DNA of 45,936 bases, taken from Bacteroidota bacterium (GTDB taxonomy: Bacteria > Bacteroidota > Bacteroidia > Bacteroidales > Prolixibacteraceae). Positions within the stretch are counted from its first letter, which is position 1. Each line of letters starts with the position of its first letter. The stretch lies in assembly GCA_030698405.1 (NCBI GenBank), contig JAUYMU010000007.1, forward strand, positions 1-45,936, read 5' to 3'. Below the pieces are notes generated by a model. That model was not told where the DNA came from, made no database searches, and worked only from the letters and a program-made list of their open reading frames with translations. Of the stretch, positions 1 through 45,936 are shown piece by piece. The position numbers were made by a program, and so were the translations under genes.

Positions 1-1173
1 GTTTGGGTTTATAGCAAACATGCACATAAATCGTTCGAGCATCAAAGTGTTGTTATACAATGTTTTATAATCGGACATTGAGAATGGTTTATCCCCTTTA
101 CCTTTGGTGGCAAACCAGTCTTGTTTTGCCAGATTTACTGCTGTTAGTGCTGCATTGAAGTGAAAATCCAATTTATTTTTACTCCTTGCCTGGCAGTTAT
201 TCAGACCAGTAAACTGTTTCGCATCACGATATAGAAATTCGATTTGGAAACGTGCTTGATAATAACGAACAATTTTTTCTCCGTCTTGCTTCAAATCAGT
301 AGAGAAAAATAATTTTCTTGCAGTCTCTTTTCCGTCTTTGTAAAAGATCGCAATAGCCAATTTGATGTCCATTTTGAATGCCTTAGAATAAACAACTAAT
401 GAGTAGATTGTAATCTCCTCGTTAGACAGGTCCAATGAAAATCTATTGGGATTAAAGTTGTAAGCATCAACCAAACCATCATATTTCTTTGGAGCTCCCT
501 TTTTGCCCGTTCTCTCACCTGTATATTTGTACATCAATACACTGTCATCTCTTAAACGGCTAATGAAATAAAAACCGGCTGTTATTACTTCTTTAACAAA
601 TGGTCTCTTGGAGAAATAGGCATCGGCTACCATGTATTTTGAAAAAGTTTTAAACTGTTCTGCATTTTCAGCTACAAGACTTGCATAGTGAGCCAATAGG
701 TTCAATCCCTTTTCAGCCAGTTCAACGGCAGATGGTGTTTGCCAGGCCCTCAAATGCAATGCGGTGTTATTGATAATATCAACCACAGCAAAACCACATA
801 TATCCAAACCCCATTTTGCTGCACCGGCTACGCCAGACCAATATCGACCTCTGCCATAAGTTGATTTTCCTGCCTTGGGAATATAACTTGGATCAAACGC
901 GATAATCCTTTCATTGGAAACTACTCGATTGATCAACTGTTTATTAAAGGCGAAAAAGTCAAATATGGACTCGAATTGATTCCTGAACGTCTGTTCACAA
1001 AGAGGACTGAATCGTCCAAGCTGCAAAAAATTAATTCTACCTTTGATGCTCAGAATATGCCAAAGAACGCAAATGATAAAGTCTTTACGAGACTTATTCA
1101 GATCATTGAAAATTTTGTTTTCTAATATATTGACAATTAGATGTTTAACTGAATTACCGACCTTAGGAATCAT
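1..1173 (-). CDS. IS4-family DDE transposase, 3' end cut by window edge
   Basis: Reading the minus strand from the ATG at 1173 gives an open frame that runs off the left edge, about 391 residues. It is a cut-and-paste DDE transposase. The visible catalytic landmarks are a first Asp in AFDPSY, a second in VADAYF, and a Glu in YYQARFQIEFLYRDAKQF. The last matches the IS4 signature Y-(2)-R-(3)-E-(6)-K exactly. The frame has no stops, so the copy looks intact as far as it can be seen. The right end of the element must lie between the ATG and about 1265, where the truncated exported gene begins. I could not identify the terminal inverted repeat because the left end is outside the window. The exact IS4 subgroup is uncertain. 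Confidence 0.85.
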   Translation of the reverse strand, partial: MIPKVGNSVKHLIVNILENKIFNDLNKSRKDFIICVLWHILSIKGRINFLQLGRFSPLCEQTFRNQFESIFDFFAFNKQLINRVVSNERIIAFDPSYIPKAGKSTYGRGRYWSGVAGAAKWGLDICGFAVVDIINNTALHLRAWQTPSAVELAEKGLNLLAHYASLVAENAEQFKTFSKYMVADAYFSKRPFVKEVITAGFYFISRLRDDSVLMYKYTGERTGKKGAPKKYDGLVDAYNFNPNRFSLDLSNEEITIYSLVVYSKAFKMDIKLAIAIFYKDGKETARKLFFSTDLKQDGEKIVRYYQARFQIEFLYRDAKQFTGLNNCQARSKNKLDFHFNAALTAVNLAKQDWFATKGKGDKPFSMSDYKTLYNNTLMLERFMCMFAINPN

Positions 1174-1269
1174 AAATAAAAAGAATTACGGAATAATCTT
1201 TTAAATTACTGATTTCTAAGGTCTTATGCAAATTATTCCATGCTTATTTTTCGTTTATTTTATTGACAG

Positions 1270-1392
1270 TCAAATATTTACACTAAAATTTACCGAACCA
1301 TTGTTAAAATAAAACATACCGTAAATGCCAGTTTGGCAAAAAGAGCTACTGAACGCAGTTACAAACAGAATAGCAACGATTATTTTTTTCAT
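1270..1392 (-). pseudogene. signal-peptide stump of an exported protein
   Basis: A 40-codon minus-strand frame starts MKKIIVAILFVTAFSSSFCQ, a textbook signal peptide with a basic start, a hydrophobic core and a small-residue cleavage region. It ends only about 20 residues later, on the side where the IS lies. The likely reading is that an exported or outer-membrane protein gene lost its body when the transposon inserted or when a deletion followed. It could instead be a very small intact secreted peptide, since no family can be recognised from what remains. Confidence 0.5.
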
Positions 1393-1659
1393 GGTCGAGC
1401 TGTTAATCCCCCTATTCCCTGAGGGGTAAGTTTAAAAAAAAGCGTGGAACTATGCTTATATGAGGTTGAAGAACAGCCAGAATAAAAGGCTACGCTTTAA
1501 TATTATATTGGGTAAATATAATTCTATTTTTCGACATGAATAATTATTCCAATGTAAGATTTTATACTCTTCTGGAATAGCCCTGAAGGTAAGAAATTTA
1601 AGGGAAAATGGGTTGCTGATGTTGTAATGGAAAAGGAATCAAAAGATCAATGTGCAAAA
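1393..1659. other. gene-poor region between signal-peptide stump and higBA
   Basis: No convincing gene is present. Imperfect inverted repeats include CCCCT/AGGGG near 1408-1426 and AAAGCGT/ACGCTTT near 1440-1500. A frame with no start codon around 1558-1685 reads like coding sequence for about 40 residues and could be gene debris, but I cannot name a source. Confidence 0.3.
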
Positions 1660-1691
1660 GTTACCAGATATGGTAACTTTTTTTAACTTTG
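1660..1691 (+). promoter_or_regulatory. higBA operator and promoter
   Basis: An 18-bp palindrome with arms GTTACCA and TGGTAAC around a 4-bp centre spans 1660-1677. A Bacteroidota -7 box, TAACTTTG, follows at 1684-1691. The toxin ATG is only 6 nt past the box, so the transcript would have almost no leader. The palindrome sits where the -33 region would be, which fits autorepression by the HigA antitoxin. No clear -33 TTG is visible. Confidence 0.55.
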
Positions 1692-1697
1692 CAGAGT

Positions 1698-2009
1698 ATG
1701 AGAATCATCAAAGAGAAGACATTAAATGAGTTTTGTAAGCTAGCTAAATACAAACAAGCTGAAGGTTCAGTCAGATCTTGGATTTATGAAGTGAGATACT
1801 CAGATTGGAACAATGCCAGGGAATTGAAGTTGAAATACGCCAGTGCCAGTATTTTGAATTCAAAGAGGGTGGTTTTCAACATAAAAGGGAATGAATACAG
1901 ATTGATTGTGGATATTGAATTTAAACTCAAAATGGTATTTATTGTGTGGTTCGGAACTCACACGGAATATGATAAGATTGATGCTAAAACGATTAGTTAT
2001 GAAGACTAA
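1698..2009 (+). CDS. higB: HigB-type mRNA interferase toxin
   Basis: 103 residues of the HigB/RelE-like toxin family, a ribosome-dependent mRNA endonuclease. The family pattern is clear: VRSWIYEVRYSDW near the N-terminus, RVVFNIKGNEYRLIV in the middle, and VWFGTHTEYDKIDA near the C-terminus. I chose the ATG at 1698 over an in-frame TTG at 1689 because family members begin with MRII-like residues. The end overlaps the antitoxin start by 11 nt, so the two are translationally coupled. Toxin-before-antitoxin is the usual hig order. Confidence 0.88.
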   Translation: MRIIKEKTLNEFCKLAKYKQAEGSVRSWIYEVRYSDWNNARELKLKYASASILNSKRVVFNIKGNEYRLIVDIEFKLKMVFIVWFGTHTEYDKIDAKTISYED

Positions 2010-2463
2010 AATAATTAAAACAGAACGGGAGTATAACGAAGCTTGCGCCCGTATTTATAGCCTTATAAATAGTTCGGAGAATCCCATTGAACCCAATAGT
2101 TCTGAAGGGGAAGAATTGGAACTTTTATCAATGCTTGTTGAAAAATATGAACAAGAATCGTATTCTGCAGAAGCTCCCAATCCGATTGAGGCAATTCGTT
2201 TTCGAATGGAACAAATGAACCTTAAACAATCAGATATTGCACCTTTGTTTGGCGGTAAGACAAGAGTTTCGGAAGTTTTGAATAACAAAAGACCTTTGTC
2301 TTTAAAGATGATTACCTTATTGCATGAGTATCTCGGAATACCTTATGAATCCCTGATTAGTGGAGAGAATGAAAATAAACTGGAACCGAAAAACCGCCGG
2401 AAACTTTTAAATGTGCCTTCAATAAGCAAATACTTGTCCATTAATAATGCTGAAGCGGTTTGA
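1999..2463 (+). CDS. higA: HigA-type antitoxin, XRE HTH
   Basis: 154 residues from the ATG at 1999; an upstream in-frame ATG at 1906 lies inside higB and is rejected. The N-terminal half is acidic, the part that would wrap the toxin. A helix-turn-helix follows at roughly residues 66-110 (IRFRMEQMNLKQSDIAPLFG, then GKTRVSEVLNNKRPLSLKM). It should neutralise HigB and repress the pair through the upstream palindrome. The C-terminal tail after the HTH is short and of unknown role. Confidence 0.85.
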   Translation: MKTKIIKTEREYNEACARIYSLINSSENPIEPNSSEGEELELLSMLVEKYEQESYSAEAPNPIEAIRFRMEQMNLKQSDIAPLFGGKTRVSEVLNNKRPLSLKMITLLHEYLGIPYESLISGENENKLEPKNRRKLLNVPSISKYLSINNAEAV

Positions 2464-2560
2464 CAGATTCAATCTTTAAAAACATTTGAGATTTCTTCAA
2501 AGACATAAAATTTTTCACATCTTCATCTTTCACCAGTCGCTTATCTCGCTTTGATGTTTC

Positions 2561-2662
2561 TGGAAAAATGAACTATGTTTTTTTTCGAGCGTTTCGGCCA
2601 TTTCGAGAGTGCTCCCTTTTGCGGGCCAAATGCATAAGTTGCTTCAGAAGATCCTAATAGAC
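2561..2662 (-). pseudogene. decayed fragment of a glycerate kinase gene
   Basis: About 95 bases match, by eye at roughly 85 percent, the stretch 12190-12285 inside the intact glycerate kinase gene of this window, in the same orientation. On the minus strand it reads ATYAFGPQKGA, then shifts frame by a 1-base loss, then resumes as MAETLEK. A T-run (8 versus 7) gives a second shift. The encoded differences (YAFGPQKG versus YVYGPQKG) suggest debris of a separate paralogue rather than a recent copy. No other part of the gene is recognisable around it. Confidence 0.75.
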
Positions 2663-2722
2663 AGTCAGTTGTATTACTGCAAATCAGATAAATAACTAAA
2701 TCCTGAACGAAGTATTGTAATT

Positions 2723-2757
2723 ATTAAGTTGCACTTAATTAATTAAGCGTATGTTTG
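2723..2757 (+). promoter_or_regulatory. operator and promoter of the XRE-cupin regulator gene
   Basis: A perfect palindrome ATTAAGT-TGC-ACTTAAT spans 2723-2739, overlapping a second one, CTTAATTAATTAAG, at 2734-2747. A -33-like TTG (2729-2731) lies 18 nt before a -7 box TATGTTTG (2750-2757). The palindrome therefore covers the -33 element, as expected for autorepression. A near copy of the first palindrome lies before the downstream operon at 3351. Confidence 0.6.
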
Positions 2758-2776
2758 CACGAAAATATTGTAATTT

Positions 2777-3328
2777 ATGAATCGAATAGGAGAAAGAATA
2801 AAAAAGAAAAGGGAGCTTCTTAACCTTCAACTTAATGAACTTGCTGAAAAAGTTGGCATTAGCTCAAGTGCCCTATCGCAAATTGAAAAATCCAAATCAT
2901 TTCCTTCTATTTTAACCTTAAAATCGATCGCAGAGAACCTTCATACTACAGTTGGTGAGTTGGTTGATGAAAATGAATCATTAGGAAATAACCCGGTTGT
3001 TTGCAAAAAGGATATTAAATACATCGACCAAAACAAATCGGGCACAATTATTTATCTTTTATCGAATCATGATACAAATAAACAGATGGATACTTATTTA
3101 GTACGTTTCGCTAAAACATCTGGTATTGAAGGTTTTTTCACCCATGCGCATGGGCAAATTTTTTGTCATGTGCTTTCGGGCGAAATACGGTTCGATTTGG
3201 AAGGGAAAAGTTACCTTCTCAAACAAGGTGACAATATATACTTTAATGCCAAGGCAACGCATGATGCGATCAATAATCATGATGGCATCAGTGAACTTCT
3301 TTGGATACAATCGCCCCCAAATTTTTAA
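2777..3328 (+). CDS. XRE-family regulator with C-terminal cupin domain
   Basis: 183 residues in two domains. Residues 1-65 form a lambda-repressor-like helix-turn-helix (GERIKKKRELLNLQLNELAEKVGISS, then ALSQIEKSKSFPS). Residues about 105-180 form a small cupin barrel with HAHGQIFCHVLSGEIRF and GDNIYFNAKATHDAIN. Regulators of this build (PuuR/SutR type) bind a small ligand in the cupin and control nearby metabolic genes. Here the neighbours are an aminotransferase, MDH and a PEPCK-like protein, so the ligand may be an amino or dicarboxylic acid; that is inference. It is likely autoregulated through the palindrome at 2723. Confidence 0.85.
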   Translation: MNRIGERIKKKRELLNLQLNELAEKVGISSSALSQIEKSKSFPSILTLKSIAENLHTTVGELVDENESLGNNPVVCKKDIKYIDQNKSGTIIYLLSNHDTNKQMDTYLVRFAKTSGIEGFFTHAHGQIFCHVLSGEIRFDLEGKSYLLKQGDNIYFNAKATHDAINNHDGISELLWIQSPPNF

Positions 3329-3350
3329 ATCGTTAACTTTTCCTTTGAAA

Positions 3351-3393
3351 ATTAAGTAATACTTCATAAATTAAGTTGTAAGGTTTATATTTG
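3351..3393 (+). promoter_or_regulatory. operator and promoter of the aminotransferase-mdh-DUF4914 operon
   Basis: ATTAAGT-AAT-ACTTCAT at 3351-3367 repeats the palindrome found before the regulator gene with one arm mismatch. A further half-site TTAAGT lies at 3371-3376. A -7 box TATATTTG follows at 3386-3393; the -33 element is not clear. The operator lies just upstream of the -7 box, so the XRE-cupin protein probably controls this operon directly. Confidence 0.55.
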
Positions 3394-3456
3394 CCATCAG
3401 AAGAATAATACATGGAAAAACATCCTGAAATATAAATGTATAAATAAAATATAACT

Positions 3457-4749
3457 ATGGATAATCAAGCTTTTTCATTAAACAACACCATCGAAAAATT
3501 AAATTCAAATGTTTTAGAAATGCTCTCGGAGCGTGGTAAAAACATATTTTTTCCAAAACTTGGCATTTTAGCACAATCGGCTCAGGCAAAAGGGAAGGCT
3601 ATAAATGCAACAATCGGTGAGGCAGTGGAAGATGATGGAACATCAATGCACCTTCCGGAGTTTGACGCTTTGGTAAATATGCCAACTGCAAATATTTTTC
3701 CTTATGCACCCAGTTTCGGCAAACCTGAATTTCGTGCACTTTGGAAGGAATCTATCTATCGCAAAAATCCCTCACTTAAGGACACTGTGATAAGCAACCC
3801 AATTGCTACCAATGGTCTTACCCATGGCATAAGCATGGCGGGATATCTATTTACAAACGAAGGAGATACGGTTTTGCTTTCGAACCACTATTGGGAAAAC
3901 TACAACCTTATTTTAGAAAACAGTTACGGCGCTAAAGTTTCAACTTTCGAACTTTTTGAAAACGGAGGATTTAACGTATCCGATTTCTCAAAAAAACTCA
4001 ACGAAATTAGAGGAGAAAAAATTATCACGCTACTTAATTTCCCTAACAACCCAGCCGGATACACGCCTTTGATTGCTGAAATTAAAGCCATTGTAGCCGA
4101 AATTAAAAAAGTGGCCGACAAGGGTAAAAAGGTAGTTGTTATTATCGACGATGCTTATTTTGGTCTGGTTTACGAAGAAAATGTTTTTACTGAATCGATT
4201 TTTGTAGAATTGGCCAACCTTTCAGAAAATGTATTGGCTGTAAAACTCGACGGGCCAACAAAAGAAGATTACGTTTGGGGTTTTCGGGTAGGTTTTATTA
4301 CTTATGCGATTAAAGGTGGTAATGCTGAGCTTTATGACGCGCTCGAAAATAAGACAGCGGGAGCGGTGCGTGGAAACATATCAAATATTAGCCAATTGTC
4401 GCAATCGCTATTGTACAAAGTATATTCAGCGCCAACCTACGCGGAGTCGAAAAAGCAGAAATTTGAAATTCTAAAAAATCGTTATCAGATTCTACGTACA
4501 GAACTTTCGAATCCCGATTACGCAGAATATTTCACTCCGCTTCCTTTTAATTCAGGCTATTTTATGTGTATTGAATTGAAAAAGGGATTGGTGGCAGAAG
4601 AAATTCGCAAGCACCTGCTCGAAAATTACAGTACTGGTGTAATTGTGCTTGGCAATGTTATTCGCTTGGCTTTTTCGGCAGTACCTCAATCAAAATTACC
4701 CGAATTGGTTGAAAATATCTACAAGGCTTGTGCTGATTTAGACAAATAG
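3457..4749 (+). CDS. PLP-dependent aspartate-aminotransferase-like enzyme
   Basis: 430 residues, fold-type I class I/II aminotransferase. The visible landmarks are NFPNNPAGYTP (Asn contacting the cofactor), IIDDAYFGL (Asp to the pyridine nitrogen), LDGPTKEDYVWGFRVGF with Lys269 as the likely Schiff-base lysine, and NVIRLAFSA with the arginine that usually binds the substrate carboxylate. First gene of an operon with mdh (31-nt gap) and the DUF4914 gene (9-nt gap). The context suggests it produces or consumes oxaloacetate from aspartate. Its exact substrate cannot be read from sequence, and it is more divergent than ordinary AspC. Confidence 0.75.
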   Translation: MDNQAFSLNNTIEKLNSNVLEMLSERGKNIFFPKLGILAQSAQAKGKAINATIGEAVEDDGTSMHLPEFDALVNMPTANIFPYAPSFGKPEFRALWKESIYRKNPSLKDTVISNPIATNGLTHGISMAGYLFTNEGDTVLLSNHYWENYNLILENSYGAKVSTFELFENGGFNVSDFSKKLNEIRGEKIITLLNFPNNPAGYTPLIAEIKAIVAEIKKVADKGKKVVVIIDDAYFGLVYEENVFTESIFVELANLSENVLAVKLDGPTKEDYVWGFRVGFITYAIKGGNAELYDALENKTAGAVRGNISNISQLSQSLLYKVYSAPTYAESKKQKFEILKNRYQILRTELSNPDYAEYFTPLPFNSGYFMCIELKKGLVAEEIRKHLLENYSTGVIVLGNVIRLAFSAVPQSKLPELVENIYKACADLDK

Positions 4750-4780
4750 AACATAGTAAAAACTCAATAAATTACAAACG

Positions 4781-5719
4781 ATGAAAATTACAGTAGTAGG
4801 AGCAGGAAATGTTGGCGCAACTTGTGCAAATGTAATGGCACAAAAAGAATTGGCCAGTGAAATAGTTTTACTCGACATCAAAGAAGGTTTTGCCGAAGGT
4901 AAAGCTCTTGACATTATGCAAACAGCAACCTTGTTAGGGTTTGATACCCGTGTAACAGGTGTTACTGCCGATTACAGCAAAACCGCTGGTTCGGAAGTTG
5001 TTGTGGTAACCTCTGGCATACCGCGAAAACCAGGAATGACACGTGAAGATTTGATTGGTATAAATGCCGGAATTGTGAAAGATGTTGCACAAAATATTTT
5101 GAAATATTCTCCGAACGCGATCATTGTTGTAATCAGCAATCCGATGGATACCATGACATACTTAACATTGAAAATTACCGGATTGCCTAAAAATCGGGTA
5201 ATAGGGATGGGCGGGATTCTTGACAGCTCACGTTTTAAATGTTATTTGAGTCAGGCATTGAATGTACCTGCAACTGATTTGCAGGGTACAGTAATTGGCG
5301 GACATGGTGATACAACGATGATACCTCTTGCTCGTTTTGCTACTTACAATGGCATTCCGGTAGATTCCTTACTCGATGGAGAAACAGTAAAGAAAGTTAT
5401 TGCCGACACGATGGTTGGAGGCGCAACACTTACCGGTCTTCTCGGAACATCTGCATGGTATGCTCCGGGCGCTGCCGGTGCTGCACTTGTTGAATCCATT
5501 GTTCGCGACGAAAAGAAAGTATTTCCATGTTGTGTGTCGCTTGATGGCGAATATGGCCAAAGCGATATATGTATTGGCGTGCCTGTTGTAATTGGCAAAG
5601 ATGGTATTGAAAAAATTGTTGATTATAAACTAAATACTGAAGAACAAGCTGCTTTTGATAAAAGTGCAGATGCAGTGCGTAATATGAATGGAGTTTTAAA
5701 AGAATTGAATATTTTATAA
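4781..5719 (+). CDS. mdh: malate dehydrogenase
   Basis: 312 residues, the usual length of the LDH-like MDH family, which interconverts malate and oxaloacetate with NAD. The Rossmann start is VVGAGNVGATCA, followed by the acidic NAD-ribose contact LLDIKEG. Next come TSGIPRKPGMTREDL (substrate-loop arginine), ISNPMDTMTYL, GMGGILDSSRFK and the catalytic His in IGGHGDTTMIPL. The Arg in the mobile-loop segment supports MDH over lactate dehydrogenase. It is placed between a transaminase and a PEPCK-like gene, unlike the stand-alone mdh of many relatives. Confidence 0.93.
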   Translation: MKITVVGAGNVGATCANVMAQKELASEIVLLDIKEGFAEGKALDIMQTATLLGFDTRVTGVTADYSKTAGSEVVVVTSGIPRKPGMTREDLIGINAGIVKDVAQNILKYSPNAIIVVISNPMDTMTYLTLKITGLPKNRVIGMGGILDSSRFKCYLSQALNVPATDLQGTVIGGHGDTTMIPLARFATYNGIPVDSLLDGETVKKVIADTMVGGATLTGLLGTSAWYAPGAAGAALVESIVRDEKKVFPCCVSLDGEYGQSDICIGVPVVIGKDGIEKIVDYKLNTEEQAAFDKSADAVRNMNGVLKELNIL

Positions 5720-5728
5720 AATAACAAT

Positions 5729-7651
5729 ATGAGCGATTTATTTAAATCACTTGAAAAAAAGAGGATTAGCCTACCCGATGATGTAATTGTGATTTTAAGT
5801 GGTTGCAAAACATTTAGCACCTTCGATACGGTTAGGCAATTGGCTACTGCGGCAGTTGGTGGAGACAACAATTGTTTTGAGGTAAAATACGATATCCCCG
5901 GAAAAGGTGAAGTTTCTGAAGCGATTATACACAAAGTAACAAACGGAATTTCGGCCAATTATACCGAAGCGTATATGCGGCGGAGAGACCCGGATACGAT
6001 GGCTATTGCAGACAATTTGCCCAGCGACAAGGAACGCTTTTCTGATAAGTTTGGGTACGATTTTGACGTTCTCAGAAAGGAAACCATCCATTGGCTTCAA
6101 TCGCAGGAATTAGCTGTATTCTTTTATTTCGCCGGAAATGATTCTATTGGGTCGGGCGGTATTGCCATTGCACCAGCCAATGCAGGATTTTTTGCAATGG
6201 GACTTTCGATGCTTCAACGCATTATCCCTGTAAAGGATTTACCAGTTGATTTTTCGATTGATTCTGTAATTTATGTTGCGCCTACTTTTCGACACACGCA
6301 CTTCAATGGTAAACAGATCGTTGTTCATAAACGTTCAGAAGGGTTGCACGAAATTTTTTCATACAATTTGTATCCCGGGCCAAGTGCAAAAAAAGGATTG
6401 TACGGAGCTCTTTTAACCAAAGGTGAAAAAGAAGGCTGGATAACTGCGCATTGCTCAACAGTACAGGTTGTTAGCCCGTATGATAATATCACAACTTTTA
6501 TGCACGAAGGTGCAAGTGGTGGCGGTAAGAGCGAAATGCTTCAAAATATCGTGAGGGAACCAAATGGACAGGTACAAATTGGTGAAAATATATTTACAGG
6601 TGAAAAGCGATTAATAAACTTCCCACTGTTCTGTTCTTTCAATCCGGTAACAGATGATATGGCTTTGTGCCATCCAACCATTCAAAGAAACAACGGAAAA
6701 TTGACGGTGCTAGATGCCGAAAATGGTTGGTTTATTCGGGTTGATAGTATTACCGACTATGGCGACGATCCTTTTCTTGAAAAGCTTACCATAAAACCCA
6801 CAGAGCCGCTTTTGTTTCTGAATATAAAATCCAATCCCGATTGCACCGCTCTTATTTGGGATCATACCGAAGATAGCCCCGGAAAAAGTTGCCCAAACCC
6901 AAGGGTAATTGTACCAAGGGATATTGTGCCAAATATTGTGAGTAAACCGGTTACTGTAGATATTAGAAGCTTTGGTGTACGCACTCCGCCTTGCACAAAA
7001 GAAAAACCAACCTATGGCATTGTTGGCTTATTTCATATTTTACCACCGGCATTGGCCTGGTTATGGAGACTTGTTTCTCCAAGAGGTCATGCCAATCCAA
7101 GTATTGTCGACGGTGGTGGAATGGGAAGCGAAGGAGTTGGCTCTTATTGGCCTTTTGCAACCGGAAAAATGGTTACACATGCCAATTTATTGCTCGACCA
7201 AATCATTCAAACACCGCGCATGAGATATACCCTTACGCCTAACCAGCACATTGGTGCATGGAAAGTTGGTTTTAAACCTCAGTTACTAATGCGCGAATAC
7301 CTTACCAGAAGGGGAAATGCAAAACTCAGAAGCGACCAATACCAATATGCCCGTTGTCCATTGTTAGGGTTTGAGTTGAATTATCTTACCATTGAAGGAG
7401 CAAAAATTCCTTCGCGGTTTCTTCAGGTTCACAAACAAGTTGAAGTAGAAACCTCGGGTTATGATGCAGGTGCGGAAATATTGTATGACTTCTTTAAAGC
7501 TGAATTGCCCAAATATTTGACACCAGAATTATCGGCAACAGGCAGGCGAATTATTGAAGCTTGTTTGGCTGGTGCAAGTGTTGAAGATTATTTAGCCATT
7601 ATCCCGATGGATTACCAATATTCATTTTTAACATCCGGCGACAATGAATAA
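5729..7651 (+). CDS. DUF4914-type P-loop protein, PEP-carboxykinase-like
   Basis: 640 residues, which I recognise as the DUF4914 type, a family without assigned function. A Walker-A-like loop GASGGGKS lies at residues 261-268, after TTFMHE. About 40 residues later come FNPVTDDMALCH and then VLDAENGWFIRVDSI. The spacing recalls the P-loop, the acidic metal-binding motif and the following strand of PEP carboxykinases and HPr kinase. No classic ATP-PEPCK signature (GLSGTGKTTL) is present. It sits 9 nt after mdh and an aminotransferase, so conversion of oxaloacetate to PEP is a reasonable but unproven role. The protein has no signal peptide or membrane segment. Confidence 0.6.
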   Translation: MSDLFKSLEKKRISLPDDVIVILSGCKTFSTFDTVRQLATAAVGGDNNCFEVKYDIPGKGEVSEAIIHKVTNGISANYTEAYMRRRDPDTMAIADNLPSDKERFSDKFGYDFDVLRKETIHWLQSQELAVFFYFAGNDSIGSGGIAIAPANAGFFAMGLSMLQRIIPVKDLPVDFSIDSVIYVAPTFRHTHFNGKQIVVHKRSEGLHEIFSYNLYPGPSAKKGLYGALLTKGEKEGWITAHCSTVQVVSPYDNITTFMHEGASGGGKSEMLQNIVREPNGQVQIGENIFTGEKRLINFPLFCSFNPVTDDMALCHPTIQRNNGKLTVLDAENGWFIRVDSITDYGDDPFLEKLTIKPTEPLLFLNIKSNPDCTALIWDHTEDSPGKSCPNPRVIVPRDIVPNIVSKPVTVDIRSFGVRTPPCTKEKPTYGIVGLFHILPPALAWLWRLVSPRGHANPSIVDGGGMGSEGVGSYWPFATGKMVTHANLLLDQIIQTPRMRYTLTPNQHIGAWKVGFKPQLLMREYLTRRGNAKLRSDQYQYARCPLLGFELNYLTIEGAKIPSRFLQVHKQVEVETSGYDAGAEILYDFFKAELPKYLTPELSATGRRIIEACLAGASVEDYLAIIPMDYQYSFLTSGDNE

Positions 7652-7690
7652 AGTTGATAAGAGGTTGTTGAAAGCATAAATGATCTAACT

Positions 7691-7725
7691 AAAACTGTCA
7701 AGTACTAAGTGCTTGACAGTTTTTT
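7691..7725 (+). terminator. intrinsic terminator of the mdh-DUF4914 operon
   Basis: A strong hairpin with arms CTGTCAAGTAC and GTGCTTGACAG (one internal wobble) and a 4-base loop is followed by a T-run. It lies 40 nt after the operon's last stop codon and cleanly separates it from the purine genes. Confidence 0.85.
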
Positions 7726-7767
7726 GTATTAAGTATGTAGTAAAGAATGATACAGTTAAAAAAATCA

Positions 7768-7779
7768 CTTACGCGTAAG
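7768..7779. promoter_or_regulatory. candidate operator before the purK-purE locus
   Basis: A perfect 12-bp palindrome, CTTACGCGTAAG, lies 84 nt before the purK start codon in an otherwise AT-rich gap. It is a plausible regulator site for the purine operon. No promoter boxes are clear near it. Confidence 0.35.
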
Positions 7780-7862
7780 GATCTCGAAAAAGAATTCTAA
7801 TAAGAATACTTAGTGCATGAAGCACAAATTTGAACTAGATTCTGAAATGGGAATAAACAAAA

Positions 7863-8930
7863 ATGGAAAAATTTGTAACATCAAACTTGAAATTAGGAAT
7901 AATTGCAGGAGGCCAGCTTGGTAAGATGCTGATACAGGAAGCCAGCAAGTGGGATATTGCTACGTATGTGCTAGACAAAAAAAGCAACCGTCCTGCAGGA
8001 AGCATTGCTTCTGTATTTGTGAAAGGAAATCATCTTGACTTTAATTCAGTTTACCAATTCGGGAAAAAAGTTGATATTTTAACATATGAATTGGAAAATA
8101 TCAATATTGATGCCTTACTAAAACTCAAATCGGAAGGTTTAAAAATTGTCCCTGACCCTGACATCCTTAAGATAATTCAAGATAAAGGTTTGCAGAAGGA
8201 TTTTTATTCCGAAAACAATATACCAACGGTAGCTTATCAGTCATTCAAAAGTAAAGACGAAATCATTGATGCGATTACTACAAATCATCTTAATTTCCCG
8301 TTTGTTCAAAAGCTCCGCAAAGGTGGTTACGATGGAAAAGGTGTTGCCGTAATAAAAGGAGAACAAGACCTGGTGAAGCTTCTTGAAGGAGCATCGATAG
8401 TTGAAGAAAACGTTGAAATATCAAAAGAAATTGCTGTAGTTGCTGCCAGAAATGAAAAGGGCGAGATTAAATGCTTCCCAATTGTAGAAATGGTTTTTGA
8501 CAGTAGTGTCAACATAGTGGAGATGTTGGTTTGTCCATAAAAAATAAGTAAAGAACAATCATTAAAAGCAATTCATATTGCGGAAAGAATCATTGAAAAG
8601 TTAGGGATGGCGGGATTGCTGGCTGTGGAATTCTTTGTGGATGTAACAATACTTAATTTGCCACTTGGCAGCACTCAGATTAAATTGCCGGCAGTTATGC
8701 TCAATCTTTTGGGTGAAAAGGGATACGAAGGCCCTGTCAGATACGAAGGGTTAACCGAAAGTCTGGCTATCGAAGGAGTAAAAATTCACCTGTATGGGAA
8801 AAAAATTACGAAACCTAATCGTAAAATGGGTCATGTAACGGTTGTTTCTACAACTTTAGAAAATGCGTTGGAAAAGGCAGAGCGAGTGAAACATTTAATA
8901 AAGGTAAAATCATGGGGCAAAATATTGTAA
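7863..8930 (+). pseudogene. purK: purK, N5-carboxyaminoimidazole ribonucleotide synthase, inactivated
   Basis: An ATP-grasp enzyme that carboxylates AIR to N5-CAIR in purine synthesis. The N-terminus is intact: LGIIAGGQLGKMLIQ, then PFVQKLRKGGYDGKGV. After VEMLVCP a TAA stop occurs at 8538-8540, and the same frame continues as KISKEQSLKAIHIAERIIEK. A second lesion follows: after LLAVEFFVDV the frame jumps to TILNLPLGST, missing roughly 40 codons. The missing part should hold the metal-binding NExxPRxHNSGH segment that PurK enzymes carry there. The rest, through the C-terminal lobe, is well preserved. Two independent lesions make this a clear and fairly recent pseudogene. It overlaps purE by 19 nt. 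Confidence 0.9.
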
Positions 8931-9412
8931 GCATAGTTATGGGTTCTGACTCCGACATGCCAATAATGAAACAAGCGGCAGAAATGCTCGATTACTTTGA
9001 AGTTTGTTATGAAATTGATATAGTATCAGCCCATCGAACTCCCGATAAGCTATTTGAATTTGCCTCTAATGCCCATTTAAAAGGCATTGAAGTAATAATT
9101 GCAGGAGCTGGCGGAGCAGCACATTTGCCAGGAATGGTGGCTGCAATTTCACCTCTTCCTGTTATTGGTGTTCCTATTAAATCATCTAATTCTATCGACG
9201 GGTGGGACTCTGTATTGTCAATCCTGCAAATGCCTGGGGGTGTGCCTGTTGCAACCGTTGCACTTAATGGAGCGAAAAATGCCGGGATATTGGCAGCTCA
9301 AATTATTTCAGTAAAGAATAAGGATTTAAGGGGAAAAGTTATCGAATACAAAGCAAAGCTTCGTGAACAAGTCATTGAAAAGTCACGCATTGTTACCGCT
9401 AAAGGGGCATAA
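8912..9412 (+). CDS. purE: N5-carboxyaminoimidazole ribonucleotide mutase
   Basis: 166 residues, class I PurE, which turns N5-CAIR into CAIR. Conserved segments are VMGSDSDMPIM, VSAHRTPDKLFEF, AGAGGAAHLPGMVA and LQMPGGVPVATVALNGAKNAG. The MPGGVPVATV segment marks the class I, PurK-dependent form rather than the CO2-using class II. It starts inside the end of the purK remnant, so it was coupled to it. With purK broken, this enzyme would lack its substrate unless another purK exists in the genome. Confidence 0.93.
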   Translation: MGQNIVSIVMGSDSDMPIMKQAAEMLDYFEVCYEIDIVSAHRTPDKLFEFASNAHLKGIEVIIAGAGGAAHLPGMVAAISPLPVIGVPIKSSNSIDGWDSVLSILQMPGGVPVATVALNGAKNAGILAAQIISVKNKDLRGKVIEYKAKLREQVIEKSRIVTAKGA

Positions 9413-9599
9413 TGACAGACTTTTTTAAAGGCAGAAAACTTGCAGTAGCTACAAAACATGAAAAGGGAAAAGTTATTATTCCTTTAATGGAAAAGGAACT
9501 TGCCGTTGTATGTGTTGTGTCAAAGAATATTAACACAGATAGACTGGGAACTTTTCTGGTGAAGTTGAAAGAAAGGATGACACCATTACTACATTATGA
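9412..9599 (+). pseudogene. truncated, frameshifted DUF6671-like gene
   Basis: The start ATG shares a base with the purE stop. The first ~50 residues (FKGRKLAVATKHEKGKVIIP, then KELAVVCV) look like the N-terminus of DUF6671 proteins, as I recall that family, which are about 280 residues long. At the T-run near 9550 the family-like continuation FSGEVERKDDTITTL is in another frame, which ends at 9599. The uninterrupted frame instead ends at 9615 after an unrelated tail. Both the frameshift and the missing three quarters of the protein say it is dead. Confidence 0.7.
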
Positions 9600-9616
9600 A
9601 AAAAGAATTGATTAGT

Positions 9617-10786
9617 ATGCAAAGATATTTAACTGTTATTTCAGCCTTTTTTATTATGCTCTGTGTGGGTAGCGTTTACGCATGGAGTATGATATCTTCG
9701 GAGTTGATAAATAATTTTGATTTTTCATCAGTCCAATCTCAACTTGTTTTCGGAACAATTATTGCAATTTTTCCAGTTACAATGATTTTTGCAGGAAAGT
9801 TTGAGAAACTGCTTGGTGTGCGCACTCTTACTCTTCTTTCAGCGTTATTTTTTAGTGTTGGGTACATTGTTTCAGGATTATCAGATGGGAACTTCTACAT
9901 TATCCTTGCAGGAATTGGAGTTTTTGGAGGTATAGGCACAGGTTTGGGTTATTTTGTTTCAATTACAACTCCAGCAAAGTGGTTTACAGAAAAAAAAGGC
10001 CTTGTTACGGGAATAACGGTCGCTGGCTTTGGATTGGCTTCTTTCATTTTTTCAATGGTAATCGAAAATTTATTGATATCAGGAAAAAGTATTTTAGACC
10101 TATTTGTTATTATTGGCATTGTGTATGGAATTATAATACTGTTTTTTTCAAATTTTATCAAAGTTCCACTTACCGATAAGACTGTTGTAATTACAAAACA
10201 GACTTTCAAAGTAGATGGAAAATTCATTAAGCTATTTTTTGGTATTTTTTTCGGAACATTTGCGGGTCTTCTTATTATTGGTAGTTTAAAACTTATTGGC
10301 AGCGTGCATAATATTAGTAACCATAGTTTGGTGATTGGGGTGTCGGTATTTGCTATTGCCAATTTCTCAGGACGTCTGTTTTTTGGGGCTTTAAGTGATT
10401 ATATAGGCGCAAGCATATGTATTTTTCTGGCTCTTCTACTTCAGGCAGTATCCATTTTCTTTTTGGGCTATCTTGATCTCAATTCTGTAACATATATTGC
10501 GCTGTCGTTTTTAATAGGTTTTGGTTTCGGGGGAAATTTTGTGCTATTTGCAAAAGAAACTGCACAGGTTTTTGGCATTCATGATTTTGGAATTATATAT
10601 CCATATGTTTTTTTAGGTTATGCAATTGCAGGAATTTTTGGACCACTAACAGGAGGTTTTCTTTACGACCGTTTTAATAACTATGATTTTGCATCTTATA
10701 CAGCCTCGGTAATGAGTTTGATTGGTGGATTAATCTTTTTGGTGAATTATATTGTTTCAAAAATAACATCAAACAATAAATCATGA
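9617..10786 (+). CDS. MFS transporter, OFA (oxalate/formate antiporter) type
   Basis: About 389 residues with roughly 12 hydrophobic segments. The start MQRYLTVISAFFIMLCVGSV followed by YAWSM is typical of the OFA family, as are GGIGTGLGYFVSITTPAKWF and GFGFGGNFVLFAKE. The substrate is unknown; members carry small organic anions. I prefer the ATG at 9617 because it begins right before the first membrane segment. An in-frame ATG at 9596 overlapping the DUF6671 remnant (ATGA) would add seven residues. Four bases overlap with the next gene. Confidence 0.8.
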   Translation: MQRYLTVISAFFIMLCVGSVYAWSMISSELINNFDFSSVQSQLVFGTIIAIFPVTMIFAGKFEKLLGVRTLTLLSALFFSVGYIVSGLSDGNFYIILAGIGVFGGIGTGLGYFVSITTPAKWFTEKKGLVTGITVAGFGLASFIFSMVIENLLISGKSILDLFVIIGIVYGIIILFFSNFIKVPLTDKTVVITKQTFKVDGKFIKLFFGIFFGTFAGLLIIGSLKLIGSVHNISNHSLVIGVSVFAIANFSGRLFFGALSDYIGASICIFLALLLQAVSIFFLGYLDLNSVTYIALSFLIGFGFGGNFVLFAKETAQVFGIHDFGIIYPYVFLGYAIAGIFGPLTGGFLYDRFNNYDFASYTASVMSLIGGLIFLVNYIVSKITSNNKS

Positions 10787-11745
10787 TATCAACCAGTGAG
10801 TTAGATATAGCAGCAAAATACATTAAAGAAGGTAAATTAGTAGCATTCCCTACAGAAACAGTATATGGATTAGGTGCAAACGCACTTAATCCGCTGGCAG
10901 TTGCAAAAATTTTCGAATTAAAAGAGCGTCCTTCCTTTGACCCATTGATTGTACATATTGCCTCGATAGATGATTTGTACTTATTAACCGAAAATACTGA
11001 CGGGAATGTGATTCGGTTAGCCGAAAAGTTTTGGCCAGGACCTCTTACCATTGTATTGCCTAAAAGTAAGTTAGTCCCCGATATTGTTACTTCAGGTTTG
11101 AATACAGTTGGCATTCGAATGCCCGACAATGACATTGCCCTAAAACTTATCAGGGCAGCAAATTGCCCGATAGCAGCACCGAGCGCAAATAAATTTGGTC
11201 AGCTTAGCCCGGTTAGCGCTGAGCATGTAAAAAAGCAGCTTTCCAATGTCGATTATGTGCTGGATGGAGGAAATACTTCAGTCGGAATAGAATCTACCAT
11301 TGTATCCATCGAAGGCAACGTATGCACATTGCTTCGGCCTGGAGTTATTACAATTGCTGACATTGAAAATGCCTTGCCAGATACTTTTATTTACAGTTCA
11401 GAAAAGCCTGAAAAATTAATAGCGCCAGGTTTATTGAAAAGCCATTATTCACCGGTTAAACCATTGTATATATTAGATAAGCAGGTTTCTCACTTTCCTG
11501 AATCGTCAGGTTTCATTGTACATGAGAAAAAGGATTTTATTCCTAAAGAATCTAGAATTGTCTATACCTCACAAACCTTCAATCATCTTGAAATTGCCGC
11601 AAACTTATTCTCTGCCCTACATGCGATGGAAGATGATGAACACATAAAACAAATATTTATTGAACCTGTTCCTGAAGTAGGTTTGGGCATTGCTATAATG
11701 GACAGAATTAAAAAGGCAGCATATAAATATCAACAAAACAACTGA
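10783..11745 (+). CDS. tsaC: L-threonylcarbamoyladenylate synthase
   Basis: 320 residues, the Sua5 form: a YrdC/TsaC domain (about 1-200) plus a C-terminal Sua5 domain. It makes threonylcarbamoyl-AMP from threonine, bicarbonate and ATP for t6A37 modification of tRNAs. Conserved segments are VAFPTETVYGLGANA, KERPSFDPLIVHI, FWPGPLTIVL, GIRMPD, APSANKFGQLSPVSAEHV and ESTIVSI, then APGLLKSHYSP in the linker. The start overlaps the MFS stop (ATGA), and the stop almost touches the convergent glycerate kinase stop. Confidence 0.93.
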   Translation: MISTSELDIAAKYIKEGKLVAFPTETVYGLGANALNPLAVAKIFELKERPSFDPLIVHIASIDDLYLLTENTDGNVIRLAEKFWPGPLTIVLPKSKLVPDIVTSGLNTVGIRMPDNDIALKLIRAANCPIAAPSANKFGQLSPVSAEHVKKQLSNVDYVLDGGNTSVGIESTIVSIEGNVCTLLRPGVITIADIENALPDTFIYSSEKPEKLIAPGLLKSHYSPVKPLYILDKQVSHFPESSGFIVHEKKDFIPKESRIVYTSQTFNHLEIAANLFSALHAMEDDEHIKQIFIEPVPEVGLGIAIMDRIKKAAYKYQQNN

Positions 11746-11746
11746 A

Positions 11747-12880
11747 TTAACCGGAAGCCGCTACCATCCGCATAATTTGCTCTGCTGTATTTGCCAATAA
11801 TTCAGACGCCTGGGCTTTCGATTCTTCGAGGCTCATCGGTTGGTTTCCGATTGCGAAAACGGACGTAACTCCCTGTTTGTAAAGTTCTGTCAAATCGTCG
11901 GTTACCATTCCGGCTAAGGCAATTACCGGAACTTTATATTTTTTAGCCAGTTGACCTACTCCACTGATTGTTTTCCCAAAAGCTGTTTGCGCGTCAATTT
12001 TCCCTTCAGCGGTAAAGACCAGTGAAGCCTGGCTGATGTGTTTTTCCAAATTGATTAATTCGCTTACCAGTTCAAATCCTGAAATCATTTCAGCTTTGCA
12101 GAATGCCGTCAATCCTGCTCCCAGTCCACCTGCTGCACCTGCTCCCGGAATTTCAGAAACATTTATTTTCATCTCCTGATGAAGAATCCGGGAAAAATGA
12201 ACCATGTTTTTTTCGAGCGTTTCGAGCATTTGGGGGGTGGCTCCCTTTTGCGGGCCATATACATAAGTTGCTCCGGAAGGTCCAATTAAAGGATTCCGGA
12301 CATCGCAGGCGACTGTAATTTTTGCCTCTTGCAGTTTAGGATGAACATTTGAACAATCGATGGAATGAAGCGCGCTTAAAGAACCACCGCCCAAATCCAG
12401 AGGTTGACCATCTTCGTCGAACAGCCCAAACCCCAAAGCCTGCGCCATTCCTGAACCGCCATCGTTGGTAGCGCTTCCCCCAATCCCGATAATAATTTGT
12501 GTAAAACCGGCATCCAACGCAGCTTTTAGCAGCAAACCAGTTCCGAAAGTGGTTGTAATTAGCGGGGTTCGTTCTTCAGGTGCAATCAATTCAATTCCTG
12601 AAGCTGCTGCCATTTCAATCACAGCGTTTTTCCCATCACCCAAAATTCCGTAGAAAGATTGAATGGGTCGGTTCAGCGCATCAACCGAGGGAGTCTGAAT
12701 GATTTTACCACCAGTAGCCGTAACCAGCGCTTCTACAGTGCCTTCGCCGCCATCGGCAACAGGGATGCAAGTTATATCTGCTTCAGGAACAATGCGTTTG
12801 ATTCCTTTTGAAATTGCTAAACTCACCTGAGTAGCGGTTAAACATTCTTTAAACGAGTCGGGGGCAACAACAATGTGCAT
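11747..12880 (-). CDS. glycerate kinase
   Basis: 377 residues from the ATG at 12880, which gives the family start MHIVVAPDSFKECLTA; an ATG six codons upstream is less likely. It phosphorylates D-glycerate with ATP. Motifs include PVADGGEGTVEAL, IGIGGSATNDGGSGMAQALG, YGPQKGATPQMLETLEKN, PGAGAAGGLGAGL and FTAEGKIDAQTAFGK. It stands alone, convergent with tsaC with a 1-nt gap. A fragment of a second gene of this family lies at 2561-2662. Confidence 0.93.
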   Translation of the reverse strand: MHIVVAPDSFKECLTATQVSLAISKGIKRIVPEADITCIPVADGGEGTVEALVTATGGKIIQTPSVDALNRPIQSFYGILGDGKNAVIEMAAASGIELIAPEERTPLITTTFGTGLLLKAALDAGFTQIIIGIGGSATNDGGSGMAQALGFGLFDEDGQPLDLGGGSLSALHSIDCSNVHPKLQEAKITVACDVRNPLIGPSGATYVYGPQKGATPQMLETLEKNMVHFSRILHQEMKINVSEIPGAGAAGGLGAGLTAFCKAEMISGFELVSELINLEKHISQASLVFTAEGKIDAQTAFGKTISGVGQLAKKYKVPVIALAGMVTDDLTELYKQGVTSVFAIGNQPMSLEESKAQASELLANTAEQIMRMVAASG

Positions 12881-13134
12881 GATCATCCGGATTAACAATT
12901 GATCTTCAAAAGTAAAGATTTTGGCTGTACAAACAGTCCTGAATTATTCTGGTTGGTTCAGCGTATGATTTGAACCAATAGTTTATTGTGTTTAGAATTA
13001 TTAACAAATGGCTAAATACCTATAAATCAATTTTATATATTTAATTAAGGCAATAATGTTTAAACAATGACAAAAATAGCCAAACAAAAGTGGTGTTGAA
13101 TTCCTTTAAGTGATAAATTCTAAATTTTATAATC
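12881..13134. other. intergenic region between divergent genes
   Basis: This 254-nt AT-rich gap separates the divergent glycerate kinase gene and the 13135 gene and must hold promoters for both. I found no clean -33/-7 pair and no striking palindrome. Confidence 0.4.
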
Positions 13135-13725
13135 ATGAAATCAATTATTGCAATCAGTTTCTTAATAGTAACCACTTTAATGTCACAGCTTTCGCTGGCC
13201 AGTGGTACTTTCCTTGTAAATTTAGTGCCTCAGACGGAAGAAATGGCGCTATTAAAGATTTCAAACAATGATGGACAAAAGTATGAAATCAGTATTTTGA
13301 ATTCAGTGGGTGATTTGGTCTATTTCCACGAAACAAAAGAAGCATCCCGGAATTTTAACCGGATGTTTGATTTTTCGCAACTAGAACACGGAGATTACAA
13401 AGTTGAAGTGAAAATTGAGGGTGCTTCAAATGGACAGTTGATGACAATAAACAAAAATGGGATTGTGGTCAGCAATTCAAGTAAGAAGACAGATCCTTTC
13501 TTTAATTACAAAGACAATGTTTTAAGCCTTTCTTATCTGAACCACAGCATTGAAGAAATGAGCATGAATATTTACCAGAAGAGCAATTTAATTTGGGAGA
13601 CTAAGATGGATGCTCAATTTGTGCTTCACAAAGGGTTCGACCTGTCGAAATTAAAAAGGGGTGAATACACTGTAGTATTTTCTGCAGGAAATGAAATATA
13701 TGAATACGATTTGACTAGAAATTAG
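13135..13725 (+). CDS. secreted protein of unknown function
   Basis: 196 residues with a clear signal peptide (MKSIIAISFLIVTTLMSQLS, cleavage near LASG). The mature part reads as two similar beta-sandwich-like halves: YEISILNSVGDLVYFHETKE with DFSQLEHGDYKVEV, then MSMNIYQKSNLIWETKMD with DLSKLKRGEYTVVF. Each half has the pattern of Bacteroidota secretion-tail or DUF3244-like domains. There are no cysteines or catalytic motifs. It is monocistronic with its own terminator. A periplasmic or surface role is likely; nothing more can be said. Confidence 0.75.
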   Translation: MKSIIAISFLIVTTLMSQLSLASGTFLVNLVPQTEEMALLKISNNDGQKYEISILNSVGDLVYFHETKEASRNFNRMFDFSQLEHGDYKVEVKIEGASNGQLMTINKNGIVVSNSSKKTDPFFNYKDNVLSLSYLNHSIEEMSMNIYQKSNLIWETKMDAQFVLHKGFDLSKLKRGEYTVVFSAGNEIYEYDLTRN

Positions 13726-13743
13726 TGGGATTTTCGATGTGAG

Positions 13744-13780
13744 AAAAGCCTGTTGACAATAAAAAGTCGCAGGCTTTTTT
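13744..13780. terminator. intrinsic terminator, possibly bidirectional
   Basis: Arms AAAAGCCTG and CAGGCTTTT with a 17-nt loop and a T-run on the plus strand. The A-run on the other side would also serve the minus-strand FMN-binding gene, whose stop lies at 13779. Confidence 0.75.
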
Positions 13781-14345
13781 ATTTTGCAACAAGCTGGTTA
13801 AACAGCCGTGTCTTATCCTGAATGTCATTCACAATACTGTAAACAGAAACGGTGGCTCCCGATATAGCATCTATTCCTTTCCCAACAGTGAGCGATTTTT
13901 TGCCATCGTATCCCTGAAATTGCTTCAGCCAACCTTTGTTGGTTACTTCCTGTCCGTGACTTGCCTGATAATTATATACTTTCACCTGTTGTACGGCAAA
14001 TTTGGAATCAAAAACAATCAGATACTCAAAAAATTCAGGGGTGTCAATGTTCATTGTTCCGGTGGGGTCCGAACAGCCACCCTCGCGGCAGCCATTCACC
14101 CTTCCGGCATAAACATATTTTTGCAGGTCATTATTTTGGTTCAACAGGGTAAGGAATTTTCCCTGCAGAGGGTTTGCTGCAAGCAGCGACTCAGGCACAA
14201 CAATCTCCTTCCAATCTGGATTTTCTACCCCACCTAGTTTCTGAAGTTCTTTTCTGAGCGTTTTATCTTCGAAGTTAAACCCTTTTGTAGGGAAAAATCC
14301 TGTGGAAAACCAAAAAATGATTGCAAGTAAAAACAGTTTATACAT
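13779..14345 (-). CDS. exported FMN-binding-domain protein
   Basis: 188 residues with an N-terminal hydrophobic segment (signal peptide or anchor). The C-terminus holds GKGIDAISGATVSVYS, matching the SGAT motif whose Thr is flavinylated by ApbE in NqrC/RnfG and related domains. A CxxxxC pair sits at RVNGCREGGC. Such proteins pass electrons in the periplasm. No apbE or membrane redox partner lies nearby. It is 11 nt after the porin gene on the same strand, so the two are probably one operon. Confidence 0.8.
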   Translation of the reverse strand: MYKLFLLAIIFWFSTGFFPTKGFNFEDKTLRKELQKLGGVENPDWKEIVVPESLLAANPLQGKFLTLLNQNNDLQKYVYAGRVNGCREGGCSDPTGTMNIDTPEFFEYLIVFDSKFAVQQVKVYNYQASHGQEVTNKGWLKQFQGYDGKKSLTVGKGIDAISGATVSVYSIVNDIQDKTRLFNQLVAK

Positions 14346-14356
14346 TGTGTTTTTTA

Positions 14357-15562
14357 TTAAAACATAACTCCTAATCCGGCGCTGAATACTTTTGAATAGC
14401 TTTCGGCACCGTCCGGTTTTACGAATTGCATGTCAGTTTTCAAAACTGCTCCCTGTGCAAGTTTCAAAGTTAATCCGGTGGTGATAACGGAATTTTTGTA
14501 CGATGCTTTTTTAACGATATTTGATGCAACTTCTGCATGTGTGTTGTAACCTTCAAGTCGTACAAAGGGAATAAGTTCATAATTAATTTTTTCGAATGGC
14601 CTGAAAACATTGTACCCGGCCTCGACATAATAACCATTCATTGCACTTCCCAAATCGTTCAGGGTTGTACCTTTTTTAGTGAATTGGTTGTACTGATCAG
14701 TATTCGACAATCCGACCCTGTAAAGCTGGCCACGTAACTGCAATCCTTTCACGGAGTAACGGGCATCCACTCCAATCATTGAAACGCCAACTACCGACGA
14801 ATCAGCTTTTGCCAAAGCGGCCTCATTGTCTTTTGCGATTCCGTTGTACAATTTGCTCTGCGTGTCGCCCAAATATCCTGACAGCCCAATGTTCAGTCCT
14901 CTGATTCCATAGTATTCAACTTTCGCAGTAAAGTTTGGAGCGCTGATATACGATGAAGCACCTTTCTGGCGACCGCTGCGTAATCCGTTATTGCCGTTCA
15001 GTTTTGCTGTTCCATCATAGCCGTTAAACCCATTTACCAGATAGGCCTGGTATTTTAAGTTTGCGGGCTGTATGGTTCCTGAAAGTCCAAAGCCAATTTC
15101 CCTCCAGGTTGTCGGGCTAATTTTGTTATCGACCAAGGGACGCTCAACTCCGTTGAAAGTAGTTGGTTCGTGGTACTCGTTCACGATGCCCATCGGGATT
15201 AAAAGCAATCCGGCCCTGAAATTGATGGATTTGTTGATTTTGTGCTGAAGAAAAGCCTGCTCGACATACACTTCCGAAACATGTTCGAATTCCAGTTCGG
15301 TAATAAATTGGGTGCGGTCGCTAAACTGAAAACCGAAAAGCATCACCATGCGGTGAACATCGAGTTCTCCGTTTCGTCTGTTTTCTGAACTCAATGGCTG
15401 GTGATAATGTACTTCACCGTAGCCACCAATGGTGAGTTTACTATTGGTGGCTAATAATTTGTCGGCGATATTTTGATATTCAGGTTTTGTTTGCTCCTGA
15501 GTCTGGGCGTGTGTGAAAACAGTGGCCAGTAACAATGCAGCAGAAAATAGTATTCGTTTCAT
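14357..15562 (-). CDS. outer-membrane porin-like beta-barrel protein
   Basis: 401 residues. The signal peptide is MKRILFSAALLLATVFTHAQ, followed by a short linker and then many alternating amphipathic strands (LTIGGYGEVHYHQ, VMLFGFQFSDRTQFITELEF, INFRAGLLLIPMG). The C-terminal strand ends in Phe (VFSAGLGVMF), a beta-barrel assembly signal. The family resembles porins that I recall lying beside K+ transport genes in Bacteroidota. Here it is divergent from trkH and the Kdp-type regulators, so an outer-membrane route for K+ is possible; this is inferred only from position. Confidence 0.7.
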   Translation of the reverse strand: MKRILFSAALLLATVFTHAQTQEQTKPEYQNIADKLLATNSKLTIGGYGEVHYHQPLSSENRRNGELDVHRMVMLFGFQFSDRTQFITELEFEHVSEVYVEQAFLQHKINKSINFRAGLLLIPMGIVNEYHEPTTFNGVERPLVDNKISPTTWREIGFGLSGTIQPANLKYQAYLVNGFNGYDGTAKLNGNNGLRSGRQKGASSYISAPNFTAKVEYYGIRGLNIGLSGYLGDTQSKLYNGIAKDNEAALAKADSSVVGVSMIGVDARYSVKGLQLRGQLYRVGLSNTDQYNQFTKKGTTLNDLGSAMNGYYVEAGYNVFRPFEKINYELIPFVRLEGYNTHAEVASNIVKKASYKNSVITTGLTLKLAQGAVLKTDMQFVKPDGAESYSKVFSAGLGVMF

Positions 15563-15888
15563 ATACTTTTTTAGTGAGTTTTTATACTGCCAAAAGTATA
15601 TGCTTTGAAAATGGCGTGAAATCCCTAAAAGTGGGGATATTTCAGAAGAAGTGTCAGACCTAAGTGGACTATCCCGGAACGGGAAACGATGGTGAAATCC
15701 TGAGGACTTTATAAAATCTTTATATCCTTACCTGTAAACTTTACAATTCCTTTATGAAATCAAAGGCAACTTTGCAAGCTTAATTGAACAGCTAAAGTTG
15801 CGGACATGCTATTTTCTTTGAATACCCATACGTGGCAACACAAACAATAAATTTTGAAAGGCAACAAAAATCAAAATTGCATCAGTAA
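15563..15888. promoter_or_regulatory. divergent control region between porin and trkH
   Basis: This 326-nt gap holds several symmetric sites. TCCCG-GAA-CGGGA lies at 15672-15684 and the perfect palindrome TGTAAA-C-TTTACA at 15733-15745. A hairpin with arms GCAACTTT (15766-15773) and AAAGTTGC (15794-15801) lies nearer trkH. The TGTAAAcTTTACA site is the best candidate for the linked KdpE-like regulator. No clear -7 TAnnTTTG box was found; CAACTTTG at 15767-15774 comes near. Confidence 0.4.
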
Positions 15889-17340
15889 ATGGGTAAAATA
15901 GTCAATCTCAAAATTGTTTTTAAAGTAATAAGCAGGAACTTATTTATTCTTGCTGCAGCCCTGTTCGTTTGTGTTGGAATCGCTATCATCTTTTCAGAGA
16001 ACACATTGCCTTTTATTCTGTCATCGCTAATAAGTCTGGTAATTGGCTCGCTTTTCTTCCTTACTACCCGGAAACAATCTGAAGATGTTACCATTCACCG
16101 AAAAGATGCTTATCTGACTGTAACCTTATCATGGGTGTTTATCAGTCTGATCGGTTGTTTGCCTTATCTTTTTTCAGGTGCAATTCCTTCCTTCGTCAAT
16201 GCTTTTTTCGAATCTGTTTCAGGTTTTACCACCACAGGTGCATCCATCCTGGTTGACATCGAAATTTTACCAAAATCGATATTGTTCTGGCGCAGCATGA
16301 CCCATTGGATCGGTGGAATTGGAATCATCGTGCTGGTAATCATCATTATGCCTACACTTCAGATTGGCGGTTATCACCTTTTTACGCTCGAATCGTCGTT
16401 GCAGGAAAAAATTCAGCCTAAAATCAAATCGGTTGGAAACAGATTGTTACTGATTTATATCATTCTGACTGTCGCCGAAATTCTCTTTTTACTGGCCGGA
16501 AATATGAATCTCTTTGAAAGTGTCTGTCATTCTTTCGGAACCGTTGCCACCGGTGGATTTTCGCCTAAAAACACGAGTATCATTGCCTATTCTCCTTACA
16601 TACAATACGTCATAACGATATTCATGTTTTTGGCCGGAACGAACTTCGTTGTTCATTACTATTTGTTCAAACGCGAATTCAAAAAAGTTAAAGAGAACGA
16701 AGAACTGAAGTTCTACATTCTGGTTGTTTTTACGATAATCACCATCATCACGGCTTCCTTGTACTTTACCATGAACAAACCGCTGGAAGAATCCTTCAGG
16801 AATGCTTCTTTTCAGGTTGTTTCAATAGTTACCTGTACCGGATTTGCGTCTGCAGATTATTTGCTGTGGCCCGCTTTTGCCTGGACGATCATTTTCTTTT
16901 CCATGTTTCTTGGGGGCAGCACGGGCTCAACAGCCGGAGGGATAAAAATGGTCAGACATTTAATCATGCTGAAAAATATCAAGCGAAATTTCCGACATAT
17001 GATTTCTCCGAACGCGATACTGCCAATCAGGTTGAATAACAATGTAATAAGCAGTGAAACAAACAGATCGATATTGACTTTTATAGCAGTTTATTTCCTT
17101 GTATTTCTGATTGGTAGCGTTTCGCTCATCCTTATCGGGATTGACGGAGAGACTGCCAGCAGCTCGGTTGCAACTTGTATGGCAGGTATTGGGCCCGGAA
17201 TCGGAACGGTTGGTCCGGCAAGCAACTTTGCCCATTTGCCCGATTTGGGAAAAATGATACTTTCTTTTTTGATGCTTGTCGGGCGATTGGAAATTTATAC
17301 GGTTATTGTATTGTTTTCAGGAAACTTCTGGGGTAAATAA
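15889..17340 (+). CDS. trkH: TrkH-family potassium uptake protein
   Basis: 483 residues and about ten membrane segments. The four K+ selectivity-filter loops can be read: FTTTGAS, TVATGGFS, VTCTGFAS and AGIGPGIGTVGPA. Other TrkH landmarks are RSMTHWIGGIGIIVLV and GGSTGSTAGGIKMVR. It imports K+ together with a cytoplasmic TrkA/KtrA ring, which is not encoded beside it. It is followed after 43 nt by a KdpD-like kinase, an unusual partner, since KdpD normally serves the Kdp ATPase. Confidence 0.92.
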   Translation: MGKIVNLKIVFKVISRNLFILAAALFVCVGIAIIFSENTLPFILSSLISLVIGSLFFLTTRKQSEDVTIHRKDAYLTVTLSWVFISLIGCLPYLFSGAIPSFVNAFFESVSGFTTTGASILVDIEILPKSILFWRSMTHWIGGIGIIVLVIIIMPTLQIGGYHLFTLESSLQEKIQPKIKSVGNRLLLIYIILTVAEILFLLAGNMNLFESVCHSFGTVATGGFSPKNTSIIAYSPYIQYVITIFMFLAGTNFVVHYYLFKREFKKVKENEELKFYILVVFTIITIITASLYFTMNKPLEESFRNASFQVVSIVTCTGFASADYLLWPAFAWTIIFFSMFLGGSTGSTAGGIKMVRHLIMLKNIKRNFRHMISPNAILPIRLNNNVISSETNRSILTFIAVYFLVFLIGSVSLILIGIDGETASSSVATCMAGIGPGIGTVGPASNFAHLPDLGKMILSFLMLVGRLEIYTVIVLFSGNFWGK

Positions 17341-17383
17341 GTTGATGTTAAATGTATAAATTTGTATTCCGACAAATTGAAAA

Positions 17384-18925
17384 ATGGACAAGACAAAAAA
17401 TATATTGAAATCATTTCTGCCATCCTTTATCTCAGGGATTAATCCTTATGTCCTTTCCATATTTGTCATTGGTTTAACCGCTGCGCTATGCACGCCTCTA
17501 TACAATCTGCAAGGATATCATGTTGTTTCGTTTATCCTGCTTTTTGTGGTTTCAATGCTGGCAACATTTATGGGGATCGGCCCGGTATTCCTTGCGGCAA
17601 CACTTAGCGCACTGGTATGGAATTTCTTTTTTATTCCTCCAAACCTGACTTTCCATATCGACAAAACGGAAGACATACTGATGTTTGGCATGTTCTTCAT
17701 TATCGCGCTGGTAAACGGGGTGTTGACAACCAAAGTGCGCCGTCAGGAAAGATTGGCGCTTGAACGGGAAGAACGTACCAATGCATTGTTTCAGCTTACC
17801 AGGGAACTCTCGAAGGCCAGTGGAATTGATGAGGTTTTGGCTGTTGCCATCGAAGGCATCAAAAATCATTTTCGTACCGACCCGTTTTTTATTTTACAGG
17901 ATGGAAACAATATCCTCCATTCATCGGGTCGGTTGCAGAAGGAGAAAAAACTAGTTGAAAAGGAATATGGCGTGGCTGAATGGGTATTTAAACATTCGCA
18001 AAAAGCAGGCAAATTCACGGATAACCTGCCTTCAGTTGAATTCACATTTTTTCCTTTGCCCGGAACAAGACTGAATCCTGGCGTGGTAGCAGTAAAACTT
18101 GAAAAGCTGTTTTCAGGAGATCAGAAAGCATTTTGGGATACTTTTCTGACTCAAATTTCCAACGCGCTCGAACGTGAATTTCTGGGTGAACTGGCACAGA
18201 AAGCACGTTTTCTGGTGGAATCTGACCGGCTTTACAAAACCTTGTTTAATTCAATTTCGCACGAATTGCGGATTCCGGTAGCCACCATTATGGGTGCTTC
18301 TGATTCGTTGCTGAATTCAACGCACCCCGAAAATGTTCAGTCGGCTTTGTTCAACGAAATATTCACCGCTTCACTTCGCCTGAATCGCCTGATTGAAAAT
18401 CTGCTAAACATGTCCCGCCTCGAAAGCGGGCAAATTTCCGTCCGGCTCGATTGGTACGACATGAACGATCTGGTTAATAAAGTGGCCGAAGATTTGGCCG
18501 ATGAATTAAAGCCCTTTTCGTTGGTAGTTTCGATGCCCGAAGACATGCCCATGGTGAAAATTGACTATGGTTTGCTCGAGCAGGCCTTGTACAACTTGTT
18601 ATACAATGCCACACAATATGCGCCGGTGGCTTCCATGATCGAACTTTGTACCTGGTGTGATAACGGAACACTGGTGATTCAGGTAAAAGATAGTGGTCCT
18701 GGTTTTTCGGATGCAGCCATTGAAAATGTATTTAAAAAATTCTTTAGGGTTGATGGCAGCAAAACCGGAGGACTGGGTTTGGGCCTGTCCATTGTAAAAG
18801 GTTTTGTTGAAGCGCATAAAGGCACTGTAACCGTTGAAAACCGTAAAAACGGCGGATCTGAATTCACGCTGAAAATACCTACGGAAAATCCCGATATTCA
18901 AAACTTACAACTCGACAACGAATGA
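17384..18925 (+). CDS. short KdpD-like sensor histidine kinase
   Basis: 513 residues. Membrane segments occupy about 20-115 and carry the KdpD (DUF4118) signature ALVWNFFFIPPNLTFHIDKT. A GAF-like region spans about 140-270. His293 lies in SISHELRIPVATIMG, and the ATPase part shows YNATQYAP, DSGPGFSD and GGLGLGLSIVKGF. The KdpD sensor and universal-stress-protein domains that normally precede the membrane part are absent, and the protein starts close to the first membrane helix. It overlaps the response-regulator gene by 4 nt (ATGA). Loss of the cytoplasmic sensor domains suggests a different signal from classical KdpD. Confidence 0.85.
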   Translation: MDKTKNILKSFLPSFISGINPYVLSIFVIGLTAALCTPLYNLQGYHVVSFILLFVVSMLATFMGIGPVFLAATLSALVWNFFFIPPNLTFHIDKTEDILMFGMFFIIALVNGVLTTKVRRQERLALEREERTNALFQLTRELSKASGIDEVLAVAIEGIKNHFRTDPFFILQDGNNILHSSGRLQKEKKLVEKEYGVAEWVFKHSQKAGKFTDNLPSVEFTFFPLPGTRLNPGVVAVKLEKLFSGDQKAFWDTFLTQISNALEREFLGELAQKARFLVESDRLYKTLFNSISHELRIPVATIMGASDSLLNSTHPENVQSALFNEIFTASLRLNRLIENLLNMSRLESGQISVRLDWYDMNDLVNKVAEDLADELKPFSLVVSMPEDMPMVKIDYGLLEQALYNLLYNATQYAPVASMIELCTWCDNGTLVIQVKDSGPGFSDAAIENVFKKFFRVDGSKTGGLGLGLSIVKGFVEAHKGTVTVENRKNGGSEFTLKIPTENPDIQNLQLDNE

Positions 18926-19605
18926 ACGAAACCGAAACCATATTAATTATTGACGATGAATTACAAATCCGTCGGCTGCTCGAAATCACGCTTTCAGCCA
19001 ACGGGTATAAAATTATTCTCGCCGGAAATGGCAAAGACGGCCTGGTGGATGCGGCCACCTATCATCCTTCGCTGATCATTCTTGACTTGGGCTTGCCGGA
19101 TATTGACGGTCAGGAAATTCTGAAAAAATTACGTGAATGGTTTTTCAAACCGATCATCGTTTTATCGGTGCGAAGTTCGGAAGAAGACATCATCAAAGCT
19201 TTGGACAATGGTGCAAATGATTACCTGACAAAGCCTTTCCGCAGTGGAGAATTACTTGCCCGGATACGTGCTGCGATTCGGGCAGGAGAGAAGAAGAATG
19301 ATGCGCCGGTTTTAGAATTTGGCTCGTTGAGCATTGACATGATCAACCATGTTGCCCGAAAAAACAAAGAGATTTTAAAACTGACAACTACCGAATTCTC
19401 ATTGCTTTGTTTGCTCGCAAAAAACCAGGGGCGTGTGCTTACCCATCAGTATATTCTGAAAGAAGTTTGGGGGTATGGCTACCTCGAACAAACACAATAC
19501 CTGCGGGTTTTTGTTGCCCAACTCCGGAAAAAAATTGAAGACAATCCGTCGAAACCCCAACTCCTGATTACAGAATCAGGTATCGGGTATAGGTTTGGCG
19601 ATTAA
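18922..19605 (+). CDS. KdpE-like response regulator, OmpR family
   Basis: 227 residues. The receiver domain has DDE near residues 11-13, the phospho-acceptor Asp55 in LILDLGLPDIDG, and Lys in LTKPF. The C-terminal winged helix (LKLTTTEFSLLCLLAKNQGR, VAQLRKKIEDNPSKPQLLIT, ESGIGYRFGD) matches KdpE. It probably acts on the trkH/porin control region, and candidate sites there include the TGTAAA/TTTACA palindrome. It is convergent with the cardiolipin synthase gene, 56 nt apart. Confidence 0.88.
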   Translation: MNETETILIIDDELQIRRLLEITLSANGYKIILAGNGKDGLVDAATYHPSLIILDLGLPDIDGQEILKKLREWFFKPIIVLSVRSSEEDIIKALDNGANDYLTKPFRSGELLARIRAAIRAGEKKNDAPVLEFGSLSIDMINHVARKNKEILKLTTTEFSLLCLLAKNQGRVLTHQYILKEVWGYGYLEQTQYLRVFVAQLRKKIEDNPSKPQLLITESGIGYRFGD

Positions 19606-19661
19606 AACAGTATGGATAGTGTGATAATTGAATTTCAGATTGTGAACTTCATTCAACTTTT

Positions 19662-21125
19662 TTAAAGCATCGGGCTTAAAATACGGGCAAACGATTCTTT
19701 AATTTTGTTCATTCGCGGGCGTTTGATCCATTCCTCTAAAATCACGGTTTCACTTTTATTCTGATCTTCCAGAAACTGTGAAGCCAATACTCCGGCAATT
19801 TCCTCGTCATAAACCATCGCGTTTACTTCAAAATTGGTTTCCAGGCTTCGGAAGTCAAGGTTTGCAGTGCCTACAGATGAAAAAATGCCATCAACCACAA
19901 TTACTTTACTGTGGATAAAACCTGCCTTGTAAAAATAGATTTTCACCCCCGATTCGAGCAATTCTTCGATGTATGAATTGGTTCCCCACTTGGAAGTTAC
20001 TGCGTCTGACAAACCCGGAACAATGATACGAACATCAATTCCGCCCAAAGCAGAAGTTTTAAGTGCAGTCATAATATCAGCAGTTGGCATCAGATAGGGA
20101 GTTGAGATATACACATAATCGGTAGCGCTGGCAATGGCCGAAAAATAAGCCTGTCCGATGCTTTCCCAATCAGAATCCGGTCCGCTGGCCGAAATTTGCA
20201 CCAATTTTCCTTCGCCCGATTCAAGCGGTTTGAAATATTTTTCGCCTCTGAATATTTCTTTTGAAACAAAATACCAGTCGGCCATGAAAATAATTTGCAG
20301 TGAAGTCGCCCCGCCACCAGTCACTTTCAGGTGAGTGTCGCGCCAGGGGCCAATTCCGGGAACGCCATCCTGGTAGCGGTCGGCAAAATTCAGTCCGCCA
20401 ACAAAAGCAGTTTCGCCATCAACTACCAGAATTTTACGGTGGTTGCGGTAGTTTACTTTTGACGTCAGATTAGGGAAACGAACCCTCATAAAACAATCCA
20501 CTTTTACCCCTGCATCCGCCATTGTCCGGAGCCATTTACGTTTGAGCTGCCAACTGCCAACATCGTCGTATATGAAACGAACTTCCACACCTTCACGCGC
20601 TTTTATAATCAGAAGTTCGCGCAGATAATTCCCGATGGTATCATTTTCCACAATATAATATTCGAGATGAATATGGTGTTTGGCTTGCTCAATACATCTG
20701 AAAATTTCAGGAAATGTTTCCTGCCCGTTGTGCAAAACCTTCACTTCATTGTTATTGGTCAAAATGGCATTCGAATTGGAAAGCAGCAGGTTCATCAGCC
20801 TTTTTTTTGAATAAAGCCGATCACTGATCCTGAAATTATTTTTTGGAAGGTTATCCAGTTGTTCCAAAGTGAGTTTTCTCAGTTTCTCCAAATCCTTCAG
20901 TCCTTTGCGCGAAAACATTTTCGATTTACGGTACTCCTGTCCGAAAAACAAATAGCCCACAATACCGATAAAAGGCAGCAGCACCAAAACCAGGATCCAG
21001 CTAATGGTTTTTACCGGATTACGGTTCTCCAGAATTATCAGAACAGCAATGAAAACCACTGTCAGAAAATAAAGAATGGTAACCAGACTTGGCAATGCGC
21101 TCCATATATCGTATAAAATGCCCAT
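19662..21125 (-). CDS. cls: cardiolipin synthase
   Basis: 487 residues, phospholipase-D superfamily. Two N-terminal membrane helices (about 8-58, with NPVKTISWILVLVLLPFIG) precede two catalytic HKD motifs: NYRNHRKILVVDGETAFVGG, and FIHSKVIVVDGIFSSVGTAN. It joins two phosphatidylglycerol molecules to form cardiolipin at the inner membrane. Length and domain order are those of ClsA-type enzymes. It appears to be a single-gene unit. Confidence 0.93.
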   Translation of the reverse strand: MGILYDIWSALPSLVTILYFLTVVFIAVLIILENRNPVKTISWILVLVLLPFIGIVGYLFFGQEYRKSKMFSRKGLKDLEKLRKLTLEQLDNLPKNNFRISDRLYSKKRLMNLLLSNSNAILTNNNEVKVLHNGQETFPEIFRCIEQAKHHIHLEYYIVENDTIGNYLRELLIIKAREGVEVRFIYDDVGSWQLKRKWLRTMADAGVKVDCFMRVRFPNLTSKVNYRNHRKILVVDGETAFVGGLNFADRYQDGVPGIGPWRDTHLKVTGGGATSLQIIFMADWYFVSKEIFRGEKYFKPLESGEGKLVQISASGPDSDWESIGQAYFSAIASATDYVYISTPYLMPTADIMTALKTSALGGIDVRIIVPGLSDAVTSKWGTNSYIEELLESGVKIYFYKAGFIHSKVIVVDGIFSSVGTANLDFRSLETNFEVNAMVYDEEIAGVLASQFLEDQNKSETVILEEWIKRPRMNKIKESFARILSPML

Positions 21126-21204
21126 GTGATTATTCGGTTTTTTAACTAAATTTCATTAAAAATACACATTAAAAAGTAGGAAAAGCTTTCAGTTTGATAA
21201 AATA

Positions 21205-21224
21205 AAGTATTCGCTAAAATACTT
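21205..21224 (-). terminator. possible ribD terminator
   Basis: A hairpin with arms AAGTATT and AATACTT lies about 40 nt past the ribD stop on the minus strand, followed on that strand by TATTTTAT. The stem is short and AT-rich, so it would be weak. Confidence 0.45.
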
Positions 21225-21265
21225 ATAAAAAGGAAGTGCACCTGTATCAAAGTAAAAACAGAAGA

Positions 21266-22303
21266 TTATTTATTCCTTATCACATGCAGTTTGCAATCGT
21301 CCAGTTTTTCGAAACCGATTGTTTCTCCTGAAATGTGGGGAGCCGCAACTCCTTTTCCGAAGAACTGATTTCCGGTATATACAAAAGCTTCATCCCATAA
21401 TCCGGTATCCAGGAAACTGTTCAGCAATACGCTTCCACCTTCCACTATCACCGAAAGAACATCACGATTATACAATTCAGAAAGCATTTGCGGAAGGATA
21501 TCATTTTCAAAATCCAAGGGTATAAATTTCAGGTTTTCAGCATCTGGATGTTTTATCCCTGAAAAAATCCAGGTGGGTGCTTTTTGATCAAAAATATGCA
21601 GTCCTGAATTTAATCGTCCGGTACGGTCAAGCGCCATCCTGATCGGTTGATTGCCAGTCCACTCGCGCACGGTAAGAGCCGGATTATCGTATTCCGCGGT
21701 GTTGGTTCCAATTAAAATGGCCGATTCTTCGGAGCGTTGCTTGTGTACCAACCTTTTGGCAAATGCATTGGTAATCCATGTCGGATGTTGTGTTTCGGTG
21801 CGGTCGGTGTCGATAAATCCATCAAGTGTTTGTGCCCATTTCAGTAAAATATAGGGTCGTTTTTTCTCATGAAATGTAAAAAACCTTCGGTTCAGTTCTC
21901 GACATTCATTTTCCAGAATACCTACTTCGACTGATATTCCGGAATTTTTCATCCGTTCAATCCCTTTGCCGGCAACTTTGGCAAACGGATCAATGGTTCC
22001 AATAACAACATGTGGAATCCGGTTTTCAATAATCAGATCGGAGCAGGGAGGGGTTTTTCCGAAATGTGCACAAGGTTCGAGCGAAACATACAAAGTTGAT
22101 TTTGAAAGTAGTTCAGGATTTCGCACCGACAGGATGGCATTTACCTCGGCATGTGGCTGGCCAAATTTCTGGTGATATCCTTCGCCAATGATGATTCCAT
22201 CGTGCACAATTACACAGCCCACCATCGGATTAGGCGCCACATCACCCGTTCCTAGAAGTGCCAGATCGAGGCAACGTTGCATAAAGATATTCGGAGTACT
22301 CAT
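21266..22303 (-). CDS. ribD: bifunctional riboflavin deaminase/reductase RibD
   Basis: 345 residues from the ATG at 22303, which yields MSTPNIFMQRCLDLALLGTG; longer upstream extensions would run into prmC and have no family match. The N-terminal deaminase domain has the zinc site HAEVNAI and EPCAHFGKTPPCSD. The C-terminal reductase domain starts around 150 (RPYILLKWAQTLDGFI) and ends with VEGGSVLLNSFL. It performs the second and third steps of riboflavin synthesis. It is divergent from prmC with about 35 nt between the chosen starts. Confidence 0.92.
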   Translation of the reverse strand: MSTPNIFMQRCLDLALLGTGDVAPNPMVGCVIVHDGIIIGEGYHQKFGQPHAEVNAILSVRNPELLSKSTLYVSLEPCAHFGKTPPCSDLIIENRIPHVVIGTIDPFAKVAGKGIERMKNSGISVEVGILENECRELNRRFFTFHEKKRPYILLKWAQTLDGFIDTDRTETQHPTWITNAFAKRLVHKQRSEESAILIGTNTAEYDNPALTVREWTGNQPIRMALDRTGRLNSGLHIFDQKAPTWIFSGIKHPDAENLKFIPLDFENDILPQMLSELYNRDVLSVIVEGGSVLLNSFLDTGLWDEAFVYTGNQFFGKGVAAPHISGETIGFEKLDDCKLHVIRNK

Positions 22304-22315
22304 CAATGAAAAAAT

Positions 22316-22323
22316 TAACTTTG
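22316..22323 (+). promoter_or_regulatory. -7 box for prmC
   Basis: TAACTTTG matches the Bacteroidota -7 consensus and lies 15 nt before the ATG at 22339. It argues for that start over the ATG at 22306, which would put the box inside the gene. Confidence 0.5.
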
Positions 22324-22338
22324 CCAAAAATAACAATA

Positions 22339-23184
22339 ATGAAGTCAGGCATTGCATCCATCCGAAAAGAATTGGCAGGAACTTTTCCCAAAGGGGAAAT
22401 TGAAAGCCTGATCTTTCTGATATTTGAAAAGATAAAGGGATACTCGCGCACCCAATTTCTGCTTGCAAAAGACGATGAACTTAGTGAGAAAGAGCTGGGT
22501 GAAATCGACAAAATTGTTTCCCGCCTGAAAAATCACGAACCTATTCAATATATTCTGGGTGAAACTGAATTCTACGGATTGCAGTTTTATGCGCTACCCG
22601 GCGTATTAATTCCGCGCCCTGAAACCGAAGAGCTGGTGCAATGGATTATTCAGGAGAACAAACTTTTAGCGCCAACCATTCTCGACATTGGAACCGGAAC
22701 CGGAAGCATTGCAATTTCACTCAGCAAAAACCTTCCAGAATCAAACGTGATTGCCTGTGATATTTCACCCATTTGCATCGAAACAGCCCGTCGGAATGCT
22801 GAACTAAACTCGGCGCAAGTTTCAGTAATTGAATACGATATTTTAAATGGCAATCCTGAAGTAAGTTTTCCGGAGCTGGATCTAATCGTCAGTAATCCGC
22901 CATACATCAGGGAGACCGAAAAGCTCATGATGGAAAAGAACGTGTTGGATTTTGAGCCGGAGCTTGCACTTTTCGTTCCTGATGAAAAACCGTTGATCTT
23001 TTACGAACGAATTACTGATTTCGCCCTTTTCCATCTAAAAAAAACGGGCAGTCTTTACTTCGAGATAAATGAGGCTTTCGGGAGCGACTGTATCAAAATG
23101 CTTCGGCAAAAAGGTTTTTCTGATATTGAACTGAAAAAAGACATCAACGGGAAAGACAGAATGATTCGGGCAAAGCTTCTGTGA
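22339..23184 (+). CDS. prmC: peptide chain release factor N5-glutamine methyltransferase
   Basis: 281 residues from the ATG at 22339 (MKSGIASIRKELAG); an ATG at 22306 adds 11 residues not typical of the family. It methylates the GGQ glutamine of release factors. The N-terminal helical domain ends with EPIQYILGETEFYGL and GVLIPRPETEELV. The SAM-binding LDIGTGTGSIAISL and the catalytic NPPYI (LIVSNPPYIRETE) follow. It shares its promoter region with the divergent ribD. Confidence 0.92.
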   Translation: MKSGIASIRKELAGTFPKGEIESLIFLIFEKIKGYSRTQFLLAKDDELSEKELGEIDKIVSRLKNHEPIQYILGETEFYGLQFYALPGVLIPRPETEELVQWIIQENKLLAPTILDIGTGTGSIAISLSKNLPESNVIACDISPICIETARRNAELNSAQVSVIEYDILNGNPEVSFPELDLIVSNPPYIRETEKLMMEKNVLDFEPELALFVPDEKPLIFYERITDFALFHLKKTGSLYFEINEAFGSDCIKMLRQKGFSDIELKKDINGKDRMIRAKLL

Positions 23185-23222
23185 CATTGGAAATTCAAGG
23201 AAGATAAAATACTTTAAATGCA

Positions 23223-23230
23223 TATATTTG
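23223..23230 (+). promoter_or_regulatory. -7 box before the EEP-family gene
   Basis: TATATTTG matches the -7 consensus, 51 nt before the presumed TTG start. A possible -33 TTG at 23196 is slightly too far upstream (24 nt). Confidence 0.45.
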
Positions 23231-23281
23231 CAATGAATGCTGGCGAACGAAAGTGAAGTTGAAACATAAATCAATAGCCAT

Positions 23282-24346
23282 TTGAAACACTTTTTTGTAT
23301 ATATACTTTTACTTTTCAATATCGTTGCAGTTTTTGCAATCGGTATTGCTTCTTTGTCGGTTTATATAAGTCCAGGGGAATTTTGGATTCCTGCACTTTT
23401 CGGAATGGCTTATCCTTACCTTCTGGTAGTTAATATCGTTTTCATTATTTTATGGATTGTTATCAAACCCAAATTCGCCCTGATTTCGGCTTTAGCAATA
23501 CTTGCCGGATTTAATCACATTGGCAATTACCTTCAGTTTTCCGGGAAACAATCCGCCGAAAAAGGAGTCAGGGTGACCAGTTATAATGTGAGGTATTTCA
23601 TGGGGAGCACGCGGTTTCCGAACAAAGAAAATGCCGACCATATTCTGAACTTTTTACGGCAGGACAATGCGGATATCATTTGTTTGCAGGAAGTAAGGTT
23701 GAACAAACGACAGATTTTCGATATCAAGAACACCAAACTTCCGCAGGTAAACCACCTGCAACTTGCACACAACAGTTATGCCGGAGGACTGCTTACCATG
23801 ACCCGCTTTCCGATTCTGAATATGGAGGAAATCAGGTTTAAAAATTCAGGAAATATGATTATTTATACTGATATACTGATGGAAAGTGATACTGTGAGGG
23901 TTTACAATTGTCATTTACAATCGTACCGGCTAAAGGATGCCGAAATCAATGTCATCGATTCAATCGACTTTAACAACCAGCCCCAAACAAAAGAAAAGAT
24001 GATGGTTTTAGGCCTGAAATTTAAAGATGCGCTGATTAAAAGGGCGGAACAGGCAGCAACACTTCGTCAATCTATCAACGAAAGTCCTTATCCGGTAATT
24101 GTTTGCGGCGATTTCAACGACACTCCTGTTTCGTTTACTTACCGCACTGTAAAAGGCAATCTGGAAGATTCGTTTACCCAATCAGGAAAAGGTACTGCCA
24201 ATACATACAATGGTAAATTGCCTTCATTCAGGATTGATTACATTTTGTACAGCCCGAATTTTACAAGCTTTAACTTTGAAGTTGCATCGATTGATCACTC
24301 TGACCATTTTCCGATAAGCTGCGATTTATTTCCGGCGGAAAAATAA
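23282..24346 (+). CDS. membrane-anchored endonuclease/exonuclease/phosphatase-family protein
   Basis: 354 residues. Three hydrophobic helices occupy about 1-80, then an EEP catalytic domain with VTSYNVRYF, ICLQEVRL (metal-binding Glu), NCHLQSYRL, VIVCGDFNDTPVS (Asp/Asn) and DHSDHFPISCD (catalytic Asp-His). The domain lies after the helices and probably faces the periplasm. The substrate is unknown; it could be nucleic acid or a phospholipid. The start is TTG at 23282, because a stop lies five codons upstream and no ATG precedes the first helix. Confidence 0.82.
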   Translation: MKHFFVYILLLFNIVAVFAIGIASLSVYISPGEFWIPALFGMAYPYLLVVNIVFIILWIVIKPKFALISALAILAGFNHIGNYLQFSGKQSAEKGVRVTSYNVRYFMGSTRFPNKENADHILNFLRQDNADIICLQEVRLNKRQIFDIKNTKLPQVNHLQLAHNSYAGGLLTMTRFPILNMEEIRFKNSGNMIIYTDILMESDTVRVYNCHLQSYRLKDAEINVIDSIDFNNQPQTKEKMMVLGLKFKDALIKRAEQAATLRQSINESPYPVIVCGDFNDTPVSFTYRTVKGNLEDSFTQSGKGTANTYNGKLPSFRIDYILYSPNFTSFNFEVASIDHSDHFPISCDLFPAEK

Positions 24347-24349
24347 AAA

Positions 24350-24517
24350 AAGCCCCTCTCCAAACCTCTCCCCGAAAGGGAGAGGCCAAGACACCTCCAA
24401 TTCAGAAGAACGCCACCCTTAGGAGCAAATAATATAGTGAACTCATAGACAGATTTTGTACCGAATTTGCAATAACCAACTCCCTTTCCCTTCGGGGAAG
24501 GGCTGGGGATGGGGCTT
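24350..24517. repeat. dispersed-repeat-like element with inverted ends
   Basis: The whole gap between the EEP and DUF58 genes is filled by one symmetric unit. Outer ends are AAGCCCCTCTCC and GGGGATGGGGCTT, which pair as imperfect inverted repeats. Inside them are two hairpins, CCTCTCCC-CGAAA-GGGAGAGG and a CCCTT/AAGGG stem. The GC-rich, G/C-skewed ends differ strongly from the surroundings. It looks like a REP- or MITE-type repeat, but no second copy of this exact unit occurs in the window. Confidence 0.6.
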
Positions 24518-25447
24518 CTAAAACAACCTTTTCCTCTTCAGCAAATAAGTATATAGCACATGTTTAAAGTCTTCGTTGATGTCGGCTTCGGCCAGATCAA
24601 TCTGATACTGACCGCAACGAACACGCATTTCTTCAAAATAATCAGCAATGGCTTTTTCGTAATTCTTTTTCAGATCATTGGGAGAGAATCGCAGGTGTTC
24701 ACCGGTTTCGAGGTCAACAAACCGGTATGGTTGGTTCCTGAAATCAAATTCTTTTTCCTGTCGGTGATCGGTCACATGATAAAGCAGCACTTCGTGCTTG
24801 TTGTACTTCAGGTGTTGCAATGCTTCAAACAATTCGTCGGTACTTTCCTCTTCAATCAAATCGCTGAAAAGAATTACGAGCGAACGTTTGTGAATATTCT
24901 CGGCAATCATGTGCAGGGCATCAATCGTGTTGGTTTTCTTTTGCAATTGCGCCTGCTCCTGCCGCAGCAAACCTCCCAGTTGATTGTACAACAAATCTAC
25001 ATGAACCGACGACAAACGTGCCTGTGAGTGAAATTCGATCTCGTCTGAAAAAAGCGAAAGGCCAACTGCATCGCGCTGTTTTCGGAGCAGATAAATGATT
25101 GCTGCTGCAGAATAAACAGAAAAGGCCAGTTTGTTGGCTTTCGATGGTTTCCCCTTTTCGTAAGGGAAAAGCATTGACGATGAGGTGTCGATCACAATCT
25201 GGCAACGAAGATTGGTTTCTTCTTCGTATTGTTTCACAAACAAACGATCGGTTCGGGCAAACAATTTCCAATCAATGTGTTTGGTCGATTCGCCTGTATT
25301 GTATAACCGGTGTTCGGCAAATTCCACCGAGAAACCATGAAAAGGGCTTCGGTGCAAACCGGTGATAAAGCCTTCAACCACCTCTTTCGAGATAAATTCG
25401 AGGTTATCAAATTGCTGAAACTGTTGTATGTCTAGAAGGTTGTTCAA
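24518..25447 (-). CDS. DUF58-family (vWA-like) protein
   Basis: 309 residues. The DUF58 core is clear: RTGLHRSPF-like VEGFITGLHRSPFHGFSVEF, TKHIDWKLFARTDRLFVKQY, and the metal-site-like LRCQIVIDTSSSMLFP. LVILFSDLIEE resembles a second vWA strand. Such proteins usually accompany a MoxR AAA-ATPase and further vWA proteins, none of which are here. The gene stands alone between two repeat-like elements. Confidence 0.85.
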   Translation of the reverse strand: MNNLLDIQQFQQFDNLEFISKEVVEGFITGLHRSPFHGFSVEFAEHRLYNTGESTKHIDWKLFARTDRLFVKQYEEETNLRCQIVIDTSSSMLFPYEKGKPSKANKLAFSVYSAAAIIYLLRKQRDAVGLSLFSDEIEFHSQARLSSVHVDLLYNQLGGLLRQEQAQLQKKTNTIDALHMIAENIHKRSLVILFSDLIEEESTDELFEALQHLKYNKHEVLLYHVTDHRQEKEFDFRNQPYRFVDLETGEHLRFSPNDLKKNYEKAIADYFEEMRVRCGQYQIDLAEADINEDFKHVLYTYLLKRKRLF

Positions 25448-25502
25448 GGATATTGTATTTTCCCAGATGCCCGTCAGCCTTCGGCGTGAGCTCAGTCGAA
25501 CG

Positions 25503-25585
25503 CTAAAGCAGACGGCAAAGGATATTGCTCTTATTTAATGGCTTCAATTTTAAATAGGACATTATCCTTTGCCGTTCGCCTTTAG
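25503..25585. repeat. inverted-repeat element upstream of DUF58 gene
   Basis: Two arms of about 22 bases face each other around a 38-nt AT-rich spacer. The core ACGGCAAAGGATA (25512-25524) pairs perfectly with 25563-25575, and CTAAAG/CTTTAG extend the arms with small gaps. The preceding stretch 25468-25500 is also GC-rich and repeat-like. It resembles a mobile intergenic repeat and could fold into a long hairpin in a transcript. Confidence 0.55.
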
Positions 25586-25610
25586 GCAACGGAAATTGAT
25601 TAGTCCAATA

Positions 25611-25647
25611 AAAAAAGGCATAAGAAACATTTATTCCTATGCCTTTT
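25611..25647 (-). terminator. terminator of trxA
   Basis: Arms AAAAGGCATA and TATGCCTTTT around a 15-nt loop lie 17 nt past the trxA stop. On the minus strand the stem is followed by a T-run. Confidence 0.75.
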
Positions 25648-25664
25648 CAGTTTCAAATTATCTC

Positions 25665-25982
25665 TTACAGAATACTGTCAACTTTTGACGATAGGGTTGT
25701 TTTCGGGGCAGCTCCAACGTGTTTGTCAACCACAACTCCATCTTTAAAGAACAGGATTGTCGGAATGTTACGGATTCCGTATTTTGAAGCGATGCCAGGA
25801 TTGCTGTCAACATCTACTTTCCCAACGATCAACTTTCCGGCGTAATCTTCCGAAAGTTCCTGAACGATTGGACCAACCATGCGGCACGGGCCACACCATT
25901 CTGCCCAAAAATCTACCAAAACCGGCAAGCCGGCCTGAAGCACTAATTCTTCAAAATTTGCATCATTAATTTCTAAAGCCAT
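25665..25982 (-). CDS. trxA: thioredoxin
   Basis: 105 residues, the classic length. The active site is VDFWAEWCGPCRMVGP (WCGPC), the cis-proline lies in RNIPTILFF, and GKVDVDSNPGIASKYGI is typical. It is a cytoplasmic disulfide reductase. It has its own terminator; the start is 56 nt downstream of the dnaE stop on the same strand, so it may also be read from dnaE. Confidence 0.95.
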   Translation of the reverse strand: MALEINDANFEELVLQAGLPVLVDFWAEWCGPCRMVGPIVQELSEDYAGKLIVGKVDVDSNPGIASKYGIRNIPTILFFKDGVVVDKHVGAAPKTTLSSKVDSIL

Positions 25983-26038
25983 AGTATAATATTTTATGTG
26001 TGAATAGTTACAAACCCTAAAACCTCCACAAAATTAGC

Positions 26039-29000
26039 CTAATTAATTTTAAAAGCAAGATCGTCGTTTTTATCGAAATAAGCGAGCAATTCGTTGGTGA
26101 TTTCAATGCGGGTATTTCTTGAAAACAGATTAACCATCAATTTTGTTTCGGGATCCCAGACATCGAATTTCAGGAGCGATTTTCCTTTGCTTTTTAGTGT
26201 AAGCCGCTCCAGTTCGGCAACCATTTCGTAATTGATAGCTGTCAGCGGAACCTGCACGGTAATACTTTTAAAATATTTCTCGCGGATGTCGTCCATCAGC
26301 TCAATTCTGCTCACTTTGAATTCAAGCTGGTCGCCTCCAAAGCGGTTCTGCACCACTCCTTTCACCAGCAAATAAAGTCCCACTTTACAGAATTTTCCAT
26401 ATTCCACGTAGTCTTTCGCGAAAAAAAACATTTTGTACGAATCGGTATAATCGGTCAGAATGAGATGACTGTATGGTTTTCCGGTTTTTCCAAACGCCTC
26501 GCGGGCTTCGGTAACCATCCCAACAAAAGTCAGTTCGCGGCCTTTCAATGCATCAATATTGCTGTTCAAATCCTGAATGGTAACATCTCTGGAAGCCAGA
26601 GTATCGATCTCAATTTTATATTTGTCGAGTGGGTGGGAGGTGAGATAAATCCCGATCAGCGCCTTTTCTTTTTCAAGCAAAACGAGGTTCGGCCATTCGG
26701 GAACAAGAGCTGGTTCAGGCCTTTGAACCGATTGGGTTGACATGATTTCACCAAAAAGTGAAGGTTGCATGTTGTTGCTTTCGTACTGCATTTTATTGCC
26801 ATACCTGATCAGCTTTTCGATAAAAGTAACATCACTTTCATCGGGGGCAAAAAACTGGCTGCGGGTATGCTTTTTAAATCCGTCGAAGGCACCCGCCATG
26901 GCAAGCGCTTCAATGTTCTTTTTGTTTGCCGACTGAAGGTTCACCCTTTCGACAAAATCATAAATATCTTTGAACTCGCCATCCTTGCGCGCTTTGATGA
27001 TATCCAGAACTGCTCCCTCACCAACTCCTTTTATGGCAGCCATCCCAAAACGGATGTTTCCGGCTTTGTTTACCGTAAATTTGGCGTAACTTTCGCTCAC
27101 ATCCGGTCCCAGAACATTCATTTTCATGCGCTTGCATTCTTCCATCAGCTTCGAAATTTCGGTAATGTTGCTGAGATTCCGGCTCATGTTTGCAGCCATA
27201 AATTCTGCCGGAAAGTTTGCTTTCAGGTAACCTGTTTGATAGGCCACCCAGGCATAACACACCGAATGCGATTTGTTGAACGCATAACTGGCAAAAGCTT
27301 CCCAGTCTTTCCAGATTTTTTCGATCAGCTTTGTTGCATCCTTATTGCCTTCTTTACAGCCTTCAATAAATTCAGGATTGGCAAGACATCCGTCTTTAAA
27401 TTTTACTTTCAGCTTGTCCATCATGTAAATCAGCTTTTTACCCATCGCTTTACGCAGCGAATCGGAGTCGCCACGGGTAAATCCGGCCAGCGCCCTCGAC
27501 TGTAACATCACCTGTTCCTGATAAACCGTAATTCCATAGGTATCTTTCAGGTAAGGTTCCATCAGCGGGTGGTCGTATTCAATTTTTTCCTGACCATGTT
27601 TACGCTTGATAAACGAAGGAATGTACTCCATCGGGCCCGGACGGTAGAGCGCGTTCATGGCCACCAAATCTTCGAATCGGTTTGGTTTCAGGTTACGCAA
27701 ATGCTTTTTCATTCCGGGCGACTCGAACTGGAAAATGCCTGTGGTATCGCCATTTGCAAAAAGTTCCAAAGTAATAGGATCTTTCTCCGGAAGGGCATCC
27801 ATATCGATGGTAATTTTCCGTGAAAGCTTAACATTCTCGATCGTTTCCTTAATGATAGAAAGGGTTTTCAGGCCCAAAAAGTCCATCTTCAGCAAGCCGA
27901 TGTCTTCCACATATTTACCGTCATACTGGGTGGTAAGCAGGTTCTCATCGTCCTTGGAAAACATCACCGGAATGTGGTCGATCAGCGGATCGCGGCTGAT
28001 AAGGATTCCGCAGGCATGAACACCTGTCTGGCGCACCGAACCTTCAAGAGTCTGGGCAAATTTCAGGGTTGTCTTTACCAATTCGTTGTTCGAAAACAGT
28101 TCCTTTTTCAGCTCCGGACTTTCCTTAAACGCGATGGAAAAATTCATTTTGGGAGCGTCAGGAACCAGTTTCGTTAAACGGTCGGCTTCCGAAAGAGGCA
28201 GTTTCAGTACGCGAGCAACATCTTTGATGGCCGATTTTGTAGCCATTGTGCCGAAAGTGCAAATGTGCGCAACCTTGTCGTTACCGTATTTTTTTGTCAC
28301 ATATTCGAGTACTTTTTGGCGACCGTCGTCATCAAAGTCGATATCCACATCGGGCATCGAAATACGGTCGGGATTCAGGAAGCGTTCGAACAGCAAATCG
28401 TATTTCATCGGATCGATGTTGGTAATTCCAACACAATACGAAACCACCGATCCGGCAGCCGAACCACGCCCCGGACCAACCAATACATCCATCCGGCGGG
28501 CTTCGTTGATGAAATCCTGTGTGATGAGAAAGTATCCGGGGAAACCCATTTTTTTGATGGTCGCCAATTCAAATTCGATACGCTCCCTCACTTCTTCCGA
28601 AAATGGTTCTCCATAGCGTGGTTTGGCTCCTTCCCATGTAAGGTGTGCAAGGTAATCGGCTTCAAGCTTCACCCTTAGAACTTTATCGTATCCGCCAATT
28701 GATTTGTACCACTCTTCGGTAAATTCTTCCAGCAACATTTCTTCAGTGAAACGAGCCCGGTAATCTTCCTCTTTCCCGAATTCTTCAGGAATAGGAAAAA
28801 TCGGCATGATGGGCGAAGAATTCAGTTCATAAGCTTCAATCTTGTCATTGATTTCCTGCGTGTTGGTCAATGCTTCCGGCACATCGGCAAACAAATTATT
28901 CATCTCGGCAGTGGTTTTAAACCACTCCTGCTTGGTGTATCGCATTCGGGTCGGATCGTCCAAATCCTTGCCGGTATTCAGACAAATCAGCAAATCGTGC

Positions 29001-29680
29001 GCATCGGCATCTTCCTCATTGATAAAATGAATGTCGTTGGTACAGATCAGTTTAACCTGATGCTTTTTTGCCAGTTCCAACATTTCCTTGTTTACCAGCA
29101 CCTGATTTTCATACACATTCTGGCGCATTTCCTGCAATTGTGAAGGATGGCGCTGCAATTCAAGGTAAAAATCGTCACCGAAAATAGATTTGAACCATTG
29201 AATGGTTTCATCAGCATCTTCCAGATGCCCTGCCATTATGTGTTGCGGGACTTCGCCACCCAGACAGGCAGAGGAAACAATCAGTCCTTCGTGGTATTTT
29301 TCGAGTAACTCTTTGTCGATGCGGGGTTTGTAGTAAAAACCTTCGGTATAGGCTGTCGAAACCAGTTTGAGGAGATTTCGGTATCCCACAAGGTTTTTGG
29401 CCAGTAAAATAAGATGGTAACCCGAACGGTCAACCTTCGCATCTTTCTTATCGTGCCGGGAATTTTCGGCCACATAAGTTTCACAACCCAAAATGGGTTT
29501 GATCCCTTCCTTTTTGCAAACATCATAGAACTCTTTGGCTCCAAACATGTTGCCATGATCGGTCAGTGCCAGGGCGGTCATTCCGTCTTTTTTTGCTTTG
29601 GCAATCAGTCCGCGAACACTGGCCGCACCATCTAAAATTGAGTATTGCGAGTGAACATGTAAATGTGTAAAAGGGATCAT
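26039..29680 (-). CDS. dnaE: DNA polymerase III subunit alpha
   Basis: 1213 residues, DnaE1 type. An N-terminal PHP domain begins THLHVHSQYSILDGA. The C-family polymerase core has GPGRGSAAGSVVSYC and PDVDIDFDDDGR carrying the catalytic aspartates. The fingers region includes YRPGPMEYIPSFI and KSHSVCYAWVAYQTGYLKA. A helix-hairpin-helix follows near GVGEGAVLDII, then an OB fold after about residue 1000. It is the replicative polymerase. The frame is complete; its strand shadows give many false reading frames. Confidence 0.97.
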   Translation of the reverse strand: MIPFTHLHVHSQYSILDGAASVRGLIAKAKKDGMTALALTDHGNMFGAKEFYDVCKKEGIKPILGCETYVAENSRHDKKDAKVDRSGYHLILLAKNLVGYRNLLKLVSTAYTEGFYYKPRIDKELLEKYHEGLIVSSACLGGEVPQHIMAGHLEDADETIQWFKSIFGDDFYLELQRHPSQLQEMRQNVYENQVLVNKEMLELAKKHQVKLICTNDIHFINEEDADAHDLLICLNTGKDLDDPTRMRYTKQEWFKTTAEMNNLFADVPEALTNTQEINDKIEAYELNSSPIMPIFPIPEEFGKEEDYRARFTEEMLLEEFTEEWYKSIGGYDKVLRVKLEADYLAHLTWEGAKPRYGEPFSEEVRERIEFELATIKKMGFPGYFLITQDFINEARRMDVLVGPGRGSAAGSVVSYCVGITNIDPMKYDLLFERFLNPDRISMPDVDIDFDDDGRQKVLEYVTKKYGNDKVAHICTFGTMATKSAIKDVARVLKLPLSEADRLTKLVPDAPKMNFSIAFKESPELKKELFSNNELVKTTLKFAQTLEGSVRQTGVHACGILISRDPLIDHIPVMFSKDDENLLTTQYDGKYVEDIGLLKMDFLGLKTLSIIKETIENVKLSRKITIDMDALPEKDPITLELFANGDTTGIFQFESPGMKKHLRNLKPNRFEDLVAMNALYRPGPMEYIPSFIKRKHGQEKIEYDHPLMEPYLKDTYGITVYQEQVMLQSRALAGFTRGDSDSLRKAMGKKLIYMMDKLKVKFKDGCLANPEFIEGCKEGNKDATKLIEKIWKDWEAFASYAFNKSHSVCYAWVAYQTGYLKANFPAEFMAANMSRNLSNITEISKLMEECKRMKMNVLGPDVSESYAKFTVNKAGNIRFGMAAIKGVGEGAVLDIIKARKDGEFKDIYDFVERVNLQSANKKNIEALAMAGAFDGFKKHTRSQFFAPDESDVTFIEKLIRYGNKMQYESNNMQPSLFGEIMSTQSVQRPEPALVPEWPNLVLLEKEKALIGIYLTSHPLDKYKIEIDTLASRDVTIQDLNSNIDALKGRELTFVGMVTEAREAFGKTGKPYSHLILTDYTDSYKMFFFAKDYVEYGKFCKVGLYLLVKGVVQNRFGGDQLEFKVSRIELMDDIREKYFKSITVQVPLTAINYEMVAELERLTLKSKGKSLLKFDVWDPETKLMVNLFSRNTRIEITNELLAYFDKNDDLAFKIN

Positions 29681-30221
29681 ATCAATGGATTATATCAAAT
29701 ATTTATAGCTCCTGAAACCGAAACTTCAGGATGGTAAAGCTACCATTTTTCGATGCCTGAAATGAGCGTTGTTGATAAAATGTGGGAAAGAAGTTGAGGA
29801 AAGCAGGAGAGCCGTTGACAGATTGGATCATGAGACTATCCAATTTTATGATGGGATTATACATGCGTAAGATAAAACAGACCCTCACAAACGCCGAAAA
29901 ATGACAAAAGGTAACCCTCGTTTTTGATGTATTTTCATCATTTTTTACATGCTATGAAACATGTTTATTGTAATTCCCTATAAAACAACAATATGTAAAT
30001 ATGTAAAATGGGGGGGGGCAGAAAGTATGTTGTTGTTCATAGTTTACTTCATATATTTGCCACACAAACTATTCGATTTGGTTGCCAATATAGGGATTAT
30101 CAGGGAGAACACTTGTTCAGGGAAAGATATGGCAACTATGGGGAATTTACAATCAATTGACATTGTATAATACATCAACACGGTAAAACATGGTATTCTT
30201 TATTTATTCTGATCATTAAAA
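29681..30221. other. intergenic region with promoter for the TonB-receptor locus
   Basis: About 540 nt with no convincing gene. A run of nine G (30010-30018) lies 11 nt before a -33-like TTG (30030-30032). A -7 box TATATTTG follows at 30052-30059 after a 19-nt spacer, a well-formed Bacteroidota promoter on the plus strand. It gives a leader of about 155 nt with short complementary segments (TTGCC/GGCAA). Two short frames here have no coding character. Confidence 0.5.
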
Positions 30222-32582
30222 ATGAAAGTACTAATAACAATTTTCTTTATAATTCTTACGGTTGAGCTTTCCGCTCAAAAGCACACCTTATTTGGGTATA
30301 TCAAGGATAAAACAACAGGTGAGAGTCTGATTGGAGCAACAATATCACTTGAAGATCGAAGCATTGGAACAGCTTCAAATAACTACGGTTTTTACTCACT
30401 AACCATTCCACAAGGGAAACATCGAATCATTTGTTCATACGTTGGTTATCAAGGATTGAACAAAGAGATTGAACTTCTCAACGAAACCAATCTCAACCTC
30501 GAATTGGAAGTGAGGGATTCTAAACTGGAAGATGTTGTTGTAACTGCAACAAAAAACAACCGGATAGTTAACAATGAGATGAGTAGTCAGTCACTAAGCA
30601 TTTCGGCCATCAAACAAATGCCTGCCGTCATGGGCGAATCAGATCTGATGAAAAGCCTGCAACTCCTGCCTGGCATACAGGCTACGAATGAAGGTACCAC
30701 CAATTTATCCATCCGGGGTGGTTCGTTCGACCAGAATTTGTTTTTACTGGACGATGCACCTGTTTACAATCCCTCACATGCCCTGGGTTTTTTCTCGGTT
30801 TTCAATTCAGATGCTATCAAAAGCGTAAAGGTTTACAAGGCATCCTTTCCGGCTCAGTATGGAGGAAGGTTGTCTTCAATTGTTGATATACACATGAAGG
30901 AAGGAAATAACAAGCAACTCAGCGTCAGCGGAGGGATTGGGTTAATTGCCAGCCGTTTAACGCTTGAAGGACCAATTGCAAAAGACAAGGCTTCTTTCAT
31001 CATTTCGGGGCGATACAGTTATGCAGGATTAACTGCCAATGGGGCAGGATTGCTTGGACAAAGCCTGAGGATTGGTGGGCTAAGGGATTTTAATGCCAAC
31101 AATGAAATCTGCTTTTACGATTTGAATGCGAAAGTAAACTACAAGGTAAATGATAAAAACCACTTGTTCCTTTCGGCATATACCGGATCCGATCATTTTT
31201 TTTATTATGCTATCGACGATAACAGTAGCATGGATTGGGGCAACATTACCGGGACAGCCCGCTGGAACCATGTTTTCAATTCAAGGCTTTTTTCAAACAC
31301 CATGTTTATTTTCAGCAAATACGATTACTCCTACATTTTAAAAGACGATGCCCGGCATTTCAAATGGTCGTCAAATTTGCAGGAAATGGATGTAAAAACC
31401 GATTTCGACTATTTTCTGAATCCCAATAACCACATCAAGTTTGGCGTTTCGGCCGAGAACCATCACTATTCTCCCGGGAAAGTTGAACCAAGGGACGAAA
31501 CCTCCATTACCAAACCTTTTACACTTGACAGGCAGCGGGCAATAATCAGTACAGCTTACCTGAACAACGAACAGAAAATAAGCGACAAAATTGGTGTAGA
31601 TTACGGTTTAAGGTATTCTGCCTTTTTCCTGTTAGGCGAAAGTACCGTTTACTCCTACTCGCCCGAAATGGAAATGACTGATTCGGTGAATTACTCCAGC
31701 GGCGAACTGGTGAAATTCTACCACAGTCTGGAACCCCGGTTCTCCCTGAGATACCAACTCAACGGAAACAGTTCAGTTAAAATTTCATATTCCAAAACAG
31801 TGCAGTTTCAGCATCTCATAGGTAATTCTTCGGTTGGACTTCCTTCGGATGTTTGGGTGCCAGCCAGCACTCATATTAAACCACAATCGGCCAATCAAAT
31901 TGCCATTGGTTATTACCGATTGTTTGCCCAAAATCAATTTGAATTCACAACAGAAGCGTATTACCGAAAGATGTACCATGTAATTGATTACCGCGACAAT
32001 GCCGATCTGTTTTTAAACCCGCATGTGGAAACCCAGGTCTTGTCGGGCGATGGGCAATCCTACGGACTGGAATTCTACCTGGAGAAAAAAGTTGGCAGAA
32101 CAACAGGCTGGCTAAGTTACACCTTGTCGAAAACCACCAGGCAAATTGATGGGATAAACAATGATCAGTCCTACCCTGCCACTTATGACAAACGTCACTA
32201 TCTTTCGTTGCTCCTTAATTACAAATTATCCACTACATGGAGCGCTTCGTCTATTTTTAAGTTCTCTTCCGGAGGGTTTGCAACTATTCCCGAAGGAACA
32301 TTCAATTATTACGGCGCGGCATTTAATTATTATTCCAGCCGCAACGGATATAAGCTTCCGTCTTACCACCGTCTAGACCTGTCGTTTAACTACCAAAGCC
32401 GAAAAAACGAACACCGTAAATGGAAAACCGAATGGAATTTCGGGATTTATAACGTATATGATAAAAAAAATATTTTTGCACTGTTTATAAAACAAGATGA
32501 TAGGAAGATCTATTCATCCAGGGCGTACAAAATGTACCTGTATGGTATTACTCCTTTTGTTACATTCAATTTCAAATTTTAG
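30222..32582 (+). CDS. TonB-dependent outer-membrane receptor
   Basis: 786 residues. A signal peptide (MKVLITIFFIILTVELSAQ) is followed by a CarboxypepD-reg-like domain (about 22-100, LFGYIKDKTTGESLIGATIS). The plug domain spans about 120-225 (IKQMPAVMGESDLMKSLQLL, NLSIRGGSFDQNLFLLDDAP, FPAQYGGRLSSIVDI). A 22-strand-type barrel ends in FVTFNFKF. It imports a ligand using TonB energy. The DUF4249 lipoprotein 2 nt downstream is the common partner of this receptor type. It lacks the SusC-type extension and SusD partner, so the substrate is probably not a glycan; it is unknown. Confidence 0.9.
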   Translation: MKVLITIFFIILTVELSAQKHTLFGYIKDKTTGESLIGATISLEDRSIGTASNNYGFYSLTIPQGKHRIICSYVGYQGLNKEIELLNETNLNLELEVRDSKLEDVVVTATKNNRIVNNEMSSQSLSISAIKQMPAVMGESDLMKSLQLLPGIQATNEGTTNLSIRGGSFDQNLFLLDDAPVYNPSHALGFFSVFNSDAIKSVKVYKASFPAQYGGRLSSIVDIHMKEGNNKQLSVSGGIGLIASRLTLEGPIAKDKASFIISGRYSYAGLTANGAGLLGQSLRIGGLRDFNANNEICFYDLNAKVNYKVNDKNHLFLSAYTGSDHFFYYAIDDNSSMDWGNITGTARWNHVFNSRLFSNTMFIFSKYDYSYILKDDARHFKWSSNLQEMDVKTDFDYFLNPNNHIKFGVSAENHHYSPGKVEPRDETSITKPFTLDRQRAIISTAYLNNEQKISDKIGVDYGLRYSAFFLLGESTVYSYSPEMEMTDSVNYSSGELVKFYHSLEPRFSLRYQLNGNSSVKISYSKTVQFQHLIGNSSVGLPSDVWVPASTHIKPQSANQIAIGYYRLFAQNQFEFTTEAYYRKMYHVIDYRDNADLFLNPHVETQVLSGDGQSYGLEFYLEKKVGRTTGWLSYTLSKTTRQIDGINNDQSYPATYDKRHYLSLLLNYKLSTTWSASSIFKFSSGGFATIPEGTFNYYGAAFNYYSSRNGYKLPSYHRLDLSFNYQSRKNEHRKWKTEWNFGIYNVYDKKNIFALFIKQDDRKIYSSRAYKMYLYGITPFVTFNFKF

Positions 32583-32584
32583 CT

Positions 32585-33511
32585 ATGAAACAGTTAGTTA
32601 TATTTATAATACTCCTATTTATTTTTGCCGGTTGTGTTGAAGATTTCGACCTTAAACTTCAAAATGCTGACCCTCGTTTGGTCGTTGAAGGTTGGATTAC
32701 AAATAAACCTGGCCCATATTACATTCTTTTAACAAAAAGCAAGATTGGGGCATTTGCCACCCCAGATCAAAGTTATTTCAACAATGCAGAATTGGTTAAG
32801 GATGCTCTTGTAGTTATTTCGGACGACTCTGGCCAGATTGATACTCTTAAATTTATTCAAGCAAATGACAATTCTGATTCAAAAGATAAGTGGTTTCATG
32901 GATACTACAAAACTTCCAAACTAATAGGAATACCCTCTCATACATATTTCTTAAAAATAAAGGTTTGGGGCAGAGAGTTTAATGCTTCATCATATATGCC
33001 CCCCGTACCAGAGATTGATTCGCTTCGATATTCAATGAAAACTGCCGAAAAAGACGGAACCCAGTACTATGTTCCATTAATAAATTTTAAAGAACCACAG
33101 GGTATAGAAAATTATTATCTCGTCCAATTAAAGAATGAGTTTTCTCCATATTTAGTTGTAAATTCTGCTATCTGGCAATATTCTATTTTCTCGGATATCC
33201 ACATGAATCCTTATGTAAGCAATCTAAATATCAACTTGGGTAACAATCCTAGGGGTATAACATATCGAATTTTTCAGGAAGGCGATTCAATATATGCTGC
33301 GCTAAGTTCTTTAACCAAAGAAGGCTATAATTACTACAAAACTTTACTGGAACAGTTTGAGAATGATGGTGGAGCATACAAACCCACTCCGGTATCACCT
33401 CCAGGAAATATCAGTAATGGAGGTTTGGGTTTGTTCCGGGCTTCGGCGGTTTCAGAAAAAAGAACTAAAATACCAAGAGTTTCAAACACAACCTCGTTGC
33501 CTATGAATTAA
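32585..33511 (+). CDS. DUF4249-family lipoprotein
   Basis: 308 residues with a lipoprotein signal (LLFIFAGCVEDF). The mature start is characteristic of DUF4249: LVVEGWITNKPGPYYILLTK. It is probably outer-membrane anchored and surface- or periplasm-facing. It is translated 2 nt after the receptor gene and probably works with it as a ligand-handling lid, in the way SusD works with SusC; that analogy is inference. Confidence 0.85.
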   Translation: MKQLVIFIILLFIFAGCVEDFDLKLQNADPRLVVEGWITNKPGPYYILLTKSKIGAFATPDQSYFNNAELVKDALVVISDDSGQIDTLKFIQANDNSDSKDKWFHGYYKTSKLIGIPSHTYFLKIKVWGREFNASSYMPPVPEIDSLRYSMKTAEKDGTQYYVPLINFKEPQGIENYYLVQLKNEFSPYLVVNSAIWQYSIFSDIHMNPYVSNLNINLGNNPRGITYRIFQEGDSIYAALSSLTKEGYNYYKTLLEQFENDGGAYKPTPVSPPGNISNGGLGLFRASAVSEKRTKIPRVSNTTSLPMN

Positions 33512-33721
33512 ATTGAAGAATACTAAAATCCTGATTTAATTGGGGGAATTTGATTGGCCTGTCAAAGAGTACTTTTAGGATAAAGAAACTAAGGCAAAAA
33601 TAAATAATAATGAGCCTGGTCAATTTGTAACACTAAATGAATAGAGCATCCAGCAAGAATCTCATCATTTATGGCAACAAAAGATCAAGCTCATCGGGTA
33701 AAAACATTAAAATCTAAAAGT
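33512..33721. other. gap with possible gene remnant
   Basis: Between 33550 and 33645 the plus strand reads as coding-like, FDWPVKEYF, a stop, then DKETKAKINNNEPGQFVTLNE and a stop. This looks like the tail of a decayed small gene, but I cannot assign a family. An in-frame ATG at 33671 would extend the next protein by 17 residues and is not preferred. Confidence 0.3.
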
Positions 33722-34657
33722 ATGAATATTTTTAAAAATGGATTAAAAATCGCTATTGCGATTTCGTTAATTTTTCTTTTAAGCTGTGAAAAAGATCAAA
33801 ATGATTCAACGGATAATACTCTCACCCAGGAAATCGGTAAAATCGAAACAATCTATCAGGAAGGAGCTATTAAAATTGAAAATAAGATAGTTTCAGGTAT
33901 TAAAAAAGTTGAAACATACGCTGATGAAAATTACAAAGAAGGAATACGCCAGGAACTTGAAAAAAGCATTTCTAAACAAACTACCTACCTAAAATCAGGA
34001 TCAGGATGGGTTGGAGTTCTTAAGAATGGAGCTTGCGGTTCATATCAGGAATTATCAATTTTCATGGATTGTGAAGATGGCAATTGGAATACGAGTGGCT
34101 CTGGATGGATAGGTAATAACAGCATAGATGCAAATGGCAACGTTACTTTAGTTTGTTGTGTCGTTAGTCAATACAATTTTATACGTTGTCAGGTTGATTA
34201 TGCGGTTTTGGATATAAGCGGCAATCCTCTTCCATCGGGTGTAAATGGATTTACCAGATATATTGATAATGAGGATAAAAATAACAAGAACAAAGTTACA
34301 CTTAATGGGACTCAAATTTCCGGAGCATATGGTAATAACTATTTTAATGCCAATACTACCTTAGCTTTTCAGTTTTATCCAAAAAATAGTACTACTGGAA
34401 CTCATTGTTTTAATTATCAGATGGGATATTTAGGCATATATTTACACGATTTTGGCCTTTTTGGTAAGCCTCAGTCTACTACTTATCCATCTGATATTAG
34501 AAGCCTTGGCTCTATTACCAGCGATGATGAAGATTCTGGCAATGCAAATTGGCTCTCTCAGACAATTAATGTACCCAATACTACCTGCACCACCAATATT
34601 ATGGAAGATGGTCATTCCTTTACTACATTTAACTTTTTATGGATGCATTTTGATTAA
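33722..34657 (+). CDS. Cys-containing lipoprotein of unknown family
   Basis: 311 residues from the ATG at 33722, which gives MNIFKNGLKIAIAISLIFLL and the lipobox LLSCEKD. A charged helical stretch (about 20-90) precedes a compact domain with seven cysteines: GACGSY, MDCEDG, LVCCVV, IRCQVD, GTHCFN and TTCTTN. Six of these could form three disulfides. I do not recognise the family. It lies between the receptor/DUF4249 pair and a DsbA-like oxidoreductase, which would fit a disulfide-bonded surface protein that the neighbour folds. Confidence 0.7.
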   Translation: MNIFKNGLKIAIAISLIFLLSCEKDQNDSTDNTLTQEIGKIETIYQEGAIKIENKIVSGIKKVETYADENYKEGIRQELEKSISKQTTYLKSGSGWVGVLKNGACGSYQELSIFMDCEDGNWNTSGSGWIGNNSIDANGNVTLVCCVVSQYNFIRCQVDYAVLDISGNPLPSGVNGFTRYIDNEDKNNKNKVTLNGTQISGAYGNNYFNANTTLAFQFYPKNSTTGTHCFNYQMGYLGIYLHDFGLFGKPQSTTYPSDIRSLGSITSDDEDSGNANWLSQTINVPNTTCTTNIMEDGHSFTTFNFLWMHFD

Positions 34658-34688
34658 TAATTCTAAATGAAGTAATATGCCGTAATAC

Positions 34689-34720
34689 AATGGTAGAATG
34701 GAGGTTTCTATTCTACCATT
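34689..34720 (+). terminator. hairpin after the Cys-containing lipoprotein gene
   Basis: Perfect 11-bp arms AATGGTAGAAT and ATTCTACCATT with a 10-nt loop lie 32 nt after the stop. The following bases are not a T-run, so it may act as an mRNA 3'-end stabiliser or a factor-dependent pause rather than an intrinsic terminator. Confidence 0.5.
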
Positions 34721-34776
34721 GTTAAATATTCTTGAACCAAACAAATAATTTGATTTGACTTTTTATAAATATTTAG

Positions 34777-35805
34777 ATGAAAACACCATTTCTAATTTTA
34801 TTAGCTACAACACTGTTCTTATTTTCATGCAACTCATACAATAGAAATCAGATTCAAGAAGTCTCACAGAATATAATAGCGTCAATTGACTCTATTCCGA
34901 TTTTATGCGATTCAATTGATAATTTGGTAAGGCAAGAATTGTACGATGAATTATGCAGGATTTATCTTATCCGAAAAGTTACCCTTGAGCAAGTCATTAA
35001 AGATAGGATATTGCAGATGGAGGCCAAGAAGTTTAATTATACAGTTGACGAATTGAAAACTTCGCTTTTCAAGAACAGAATCACGGAGGCTAATCTTAAG
35101 ATGTTTTCTGGGAAAACTAACTATCCGGGTAAAGTTTCTGAATTAAGGGAAACCCTTGTTTTTCATGATATAAAATCAGCCAGAGGTCATGACTTACTAG
35201 TAGTAAAATACAAGGAGTACATTCTAAATCAATATATTGATTCATTAAAGAAAACGCATCAGATTACAATTTCACTAAAACCACCAAAATCGCCAACAAT
35301 AAAGTTGGATAATCTGGTCGTTCATTACAAAGGCAACTTAAATTCGGCTGTTACATTTTTGACAATTACCGACTTTGATTGCCACATGTGCAGGGAACAC
35401 AATGCGTTTTTTGAAAAGCTGTATTCGGATTACAAAGGAAAAGTACGTTTTGGGTTTACCCATTATTCATCCTACGTTTCCAATTCGGCAATTGCCTCTG
35501 AATGCGCTTCTAATCAAGGGAAATTCTGGGAGATGCACGATTCTATTTTTAATGCCAAGCTTATTCCGGATTCTGTTTCCTTGTTCCGGATAGCAAAAAA
35601 TCTGAAATTAAATATGAATACTTTTGGAAATGATTATAAAAACAAGACCCTTTCTGAAAAAATTATGGATAATCTTCTAAAACTGGAATCGGCTGGCATT
35701 TATGGTACGCCTACAATAATGATAAATAACCAATTGGTCTTTAATTCAACTTCACTTGATGAGATTGAAAAAATGCTTAAAGAGGAAATCGAAAAGGTAG
35801 ATTAG
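34777..35805 (+). CDS. DsbA-like thioredoxin-fold lipoprotein
   Basis: 342 residues. The lipobox is LFLFSCNSY. The N-terminal half (about 25-165) is helical and resembles the linker or chaperone-like parts of parvulin/SurA proteins, but lacks a recognisable PPIase domain. The C-terminal half is a thioredoxin_4/DsbA-like domain with FLTITDFDCHMCREHN (CxxC at 202-205), ECASNQGKFWEMHD and cis-Pro in YGTPTIMIN. It probably oxidises or isomerises disulfides of exported proteins, perhaps the cysteine-rich lipoprotein encoded just upstream. Confidence 0.82.
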   Translation: MKTPFLILLATTLFLFSCNSYNRNQIQEVSQNIIASIDSIPILCDSIDNLVRQELYDELCRIYLIRKVTLEQVIKDRILQMEAKKFNYTVDELKTSLFKNRITEANLKMFSGKTNYPGKVSELRETLVFHDIKSARGHDLLVVKYKEYILNQYIDSLKKTHQITISLKPPKSPTIKLDNLVVHYKGNLNSAVTFLTITDFDCHMCREHNAFFEKLYSDYKGKVRFGFTHYSSYVSNSAIASECASNQGKFWEMHDSIFNAKLIPDSVSLFRIAKNLKLNMNTFGNDYKNKTLSEKIMDNLLKLESAGIYGTPTIMINNQLVFNSTSLDEIEKMLKEEIEKVD

Positions 35806-35839
35806 TAACAGCTTTGAAACTGCAACGAAAAGTTTTTTA

Positions 35840-35875
35840 CAGATGCCGGCGAGGCAAATGCTATGCCGACATCTG
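35840..35875. terminator. hairpin between convergent genes
   Basis: Arms CAGATGCCGGC and GCCGACATCTG around a 14-nt loop pair over 11 bp with one imperfect position (a G-U wobble on the minus strand). It lies between convergent stops. No T-run follows, so terminator function is uncertain. Confidence 0.45.
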
Positions 35876-35893
35876 CATTTAATTACTCCTGAT

Positions 35894-36415
35894 TTATTTG
35901 TTTTCTGCTTTAAAAGTTGGAGTTGTCCAGATAAAATCTCCTGTTCCGTTAGGAATACGGGCATACGATTGTTCAATAGTGGTAGCCGGATATTTAACCT
36001 GATCAATAATTACCAGATCTGGTGAGAGCAATAACACATTTTCGCCCAAAGCTGATAGTTTATAATTGGTATGAAGACCGGCCTGAAGGGTATCTGCGTC
36101 AGCCCATACAATCAGGTAACCGTTTTTATCAAGGATGGTTCCTGCAGGAAATTTCCATTTTGTCAGATTCTTTTTACTGTCGGCCAAATAAAATCCAGAA
36201 ATGTCCAAATCCTCACCTGAAAGATTATACAATTCAATCCAGTCATCGAACTGGCCATTCTGATCGGAGCCATATTTTGTATTTTTAGGCAACAACTCGT
36301 TGATAACGATACTTTTATTAATGTCTATTTCTGGTTCAACTACCTCAGAGTCTTTTTTGCAATTTGTCATCCCAACGATCATCAAAACAACAAGTATCCA
36401 TCCAATTCGCTTCAT
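35894..36415 (-). CDS. lamin-tail-domain lipoprotein
   Basis: 173 residues. The lipoprotein signal is LMIVGMTNCKKD. A lamin-tail domain follows: IVINELLPKNTKYG, FDDWIELYNLSGEDLDISGF, YLADSKKNLTKWKFPAGTIL, YLIVWADADT. These Ig-like domains occur on exported bacterial proteins as binding or anchoring modules. The domain fills almost the whole mature protein. Convergent with the DsbA-like gene. Confidence 0.85.
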   Translation of the reverse strand: MKRIGWILVVLMIVGMTNCKKDSEVVEPEIDINKSIVINELLPKNTKYGSDQNGQFDDWIELYNLSGEDLDISGFYLADSKKNLTKWKFPAGTILDKNGYLIVWADADTLQAGLHTNYKLSALGENVLLLSPDLVIIDQVKYPATTIEQSYARIPNGTGDFIWTTPTFKAENK

Positions 36416-36583
36416 TTCAGTTATTGCTATGTTAGTAATCAGTCTTAATAAGTGTTTTATAAGGAGTCAAATGTAGTTGATTGGTTTCTAAAAACCAGAA
36501 TAATTTCAGTTAAGAAGTTTAAAGGGGAATATCAATCTATAGCAGATGTGAAATTTGTCCCAACAACTTCGAGTCTTTTTATG
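36416..36583. other. gap upstream of parDE
   Basis: This 168-nt gap shows a small stem (TGGTTT/AAACCA near 36479) and no gene. It must hold the promoter of the divergent lamin-tail gene, which I could not pinpoint. Confidence 0.3.
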
Positions 36584-36612
36584 TATGTCTATATTTGCTA
36601 AATATAGACATA
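36584..36612 (+). promoter_or_regulatory. parDE operator over its promoter
   Basis: A perfect palindrome has 13-bp arms, TATGTCTATATTT and AAATATAGACATA, around GCT. The -7 box TATATTTG lies inside it (36590-36597), 49 nt before the parD ATG. A bound ParD dimer or ParDE complex would therefore block the polymerase directly. Confidence 0.75.
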
Positions 36613-36646
36613 TTTGATATTTTTACAGACTAAAAGATCTGAAACC

Positions 36647-36883
36647 ATGAACGTAAGTTTTACAGAAAAACAAGAAAAGTACATTGCAACGCAAATATCA
36701 AGTGGAGATTACCAGAACGCCAGCGAATTAGTCCGTGATGCTCTGCGTTTGCATGAATTGTATCGTAGTAAAGTGTTAGAGGAGTTACGTGCTGAGATTG
36801 CTAAGGGATGGGATGGTCCTTCAAGTAAGCGCACCGTTGAAGATATTGTTAAAGCCAAAACCAAAGAATATAAATCGGAATGA
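36647..36883 (+). CDS. parD: ParD-type antitoxin, ribbon-helix-helix
   Basis: 78 residues from the ATG at 36647, giving MNVSFTEKQEKYIATQISSG and DYQNASELVRDALRLHE, the RHH pattern of the CopG/ParD family. An upstream in-frame ATG at 36614 lies next to the operator and is rejected. It should bind the perfect palindrome before it and neutralise ParE. It overlaps the toxin gene by 4 nt. Confidence 0.9.
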   Translation: MNVSFTEKQEKYIATQISSGDYQNASELVRDALRLHELYRSKVLEELRAEIAKGWDGPSSKRTVEDIVKAKTKEYKSE

Positions 36884-37182
36884 GCAAAGCCTGTTCCGCA
36901 TACAGGCTTTCTCAGAAGGCTGACCAAGACCTGGAAGATATATTCGATTACACCTTAAAAGAATTTGGTATTGATCAGGCCATTGCATATGTTAATGGTT
37001 TTGAGACAATATTTATGAGTCTCGCAGTTAATGCTGAACTTGGGAGAAAACGGGATGATGTTAGGAAAGATTTGAGAAGTTTTGTCAAGGGAAGTCATAC
37101 CATATTTTATCGCATCCTGAAAAATCACATTTCTATTGTACGTGTTCTGCATGGCAGCAGGGATGTAATAAAGTTCATCTGA
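36880..37182 (+). CDS. parE: ParE-type toxin
   Basis: 100 residues, ParE/RelE superfamily, usually a gyrase poison. Family features are YRLSQKADQDLEDIFDYTLK, FGIDQAIAYVNGFETIF, AELGRKRDDVRKDLRSFVKG, HTIFYRILKNHISIVRVLHG and RDVIKF. The start ATG shares bases with the parD stop. The pair sits right outside the predicted end of a mobilisable element, so it belongs to the chromosome side. Confidence 0.9.
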   Translation: MSKACSAYRLSQKADQDLEDIFDYTLKEFGIDQAIAYVNGFETIFMSLAVNAELGRKRDDVRKDLRSFVKGSHTIFYRILKNHISIVRVLHGSRDVIKFI

Positions 37183-37232
37183 TTTTAAGATAAGGTGGAT
37201 TGCAAGCTTAAATTTTTTTAAACGATATAATC

Positions 37233-37281
37233 AAAACGATGTAAGTCATTGAATTTTAATGATTTACATCGTTTTTTTTTT
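37233..37281. terminator. bidirectional terminator beside the attachment site
   Basis: A long stem, AACGATGTAAGTCATT with AATGATTTACATCGTT (one mismatch), has a 7-nt loop and a 10-T run. On the minus strand AAAACGAT is preceded by the A-run and ends in TTTT. It can terminate parE from the left and, before integration, the tRNA gene suggested by the adjacent att sequence. Confidence 0.8.
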
Positions 37282-37297
37282 GTAGTCCCACCGGGAA
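37281..37297 (-). other. candidate attachment site (tRNA 3' end remnant)
   Basis: TGTAGTCCCACCGGGAA is, on the minus strand, TTCCCGGTGGGACTACA, which looks like the T-stem plus acceptor 3' strand of a tRNA. Beyond it the tRNA pattern stops, so only the 3' end is here. This is expected at the element end that lies away from the intact tRNA gene. The integrase gene starts about 140 nt inside. Confidence 0.6.
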
Positions 37298-37326
37298 TTT
37301 TTCGTTAAGTGTCATTAAATTTCATA

Positions 37327-37405
37327 AAATATCAAATAACTGTATATGAGCATATTAAATCATTTTTATTTAAGTGAAATATCTCTAAATATCCTCAGAT
37401 ATATC
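37327..37405 (+). repeat. AAATATC repeats, possible integrase arm sites
   Basis: AAATATC occurs three times in direct orientation (37327-37333, 37377-37383, 37387-37393), followed by GATATATC at 37398-37405. All lie between the att site and the integrase gene. This is the place for arm-type binding sites of a tyrosine integrase. The AT-rich context weakens the case. Confidence 0.35.
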
Positions 37406-37420
37406 AAAAAATGGGTGTAA

Positions 37421-37451
37421 ATTTGGGTGTTAAAATTAAATGCACCCAAAT
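37421..37451 (+). promoter_or_regulatory. hairpin over the integrase start
   Basis: Perfect 9-bp arms ATTTGGGTG (37421-37429) and CACCCAAAT (37443-37451) enclose the first possible start codon at 37440, and the second ATG (37452) follows directly. If formed in mRNA it would restrict integrase translation or decide which start is used. Confidence 0.45.
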
Positions 37452-38741
37452 ATGAATATCAAACGTAGCATTATTTTCACCCTTGAAAAAAGAAAGAAAA
37501 ATAATGTGCTGGTCACCGACAATGTTCCCATTCGCATGCGGGTTATCTACAGCGGAACCCGTACAGATTTCAGTACCGGATACAGGATAGATGAATCTAA
37601 ATGGGAAGCAGACAAACAACGGGTAAAAAACGGTTGTACAAATAAACTAAAACAAAGCTCATCTGAAATTAATTCAGATTTATTAAAATATTACACCGAT
37701 ATCCAGAATATTTTTAAGGAGTTCGAAGTAAGGGATATTACTCCTATCCCGGAACAACTTAAAACAACGTTTGCTAAGAGAAACAAAGCAAGTAATTCTG
37801 AAGAAGTGGAAGCAGAAAAGCCCACCGTTTCTTTTTTGAAAATATTCGAGAAATTTCTAAAAGAATGCGGCACGCAAAACAACTGGACAGATGCTACCTA
37901 TAAAAAATTCGCAGCATTAAAAACTCATTTGACTAAATTCAATTCAAACCTTACATTCGAGGAGTTGAACGAATCCGGGTTAAGTGAATTTGTATATTAT
38001 CTTCGGGATAAGAAAGATATGAGAAACAGTTCTATTGGCAAACAAATTAGCTTACTCAAATGGTTTCTTCGCTGGGGACTAAAGAAAGGCCATCATAATA
38101 ACAATGCCATTGAATCATTCAATCCCAAACTGAAAAATGCACAAAAGAAAGTAATCTTCCTAACTTGGGGAGAACTAAATAAACTTCGTGATTATCAAAT
38201 TCCGGAAAGTAAACAGTATTTGGAACGGGTTCGGGATGTGTTTTTGTTTACCTGCTTCACTGGTTTAAGGTATTCTGATGTGTATAACCTGAAAACAAGT
38301 GATATTAAGGATAATCACATAGAAATAACAACTATCAAAACGGCTGATAGCCTGATTATTGAATTGAACAACCACAGTAAATCCATATTGGAAAAGTACA
38401 AAGAGGTTCATTTTGAGAATAATAAAGTCCTACCTGTAATTACTAACCAGAAAATGAACGACTACCTGAAAGAGTTGGCCGAGTTGGCCGAAATAAATGA
38501 GCCTGTAGGCGAAACTTATTATAAAGGAAATCGGCGGATAGATGAAGTTACTCCAAAGTATGCACTTCTGGGTACTCATGCCGGACGAAGGACATTTATT
38601 TGCAATGCATTATCTTTGGGTATCCTACCACAGGTTGTAATGAAATGGACGGGACACAGCGACTACAAAGCTATGAAACCCTATATTGATATAGCTGATG
38701 ATATTAAAGCCAGTGCAATGGAGAAGTTTAACCAGTTATAG
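37440..38741 (+). CDS. tyrosine recombinase / integrase
   Basis: 433 residues from the ATG at 37440; the ATG at 37452 (MNIKRSIIF) is equally possible. An N-terminal arm-binding domain (IPIRMRVIYSG-like, about 20-60) is followed by a SAM-like core-binding domain (about 130-230). The catalytic domain has Arg277 (CFTGLRYSD), His380-x-x-Arg383 (LGTHAGRRT), His406 (WTGHSD) and a likely nucleophile Tyr415 (MKPYIDI). It integrates and excises the element at the tRNA-like att site just upstream. Confidence 0.92.
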   Translation: MHPNMNIKRSIIFTLEKRKKNNVLVTDNVPIRMRVIYSGTRTDFSTGYRIDESKWEADKQRVKNGCTNKLKQSSSEINSDLLKYYTDIQNIFKEFEVRDITPIPEQLKTTFAKRNKASNSEEVEAEKPTVSFLKIFEKFLKECGTQNNWTDATYKKFAALKTHLTKFNSNLTFEELNESGLSEFVYYLRDKKDMRNSSIGKQISLLKWFLRWGLKKGHHNNNAIESFNPKLKNAQKKVIFLTWGELNKLRDYQIPESKQYLERVRDVFLFTCFTGLRYSDVYNLKTSDIKDNHIEITTIKTADSLIIELNNHSKSILEKYKEVHFENNKVLPVITNQKMNDYLKELAELAEINEPVGETYYKGNRRIDEVTPKYALLGTHAGRRTFICNALSLGILPQVVMKWTGHSDYKAMKPYIDIADDIKASAMEKFNQL

Positions 38742-38801
38742 GTAAATTCAAAACATTTATCAAATCCAACTATCTTTGAAGCATAATTTTAATAACAAGG
38801 C

Positions 38802-40205
38802 ATGTTAACAGCAGAAGAAATAAAGTCCATAGCTAAAAGCGGTGAAGGATACAACGCCGATTTTAAACTAAAAGTACCGGGTAAAGTTCGGGAACTTTCG
38901 GAGGAGGTTTGTGCTTTTGCCAATAGCGAAGGAGGATTTTTACTGATTGGGATAGATGATAAGAACCAGATTACAGGAACAGAAATTGACAACCCGAAAC
39001 GTTCTGCTATTCAGGATTCTATAAGAGACATATCTCCAGCTATCCATGTGGATATTTATTCTGTTGATATAGATGGTAAAACCGTATGGGTGATTGAAAT
39101 CCCTTCGGGGAAAGATAAACCTTATGTACTTTCCGGGGCGATCTATGTAAGGGAAAGTGCCAATTCCCAAAAGCTTACGACCGCCGAAGAAATCAGGAGT
39201 TTTTTTCAAAGCAGTAACCGTATTTACTTCGATTCTGTTCCTTGTATTAAATTTGATTTTGAAAAGGAACTTGATAATGATACATTTAATCTATTCCGAA
39301 CCGAATCCGGCATTTCTGGAAACATATCCACACATCAGATACTGAATAATTTGCAGGTGTTTGATGATTCAGGTAAGATTAAAAATGGTGGAGTATTATT
39401 CTTTGGCAAACAACCTGAAATCACATTTCATCAGGCGGTTACCCGCTGTGTCCGGTTCAAGGGAAAAACCAAGGTACATATCATTGATGACAAAACCTAT
39501 GGAGGCCCATTGTATCAACAATACCATCAGTCAGAAACTTGGATAAAAGATAAGCTTGAAGTAGCCTATATCATAGAGGGTATGGGGCCACGTAAAGAAG
39601 TTTGGGAGATTCCCCTTACCGTTTTTAAAGAAGCGATTATTAACGCTCTTTCACACAGAGATTATTACGAGCAAGGCGCCGTTACGATGGTGGAAGTTTA
39701 TGATGACCGGGTGGAGATTTCCAATCCGGGGGGGTTACTGATTGGTGTGAAAAATGATTTTGGAAAGAAAAGCATGACCCGTAATCCTCTCATTTTCGGT
39801 TTATTTACTCGTATGAGTTTGGTGGAACAGGTTGCATCCGGCATTCCCCGAATGCGTAAAGCAATGAAAGAAGCAGAACTTCCAGAACCAACGTTTACAA
39901 CTGATGGTGGTTTCTTTACTGTTGAATTTAAACGTCCTCAAAAGAATGACACTATAAATGACATTGTAAATTCAAAGAGTGGCACTACAAATGGCACTAC
40001 AAATGGCACTATAAATTTGGAAAGTCCTATTGAAGAAATAGTTTTAAAACTAATAACCAAGCAAGAGGGATTGTCAGCCCGAAAAATCTCTAAACTGATA
40101 GACAAAAGTTTGAGAACAACCATGCGGTATTTGGACGATCTTAAAAAATCTGAGAAAATAGAATTCCGAGGGGCATTGAAAAACGGAGGTTATTATTTGA
40201 AATAA
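38802..40205 (+). CDS. AlbA_2 (Schlafen-type) ATP-binding DNA-binding regulator
   Basis: 467 residues in three parts. An AlbA_2 domain at about 1-130 has NADFKLKVPGKVRELSEEVC, FANSEGGFLLIGIDD and YVRESANSQKLT. A GHKL-type ATPase segment at about 255-375 has FKEAIINALSHRDYYEQG, VEISNPGG and SGIPRMRKAM. A C-terminal winged helix is at about 405-465 (LSARKISKLIDKSLRTTMRY). Four-residue repeats form the linker between the last two. Such proteins are frequent on mobile elements, as regulators or defence factors; the role here is unknown. Confidence 0.82.
   Translation: MLTAEEIKSIAKSGEGYNADFKLKVPGKVRELSEEVCAFANSEGGFLLIGIDDKNQITGTEIDNPKRSAIQDSIRDISPAIHVDIYSVDIDGKTVWVIEIPSGKDKPYVLSGAIYVRESANSQKLTTAEEIRSFFQSSNRIYFDSVPCIKFDFEKELDNDTFNLFRTESGISGNISTHQILNNLQVFDDSGKIKNGGVLFFGKQPEITFHQAVTRCVRFKGKTKVHIIDDKTYGGPLYQQYHQSETWIKDKLEVAYIIEGMGPRKEVWEIPLTVFKEAIINALSHRDYYEQGAVTMVEVYDDRVEISNPGGLLIGVKNDFGKKSMTRNPLIFGLFTRMSLVEQVASGIPRMRKAMKEAELPEPTFTTDGGFFTVEFKRPQKNDTINDIVNSKSGTTNGTTNGTINLESPIEEIVLKLITKQEGLSARKISKLIDKSLRTTMRYLDDLKKSEKIEFRGALKNGGYYLK
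39948..40016 (+). repeat. in-frame 12-nt tandem repeat inside the AlbA_2 gene
   Basis: Units GACACTATAAAT, GACATTGTAAAT, a 9-nt break, then GGCACTACAAAT twice and GGCACTATAAAT. They encode DTIN, DIVN, GTTN, GTTN and GTIN. The unit is a multiple of three, so slippage would change linker length without breaking the frame. Confidence 0.8.
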
Positions 40206-40214
40206 GAGTCAGGC

Positions 40215-41222
40215 ATGGAACAACTTCAAAACATTCAATCAGTTATTGAATATTTCTCAGATATATATTCATCCTGGCAGGAGATTAACCGACTGCTCAA
40301 AAATAAGATTCAGAATCCTAATTCTGGAGATCTGTCTTCTCAAGAATTCTTATTCAAATTCTATAATAAAAACAAGGAGCCCAATGTTCTCCAAACTAAT
40401 CTTTTAAATCTTATTCTGGCCAGTTCTGCCGAAAAAGCCGGAGTTATTACGACCCCATTGCTTGCGCTGTTAAGGAAGAACATATTTCTTTTTGAAAGGA
40501 ATAAAGAAATACTGGAAAATCTGAATTCTTACAAGATGATCGAGCAATCCCTGCTGTATTATTATGACAAAAGAGTTTCATTGGAAAAGGATTTGGAACT
40601 GATAAAGACATACCCTTATCCCACAGAAGTAGAAAGACAGATATTAATCGATGAGACGCGTAAAGAATTAAGCGAATTATCCGGCGAAGAAGAAAAAGAA
40701 CGCAACAGGATTGTTCCCTTTTGTCAAAACTTCTTTCCTGACATCTACCAGTTGAGCAGGGAACTTGTGGTATTTATCAATGCTTTTGTTCCTGAAAAGG
40801 TCATTACTTCCGAGAGCGTTTCTCAATCAGTAGGGCAAAATATTTCTCCTGGAAATTCAGCAAAGAGTGACCCGCTGGGTATATTGGATGATCCGAATAG
40901 GATCTTCAGGACGAGAATGTTTGAGAAGTTTCTGGTATTGGAAAGAAAGCTGATTACAGATAAATATTTGAAAGAAGAAAGTCAGAATAAAGAACTGCAT
41001 TGGATTTCCACCCATGAAAACGGGAAACCGGATATAAAAAGATTGGTTACATTTTTGGCTGGAATGCTTGACAACAATCATTTTCTCCCCAACAAAGACC
41101 CCAAAATAAAAGCGTTTTTTGAATCCCGGTATCATATCGTCATCGGGCAGAACTTTGAAAGGAAAAGACGTGTTCCACTTCTAAATGAATACAAAATAGT
41201 ATTTCATAACTATCCGTTTTAG
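40215..41222 (+). CDS. element-borne protein, weakly RteC-like
   Basis: 335 residues, 9 nt after the AlbA_2 gene and probably cotranscribed. It is mostly helical: a long heptad-like region (about 95-200, LEKDLELIKTYPYPTEVERQ, RKELSELSGEEEKERN), then a polar linker. The C-terminal part (about 265-335) has ELHWISTHENGKPDIKRLVT, FLAGMLDNNHFLP and FFESRYHIVIGQNFERKRRV. It faintly resembles the winged-helix end of RteC, a regulator of Bacteroides conjugative transposons. The assignment is weak; it may be another domain of unknown function. Confidence 0.45.
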   Translation: MEQLQNIQSVIEYFSDIYSSWQEINRLLKNKIQNPNSGDLSSQEFLFKFYNKNKEPNVLQTNLLNLILASSAEKAGVITTPLLALLRKNIFLFERNKEILENLNSYKMIEQSLLYYYDKRVSLEKDLELIKTYPYPTEVERQILIDETRKELSELSGEEEKERNRIVPFCQNFFPDIYQLSRELVVFINAFVPEKVITSESVSQSVGQNISPGNSAKSDPLGILDDPNRIFRTRMFEKFLVLERKLITDKYLKEESQNKELHWISTHENGKPDIKRLVTFLAGMLDNNHFLPNKDPKIKAFFESRYHIVIGQNFERKRRVPLLNEYKIVFHNYPF

Positions 41223-41357
41223 CGAACATTCAACGGTCGTAATACGAAACCATATCACAAATAACATTTGTATATCAGTGACTATCTGCAAGTAGCATTT
41301 TCAACAACTACGATTCACCGACACTCAAAAAAAACCAAATTAATATTGCGGTATACT

Positions 41358-41378
41358 TGATAGACCAGCTGGCTATCA
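41358..41378. promoter_or_regulatory. near-palindrome before the DUF3853 gene
   Basis: TGATAG and CTATCA flank CCAGCTGG with one unpaired position, giving a 21-bp near-perfect inverted repeat 29 nt before the ATG. A second small one, ACAAAT-AAC-ATTTGT, lies further upstream in the 184-nt gap. These are candidate operators or Xis-type binding sites. Confidence 0.4.
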
Positions 41379-41406
41379 ATATTGTATCACGTAAAATTAA
41401 TTTATC

Positions 41407-41709
41407 ATGAATGTTAAAGAATTGAAAGAAAAGTCGATTTGGCAAATGACTGGCGAGGAATTTTTATTCCTGCAGCAGAACTCGGAGCAGAAACAGGTAC
41501 AATCGATTACTTTATCTGAAACCCCAAAGAAGTATGTATATGGAATTGGCGGTATTGCCCGGTTATTCGGGTGCAGTATTCCAACAGCCAACCGCATTAA
41601 GCAAAGCGGGAAGATCGATAAAGCCATTACTCAGATAGGCCGGAAAATCATTGTCGAGGCCGAACTGGCATTGGAACTTGCAGGGCGCAAATCGGGCGGT
41701 AGAAAATAA
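41407..41709 (+). CDS. DUF3853-type, excisionase-like DNA-binding protein
   Basis: 100 residues. The C-terminal half is a MerR/Xis-like helix-turn-helix: GIGGIARLFGCSIPTANRIK, QSGKIDKAITQIGRKIIVEA. It matches the DUF3853 proteins typical of Bacteroidota mobilisable elements, placed just before the helicase and primase genes. A role in excision or in controlling the replication genes is likely. It ends 5 nt before the VapE gene. Confidence 0.75.
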   Translation: MNVKELKEKSIWQMTGEEFLFLQQNSEQKQVQSITLSETPKKYVYGIGGIARLFGCSIPTANRIKQSGKIDKAITQIGRKIIVEAELALELAGRKSGGRK

Positions 41710-41713
41710 AGCA

Positions 41714-42943
41714 ATGGCGAAGGAGCGAAAATCCCAATCACAGGGGCAAGCCACGTCATCAGAGGGTAAACAATCCAAAAATGAAGTCATTGAGTCCTAT
41801 CTTAATCGAAATTATGCCTTCAGGTACAACACCGTGAAGTGCAAACCCGAATATAAATCAATGGAAAGCTGTATGCCTTTTACTCCCGTGACCCGGTTTG
41901 TTCTCAACTCCTTTAAACGAGAATTGGATAAAAATATGGGATTAAGCACATCTGCTGAAAATATCCGGGGAATATTGGAAAGTGATTTTTCTCCAAAGAT
42001 TAATCCAGTCCAGGATTATTTCAAAAATCTGCCTCGCATGAATCCTGAGATTAACCGTTTCATAGAAACATTGGCCGAAACGGCACAGGTAACCAATCCT
42101 AAAAAATGGTTGTTGTATCTGACCAAATGGCTTGTAGGGGTAGTTGCAAATGCCCTGAATGAGTTTGGTTGTCAAAATCATTTGTGCCTAGTACTTACAG
42201 GAGAACAAGGACGGTTCAAAACGACCTGGTTAGATAATATTTGTCCTTTGAGCTTAAGAAGTTATCTGTTTACCGGGAAGATTGATCCTCAAAGTAAAGA
42301 CGTACTTACACTGATTGCTGAGTATCTCTTTATCAACATTGACGACCAGTTAAAAGCCTTGAACAAGCGGGATGAAAATGAGTTGAAGAATCTGATCACC
42401 ACCCCGGCAGTGAAATATCGTCGTCCCTACGATGTCTATATAGAAGAATATCCGCATCTGGCAAGTTTTATGGCTTCGGTAAACGGTAATGATTTTTTGA
42501 CTGATCCAACCGGTTCTCGCAGGTTCTTACCTTTTGAAGTGGTGAAAATGGACTTGAAAGCAGCTCAGGAAATCAACATGGACAATGTGTTTTCCGAAAT
42601 ACTATTCATTTATGAGAGCGGTTTCCGGTATTGGTTTGATGATCCCGAAATTGCAGAATTGCACCAATATAGCAGTGGATTCCATGTTCAGACAGCTGAA
42701 TACGAAATGTTGGTACAGGGATTCGAGAAGCCGCACAAAGATGCAACAGACTTTATGACAACTACACAAATACTAAACTACCTGAGAGCCTATTGCTCAC
42801 TCAATTTATCAGAGAAAAGAATGGGTGAAGCGCTTAGAAAGACAGGATTTGAACGAAGGTCAAAAAGGATAGGTAACAACCCGGTATATGCATGGTCTGT
42901 AAAGAAAATTACACCGAACCCTTTTATTTCTTCTAATTTGTAA
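41714..42943 (+). CDS. VapE-like helicase/ATPase
   Basis: 409 residues from the ATG at 41714 (MAKERKSQSQ); an upstream ATG inside DUF3853 is rejected. The superfamily-3-like ATPase core shows Walker A GEQGRFKTT (G163 to T171, Lys169) and Walker B FINIDDQ. FMASVNGNDFLTDPTGSRRF is the sensor segment typical of the virulence-associated E family. A C-terminal winged-helix part (TTTQILNYLRAYCSLNLSEK) follows. It probably unwinds element DNA together with the primase encoded after the iteron-like cluster. Confidence 0.85.
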   Translation: MAKERKSQSQGQATSSEGKQSKNEVIESYLNRNYAFRYNTVKCKPEYKSMESCMPFTPVTRFVLNSFKRELDKNMGLSTSAENIRGILESDFSPKINPVQDYFKNLPRMNPEINRFIETLAETAQVTNPKKWLLYLTKWLVGVVANALNEFGCQNHLCLVLTGEQGRFKTTWLDNICPLSLRSYLFTGKIDPQSKDVLTLIAEYLFINIDDQLKALNKRDENELKNLITTPAVKYRRPYDVYIEEYPHLASFMASVNGNDFLTDPTGSRRFLPFEVVKMDLKAAQEINMDNVFSEILFIYESGFRYWFDDPEIAELHQYSSGFHVQTAEYEMLVQGFEKPHKDATDFMTTTQILNYLRAYCSLNLSEKRMGEALRKTGFERRSKRIGNNPVYAWSVKKITPNPFISSNL

Positions 42944-42944
42944 T

Positions 42945-43137
42945 TACTACACCACTACATAGTATTACAATCCATTGAAGGAAAGAAAATTACAATGTAG
43001 CAAGATCCGTTTTGTCCATCTTACTTCACATTACTACATCTACTACAAAGAATAATGTAGTAGTTACTACACAATTTAAGCACTACATACTTTAATGCTT
43101 GACAAATAAGCGTTTGCAAGCAAAAGAAAATGTAGTA
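42945..43137. repeat. iteron-like TACTACA/TGTAGTA cluster, possible replication origin
   Basis: The 220-nt gap between the helicase and primase genes holds at least nine copies of (T/C)ACTACA(T) or its complement. Forward copies are at 42945, 42953, 43032, 43041, 43065 and 43081. Reverse copies (ATGTAG, then ATGTAGTA) are at 42995, 43055 and 43130. A GCTTG/CAAGC inverted repeat lies near 43097-43121. The region is AT-rich, as a melting zone would be. Position and density suggest an origin for excised circular replication or a binding array for an element regulator. Confidence 0.6.
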
Positions 43138-43163
43138 AGTAAAATCATTAAAAAGTAAAAAAG

Positions 43164-44096
43164 ATGAAATCCATAGAAGCGAATGCCATCAGCATCAAAC
43201 AATATCTGTCTGAAAATGGAATTCAATCGTCAAAAGACAGAGGATATTACGGAATTTATCACAGCCCTTTCCGGGAAGATCATAATGCCAGTTTAAAAGT
43301 TGATTATAATCAAAATGTATGGCACGACTTCGGAACCGGAGAAGGCGGAGGACTTATCGACCTGGTGATGAGAATGGATCATTGTTCCCTGCATGAAGCC
43401 ATCACAACGTTGGAACGAAAATACAGTCGTGCGGACGTAAGTACTTACCAAAGTGCCAACACACCAACAAGTAATTTTTCTTTTCACCGGAAGAATGCGG
43501 ATTCGGATCTGAAATCAACGAAACCGTCAATGACGATAATGAACGTTCAACCAATCAGCAATCCGGCATTGATTGAGTATCTACATGAACGCCGGATCAG
43601 TATAGACATTGCCCGGATTCATTGCAGCGAAGTTCATTATTCAGTGAATGATAAGCCTTATTATGCTATTGGGTTCCAAAATGACAAAGGTGGATATGAA
43701 CTGCGGAGTAAATATTTTAAGGGATGCAATTCGAAAGACATTACATCAATAAAGCGAAATAAAGACCATTGCATGCTGTTCGAAGGTTTTATGGATTACT
43801 TGAGTTTTCTTACCATAAAAAAACTGCAAAATTCTCCTGTGGATGTAATCGTTTTGAATTCATTGGCAAACCTGCAAAAAGTGAAAAATACCCTTGAATC
43901 ATATAAAAGTATTTCGGCATTTCTTGATAATGACCTAGCCGGGAAAAGAGCTGTTCAGGAATTGGAATCAATCTATAAAGATGTCATTGACCAATCATTT
44001 CTCTATTCCAAACATAAAGACTTAAACGAATACCTGTGTCATAAACAACAGATACAATATCAGGATTTAAAGAAAAGATCAGGATTAAAGCCATAG
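43164..44096 (+). CDS. toprim-domain primase
   Basis: 310 residues. The N-terminal domain (about 1-90) has the shape of a DnaG/CHC2 zinc-finger domain (YYGIYHSPFREDHNASLKVD, then WHDFGTGEGGGLIDLVMRM), but the zinc-binding cysteines are not present. A toprim domain follows at about 205-300, with CMLFEGFMDYLSFL (acidic Glu), VIVLNSLAN and ISAFLDNDLAGK (DxD-like Asp pair). It would prime element replication together with the VapE-like helicase. It starts 27 nt after the last iteron-like copy. Confidence 0.85.
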   Translation: MKSIEANAISIKQYLSENGIQSSKDRGYYGIYHSPFREDHNASLKVDYNQNVWHDFGTGEGGGLIDLVMRMDHCSLHEAITTLERKYSRADVSTYQSANTPTSNFSFHRKNADSDLKSTKPSMTIMNVQPISNPALIEYLHERRISIDIARIHCSEVHYSVNDKPYYAIGFQNDKGGYELRSKYFKGCNSKDITSIKRNKDHCMLFEGFMDYLSFLTIKKLQNSPVDVIVLNSLANLQKVKNTLESYKSISAFLDNDLAGKRAVQELESIYKDVIDQSFLYSKHKDLNEYLCHKQQIQYQDLKKRSGLKP

Positions 44097-44141
44097 CCTG
44101 ACTGAAGTAGAATACAGTGTTTTTAAGGGTAGCAAGTTTAT

Positions 44142-44160
44142 GTTTTGGTTATACCAAAAC
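44142..44160. other. candidate oriT hairpin upstream of mobC
   Basis: A perfect inverted repeat GTTTTGGT-TAT-ACCAAAAC lies 32 nt before mobC, in the only gap of the mobilisation module. Relaxosome nick regions are usually placed here, with a hairpin beside the nick site. An operator for MobC is the alternative. Confidence 0.5.
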
Positions 44161-44191
44161 TCTCGTTTCATCCCACTGGTCTAATTAATAA

Positions 44192-44563
44192 ATGTTCAGA
44201 AACGTGAAAATGAAAACAGAAAACAAAGGAGGCAGACCGGCAAAAGTGGCTGGTCAGAAAAAAGGGTATTTCATCGGCGTCAAGATGGATACCCATGAGT
44301 ATTACACTTTAAAAGCCAAATCCCGTGAAGCGGGGATTTCCATTAGTGAATGTGTCCGCCAATCAGTTTTGGGCAGCGTAATTAAACAACGACATACCAC
44401 CGAAATGTATGACTTGATCCGGAAACTTTGTGGTATGGCCAATAATCTGAACCAGATTGCCCGAAAAGCCAATGCCCAAGGTTACCATAATGCCCAGAGT
44501 GAAAATATTCAGCTAGCGAGCAGCATTCGAAAACTGGTAAATCATCTACGCCATGATAGCTAA
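44192..44563 (+). CDS. mobC: MobC-type relaxosome accessory protein
   Basis: 123 residues; the ATG at 44210 (MKTENKGGRP) is an alternative start. The family pattern is GRPAKV, then VKMDTHEYYTLKAKSREAGI and SISECVRQSVLG (RHH-like DNA-binding), then LIRKLCGMANNLNQIARKAN. It binds oriT and helps the relaxase nick. It overlaps the relaxase gene by 11 nt. Confidence 0.85.
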   Translation: MFRNVKMKTENKGGRPAKVAGQKKGYFIGVKMDTHEYYTLKAKSREAGISISECVRQSVLGSVIKQRHTTEMYDLIRKLCGMANNLNQIARKANAQGYHNAQSENIQLASSIRKLVNHLRHDS

Positions 44564-45479
44564 AATTGTCAAGGGTCAAGGATTCCGGGGAGTGGTGAAT
44601 TACATCCTGAATCAGGAAAAGAAAGCTGAAATTCTGGACAGTGATGGAGTTTTGCTTGATGATCCTGAAGCGATCATTGAAAGCTTTAACTTCCAAACTG
44701 AACTAAATCCACGGATATTGAAACCTGTGGGACATATCTCACTGAATTTCTCAGCACAGGATCAGGAAAAACTTTCCAGCGAATTCATGGTTAAAATCGC
44801 ACGGGATTATATGGCACAAATGGGAATTACCGATACTCAATATTTGATTGCCAGACATTACGACAAGGAACATCCACATATTCACTTGATCTTTAACCGG
44901 ATAGATTACAACGGGAATACAATTTCTGACCGGAATGATCGCTTTCGAAGTGGAAAGATTTGCAAAGAGCTGACCCGCGAATATGAGCTATACTTTGCCC
45001 TGGGGAAGGAAAATGTAAAGCAACATCGTTTGCTTGAGCCGGACAAAACCAAATACGAAATTTACAATTCGTTAAAAGACATTATACCTAAATCCCAGAA
45101 TTGGGAACAAATTATTCGGGGCCTTAAACATCAGAATATTGGGGTGACATTCAAGTACAAAGGCAAATCGGATGAAATTCAGGGAGTCATTTTCAATAAG
45201 AATGGTTACACCTTCAATGGCTCAAAGGTGGACCGTCAGTTTAGCTACTCCAAGATTAACCAGCAACTGCAATTGAAAGAACAGAAATCTATACAAGCTG
45301 AATTTCAAGAGAATGCAATAACCGGGTTTCAAAACCAGCAACTGTTTTCAGGAAATGTAATCAATGATCTTTTGTACCAGTTGCAAAAACCGTCAAATTA
45401 CAACAAGGACAATGATGAAACAGCAGCAATTCGGAAATACAGGAAGAAAAAGAAAAAGGATTTTAGATTAAGACTTTAG
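44553..45479 (+). CDS. mobB: relaxase / mobilisation nuclease, MobB type
   Basis: 308 residues, MOBP-like relaxase domain. The N-terminus MIAKIVKGQGFRGVVNYILN carries the usual early aromatic nucleophile candidate, Tyr17. The metal-binding triad H107-P-H109-I-H111-LIFNR is perfect. ITDTQYLIARHYDKEHPHIH and SDRNDRFRSGKICKELTREY are typical. It nicks oriT and leads the DNA strand into the recipient. The C-terminus is short and basic (KYRKKKKKDF), so it has no attached helicase or primase. Confidence 0.9.
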   Translation: MIAKIVKGQGFRGVVNYILNQEKKAEILDSDGVLLDDPEAIIESFNFQTELNPRILKPVGHISLNFSAQDQEKLSSEFMVKIARDYMAQMGITDTQYLIARHYDKEHPHIHLIFNRIDYNGNTISDRNDRFRSGKICKELTREYELYFALGKENVKQHRLLEPDKTKYEIYNSLKDIIPKSQNWEQIIRGLKHQNIGVTFKYKGKSDEIQGVIFNKNGYTFNGSKVDRQFSYSKINQQLQLKEQKSIQAEFQENAITGFQNQQLFSGNVINDLLYQLQKPSNYNKDNDETAAIRKYRKKKKKDFRLRL

Positions 45480-45507
45480 TAGGCAAATAAAAATAAAAGG
45501 ATAAGCT

Positions 45508-45936
45508 ATGGGAAACAATAACTCGATGGTCAGTCTGATGTTTGAGGAGATCAAAGGTTTGCTCACATCAATTGATAAGAAGCTGAATGAAAGAGTGACC
45601 GTAAAAGAAAATGCTTCTCCTGCAGAAACCACGACAGAGTCAAAAACTGATGATAAAACCAACACGGTCAAGCCTGAACAGTTACTCCGATTGATAGCTG
45701 CATATATGCAGAACTCTGAACAAAAAATCAGAAAGGTATCTGAATCAGTTAGAGAATCTGAAAAACATGTCCTTTCCCACATGGATGATCTTAACCGAAT
45801 AACCATCAGCCAGAAACCTGATTCTAAGGTTCGTCATTACCACATTATTGACCTGAGATCGTCAAAAGTAGTGATTACAATTGTTTGCCTTTCGGTTTTG
45901 CTTCTGACTTCATTTTTCGGGAATGTTCAACAATTT
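45508..45936 (+). CDS. mobilisation-module membrane protein, cut by window edge
   Basis: 143 residues are visible and the frame is open to the edge. A polar, partly coiled-coil region (about 1-115, with LMFEEIKGLLTSIDKKLNER and KIRKVSESVRESEKHVLSHM) is followed by one membrane helix (VVITIVCLSVLLLTSFFG). It begins 28 nt after the relaxase gene. A similar protein often follows mobB in Bacteroidota elements. The function is unknown; membrane placement suggests contact with the helper's transfer apparatus. Confidence 0.7.
   Translation, partial: MGNNNSMVSLMFEEIKGLLTSIDKKLNERVTVKENASPAETTTESKTDDKTNTVKPEQLLRLIAAYMQNSEQKIRKVSESVRESEKHVLSHMDDLNRITISQKPDSKVRHYHIIDLRSSKVVITIVCLSVLLLTSFFGNVQQF

Follow-up and report, generated by a model that had tools for sequence, protein, structure and literature searches.

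A DUF4914 protein with a predicted PEPCK fold as a candidate third class of PEP carboxykinase

PEP carboxykinases (PEPCKs) stand where sugar and acid metabolism meet and control the flow between glycolysis and the citric acid cycle. In the PEPCK mechanism, metal-bound oxaloacetate is decarboxylated and the enolpyruvate is phosphorylated, or the reverse takes place. A cysteine in the P-loop is the hallmark of the GTP-dependent enzymes, the PPi-dependent type (PEP carboxytransphosphorylase) is a protein of ~1,100 aa, and HPr kinase/phosphorylase possesses a P-loop core related to that of PEPCK within a far smaller protein. A review of these enzymes, as far as its available text goes, distinguishes ATP, GTP and PPi as the only donor types and gives CO2, not bicarbonate, as the PEPCK substrate (PMC8100219).

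Here we describe a protein of the DUF4914 family that probably represents a third, unrecognised PEPCK class beside the ATP and GTP types, judging from its predicted fold and its conserved residues. The gene lies in a stretch of 45,936 nucleotides (hereafter the window) from a Bacteroidota bacterium of the Prolixibacteraceae (assembly GCA_030698405.1, contig JAUYMU010000007.1). No mention of DUF4914, of its Pfam entry PF16260, or of IPR032583, which we take to be its InterPro accession, was found in a literature search limited to open-licence papers.

Predicted fold and active-site counterparts

The DUF4914 gene is a complete open frame of 640 aa on the + strand (5729..7651). Its product matches PF16260 at 963.4 bits, against a curated cut-off of 25.7, over profile positions 1-612 of 612. 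No Pfam family besides DUF4914 was matched at E<=1, neither PF01293 (ATP-PEPCK) nor PF00821 (GTP-PEPCK) among them, and no NCBIfam model was matched at E<=0.1. By sequence, the protein is outside both the ATP- and the GTP-PEPCK families.

A different picture of the relationship is given by an AlphaFold2 model built from 47 DUF4914 sequences with templates unused (pLDDT 91.3, pTM 0.90). Foldseek comparison of this model with the PDB yielded 118 matches at E<=0.001, the best 50 of which were PEPCKs without exception (50/50; ATP and GTP types; E 6e-23 to 1e-20; identity 12-16%). Specifically, the top ATP-type match was 1aq2 (E 5.7e-23, TMt 0.74, 15% identity) and the top GTP-type match was the mitochondrial enzyme 2fah_A (E 6.7e-23, TMt 0.63, TMq 0.60). 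In the model, an N-terminal domain and the PEPCK P-loop domain extend across the entire DUF4914 chain. The first-pass annotation, which had proposed a new kind of PEPCK, had made the PEPCK nucleotide-binding core in a predicted structure a check on that proposal; the core was found, within a fold that is predicted to be PEPCK throughout. The longest inner dip in pLDDT suggests both the position and the role of a probable mobile lid at residues ~453-479 (7085..7165, +), with values of 71 and 73 for blocks within 451-470; the P-loop block 261-270 has a value of 68. On the basis of this model, homology of DUF4914 to PEPCK and a shared fold are near certain. The sequence link is faint, and the case for homology is carried by the fold and not by profile scores.

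With respect to sequence, the DUF4914 family profile gave no significant match among PDB chains (best E 0.25, to an unrelated protein; one PEPCK at E 1.2). A profile search of 395 genomes of the host's phylum produced 23 matches to DUF4914, 13 of them above cut-off, and the ten below cut-off were eight ATP-PEPCKs (profile positions 97-264) and two LytTR-type regulators (positions 283-356) with similar scores. The latter, one recognised by profile scan (L019) and one judged from its sequence (L025), are taken as chance matches, and because they score alike, the ATP-PEPCK matches alone prove little. The PEPCK_ATP profile gave a below-cut-off match of 18.3 bits in genome G428, with coordinates that fit its DUF4914 gene. 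We also observed frames of ~300 aa in three genomes (G404, G408 and G418) that match PEPCK_ATP positions 186-246 below cut-off; as a guess, these could be HPr kinases.

Eight of the nine proteins in our first ATP-PEPCK set had been chosen for matching DUF4914, and for this reason the profile-profile comparison was repeated with nine unpicked proteins. Against these DUF4914 scored 42.4 (E 2.5e-4), and with gap-free columns this score compares with a best of 27.6 among 60 column-shuffled decoys; E was 5.7e-7 and 1.6e-5 for the sets in which some proteins had been picked. The link to the GTP-PEPCK profile was weak (E 0.001-0.002) and was lost with gap-free columns (E 0.19). Comparison of ATP-PEPCK with GTP-PEPCK, two known relatives, gave E 3.1e-5 to 1.9e-4 and was likewise lost with gap-free columns. 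For the gap-rich GTP alignment, shuffled decoys were sometimes absurdly high (at least 1 of 40 in one run; in a further run on two versions, 0 of 40 and 3 of 40, respectively). Judged from these profile-profile scores, the distance of DUF4914 from the ATP type is about that between the ATP and GTP types, and DUF4914 is linked less strongly to the GTP type.

Residues were mapped using hhalign with realignment against the ATP-PEPCK (L002) and GTP-PEPCK (L003) of the host, and conservation was taken from 59 aligned DUF4914 proteins. The three stretches that had given rise to the PEPCK proposal, namely the GASGGGKS loop (residues 261-268), the acidic motif in NPVTDDMALC (305-314) and the AENGWFIRVD strand (330-339), are all present. 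The residues tested in them (262-264, 266-268; D309, D310; E331) are invariant in 59/59 proteins, and the resemblance is therefore more than a matter of chance. The P-loop (6509..6532, +) aligns with GLSGTGKT of the ATP type and FPSACGKT of the GTP type, and S263, G264, G266, K267 and S268 do not vary among the 59 proteins.

In terms of metal binding, H241 (6449..6451, +) is the counterpart of the Mn-ligand histidine and falls on H223 of the ATP type and H239 of the GTP type. The segment Y215-P-G-P-S-A-K221-K222 (6371..6394, +) supplies counterparts of the substrate tyrosine and two lysines, one of which is presumably an Mn ligand in PEPCK, and D309-D310 (6653..6658, +), the kinase-2/Mn aspartate counterpart, lies on D285/D286 of the GTP type. 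On the substrate side, R84-R85-R86-D87 (5978..5989, +) corresponds to the arginine region that binds oxaloacetate/CO2, with R86 on R59 of the ATP-PEPCK after realignment; we take R65 of E. coli PEPCK to be the arginine matched to this region. N390-P-R392 (6896..6904, +) is the counterpart of the Asn-x-Arg substrate motif, on N376/R378 of the GTP type. Each of these five features is invariant in 59/59 proteins.

Against the host ATP-PEPCK, residues R86, Y215, K221, K222, H241, S263 and K267 fall on R59, Y198, K203, K204, H223, S241 and K245, respectively. Against the host GTP-PEPCK, Y215, K221, K222, H241, S263 and K267 fall on Y210, K218, K219, H239, S261 and K265, with Y215 and both lysines shifted by one residue if realignment is omitted. 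The ATP-type counterparts of D309/D310 (in GDDEHGW) and of R392 were placed by eye only, as the automatic alignments leave them unpaired. The metal Lys, His and Asp, the P-loop and the substrate Arg and Tyr are present, the Asp and the Asn-x-Arg motif being seen via the GTP type only and Arg86 via the ATP type only, and the mapped residues presumably correspond to those that act in catalysis in the PEPCKs of E. coli and rat. Moreover, Q506, W511, F515 and Q518, in a loop at or near the PEPCK base-binding loop where the alignment is unreliable, are kept in 59/59 proteins. In the realigned form of this same unreliable region, F515 falls beside the adenine-site Arg of ATP-PEPCK, the adenine-site Arg and Thr being, we assume, R449 and T455 of the E. 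coli enzyme. The conservation of this loop would favour a nucleotide donor.

Gene context and an operator-like site

In the window, the DUF4914 gene is preceded on the same + strand by a class I/II aminotransferase gene (AAT; 3457..4749; PRK08637, NF006388 at 535.2 bits), the first of the unit, and by a malate dehydrogenase gene (MDH; 4781..5719; NF004863 at 404.7 bits, TIGR01763 at 373.1 bits). The first-pass annotation had described DUF4914 as cotranscribed with MDH and an aspartate-aminotransferase-like gene. The common strand and the short gaps (31 bp from AAT to MDH, 9 bp from MDH to DUF4914) are as observed, and from this spacing the three genes probably form one transcription unit. We infer that the aminotransferase, whose NCBIfam title is 'hypothetical protein', is specific for aspartate/oxaloacetate. 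Elsewhere in the window, purK is interrupted (7863-8930), with a frame that stops at 8540 and ~100 bp missing later relative to an intact 366-aa copy in locus L026, reflecting either decay or an assembly error. Transporters of the oxalate/formate-lactate group of the MFS recur near DUF4914 (window 9596-10786, L087:11894-13045, L067:10133-11350). At 37440-45479, recombinase-like, primase-like and relaxase-like frames were recognised by eye and point to a mobilisable element integrated there.

A scan of GTDB species returned at least 581 stretches encoding DUF4914 relatives, of which the best 80 were kept as loci, several of them short at contig ends, and neighbouring genes were identified using local BLAST at E<=1e-8. 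Within these best 80 of at least 581, MDH adjoins DUF4914 in two loci (L026 and L062) and AAT is present in one (L026), some loci being short, and the AAT-MDH-DUF4914 operon was rejected as a general argument. For the operon conservation to which the first-pass annotation had looked, the outcome is mixed: the gene order is rare, but both loci add oxaloacetate enzymes, and the operator-like site described below is shared. In L026 the order is AAT, citrate synthase, MDH and DUF4914, and in L062 it is the end of citrate synthase, two frames, a biotin carrier, an oxaloacetate decarboxylase/PycB alpha gene, MDH, DUF4914, PurE, Sua5 and carbonic anhydrase. The L062 DUF4914 protein belongs to another clade (67% to that of the window, ~90% to those of L069 and L015); despite this, the MDH of L062 is 93% identical to the window MDH. 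The DUF4914 slot behind MDH (L062:4409-7346) may have arisen by in-place replacement or by independent assembly. The regulator discussed below and its site occur, together with a HAD phosphatase-like gene, AAT and the beginning of citrate synthase, at two other places in the L062 genome (L148 and L149, both stopping at contig ends inside citrate synthase).

Among the same best 80 of at least 581 loci, a carbonic anhydrase gene lies 3′ of DUF4914 on the same strand in five (L029, L035, L042, L062 and L076). In 11 of the loci, the DUF4914 strand also carries a PurE-like gene at a distance of no more than 1.4 kb. Acid transporters are also found beside DUF4914, namely an OFA/lactate-type MFS protein encoded 6 bp downstream in L087 and GntP permeases in L059 and L071. 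Most other scanned genes adjacent to DUF4914 had no evident link to it.

The commonest neighbour found was a gene for an HTH-cupin protein, in 31 of the 80 loci (best 80 of at least 581); it is on the opposite strand in two of the 31, and in L082 it is distant and only ~25% identical. In the window, this PuuR-like regulator (HTH_3 + Cupin_2) is encoded at 2777..3328 (+). A new 26-bp operator-like site with the consensus ATTAAGTANTACTTNATNNATTAAGT was derived from eight regulator loci and the window, with 22 scored positions. The copy before AAT-MDH-DUF4914, ATTAAGTAATACTTCATAAATTAAGT (3351..3376, +), agrees at 22/22 positions but helped define the consensus, and a copy before the regulator gene (2723..2748, +) agrees at 19/22. 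At two mismatches or fewer, the host genome contains two sites, both in the window (2723 and 3351).

At 18 or more of the 22 positions, the site occurs 44 times in 24 of the 80 loci (best 80 of at least 581). All but one of these occurrences (43/44) are within 200 bp of regulator ends or of the DUF4914 start, several loci having a site before the regulator gene only. The 44th stands before AAT-citrate synthase-MDH-DUF4914 in L026, where no HTH-cupin gene is present within the locus stretch covered. Loci with the regulator carry the site in 23 of 31 cases versus 1 of 49 without it (Fisher 2.4e-12), and when the eight defining loci are left out, 15 of 23 regulator loci carry it (Fisher 5.9e-9). 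The Markov control contained no site and the shuffle one. In 11 chosen whole genomes searched at two mismatches or fewer, 18 sites were found, whereas the pattern in reversed form gave two. Each of the site-bearing stretches (18/18) carries at least one of three genes, namely the regulator, DUF4914 and the aminotransferase. The operator-like site ties AAT-MDH-DUF4914 to the HTH-cupin regulator, and we infer that the HTH-cupin protein binds it. Among the best 80 of at least 581 loci, several of them short, 49 are without the HTH-cupin gene and 56 without the site.

Distribution and proposed function

The tree of 59 DUF4914 proteins includes Bacteroidota, Chloroflexota, Planctomycetota, Spirochaetota, Hydrogenedentota and others, among which metagenome bins may be misassigned. 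The family is patchy: 13 of 395 genomes of the host's phylum have it above cut-off, and in the phylum to which Anaerolinea belongs the count is 4 of 301 genomes; viral contigs contained no DUF4914 relatives. A genome-wide check for a normal pckA, as suggested at the outset, found both PEPCK types in the host, together with PEPC. The two PEPCK genes lie close together and divergent on contig C137 (~76045-79588), a pairing also seen in genome G395. Because PEPCKs of both types and PEPC are present, no pathway step needs completing in the host, and the earlier suggestion that an oxaloacetate-PEP reaction would complete the pathway does not hold.

Among 48 chosen DUF4914 genomes, ATP-PEPCK was found above cut-off in 27, GTP-PEPCK in 19, both in three and at least one type in 43, and PEPC (PF00311) in 26. 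Neither PEPCK was found in five of the 48, and the draft bins G420 and G428, both among these five, were also without PEPC. Because a canonical PEPCK is present in 43/48 genomes, there is usually no gap for DUF4914 to fill. Replacement of canonical PEPCK by DUF4914 was rejected for the host's phylum, where 13 of 13 above-cut-off genomes have ATP- or GTP-PEPCK (background in the 395 genomes: ATP-PEPCK 270, GTP-PEPCK 139).

The same coexistence would accord with a catalytically dead or regulatory PEPCK paralogue, but none of the mapped metal, P-loop and substrate residues varies among the 59 proteins, which come from several phyla, and we consider such a role highly improbable. It would also suit a PEPCK-fold kinase that reuses PEPCK chemistry on a different acid, such as another 2-oxo or hydroxy acid, a reading to which the adjoining OFA/lactate-type and GntP transporters lend some weight and for which the ligand of the cupin domain leaves room. 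Such a kinase is nonetheless unlikely in our estimation, given that the residues matching the Arg, Tyr and Asn-x-Arg with which PEPCK binds oxaloacetate do not vary in 59/59 proteins and that the clusters with MDH in the window, L026 and L062 contain oxaloacetate enzymes.

Taken together, the computed case for PEPCK comprises the fold, the invariant catalytic counterparts, the site linked to the HTH-cupin gene and the oxaloacetate/CO2 enzymes encoded nearby in a few loci. The fold, the catalytic residues and the oxaloacetate-handling neighbours suggest that DUF4914 is probably an overlooked version of PEPCK, and the original candidate is supported as a candidate, with a predicted fold that is PEPCK end to end. 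In the proposed mechanism, K222, H241 and D310 would bind the divalent metal that holds the substrate, oxaloacetate would be bound by R86, Y215, N390 and R392, and the P-loop (K267/S268) together with D309 would hold the metal-phosphoryl donor, which could be ATP, GTP or PPi. The lid would then close, oxaloacetate would lose CO2 and PEP would be formed by phosphoryl transfer to enolpyruvate, or the reaction would run the other way. The likelier physiological direction may be PEP + CO2 to oxaloacetate, with the product supplied to MDH, citrate synthase and the aminotransferase, a guess made because of the neighbours and because the hosts are believed to be mostly anaerobes. DUF4914 would act as a separately regulated isoenzyme and not as a replacement for canonical PEPCK, and regulation of its own is in keeping with an additional isoenzyme at the oxaloacetate node.

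Of 14 control genomes, only that of Thermotoga maritima contained DUF4914, and this genome gave no match to PEPCK_ATP, PEPCK_GTP, PEPcase or PEPcase_2, which speaks for the third-class reading. In a 2012 gene survey, the pepck and mdh entries for T. maritima are empty (Table 3), and Thermotoga is given a PPi-dependent PFK and a PPDK (PMC3561251). These two enzymes would accord with PPi as the donor, as would the tendency of PPi-PEPCK bearers, in the review text available, to have ATP or GTP PEPCK as well (PMC8100219). PPi-type PEPCK would then have arisen a second time in DUF4914; this reading is contained in the third-class proposal, and the likelihoods of the two overlap. We regard a PPi donor as rather improbable, because Q506, W511, F515 and Q518 appear to resemble a base pocket, in a region where the alignment is unreliable. 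The most far-reaching form of the proposal is possible but doubtful: here DUF4914 would combine a new donor class (PPi or unusual) with its own oxaloacetate-node regulator and would supply the PEP-oxaloacetate enzyme that is missing in Thermotoga and in certain other anaerobes without any known PEPCK or PEPC. If the third-class assignment is correct, a further PEPCK family in several phyla, annotated only as 'unknown', would change many bacterial metabolic reconstructions, including that of Thermotoga maritima.

Comparison with known PEPCK types

HPr kinase/phosphorylase is absent among the best 50 of the 118 fold matches of DUF4914. PPi-type PEPCK resembles DUF4914 in that it mostly coexists with ATP or GTP PEPCK, as far as the available review text describes it (PMC8100219). 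GTP-PEPCK (PF00821) has the same fold over the whole chain (2fah_A), a similar length and aligned DD and N-x-R motifs, but its profile score is weak and its P-loop cysteine corresponds to G265, a glycine that is invariant in two DUF4914 alignments. In comparison, the ATP-PEPCK (PF01293) of the host is encoded by a separate gene, has 531 residues versus 640 and carries the P-loop GLSGTGKT where DUF4914 has GASGGGKS, and yet the ATP type shares the whole predicted fold (1aq2), with the R, Y, KK, H and P-loop S/K residues aligned.
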